NCBI GenBank assembly: GCA_027016355.1
Contig: JALWAF010000042.1
Coordinates: 1 to 13,514 of the forward strand
DNA length: 13,514 nt
Source of the DNA: Candidatus Moraniibacteriota bacterium
Lineage (GTDB): Bacteria; Patescibacteriota; Minisyncoccia; Moranbacterales; GCA-2747515
Direction: 5' to 3'
Shown: one piece after another, positions 1 to 13,514 of the stretch
How the letters are laid out: each line of letters starts with the position of its first letter
Numbering within the stretch: position 1 is the stretch's first letter
Position numbers and translations under genes: made by a program
Notes under the pieces: model-generated
Database searches by the model: none
The model's input: only the letters and a program-made list of their open reading frames with translations
What the model was told of the DNA's origin: nothing

Positions 1-246
1 ATTATGTATTATTGTGTAATTTAATAATTCAAAATATATTAATCATCAATTACATTTTCAATTAATGACATTTCATTATTGTTTAAATAGATTAATCAAT
101 AACACTACCCCTGCTAAAAATACGTACTTTAGAGTGAGGAAATTATTTTAAATTAAATTTTAAGATTCCTTAATTTTGTTATCATTACAACTAAAAATAA
201 TAAGTCTATAAGTGACCATATAAATATTTTTAAAATTTTTATATTA
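1..246. other. AT-rich non-coding region downstream of the 1,887-codon ORF
   Basis: No ORF or RNA gene is recognisable here. On the minus strand, the bases just after the TAG stop of the large gene (about 215-245) form a long A/T run with weak self-complementarity (A5/T4 blocks). It is not a convincing intrinsic terminator, because it lacks a GC stem. Nothing else stands out. Confidence 0.6.
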
Positions 247-3200
247 CTATGGTCTTGTTTCAATTATACGTCCTTTTGTGCAATCTGAATCAGAATTACA
301 TGTCGATGCACATTGAGCTCTGTTATTTGCTGGTTGCATCATCTTTGTACAAATACCATTAGTACTACAATGTGCATTCATACACACCGTTTGTACTATA
401 AAATCTTTATTTGCATTTTTTTCTGCATCATCTTTTATATGATTGTCATTACTATCAATCCAACACATTGCCTGAAAGTTATTATTTCCACCTTCCAATA
501 TCTTTACTTGACCAGGCGCTCCATTACATACAGTAATTTCTGGTACTTCATCATTGCTATGTGTTGTGCTATGTATAGCACAACAAACATTCTGACATTT
601 TATTGAAACATTGGACGTCATATTATTTGATAACATCACAGGATTTGTATATGTAAGTGGATCATCTAAGCAATCGGTGTCTTGTTTGTTTGCGTTGCAT
701 TGTACTGCCGGGGATTGTCCGACTTGACACTCCCAGTTCCAAGTACCATCTATGGCTTGAACATCTATCCAATATATACCACTGTAGTCACTTACCCCAT
801 TACATAATTCGCTTGGTTGCAGTGGTTTTGTATCCAAAACCTTGCCATTCGCTGAACCACACTGACTACCACATATTTGTTTATCAAAGGCATGACATTG
901 TTGACTACCACATTGCCAATAATACATTCCTTTTCTGTTATCAAAGCGTGTTTGACGATTACTTCCAAAATAATTATTGCTATCCACTCCCGGGGCATCA
1001 TCACCAACACACAACAACTCATCGTTATTTTTCAATGTATCATAACCAACACTTTGATTGCAACGATAATTACCATTTGCAACTAACATACAATTTTTAA
1101 CATTGTCATCAAAATCAACTATTTTTCCATTAATAGCACCACAATCGGCATACCCTTTCTTTTTTGCAAAACACTGACTGGTGCGTGTTGGATTATTACT
1201 TATAACTCTATCCACCTTGCAAACCAAAAAAGAAGACCCGTATCCATTTGGCTTATCGCCATCCTGCTTGCCTTCACACATATTATCATAATCATCATCA
1301 CACCACCCAGTAATAGAATTACATATTTTATAATATCTTTTTTCAGGTTTCTCACATGCCCACCACATATACCCTCCTCCACGCTGACCACTTACGAAAA
1401 ATGGGATCTCCGTACTACCTTTTCTGATATCAACAATTTGTTCATTATCATCAGACCACATGAATCCATTAACAAATTTCGGCGCGACATCATAAATATT
1501 TTTGTTATAAATAGAACAAAACCTATCAACATCTTCATATGATGCACTGCCTCTATTAAATCTTCCTTGATCACCAGATCCCATATGAGAGTAAAGATAC
1601 AATGTATTATTAGTATATTCACATTCCCAATCCCAAGTACCATCAGAAGCATCTTGATCAATCCATTTTACTTTTCCGTCCCAACACAATTGATCGTCTG
1701 GTGGACGCGTCTCATATGTTAGGGCTTGAGCCTTACCACAGCCGGCAAAATTCTTTAGACTTTCATCATTAACGGTTGAGTTAAAAAGTGGATAATACGT
1801 AGAACCGCAATTCGTTGTATATGATGTTTTGCATCCCCACCTTGGATATAATAATTCATTGCTGTCATCCTTGTAAATTTTGTCACCATAAGAATAACCA
1901 TAGGAACACAATTTATCTCTATCGTGTACCGGAAATTTGTACCTAAACCTAGCTGGTCCACACTGCGGACGCAAATTGATTACACATGAACCACTCTCTC
2001 TCGGCGTCAAACTTGATGAACATGTCTTTCTGTTCCCAGTAGCATATTGACCAGTATAACACTCCCAAGTGCACGAAGAAAGATTTTGTACTTTATTGGT
2101 TAATTTCCCCACACTACACAACCCTGTCGTCGGACAAGAATATCCACTTGTTCCATCTGCGCTACCACATTGTGGGGTATCTAAAGGTGGAGGATTGTCC
2201 TTTATTTTCTTGGCCTGACACCCCACACTTCCTCCTTTGCCATTACAATTCCACCAAAACCTATCTGACTCTTCGGTAACTGCAGTAGCTGTTGTGTCCG
2301 GTCCGCAAAGCCCTGTTGATGGCTTGGTTTTAAACTCTCCTCCATCAGCCGGTCCACAGGTTGGATCACCATCATCCTGTTTCTTCTTAACGATTACCTG
2401 GGCTATACATTTTCCCGTTTTTGCAGAGTCATTTCTTACCGTTAATTCACAACGCTCTATTCCGGTAGAAGTAAAGGGGTCTTGTGGATTATTTAGATGT
2501 AGTAATCCAGGATTGTTTTTGATATCAGCTGGAATTGGTCCAGTACAATACAAATCTCCGGTAGTAGCGTTACTGGCTGAAGAAGATAAAGTTACCGATT
2601 CTCCCACCTTTGCAGTTGATTTATTAAAAGACAAAGTACAAGTTGGTGACGCACATGTCGGAACTATATATGGTGCATTGTAATAGACATCCACATCATC
2701 CTTATGATCCTTTAAATCTCGAAACATGAAACGAAATCTGGCTGTATGATTACCTGAACCAACAGTTTTCGTTACTTGGGCACTTTTAAGTCCATATCCC
2801 GACATTCCACTACCAACATCACGAAATCTATCGTTATAATCTTGCATATTGTTACAATCAGGACAATAAAAACCATAATAGTTTTTATCACAACCGTTAT
2901 CTTTAATGCATGAACCTCCATTAACTTTTTGATCAGATGTCCCTGGTTTACAATGACCAAAATCATGATAATGTCCTGTTCCCCCTGATGCCTTACATTG
3001 TCTGATATAAATTTCAGAATCCTTTACTAAAGACTCAAATTGATTATTTACAGTTGGTTTCCACTGAATTTCAAGACTTCTTTTATGATTCTGACACACA
3101 TTCCAACTAATTCGTGCCTCTCCACGCATTGTAGAACAATCTCCAGTTGGACTAGCATCATAATAACAATATCCATGGTTATTAGAACTATTTGGACCAC

Positions 3201-5910
3201 ACTGTACAGTAATACCCGCATGTACACTATGAGCACCCATTAAAACACCAAGAGTCATTATCAAAACAAATAGTCCAATACTGCCATTGTGATGTTTTCT
3301 GGTTAGATAAATTAACCATGTTGCTAAGGCTATTATAAATAATATGGCAAAGATAAGCATTACTATCTTAGATAATGCTCTATCACTTTGTGATGAAGAT
3401 TTTGAAGAATCTTTTACAACATTTTTAGTTTCTGTATAAAGTTTGTATTCATTGCTATCAAGTAATTGACCATTTTCATCATAAAGAGAAATGTTTGCTA
3501 CCGGTTTTTTACAATCTTTAGTTGCTTTTTTCTCAATTATGATATCATATGCACCATCTTCTCCGGAAATATCTTTTTTAATATCCTCTGCACATTTTTT
3601 ACCTTCAGATTCAATAGTGCCTTTTAATATCATGTTTTTTGGTTGTATAGATTTTTGACTGCGAGCACCTGGAAAGGAATCCGCTGAACCAGCTATGAGT
3701 ACTTTTGCGATAATTTTATCTCCTTTTTTGTATTGTTGTTTGTCGAATGAAACAAAACTCAAAGATGCGGACTCCCCTTGTAAAACAAAATGTGCCACAA
3801 CTCCAGTTGCCACTTTGTCATTATTATTTAAAAAATTAAGTCTTGTATCGTAATATCCAGGTAATTGTGGATGTGGAATTTCAAAATTAACTGTTTTTGT
3901 TGATTGTTTGGTAAGTACATTTTCTTTTCCTTTCCATGTTGTTTCAATTTTCCCATTATAAATTGACTTTTTATAAACAGCTATCTCCGAAGTATATGTA
4001 ATATCTTGATCAGAATTATTATCTACATCACATTCAATGGATAATTTTTCTTGCGGACTAATATCTACACCATCAGAAAGCAAAAATTGTTCTTTATCAT
4101 TTACAAATAATGAACAATCATGTATTGTAATACCTTTTGTATCTTGTTGTGGTAAAGCAATGTTATCAATAATATAATCTTCCAATACCAAACCAGTACG
4201 ATCCGCTCCCATGATACGCAAAGATACATTTCCTCCTATAAATTTTGGAGCTGTAAAATAAATGACTTCTTTTACAGAACTTTGTGGAGCAATTGTTGTT
4301 GCTCCTGGTATAACTTCTTCATAGATCACTCTTTGCCCCTTTAATACTTGTACTGAATTAACAAGATTGGATAATACCTTTGTATGATGGTTGACTATAT
4401 CAAAGGAAATAGTCATCTTTCTATTATCTTTTTTATCTTGTTCTACAGTTACTTTTTCAAAATCAACATTAGCAACAATGTCATCACTACTGCCTTCAAT
4501 CACTTTCACTGATGAATCTACAATATCTGAGTTGTTTTGGGCAAAAGTATTTTGTGAAACAACACAAAATATCACTATTAAAACAACCGACATAAAAATC
4601 TTTTTGTTTTTCACTAATTTTACAAGTAAAAAGAAAACAAGGATGGCAATAACGATAATTACTCCCCAACTGATTATTTTTTTCCAATTCAATATTTTTT
4701 CTGTTTGATTGTTTTGTCGAATCTCTCCTGAAACAATTCCCGTATCAAACTCATCTTTGACCAATATTTGCCCGTCTGTTGTACGAATTTCTATGGAAGC
4801 AATGGGACTGACACACTCTTTATCCATTTCTATATCAAAAAAATATGTCGATTTTGTATTATCTAATTTTTGTTTAAATTCTCTTGCACAAGATTGATTT
4901 TGATTATCGGCAATATCAATGATTATTTCTCGTTCTTTATCTTGTGGGGCATCTTTAATCCTTCTACCTTGAAAGTTATGCGCGGAAGAAGAAACAATTA
5001 TCTCTAAATGAGCTTTATCTCCTTTCTTGTAGACTGTTTTATCAATAGTAAGACTATTTATAGTTGCCGATTCTCCAATGATAACATAGTGAACGGGAAT
5101 TGTATTTGATATTGTGATAAAATTTCCATCTTGCAAACTCACAAGAGTTGTATAAGCTTGTGGTTGGTATTGAATAGGAATTTCTACAGTCAAAACTCGC
5201 TCTTCGTTTGGAGTAATTGTTTGCTCTTTACCTATTTGTGTAATGGGCAAAGCCTTTTTACCAAAGGCGGAATGATAATGGGTATCAAAAGCCGGAGTAA
5301 AAACTATTTCTTGTTTAAGATTGTTTTTAATTCTATCACAATGCAGGAAAAGTTTTTCCTCCTGTTTTAAATCAACCCCTTGGTCAAGGGAGTATTTCTT
5401 GTCTCCATCTCCGATTGTCAAATAACATGAATGAGGATCAATTGTAGCACCCTCGTTGGTCTTAATCTCCACAAAAGGAATTGTTTTAGACGCAAGGATT
5501 GTCCCAGATTGATTAGCAACTACAATATCTAAATCATAATCTCCATTAAAAGATGCTGGGGGGTAATATTTAAAAGTTTTATGAACTATCTGTTTGTTGT
5601 TTAAAGAAAAAGTATCACCAAATGTAGCAATGTCTGCAAATTGCCTATCTTCTCCTTTAGCATTAACCTTGTAAGCTTTGATGATGTATGTTACTCCTGG
5701 TTGAGCTTTATCTTCATTATTAATAATATCAAATGCAATTGATATTTTACTATTTTGTTCCCTATTTTCTATTACTGCATTATCAATAGAAACATCTGCC
5801 ACGGTATATATTTTTGTTTCAAGATTGTCTTGTTGTTTTTCTTCTGCTTGTGCATGTGTAATATGTAATGGCAAAATAAGTAGAAGAAGAAGATAGAGAT
5901 ACTTTTGCAT
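247..5910 (-). CDS. Giant three-unit secreted/membrane protein (1,887 aa) with internal signal-peptide-like helices and Cys-rich repeats
   Basis: I do not recognise this as a named family. Residues 1-22 form a signal peptide (cleavage near HITHA-QA). Unit A (about 23-400) is beta-rich and is followed by a membrane helix at about 413-431 and a short KNKK loop. Residues 439-457 form a second signal-peptide-like segment ending SQNTFA-Q. Unit B (about 458-835) is homologous to unit A: both carry a 'GxTIxxxxC...GVDxxxxEKLxxxC' stretch, a 'GESAxxxxxxxDKxxYKKGDK' stretch and 'PxAxIxxxxxxGQxL'. A membrane helix follows at about 849-869, then a third signal-like helix (877-898, ending HSVHA-G). Unit C (899-1887) is Cys-rich. 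It has an Ig/PKD-like stretch (about 1085-1176), repeats starting CGxAxG (about 1185-1741), and near the end an EF-hand-like loop with D1819, N1821, N1823 and E1830. The ATG at 5910 fits the signal peptide and lies about 36 nt below a good promoter; there is no SD motif. The predicted role is an exported surface protein or adhesin, possibly cut into three mature chains. Function is unknown. Confidence 0.85.
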   Translation of the reverse strand: MQKYLYLLLLLILPLHITHAQAEEKQQDNLETKIYTVADVSIDNAVIENREQNSKISIAFDIINNEDKAQPGVTYIIKAYKVNAKGEDRQFADIATFGDTFSLNNKQIVHKTFKYYPPASFNGDYDLDIVVANQSGTILASKTIPFVEIKTNEGATIDPHSCYLTIGDGDKKYSLDQGVDLKQEEKLFLHCDRIKNNLKQEIVFTPAFDTHYHSAFGKKALPITQIGKEQTITPNEERVLTVEIPIQYQPQAYTTLVSLQDGNFITISNTIPVHYVIIGESATINSLTIDKTVYKKGDKAHLEIIVSSSAHNFQGRRIKDAPQDKEREIIIDIADNQNQSCAREFKQKLDNTKSTYFFDIEMDKECVSPIASIEIRTTDGQILVKDEFDTGIVSGEIRQNNQTEKILNWKKIISWGVIIVIAILVFFLLVKLVKNKKIFMSVVLIVIFCVVSQNTFAQNNSDIVDSSVKVIEGSSDDIVANVDFEKVTVEQDKKDNRKMTISFDIVNHHTKVLSNLVNSVQVLKGQRVIYEEVIPGATTIAPQSSVKEVIYFTAPKFIGGNVSLRIMGADRTGLVLEDYIIDNIALPQQDTKGITIHDCSLFVNDKEQFLLSDGVDISPQEKLSIECDVDNNSDQDITYTSEIAVYKKSIYNGKIETTWKGKENVLTKQSTKTVNFEIPHPQLPGYYDTRLNFLNNNDKVATGVVAHFVLQGESASLSFVSFDKQQYKKGDKIIAKVLIAGSADSFPGARSQKSIQPKNMILKGTIESEGKKCAEDIKKDISGEDGAYDIIIEKKATKDCKKPVANISLYDENGQLLDSNEYKLYTETKNVVKDSSKSSSQSDRALSKIVMLIFAILFIIALATWLIYLTRKHHNGSIGLFVLIMTLGVLMGAHSVHAGITVQCGPNSSNNHGYCYYDASPTGDCSTMRGEARISWNVCQNHKRSLEIQWKPTVNNQFESLVKDSEIYIRQCKASGGTGHYHDFGHCKPGTSDQKVNGGSCIKDNGCDKNYYGFYCPDCNNMQDYNDRFRDVGSGMSGYGLKSAQVTKTVGSGNHTARFRFMFRDLKDHKDDVDVYYNAPYIVPTCASPTCTLSFNKSTAKVGESVTLSSSASNATTGDLYCTGPIPADIKNNPGLLHLNNPQDPFTSTGIERCELTVRNDSAKTGKCIAQVIVKKKQDDGDPTCGPADGGEFKTKPSTGLCGPDTTATAVTEESDRFWWNCNGKGGSVGCQAKKIKDNPPPLDTPQCGSADGTSGYSCPTTGLCSVGKLTNKVQNLSSCTWECYTGQYATGNRKTCSSSLTPRESGSCVINLRPQCGPARFRYKFPVHDRDKLCSYGYSYGDKIYKDDSNELLYPRWGCKTSYTTNCGSTYYPLFNSTVNDESLKNFAGCGKAQALTYETRPPDDQLCWDGKVKWIDQDASDGTWDWECEYTNNTLYLYSHMGSGDQGRFNRGSASYEDVDRFCSIYNKNIYDVAPKFVNGFMWSDDNEQIVDIRKGSTEIPFFVSGQRGGGYMWWACEKPEKRYYKICNSITGWCDDDYDNMCEGKQDGDKPNGYGSSFLVCKVDRVISNNPTRTSQCFAKKKGYADCGAINGKIVDFDDNVKNCMLVANGNYRCNQSVGYDTLKNNDELLCVGDDAPGVDSNNYFGSNRQTRFDNRKGMYYWQCGSQQCHAFDKQICGSQCGSANGKVLDTKPLQPSELCNGVSDYSGIYWIDVQAIDGTWNWECQVGQSPAVQCNANKQDTDCLDDPLTYTNPVMLSNNMTSNVSIKCQNVCCAIHSTTHSNDEVPEITVCNGAPGQVKILEGGNNNFQAMCWIDSNDNHIKDDAEKNANKDFIVQTVCMNAHCSTNGICTKMMQPANNRAQCASTCNSDSDCTKGRIIETRP
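688..2358 (-). repeat. Cys-rich protein repeats in unit C of the giant protein
   Basis: Residues 1185-1741 carry diverged copies of a Cys-rich repeat. Copies start at about C1185 (CGPADG), C1248 (CGSADG), C1317 (CGPAR), C1391 (CGKAQ), C1590 (CGAING) and C1684 (CGSANG). The clearest copies follow the plan CG-x-A-x-G, then LC, then W-x-W-x-C or W-x-C, then C-x-A. The pairs DGTWDWEC (about 1423-1430) and DGTWNWEC (about 1721-1728) are almost identical. A large insertion between copies 4 and 5 (about 1431-1589) holds extra Cys and Trp, including WWACEKPE. Repeats of this general shape occur in many CPR surface proteins. The even spacing of Cys suggests disulphide-bonded extracellular modules. Confidence 0.7.
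3217..3375 (-). other. Junction B/C: membrane helix followed by internal signal-peptide-like helix
   Basis: This stretch encodes residues 846-898. It repeats the layout of the first junction: a membrane helix (about 849-869), a short basic RKHHNGS loop, and a second hydrophobic segment (about 879-893). The segment ends GAHSVHA-G, a good A-x-A signal peptidase site. Cys-rich unit C begins immediately after it. No Met lies at the head of this helix (M885 and M891 are inside it), so readthrough from unit B is the simplest reading. Confidence 0.6.
4537..4680 (-). other. Junction A/B: membrane helix followed by internal signal-peptide-like helix
   Basis: This stretch encodes residues 411-458. A hydrophobic helix (about 413-431) is followed by a positively charged KLVKNKK turn. 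A second hydrophobic helix starts at an internal Met (M440) and ends in an A-x-A-like signal peptidase I site (TFA-Q). The predicted topology is outside to inside to outside, so unit B would be exported again. The DNA before M440 (4591-4593) is an A-rich leader like those of the true starts here, so internal initiation is possible. No stop codon separates the units. Confidence 0.6.
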
Positions 5911-5952
5911 AGTTTTTTATTTATATATTTATATTATCAAATATGTATTTAT

Positions 5953-5981
5953 ATTATATATTAATTTTGTTGTATAAACAA
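5953..5981 (-). promoter_or_regulatory. Sigma70-like promoter of the giant surface-protein gene
   Basis: On the minus strand, TTGTTT (5976-5981) is followed after exactly 17 nt by a perfect TATAAT (5953-5958). The start of transcription would lie near 5946, giving a leader of about 36 nt before the ATG at 5910. The leader is almost pure A/T with no GGAG-like motif. Confidence 0.6.
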
Positions 5982-5995
5982 GATATAGTCTTCTC

Positions 5996-6066
5996 CAATG
6001 CAAGATGTCCGGAAATGAACCTATTTTCAATGCAAAATGTCCCTTTTTATTAAGGGACATTTGCAA
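5996..6066. repeat. Hairpin and related repeats: two direct copies and one inverted copy of a TGCAAAATGTCC-like unit
   Basis: CAATGCAAGATGTCC (5996-6010) and CAATGCAAAATGTCC (6028-6042) are direct copies with one difference. The related sequence GGGACATTTGCAA (6054-6066) is inverted. The last two form a hairpin with an 11-bp perfect stem (6035-6045 with 6052-6062) and a 6-nt loop. The stem extends to GCAA(A)ATGTCCCTT by one bulged A. It is not followed by a clear T-tract on either strand, so a terminator role is doubtful. Multiple direct and inverted copies resemble the transposase-binding ends of some insertion sequences (the IS21 layout, for example). I read it as a possible end of a lost element. 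It lies exactly where the IS66 gene stops resembling its family. Confidence 0.55.
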
Positions 6067-6082
6067 GGTGAAAAAGTTTTTA

Positions 6083-6085
6083 CAA
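6083..6085. repeat. Target-site duplication CAA, left copy (right copy 7103-7105)
   Basis: CAA lies directly outside both terminal repeats. Three bases could match by chance, but collapsing them to one copy restores the IS66 codon frame across the insertion point, which makes the assignment credible. Confidence 0.65.
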
Positions 6086-6104
6086 TAAACTTGTCCCTAA
6101 ATAA
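6086..6104. repeat. Left terminal inverted repeat of the IS5-family element
   Basis: TAAACTTGTCCCTAAATAA matches the reverse complement of the right end with a single mismatch at base 6. The inner 13 bp are identical. Confidence 0.85.
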
Positions 6105-6138
6105 CCTCGAACAAACAATTTGCCCTAAATATTTTAGA

Positions 6139-6636
6139 TTAAATTGTTTGTTCAAGATGAAAGTTCCAAAGTCCTGCACAGATAACACTCATTTTGTCAT
6201 CCATGTTAGGTAATTTATTGCGATAAATATCACTAGCAGCTTTAAATCGTTTGTATCCACCAATAGCATGTTCTGATATAATTCTAATCCCAGAGATAAT
6301 TCTATTATCTCTTTTTTGTTTATCTGTAAGTTTTACATTTTTAGTATTCTTCTTGGGCATAATAGTATTATTATGTTGGATTCCTTGAAATCCTGTATCA
6401 GTCCAAATAGTTACATCCTCTGGTATTGCTCTAGCCAGTCCTGTTTTATCAGTTATTCTTTTATCATGTCGTCTACCGCTCTTAGTCGGAGTCATAAAGA
6501 GAATCTTTTTCTTTTCATCATTTAAAACAATCATTTTTCTAGTGGTAGTTTTTTTTCTTTCCAGAGTACAACTTACTTTTTCTTCTATTGTTAGTTGGTT
6601 TTTGTACAGGTCTTTCAGCTCCATCAATAAAAACAT
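6139..6636 (-). CDS. IS5-family transposase, C-terminal half (orfB; DDE_Tnp_4-like)
   Basis: This frame carries the second half of the catalytic domain: the second Asp (D80 in WTDTGFQG) and the Glu (E122 in SEHAIGGYKRF), followed by a typical C-terminal GLWNFHL. The first 29 codons after the nominal Met do not look like transposase. Homologous sequence begins at about TTTRKMIVLND (near 6549), exactly where the upstream frame runs into an A8 tract. The true product is therefore probably a fusion of the first 163 residues of the upstream frame with the last 136 of this one, about 299 aa. The nominal start at 6636 is unlikely to be used. The alternative is that the element is dead through a 1-nt indel. 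Confidence 0.8.
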   Translation of the reverse strand: MFLLMELKDLYKNQLTIEEKVSCTLERKKTTTRKMIVLNDEKKKILFMTPTKSGRRHDKRITDKTGLARAIPEDVTIWTDTGFQGIQHNNTIMPKKNTKNVKLTDKQKRDNRIISGIRIISEHAIGGYKRFKAASDIYRNKLPNMDDKMSVICAGLWNFHLEQTI

Positions 6637-7039
6637 CTTTCAATTCTGGGCATCGTTCAAATACTTCTTCTAAAGATGTAGCTTTTCTTTTTGGTAGAAC
6701 CAACTTTCGTTTTAAAACTTTCTCCATGACTGGCAGAAGTAGTTGAACTGTGTCACCACACTTACTTCTTTGATGATTTGTCAATACAGATAACACATCG
6801 TAAGTTGGATAAATCTTTAAATACATTAAAATGTAGAAAAGCTTTTCTTTATCAGTTGGTAAATCACCCTTTCTACCACCGCCTACGCTTCTTATTCTAT
6901 TTGGATAGAGCTCATATCTATGTTCAAGTAAGCATTGCTTAAACACAGGTAATAACTCTTCAATTTCTTTGTAACTCATTCCGAATACTGCTTTACAAAC
7001 TCTTTCATTTTTAAGAACACGATGTTTATTGATAATCAT
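6539..7039 (-). CDS. IS5-family transposase, N-terminal half (orfA)
   Basis: The 166-aa frame holds a helix-turn-helix region. It includes the GGGRKGDLP-x-x-KEKLFYILMYLKIYPTYDVLS stretch typical of DDE_Tnp_4-type transposases (about 53-84). The first catalytic Asp follows, in FIDGAERPVQKP (D139). The family-like YSGKKK sequence (158-163) is followed by only NYH and a TAG stop, so the frame ends in the middle of the catalytic domain. The rest lies in the overlapping frame. The start at 7039 is the first Met inside the element and has no SD motif. Confidence 0.82.
   Translation of the reverse strand: MIINKHRVLKNERVCKAVFGMSYKEIEELLPVFKQCLLEHRYELYPNRIRSVGGGRKGDLPTDKEKLFYILMYLKIYPTYDVLSVLTNHQRSKCGDTVQLLLPVMEKVLKRKLVLPKRKATSLEEVFERCPELKDVFIDGAERPVQKPTNNRRKSKLYSGKKKNYH
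6549..6556 (-). promoter_or_regulatory. A8 slippage run joining orfA and orfB
   Basis: The minus strand reads GGA AAG, then eight A, then CTACC. The upstream frame decodes it as KKN-YH-stop. The shift needed to continue into the catalytic second half is +1, equal to loss of one A. Transcriptional slippage on a run of eight A, or +1 ribosomal frameshifting, would yield the fusion protein. A real or sequencing indel is the alternative. Confidence 0.55.
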
Positions 7040-7083
7040 TGATTTTATTTTTATTTTTTATATCTTGATTATCTCATATTTTC

Positions 7084-7102
7084 TTATTTAGGGACAGGTT
7101 TA
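7084..7102. repeat. Right terminal inverted repeat of the IS5-family element
   Basis: This is the partner of the left end. Its minus strand supplies the last five codons (KPVPK) and the TAA stop of the interrupted IS66 reading frame. Confidence 0.85.
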
Positions 7103-8133
7103 CAATGTTCTTTAGTTTCTTTTTCTAATTTATCTGAATTAGCTAAGTCTCTTAATTTTCTATGAGGATGAGCCCAACATAATTGATGATCTTTAAAAAG
7201 ATTGGCATAGGCATTGTAATCATCACTTATTCCTATTAGTTTTTTATCTCCTTGTATTTTTTTTGCTACACCTCTTCCTCTACTTTTTCCAATATTAAAA
7301 ACCACATCTTCATTATCAGTGCCTGTTAATATCCATGCATAATTACCTAATTTACCAGAGTGCACCTTATATGATGTTTCATCCATGTGAATACCTTTTT
7401 GTTTTCTAATACTTTCTTTTAATCTTTCAAATTCAGGTTTTAATGCTTGAGCTTCGCTATTGAGTATATTACTAATTTCTCCTTCTGATAATTTAAAATT
7501 ATATGTATCTCTAAATAGTTTCACTATTTGACTGTAAGATGATTTTAGTAAAATAGCTAGATAAGTAACATACATTTTAGCATTTTTACCAATAACTACT
7601 TTAGTAGAGGGTAAGTTTATAGCATTATGATATTTTCTACACTTACTACAATAACCTTTTTCTACAATGTGTTTTTCAACAATCTTTGAATTACTTTCTT
7701 TACTAGGTAATTCAATATCTTCTTTAAAAAAGATATGTATACTTTTACTTGTTAGCTTTGTGGTACAATCAGGGCAGGTATCTATTGAATGATTAACTTC
7801 CTTGGTAATTTCTGAATCTTTTGGAATATTTCTTTGATAAGAATCTTTAGATCTTTTAGTTTTATCTATCTTTTTATTTGTTTTTGTACACTTTAACTTT
7901 TTCTTTTTTGGCTTAAAAACAATCTTTCTTAATTCTTCTACTTGAAGAGTTAATTTTTCTATCATTTTATCCTTTTGTTGTAAAGTGTTTTCTTGAATAG
8001 CTAAGGCTTTTTCTAATAACTCAATTCTTGTTTTTAGTTGAGATTCTCTTTTTTCTAGTAATGTATTTTTTTGTGATAACAAAGCATTTAATTCGCGAAG
8101 TCTAAAAACTTCTTTCTCTGATATTTTTTGCAT
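7084..8133 (-). pseudogene. Truncated IS66-family transposase (TnpC)
   Basis: The frame shows a leucine-rich coiled coil (about 10-70), a basic linker (75-100), and the IS66 zinc-finger (C120-x2-C123 and C162-x2-C165). The start of the DDE domain follows, with the first Asp in HMDETSYK (D251), the second in GISDDYNAYA (D304 or D305), and CWAHPHRKLRDLA (319-331). IS66 transposases usually run to about 450-530 aa and carry the catalytic Glu further on. Here residues 345-349 (KPVPK) and the stop come from the right end of the inserted IS5-family element, so the Glu is missing. Even with the IS removed, only about 8 further codons look plausible before unrelated repeats begin. It should be inactive. 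The start at 8133 has an A-rich leader and no SD. Confidence 0.88.
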
Positions 8134-8202
8134 TTTGTTTTTTTGATTTCTAACATCTATAGGTTAACATTTTTTTGAGGTTTTGTTTAGGAGTGTGAGG
8201 GA
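7103..8202 (-). mobile_element. Remnant of an IS66-family element (solo tnpC type)
   Basis: The truncated tnpC and the leader up to the stop of the cohesin-like gene are what remains. There is no room for tnpA or tnpB upstream, as expected for the ISBst12-like branch that carries only tnpC. I could not find a matching inverted repeat on the far side of the IS5 insertion, so the distal end is lost. The proximal boundary between 8134 and 8202 is not defined. Confidence 0.5.
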
Positions 8203-10428
8203 TTACTTACGAATCTTGCGTAGTTTTTTGTATTTTTTAATCATTTTTCTATATTTGTAAAACAATATTATACACACAATAGTAAGAATTATGATAATAA
8301 GCACACAAAACCATGGGCATTTCATATGGCGTGTAACTTCAAAATCTGACAAAAATTTTGATTTTATAATATAATCGTCACGTGATAGAGAAACTGCAGA
8401 TACTTTATGTATACCGTTTGGAAAAATATTTGCCATTTCTATGCGCCATTTACCATCATCATCTGATAGACCTGTCACAATTATTGGCTCTGATTCAATT
8501 AAAAGTGTTACTTTTGTGTTTGGTGTAGCAGTTCCTTCAAAAATAACAATATCATCTTGTACGATAATAGATAGATTTGTGTCAGATGAAACATCAAATT
8601 CATTAATTTTTGTGAGTGTAATGTTAGATATTTGTGTATTAGCAATACTTGAGCCTGCTTTTAATATATCCACCACATCACTATCTTTTTTGATAAAATC
8701 TTTTAAAGCATTACAATTTTCATATTTTATAATAGTTTTTGTATTTTTTTTATCATCACATTTTTTATCATCACATTTTTCACATTTTTCACATGGCTGA
8801 CAAACTTCACAAGTCCCATTCACGCCAGTAGCCAATCCAAAAGAAACTTGTGTGGAAGCATTTCCACTAAAATCCCTAGCATTAACTATAACCTCTAAGG
8901 CGTATTCGAGAGAAAAATCATCGACTGCATCAATTGTTATAAAATAATCTGCTGGCGTACCTGTATATGTAAATTGATTAGTCCCACTACTAGTGTATTC
9001 AATACCATCTACAATAGCACTAACCGTATCAATATCTACACCCACACCACTATCAGTACAATGAAACGTCACATTATCACTAGTGCCCATATTTACAACA
9101 TTTGGCGTTGGTGTAAAAAGTTTACAAACCGGACCAATCGTATCAGCCGTTGTAAAAGTATATGAATCATGCTGATGATTTACTGTTGGACATCCATAAT
9201 CATCTACATCAATAGTTACGGTTACTACAGTATTTTCTGGGAAATCATCAACAGGATCTATAGAAATTGCGTAATCATAAACATTTCCGTAATCATTTAC
9301 GCTAATTGGGTTCGCTGATAATTCACTACTCGCCGTTGTGTACGTTTGTGTTCCCCAATCAGGAGCTGAAACAGTTACTTGCAATGTTGATATATCAACA
9401 CCTGTACCAGCATATCCACCAGGATTTGCAACATCTCTTATATTAAAAATTATATTATCATCCTTACTTACACCTACCGCAGAGTCATTTGGATTTTTAT
9501 TATAAATTTCAGCTGAATCATTGTCTGATTCTGTATCAAAGCTATAATTGTAATTATTTAAAGTGTGCACCGTAGGGTTTCCTAAATCTGAAACCGAAAT
9601 ATCCACTGTATAATTTTCACAATAATATAAATTATTTGTCGGATTCAAAGTTGTATCACAATAAGGAACACGATTAGCATTTGTGGTATGACAATTGTGT
9701 GAAATTTGTCCACTACCAGCAGTATAATTAGTTATTCCCCAATTAGCTCCTGTTAAACTTTCAGTTAAACTAGAAAAATCAACTCCAGCATCATCATCAT
9801 TTAAACGATGTAGAATATTGGAAATTACTTGAACATCAGTAGCTCCATTAGCTGGATTTTCATTATTAACGTAGGGAATATCATTATCATCGGCAAAATG
9901 CAGAGTATAACTATCAGCATGTTCTAAAATATCATTTCCACTTCCATATTCTGCTAAATTTGTGTCTGTGGTATTTCCAACAGTAAACTCAAAATCTAAA
10001 TCATAATCTCCACCACCGTCCAACACAGTAAAGTAAAAATGTGCAAAGCTATCATTACCATTGTATGGATGTCCTGGATTATTATAAGCTCCTAAAGTAA
10101 TTTTATTACTGGTTACATGGTTATTAGGATAATTATCATATTGTGACGCTGGATAAATTGTGGTTGCCGCTGTAGAACAATCATCATTTACAATGGCAAT
10201 TCTAGAATTATCATAATTTATTTCCAAATCAGCACCTCCTGTATCATGTCCATCAGTATCCAATAACACATCTACTCGTACACATCTACCATGATAAAAT
10301 TCATTACCACTCCCACCCTGGCCCTCTGGCACACTAAAAGTAAAGGACGTATCAGCACTGGCAACTTGTACACAAGTAAAAAATATTATTACAAAAAACA
10401 AACTCTTCAAAAATCTTCTATTTAACAT
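8203..10428 (-). CDS. Membrane-anchored cohesin-like surface protein (741 aa)
   Basis: Residues 1-25 form a signal peptide (cleavage near VASA-DT). Residues 27-180 resemble a cohesin: an RVDVLLDTDGHDTGGADLEINYD strand pair, an ITLGAYNN stretch, then a FAHFYFTVLDGGG-type strand. Three related Ig/cadherin-like repeats follow (about 186-300, 305-428 and 433-533). They share NPxxxAxxV or related openings, GVDxSxL, WGxxxYT and xDDFxxxxxVTVxxDVxD. A Cys hinge (540-557) contains CxxC steps. A Big-like domain (about 629-695, EGTATPNTKVTL) precedes a membrane helix (about 704-723) and an 18-residue basic cytoplasmic tail. Many Asp residues fit a Ca-dependent extracellular protein. It starts 32 nt after the dockerin-like gene, so the two should be co-transcribed. 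The predicted role is a surface receptor for dockerin-bearing proteins. The cohesin call rests on pattern only. Confidence 0.78.
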   Translation of the reverse strand: MLNRRFLKSLFFVIIFFTCVQVASADTSFTFSVPEGQGGSGNEFYHGRCVRVDVLLDTDGHDTGGADLEINYDNSRIAIVNDDCSTAATTIYPASQYDNYPNNHVTSNKITLGAYNNPGHPYNGNDSFAHFYFTVLDGGGDYDLDFEFTVGNTTDTNLAEYGSGNDILEHADSYTLHFADDNDIPYVNNENPANGATDVQVISNILHRLNDDDAGVDFSSLTESLTGANWGITNYTAGSGQISHNCHTTNANRVPYCDTTLNPTNNLYYCENYTVDISVSDLGNPTVHTLNNYNYSFDTESDNDSAEIYNKNPNDSAVGVSKDDNIIFNIRDVANPGGYAGTGVDISTLQVTVSAPDWGTQTYTTASSELSANPISVNDYGNVYDYAISIDPVDDFPENTVVTVTIDVDDYGCPTVNHQHDSYTFTTADTIGPVCKLFTPTPNVVNMGTSDNVTFHCTDSGVGVDIDTVSAIVDGIEYTSSGTNQFTYTGTPADYFITIDAVDDFSLEYALEVIVNARDFSGNASTQVSFGLATGVNGTCEVCQPCEKCEKCDDKKCDDKKNTKTIIKYENCNALKDFIKKDSDVVDILKAGSSIANTQISNITLTKINEFDVSSDTNLSIIVQDDIVIFEGTATPNTKVTLLIESEPIIVTGLSDDDGKWRIEMANIFPNGIHKVSAVSLSRDDYIIKSKFLSDFEVTRHMKCPWFCVLIIIILTIVCIILFYKYRKMIKKYKKLRKIRK
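8746..8793. repeat. Tandem DNA repeats encoding the Cys hinge (2 x 15 bp and 2 x 9 bp)
   Basis: TTTTTTATCATCACA occurs twice in tandem (8746-8760 and 8761-8775), followed by two tandem TTTTTCACA (8776-8784 and 8785-8793). Read on the minus strand they encode CEK-CEK-CDDKK-CDDKK. Every unit is a multiple of three, so copy-number change would lengthen or shorten the hinge without breaking the frame. Confidence 0.8.
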
Positions 10429-10460
10429 AAGTTTAATTTTTAAATTAAATGATAATACTT

Positions 10461-11207
10461 TTAATCTCCTATAACTGCATAATTATTAACAGTTTTTGTC
10501 ATATCTAGTGAATTAACTTGCCCATTTTCATCTACATCAGCTCTCTCATCAGAAACTCCACTATCATTAATTGCCCACCGTGAAGTGAGATATGTTACAT
10601 CTACTGAATTTACCATATTGTCCCCATCTGGATAGCTACCATTAACATAAACATCACCACAAAGTAATTTTTCCGTTCCAGCAAAAGTAAAATCTATATT
10701 ATTAGTGCCACCAGTTAAAGTTACATTATTGAGCCGCTTCCTTAAATGAGCATAGCCTTTTACTGCAATATCATAAGTTCCCGGGGAAATATCAGTCAAA
10801 ACTAATCCTGTATAATGTCCATTATTATCCGTATCATAATAAGAGTAACTGTGAAGTGGAATTGCCCCACCAATTGCATAAATATCTATAATAACCCTGG
10901 TACTATCATTTCCAACTGCTGGAATCCTTTTCTCTGGAATTACTGTAAAATCAATAACAACATCAGCGTCATCTGGATATAAATGACCATGTCGAATATG
11001 ATAGTTAGCACTATTTGATTCATCTACTGTTACATCCCCTACCTGTTGTTGATTGATTGTATAATTATTAGATTGTGACTTTTGTCCGCCACTATTGCCA
11101 GAATTAAGGGGATCAATCGCATAATTAGTTGACGAAATCGCCCACACTCCAATAGGAACCATGAGAAATACTACTCCAATTATAAGATACTTGTGATTAA
11201 CTAACAT
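10461..11207 (-). CDS. Secreted dockerin-like domain protein (248 aa)
   Basis: Residues 1-23 form a signal peptide (GVWA-IS). Three N-Y motifs follow (STNYAI about 26-31, SNNYTI 46-51, SANYHI 66-71), a spacing seen at the N-terminus of many CPR exported proteins. Residues 84-178 form a beta-rich pre-dockerin module with VIPEKRIP, GTYDIAVKGYAHLRKRL and NVTLTGGTNNIDFT. Residues 183-246 look like a type I dockerin. The second Ca loop is canonical (D224-x-D226-x-N228-G-x-V-N-x-x-D235). The first keeps GDV...D194-x-D196...VNSVD203 but has about six inserted residues. The gene has its own extended -10 promoter and precedes the cohesin-like gene by 32 nt. It probably acts outside the cell, bound to a cohesin. 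No enzymatic domain is visible. Confidence 0.82.
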   Translation of the reverse strand: MLVNHKYLIIGVVFLMVPIGVWAISSTNYAIDPLNSGNSGGQKSQSNNYTINQQQVGDVTVDESNSANYHIRHGHLYPDDADVVIDFTVIPEKRIPAVGNDSTRVIIDIYAIGGAIPLHSYSYYDTDNNGHYTGLVLTDISPGTYDIAVKGYAHLRKRLNNVTLTGGTNNIDFTFAGTEKLLCGDVYVNGSYPDGDNMVNSVDVTYLTSRWAINDSGVSDERADVDENGQVNSLDMTKTVNNYAVIGD

Positions 11208-11233
11208 AACATGACTAACATATGATATATTTC

Positions 11234-11242
11234 ATTATACCA
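11234..11242 (-). promoter_or_regulatory. Extended -10 promoter for the dockerin/cohesin operon
   Basis: The minus strand carries TGGTATAAT, a perfect extended -10 (TG-n-TATAAT), in the 48-nt gap between the laccase-domain gene and the dockerin gene. Transcription would start near 11227, about 20 nt before the ATG. No good -35 is seen, which is normal for extended -10 promoters. Confidence 0.55.
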
Positions 11243-11255
11243 TACACCATTAAAA

Positions 11256-11975
11256 TTAGTGCATTCCAACAATTGTAATCATAGCACTGAATGAATTCCC
11301 ACCATGCCTACGAGCTGAAAAAAAGTCATTATTATTGAATGTACACAACCCACTTGTTTTTATATTATTATTATCCACTTCACATTCAATAATTTGATCG
11401 TGAATAATCTGTTCTAAATCAATTTTTATTTTATCAATTGTACTTCCTTTTACAATATAACGGTCTTGATTATATTTGCCAAATTCTTTAAGCATTTCTT
11501 TAAATCCAAAGTCAAAATTTTCCTGTGAAATTCCTGGTCCTACTTCTATTTTGATTTTCTTTAAATCTGCACCAATCCTTTCCATTGTGGCTAAAGTATT
11601 TGGTATAATCTTTGTAACAATGCCTCTCCATCCAGCGTGTACGAGTGCAATTATCTTTGCATTTGGTTCATACATCACAACAGGAAAACAATCCGCTGTA
11701 GTAATAGATAAAAAAACATCTTTTTCTTTTGTTGCCAATGCATCAACTGTTTTATAATAATGTTTATAATTATTATCTACAACCTCTACTACATCACTAT
11801 GAGTTACACATGCATTCGCAACTCTTTTATAATCAATATTTATTTTTTTACAAAACTCTTTTCTATTTTCAATTGCATCAATATCTTTTTGCATGCCCCT
11901 AATCTTCATATTTCCATCTTTTTTTTCTGACATTACTGCAAGCACATCATCATATTGTTCAAAAAATTTATACAT
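11256..11975 (-). CDS. Laccase-domain protein of the YfiH/PgeF (polyphenol oxidase) family
   Basis: At 239 aa this is a normal length for the family. The metal ligands are all visible: H59 (in ACVTHSD), C96 (in ITTADCFPVV) and H113 (in LVHAGWRG). So are the GPGIS turn (147-150) and the C-terminal CTFNNNDFFSARRHGG block (211-225). Members are cytosolic Zn enzymes. Purine nucleoside phosphorylase and adenosine deaminase activity has been reported for bacterial and human (LACC1) homologues, and the E. coli protein has been linked to peptidoglycan composition (PgeF). Which activity applies here cannot be read from the sequence. The start lies 9 nt after the tgt stop, so the two form an operon. 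The gene has an A-rich leader and no SD. Confidence 0.88.
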   Translation of the reverse strand: MYKFFEQYDDVLAVMSEKKDGNMKIRGMQKDIDAIENRKEFCKKINIDYKRVANACVTHSDVVEVVDNNYKHYYKTVDALATKEKDVFLSITTADCFPVVMYEPNAKIIALVHAGWRGIVTKIIPNTLATMERIGADLKKIKIEVGPGISQENFDFGFKEMLKEFGKYNQDRYIVKGSTIDKIKIDLEQIIHDQIIECEVDNNNIKTSGLCTFNNNDFFSARRHGGNSFSAMITIVGMH

Positions 11976-11984
11976 TTATTTTAA

Positions 11985-13103
11985 TTATTTTTTTATTTTT
12001 AACTTCTCCATTAGTTTTACATAAAATCTCAAATTGTGCAAAGTTGCCATTTGACCTCCAAGTGGTTCGCCAACACGAAATAAATGATGAATATATGCAC
12101 GTGTATAATGTTGGCATGCATAACAATCACACTCTTCATCAATTGGCATAAAATCATCTTTAAACTTCGCATTGGAAATATTCATTGTGTCATAAAACTC
12201 TCCACTTTCATCCATATTTGTGTAATTATGCACAAATAACCTGCCGTGTCGTCCCTCACGTGTCGGTATCACACAATCAAACATATCCCATCCAACATTG
12301 TGGCACCTTACAATATCCTTAGGCGTCCCAATACCCAGAGCAAATCGTGGCTTATCATTTGGCATAAATGATGCAGTTTTTTCAATAATTTCTGCCATAA
12401 ATTCTTCATTTTTATCAACATGTCTACCTCCAAAACTATATCCATCAAAACCAATTTCAATAAGGGCATCTGCACACCTTTTGCGCAAACGCACAAACGG
12501 ACCACCTTGCACAACTGCAAAAAGTAGTGGCCTAGTGCCATCATCAAACTTTCGCTTTTTAACTTGCTTTTCAAATTCTACTTTACACCTTTTAGCCCAA
12601 CGAATCGTTCTCTCTACTGCGTCCTCAATTTCTGATTCTGGCACGTCATTTGGACGAGGGTCGTCAAGTAAAACCATCATATCCACACCTAAATCAAATT
12701 GAATCTGAATTGATTTTTCTGGTGTAAGTAAATATTTAGAACCATCTAACACACTTTTAAAAACTGCACCTTCTTCTGTAATTTTACCCAATTTTGAATT
12801 TTTGTGTATCAAAGAATAAACCTGATAACCTCCACTATCAGACAATAGCGGCCCATCCCAACTCATCATCTTGTGTGCTCCACCAAATTTTTGCATAAGT
12901 TCCATACCTGGTTGTAAAAGTAAATGATAAGTATTTACCACCATGGGGTGTACTCCTACACTTTTTAACTGCTCATTAGTAATTCCTCGCACACTAGCGC
13001 GCGTTGCATCTGGCATAAAAAACGGAGTTGCAATATTACCTCTGCGAGTTTTCAAAACGCCTGTTCTACTATTATTCTTTTCTTGTTTAATTTCAAAATG
13101 CAT
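11985..13103 (-). CDS. tgt: Queuine tRNA-ribosyltransferase (tRNA-guanine transglycosylase)
   Basis: This cytosolic enzyme swaps guanine-34 of tRNAs with GUN anticodons for preQ1 (or queuine) in queuosine formation. At 372 aa it has full family length. Visible signatures are LLSDSGGYQVYSL (general base D89), VVQGG (198-201), YSFGG (222-226) for base binding, DMFDCVIPTREGRHG with nucleophile D276, and the zinc site C325, C327, C330 and H356. The usual LMGVGTP motif is ALGIGTP here, a mild change. No other queuosine gene (queC, D, E, F, A or G) lies in the window, so precursor salvage or a distant locus is needed. It is the first gene of a pair with the laccase-domain gene. The ATG at 13103 starts the typical MHFEI-like N-terminus, without an SD motif. 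Confidence 0.96.
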   Translation of the reverse strand: MHFEIKQEKNNSRTGVLKTRRGNIATPFFMPDATRASVRGITNEQLKSVGVHPMVVNTYHLLLQPGMELMQKFGGAHKMMSWDGPLLSDSGGYQVYSLIHKNSKLGKITEEGAVFKSVLDGSKYLLTPEKSIQIQFDLGVDMMVLLDDPRPNDVPESEIEDAVERTIRWAKRCKVEFEKQVKKRKFDDGTRPLLFAVVQGGPFVRLRKRCADALIEIGFDGYSFGGRHVDKNEEFMAEIIEKTASFMPNDKPRFALGIGTPKDIVRCHNVGWDMFDCVIPTREGRHGRLFVHNYTNMDESGEFYDTMNISNAKFKDDFMPIDEECDCYACQHYTRAYIHHLFRVGEPLGGQMATLHNLRFYVKLMEKLKIKK

Positions 13104-13223
13104 AAAAAATATATTATTTCAATAATTCATACTATCATCAAAATCCTAAAATGTCGATAAAAAACCTTCTCACCGCATTTACAGCAAGAATGTTTAACTT
13201 CAAAATTTCAGAATACAAAAATC
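13104..13223. other. Intergenic region between the HAD fragment and tgt
   Basis: No clear gene, terminator or strong promoter is visible. On the minus strand the last 30 nt before tgt are nearly pure A/T (ends TATTTTTT before the ATG). A short unstarted frame reading HSCCKCGEKVFY is discussed among the rejected items. Confidence 0.5.
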
Positions 13224-13514
13224 TTAATTTATAATAAATTCCAGTAATGCATTACTACTATAAAAATTCTTATTTGCCTTTTTTACAAGTGGCTCTCTTT
13301 GAATATTTCCCCAAAAACCCCAAAACTCATCCGCCACACCACTTTTTTTGATAAGGTAGTCACTATTGCCATCTCCTACACAGATGACTTTTTATGTAAA
13401 TGTTTAGATTTAATATCTCTCACTACTTCAACTTTACCATTGTTACTAATTAATTTATTATCATTATCAAATCCGATAACAATGCCCTTATCTTTAATAA
13501 ATTTATTAGCAAAG
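13224..13514 (-). pseudogene. C-terminal part of a HAD-superfamily phosphatase, cut by the window edge and frameshifted
   Basis: In one frame the minus strand from the window edge reads FANKFIKDKG...DIKSKHLHKK and then hits TAG at 13376-13378. In the -1 frame, starting right after HLHKK, it continues as VICVGDGNSDYLIKKSGVADEF...LLEFIIN with a TAA stop at 13224-13226. The VGDGxxD box is the last HAD catalytic motif (Mg-binding Asp), and the part after it looks like phosphoserine-phosphatase-type (HAD-IB) proteins. The shift falls at an A5 run (13389-13393 on the plus strand as T5). One extra A would restore a continuous protein, so either the gene is broken or one base was lost in sequencing or assembly. 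The N-terminal part, with the DxDxT motif, is outside the window. Confidence 0.75.

Follow-up and report, generated by a model that had tools for sequence, protein, structure and literature searches.

Probable internal signal peptides in a family of predicted secreted polyproteins of Patescibacteria

The DNA analysed here, which we call the window, is a stretch of 13,514 nucleotides that makes up the whole of contig C42 in a 1.16 Mb genome (G000) assembled as 189 contigs. Its minus strand carries at positions 247-5910 an open reading frame that runs uninterrupted from ATG to TAG and encodes a protein of 1,887 amino acids (P0001), confirming the reading frame of 1,887 codons described in an earlier sequence-only reading of this DNA. 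The protein contains five hydrophobic segments (residues 4-20, 417-433, 438-454, 849-865 and 877-893) and the three A-x-A-like motifs noted in that reading: HITHAQA (residues 16-22), NTFAQ (454-458) and SVHAG (895-899). Cleavage is predicted after A20, A457 and A898, and the two internal mature starts would be Q458 and G899, as originally given. The order of elements is signal peptide, unit A, transmembrane (TM) helix, basic loop, signal peptide, unit B, TM helix, basic loop, signal peptide and a cysteine-rich C part.

All of these elements lie on the minus strand. The N-terminal signal peptide (residues 1-20; positions 5851-5910) was assigned from its sequence, its hydrophobicity and a classifier described below, with the site after A20 or possibly A22. 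It is followed by the unit A ectodomain (residues 21-411; 4678-5850), which has conserved cysteines and falls within the region for which the family shows a remote WxLIP-like profile match, and by the unit A TM helix (residues ~412-433; 4612-4677), recognised by hydrophobicity and not called signal-peptide-like by the classifier. The end of the first basic loop and internal signal peptide 2 (residues 435-457, NKKIF...NTFA; 4540-4608) lead to the predicted site after A457, and this peptide resembles N-terminal signal peptides of the genus (KKI...C..S.N.FAQ). The unit B ectodomain (residues 458-848; 3367-4539) is a near-match at the DNA level to a B-C gene on contig C9 of the same genome. Behind it come the unit B TM helix (residues ~849-870; 3301-3366), supported by hydrophobicity and the classifier, and, after a basic loop, internal signal peptide 3 (residues 876-898; 3217-3285), which is the internal signal peptide conserved in the family and has its site after A898. 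The C chain (residues 899-1887; 250-3216) is a predicted secreted, cysteine-rich passenger with no hydrophobic segment at the threshold that identified the other five, and no further TM helix was found in it. Its C-terminal module (residues ~1665-1887; 250-918) is common to other secreted proteins of the genus and had no homologues in a large protein set; its final residues, GRIIETRP (250-273), follow a pattern frequent in the family, W/F/I-x-E at the C-terminus or close to it.

Searches of P0001 against Pfam, NCBIfam, PHROGs and the PDB returned no match above any cut-off. The C chain had no PDB match, and a profile of the A unit found nothing in the PDB better than E 0.2. An EssA match (E 1.5e-4) was set aside because it fell under its cut-off; it overlaps the TM helix of unit B.

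Several other genes share the window. Just upstream of the polyprotein gene are transposase pieces (6139-7039 and 7084-8133), one of DDE_Tnp_4 type that spans two overlapping frames, the other of IS66 type. Further upstream and co-directional with it, positions 8203-10428 encode a 741-residue protein with a signal peptide, an Ig-like region below the Pfam cut-off, a cysteine cluster and a TM helix, and positions 10461-11207 encode a 248-residue protein with a type I dockerin over the Pfam cut-off. The two possibly form a cohesin-dockerin-like pair; Pfam detected no cohesin domain for the pair. The N-terminus of the 248-residue protein weakly resembles the CPR-type pilus protein PamT, but NF058579 scored 33 bits against a cut-off of 240 and covered residues 9-81 only.

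Relatives of P0001 occur in many genomes. Of 54 related genomes searched with the P0001 protein, 20 gave matches, its own genome among them. At E<=0.001, a profile running from the A unit through the hinge (TM helix, basic loop and second helix) had matches in 61 of 128 genomes for the order, 46 of 383 sampled ones for the class and 25 of 286 sampled ones for the phylum, these three samples being overlapping ones. The 12 loci matched at the nucleotide level by the A query (A4) include four from Moraniibacteriota and one each from Campbellbacteria, the Parcubacteria group and the Patescibacteria group, and named protein records of the family come from Moraniibacteriota and Pacebacteria. The usual family protein has a signal peptide, an ectodomain of ~390 residues with conserved cysteines, a TM helix, a basic loop, a second helix and a variable part that is often rich in cysteine. 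When 132 non-redundant family ORFs were sorted by a script rule, 106 were called fused, 21 stand-alone A and five other, and by this count the family norm is the two-part form, in which an A unit (signal peptide, ectodomain, TM helix and loop) is followed in one ORF by a signal peptide and a C part. Among the ORFs fetched, P0001 alone has two complete A units, and apart from the window gene the three-part A-B-C arrangement was seen in just one protein, which differs from it by a single residue (P0002). When eight family proteins were scanned for passenger domains, TSP1, CARDB and an InlB-type repeat each passed the cut-off in one protein. We found no description of this Patescibacteria family in the open-access literature searched.

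We consider it highly probable, from the sequence comparisons that follow, that the window gene encodes a secreted polyprotein which signal peptidase I (SPase I) would cut at internal signal peptides to give an anchored A, an anchored B and a secreted C, that it arose by fusion of A-type genes, and that A and C are partners. The biology of the Sec machinery and of SPase I is established, and the steps proposed here are derived from it. Sec would export unit A until transfer stops at the TM helix of A; export would restart at the internal signal peptide behind the short basic cytoplasmic loop; and SPase I would then cut outside the membrane, at the A-x-A site that follows. The chain before the cut would retain the internal signal peptide as a second helix at its C-terminus. 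A usual member would thereby yield, one-to-one, a membrane-anchored A ending in a hairpin of TM helix, loop and signal peptide, and a secreted, often cysteine-rich C. For the window gene, fusion of another A-type gene (B-C) behind A would have turned the N-terminal signal peptide of B into the middle internal one, and the anchored chains A and B and the secreted chain C would result. Most likely, A would serve as a surface anchor or as a partner of C, in the manner of WxLIP and WxL proteins, and C would be a variable, outward-facing passenger.

The architecture itself is directly visible, as is the presence in the genome of an SPase I gene (PF10502, E 3e-46, over cut-off). The second helix was examined in 107 hinges from the 106 ORFs called fused by script, of which the 100 with a clear second core were scored. 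Among the seven left unscored (L169:9025, L174:3873, L048, L199, L032 twice and L127), those of L127 and L199 have a second helix by eye that the automatic rule missed. The scored hinges come from 70 genomes belonging to 50 genera in 19 families, with two pairs more than 90% identical in the A unit. A 15-residue window behind the second helix contained the motif [AVSTG]xA in 97 of the 100; the corresponding figures were 14 of the 100 for the adjacent TM helix and 56 of 226 for control helices taken from the interior of 38 polytopic proteins of the same loci; alanine-rich helix ends are thus common by chance, with 25% of controls passing. In a first hinge set, the motif followed 61 of 65 second helices, 55 of 64 of the proteins' own N-terminal signal peptides and 8 of 65 first TM helices (TM1), the corresponding means for shuffled windows being 44, 40 and 7. 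Because shuffled windows still give a mean of 44 out of 65, alanine richness accounts for much of the motif count, and the contrast between second helix and TM helix is a stronger argument than the raw number.

Other properties of the second helix point the same way. Its median hydrophobicity (2.63) equals that of the N-terminal signal peptides (2.63), while that of TM1 is 3.37. The loop before it carries a net charge of at least +2 in 98 of 100 hinges and has a median length of 11. A home-made classifier of signal peptides and TM helices, a weak one trained on a noisy set of other proteins from the loci (cross-validated AUC 0.77), called 90 of 100 second helices, 83 of 100 N-terminal signal peptides and 22 of 100 TM helices signal-peptide-like; in P0001 it gave 0.79 and 0.68 for the internal segments, 0.69 for the N-terminal signal peptide, and 0.43 and 0.40 for the TM helices. 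Threonine occupies position +2 of the predicted mature C chain in 34 of 61 cases, and the cleavage site therefore tends to lie at a fixed place relative to the passenger. The proposal that the window protein is cut into three chains had named as its refutation homologues that conserve an uncut architecture with non-cleavable helices; the opposite is seen, the canonical site being kept in nearly all scored hinges, and together with the split homologues described below this supports the cleavage reading.

The same topology would be produced with or without cleavage, and the second helix might instead be an ordinary TM helix, with A and C joined by a membrane hairpin in an uncut multi-pass protein. 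The predominance of fused forms in the script-sorted set would fit such a protein, as would the 3 of 100 scored hinges in which the strict motif is absent. The resemblance of the second helix to N-terminal signal peptides, and its dissimilarity to TM helices, argue in the other direction, as does the repeated occurrence of two-gene versions that are split at the loop, mostly with the signal peptide on C. On balance we regard the uncut protein as quite unlikely.

These split versions answer a check proposed in the sequence-only reading, namely that related genomes might carry the units as separate genes. After three of the 21 ORFs called stand-alone A were discarded by eye as fragments (L193:9445, L108:3360 and L124:1474), 18 intact stand-alone A genes were found, whose proteins all terminate 4-13 residues past the TM window, that is, within the basic loop. 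In 16 of the 18, a co-directional ORF begins within 400 nt downstream (-31 to +239), and 14 of these 16 downstream ORFs show homology to C parts of fused family proteins (E<=1e-4); this homology between split and fused C parts, like the split homologues themselves, is a direct observation. The downstream ORF of L173 shows homology to fused C over short stretches only, and those of L168 and L061 show none. The signal-peptide motif rule was passed by 12 of the 16 and failed by L166, L163, L061 and L173. Six of the 18 stand-alone A genes (L028, L038, L040, L041, L042 and L045) belong to a divergent A subfamily that matches the A profile with at most 25 bits per domain; leaving these six out reduces the set to 10 downstream ORFs, of which 8 have homology to fused C and 6 satisfy the signal-peptide rule. 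The window's own genome holds one such pair on contig C189 (L045), where a divergent-type A gene of 473 residues is followed after 1 nt by a signal-peptide-bearing C gene of 633 residues, which is 63% identical over 216 residues to the C part of the fused protein L058.

A rapidly computed tree comprising 127 A domains, of which 20 are split, needs 13 changes between the fused and split states, compared with a mean of 18.8 when states are shuffled, and at least 10 changes are forced by well-supported branches; many branches of this tree are long and weak, and the count is a guide. The tree leaves out the ORFs of a ten-entry skip list, among them the stand-alone A gene L171:1871. If a covalent link between A and C were important, repeated changes between fused and split forms at a single place would be difficult to account for, and the repeated splitting at the loop suggests that no such link is needed. 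The gene pair at L032:2404-5534 is split differently: its A protein (420 residues) ends before the TM helix, and the next ORF (623 residues) starts within that helix with a 4-nt overlap. This arrangement is either a frameshift or a real soluble A.

Separate production of the downstream chains could also come about if translation started within the loop, B and/or C then being made additionally as separate proteins whose internal signal peptide is truly N-terminal. An ATG, GTG or TTG is present in 71 of 100 loops, and some split forms overlap by 4-31 nt, as this explanation would allow. Yet 29 of 100 loops hold no start codon, an SD-like sequence precedes a start codon in only 9 of 100, and the ATG at the first junction of the window gene (M440) lacks one, starts without such a sequence being possible. 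We therefore regard an internal start as highly improbable, and cleavage of a single translation product as the preferred account.

The window gene differs from the family norm in its second A unit. The nearest relative of its unit A is P0003 (62% over 378 columns), in which the A unit runs straight into a passenger, and the nearest relative of unit B is the paralogue on contig C9 (86%). The repetition described in the sequence-only reading thus stands to the extent that the series of signal peptide, ectodomain, TM helix, basic loop and signal peptide does occur twice and that A and B are homologous, but a tandem duplication was rejected, as the tree pairs unit A with P0003 and unit B with the C9 paralogue. 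Judged from this tree, A and B are two lineages of the family. Compared with the C9 gene, the window DNA is identical at 79 of 81 nt from the codons of the cleavage site onward and at 88% of 1,564 nt across B and the start of C; no DNA similarity between the two was found upstream of the cleavage site. The internal peptide of the window protein, KKIFMSVVLIVIFCVVSQNTFAQ, aligns with the N-terminal signal peptide of the C9 protein, KKISFALAFVLLLCTTSNAFAQ. Glutamine occupies position +1 at 22 of 55 N-terminal sites, and the A-B site of the window gene is the sole one with glutamine among 61 internal sites. Because of the C9 DNA match, the alignment of signal peptides and the glutamine at +1, the A-B joint looks like a gene fusion in which the N-terminal signal peptide of B became internal, and this is the reading we prefer.

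Assembly error has to be weighed separately for the two kinds of join. For the A-C joins an artefact is very unlikely, because 100 hinges were found in 70 genomes. The A-B fusion might instead be an assembly chimera between repeated paralogues, the A-C polyproteins being real. Paralogues are indeed repeated in this genome, contigs C9 and C10 both have an end located within a gene of this kind, two A units occur in no other fetched ORF, and the join is known from two near-identical sequences. Against a chimera, the frame is kept, the peptide before the breakpoint resembles a normal signal peptide, and P0002 (1886 of 1887 residues identical) carries the same A-B joint; the longest contig listed for its cluster is 6,126 bases, and it may come from the same sample. 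We judge a chimera to be unlikely and favour a genuine fusion.

A possible role for the A unit is suggested by a remote similarity. In a single comparison by hhalign, the A-unit profile matched a set of 12 WxLIP-like proteins of the same order, chosen by a short motif among the fetched ORFs, with a probability of 96.8 (E 2.5e-10) over 167 columns at 11% identity; none of seven control comparisons (six shuffled, one reversed) exceeded 0.3. WxLIP proteins have a signal peptide, two Ig-like domains and a C-terminal TM helix, and are encoded beside their secreted WxL partners (PMC10599100). Stand-alone A genes show the signal peptide, the TM helix and a basic tail; by the profile match, their ectodomain may have an Ig-like fold. 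In 118 genomes of the order, the PGBD domain (PF06030) matched family ORFs only below its curated cut-off (best E ~0.001) and exceeded it in 19 genomes, in every case outside family loci; the HBD domain (PF11797) exceeded its curated cut-off in none of the 118, its best match (E 0.0012) lying inside a family ORF of G110. No WxL domain was detected in P0001 (E<=0.1) or in eight other family proteins (E<=0.01). The family thus resembles the WxLIP/WxL system in the profile match and in its predicted pairing of an anchor with a secreted partner, but the A units lie below Pfam thresholds, the passengers scanned lack a WxL domain, and WxLIP and WxL, as described, are separate genes, unlike the A-C fusions. 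By this analogy, A and C most likely work like a WxLIP-partner pair, without our calling them one. Elsewhere in the same genome, on contig C9 (L043:12059-16294), a protein over the PGBD cut-off is encoded near small secreted proteins, which together may be a WxL-like cluster in Patescibacteria.

The passengers have a feature in common at their ends. A strict tail pattern, [WFI][KRQEI]E[VITKR] followed by up to four residues, closes 49 of 79 complete fused proteins (examples are NWKEVAP, WREVAP and RIIETRP) and 26 of 1,267 other ORFs; as it was defined once the protein ends had been inspected, the count is descriptive. About half of the 26 other matches are, by eye, signal-peptide-bearing, cysteine-rich neighbours, or fragments of these or of family members from overlapping loci. 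The common tail suggests a docking or sorting step that passengers may share. Stand-alone secreted proteins with a W-x-E tail and cysteine-rich ends share loci with A-unit genes (L117:1261-3534, L117:4202-5962, L122:3601-6342, L126:1979-3604, L126:6949-8490 and L116:3337-5343), as if one anchor served several passengers.

The surroundings of family genes in other genomes were varied. Type IV pilus genes (PilM, PilN, PilO, PilB or PilC) accompany a family gene in 6 of 69 wide loci (L028, L033, L035, L053, L109 and L119), too few for a general role as a pilus component, which we rejected and keep as a lead only; PilM-like matches in L047 and L123 (E ~1e-7) are, by eye, probably FtsA. In L047, L102, L110, L112 and L123 an FtsZ-like gene, itself preceded by an FtsA-like gene, is found one or two genes upstream of the family gene; the FtsZ and FtsA assignments were made by eye from the N-termini.

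Two or three exported chains made from one reading frame by way of internal signal peptides are familiar from viruses. The predicted processing resembles that of viral glycoprotein polyproteins, in the accounts of which chains are separated by signal peptidase at internal signal peptides; unlike these, the family gene is a cellular bacterial one without a PHROGs match and has natural split versions. A bacterial polyprotein separated at an internal signal sequence is FbcH of Bradyrhizobium, the precursor of cytochromes b and c1, which differs from the present family in consisting of respiratory proteins. The open-access literature searched held little on internal-signal-peptide polyproteins in cellular bacterial genes. 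The mammalian protein IGSF1 offers a close parallel, with an exported Ig-loop part, a TM helix, an internal signal peptide and a second exported part separated by signal peptidase, and its authors argued for an origin by gene duplication and stated that, to their knowledge, internal signal peptides served in the processing of no further cellular protein (PMC9162367). Unlike the present family, IGSF1 is processed in the eukaryotic ER, and both of its halves are described as Ig-loop TM proteins (PMC9162367). In Staphylococcus aureus, SpsB cuts LtaS at A217/S218, behind a polytopic TM domain, and releases the extracellular domain; bacterial SPase I can therefore cut an internal site behind a TM domain (PMC10865820). 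LtaS, as presented in that work, yields one released domain, with no second exported part and no interchange of split and fused forms (PMC10865820).

Cleavage, the ratio of the chains, binding between A and C, and an adhesive or host-contact role are what we infer from the comparisons above. Going further, the family may represent surface-display polyproteins of Patescibacteria, in which a WxLIP-like anchor would be made together with a fast-changing passenger that is released one-to-one by SPase I and held by its tail, the signal-peptide junction serving as the point at which passengers, or entire second anchor-passenger genes such as the one in the window, are exchanged, joined or split. We regard this as a reasonable possibility that falls somewhat short of being probable; within it, the W-x-E-x-x-P-like tail of the passenger would be held by the anchor or by a shared sorting factor.

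Looking ahead, this is a conserved family in many, mostly uncultured bacteria, and its natural split versions allow comparative testing. If the cleavage reading is true, secretome predictions that consider the N-terminus only would miss secreted passengers. Cultivated members of these bacteria are described as living on other microbes (PMC12206443), and the anchor-passenger pairs would, if the reading holds, be candidate cell-contact proteins.
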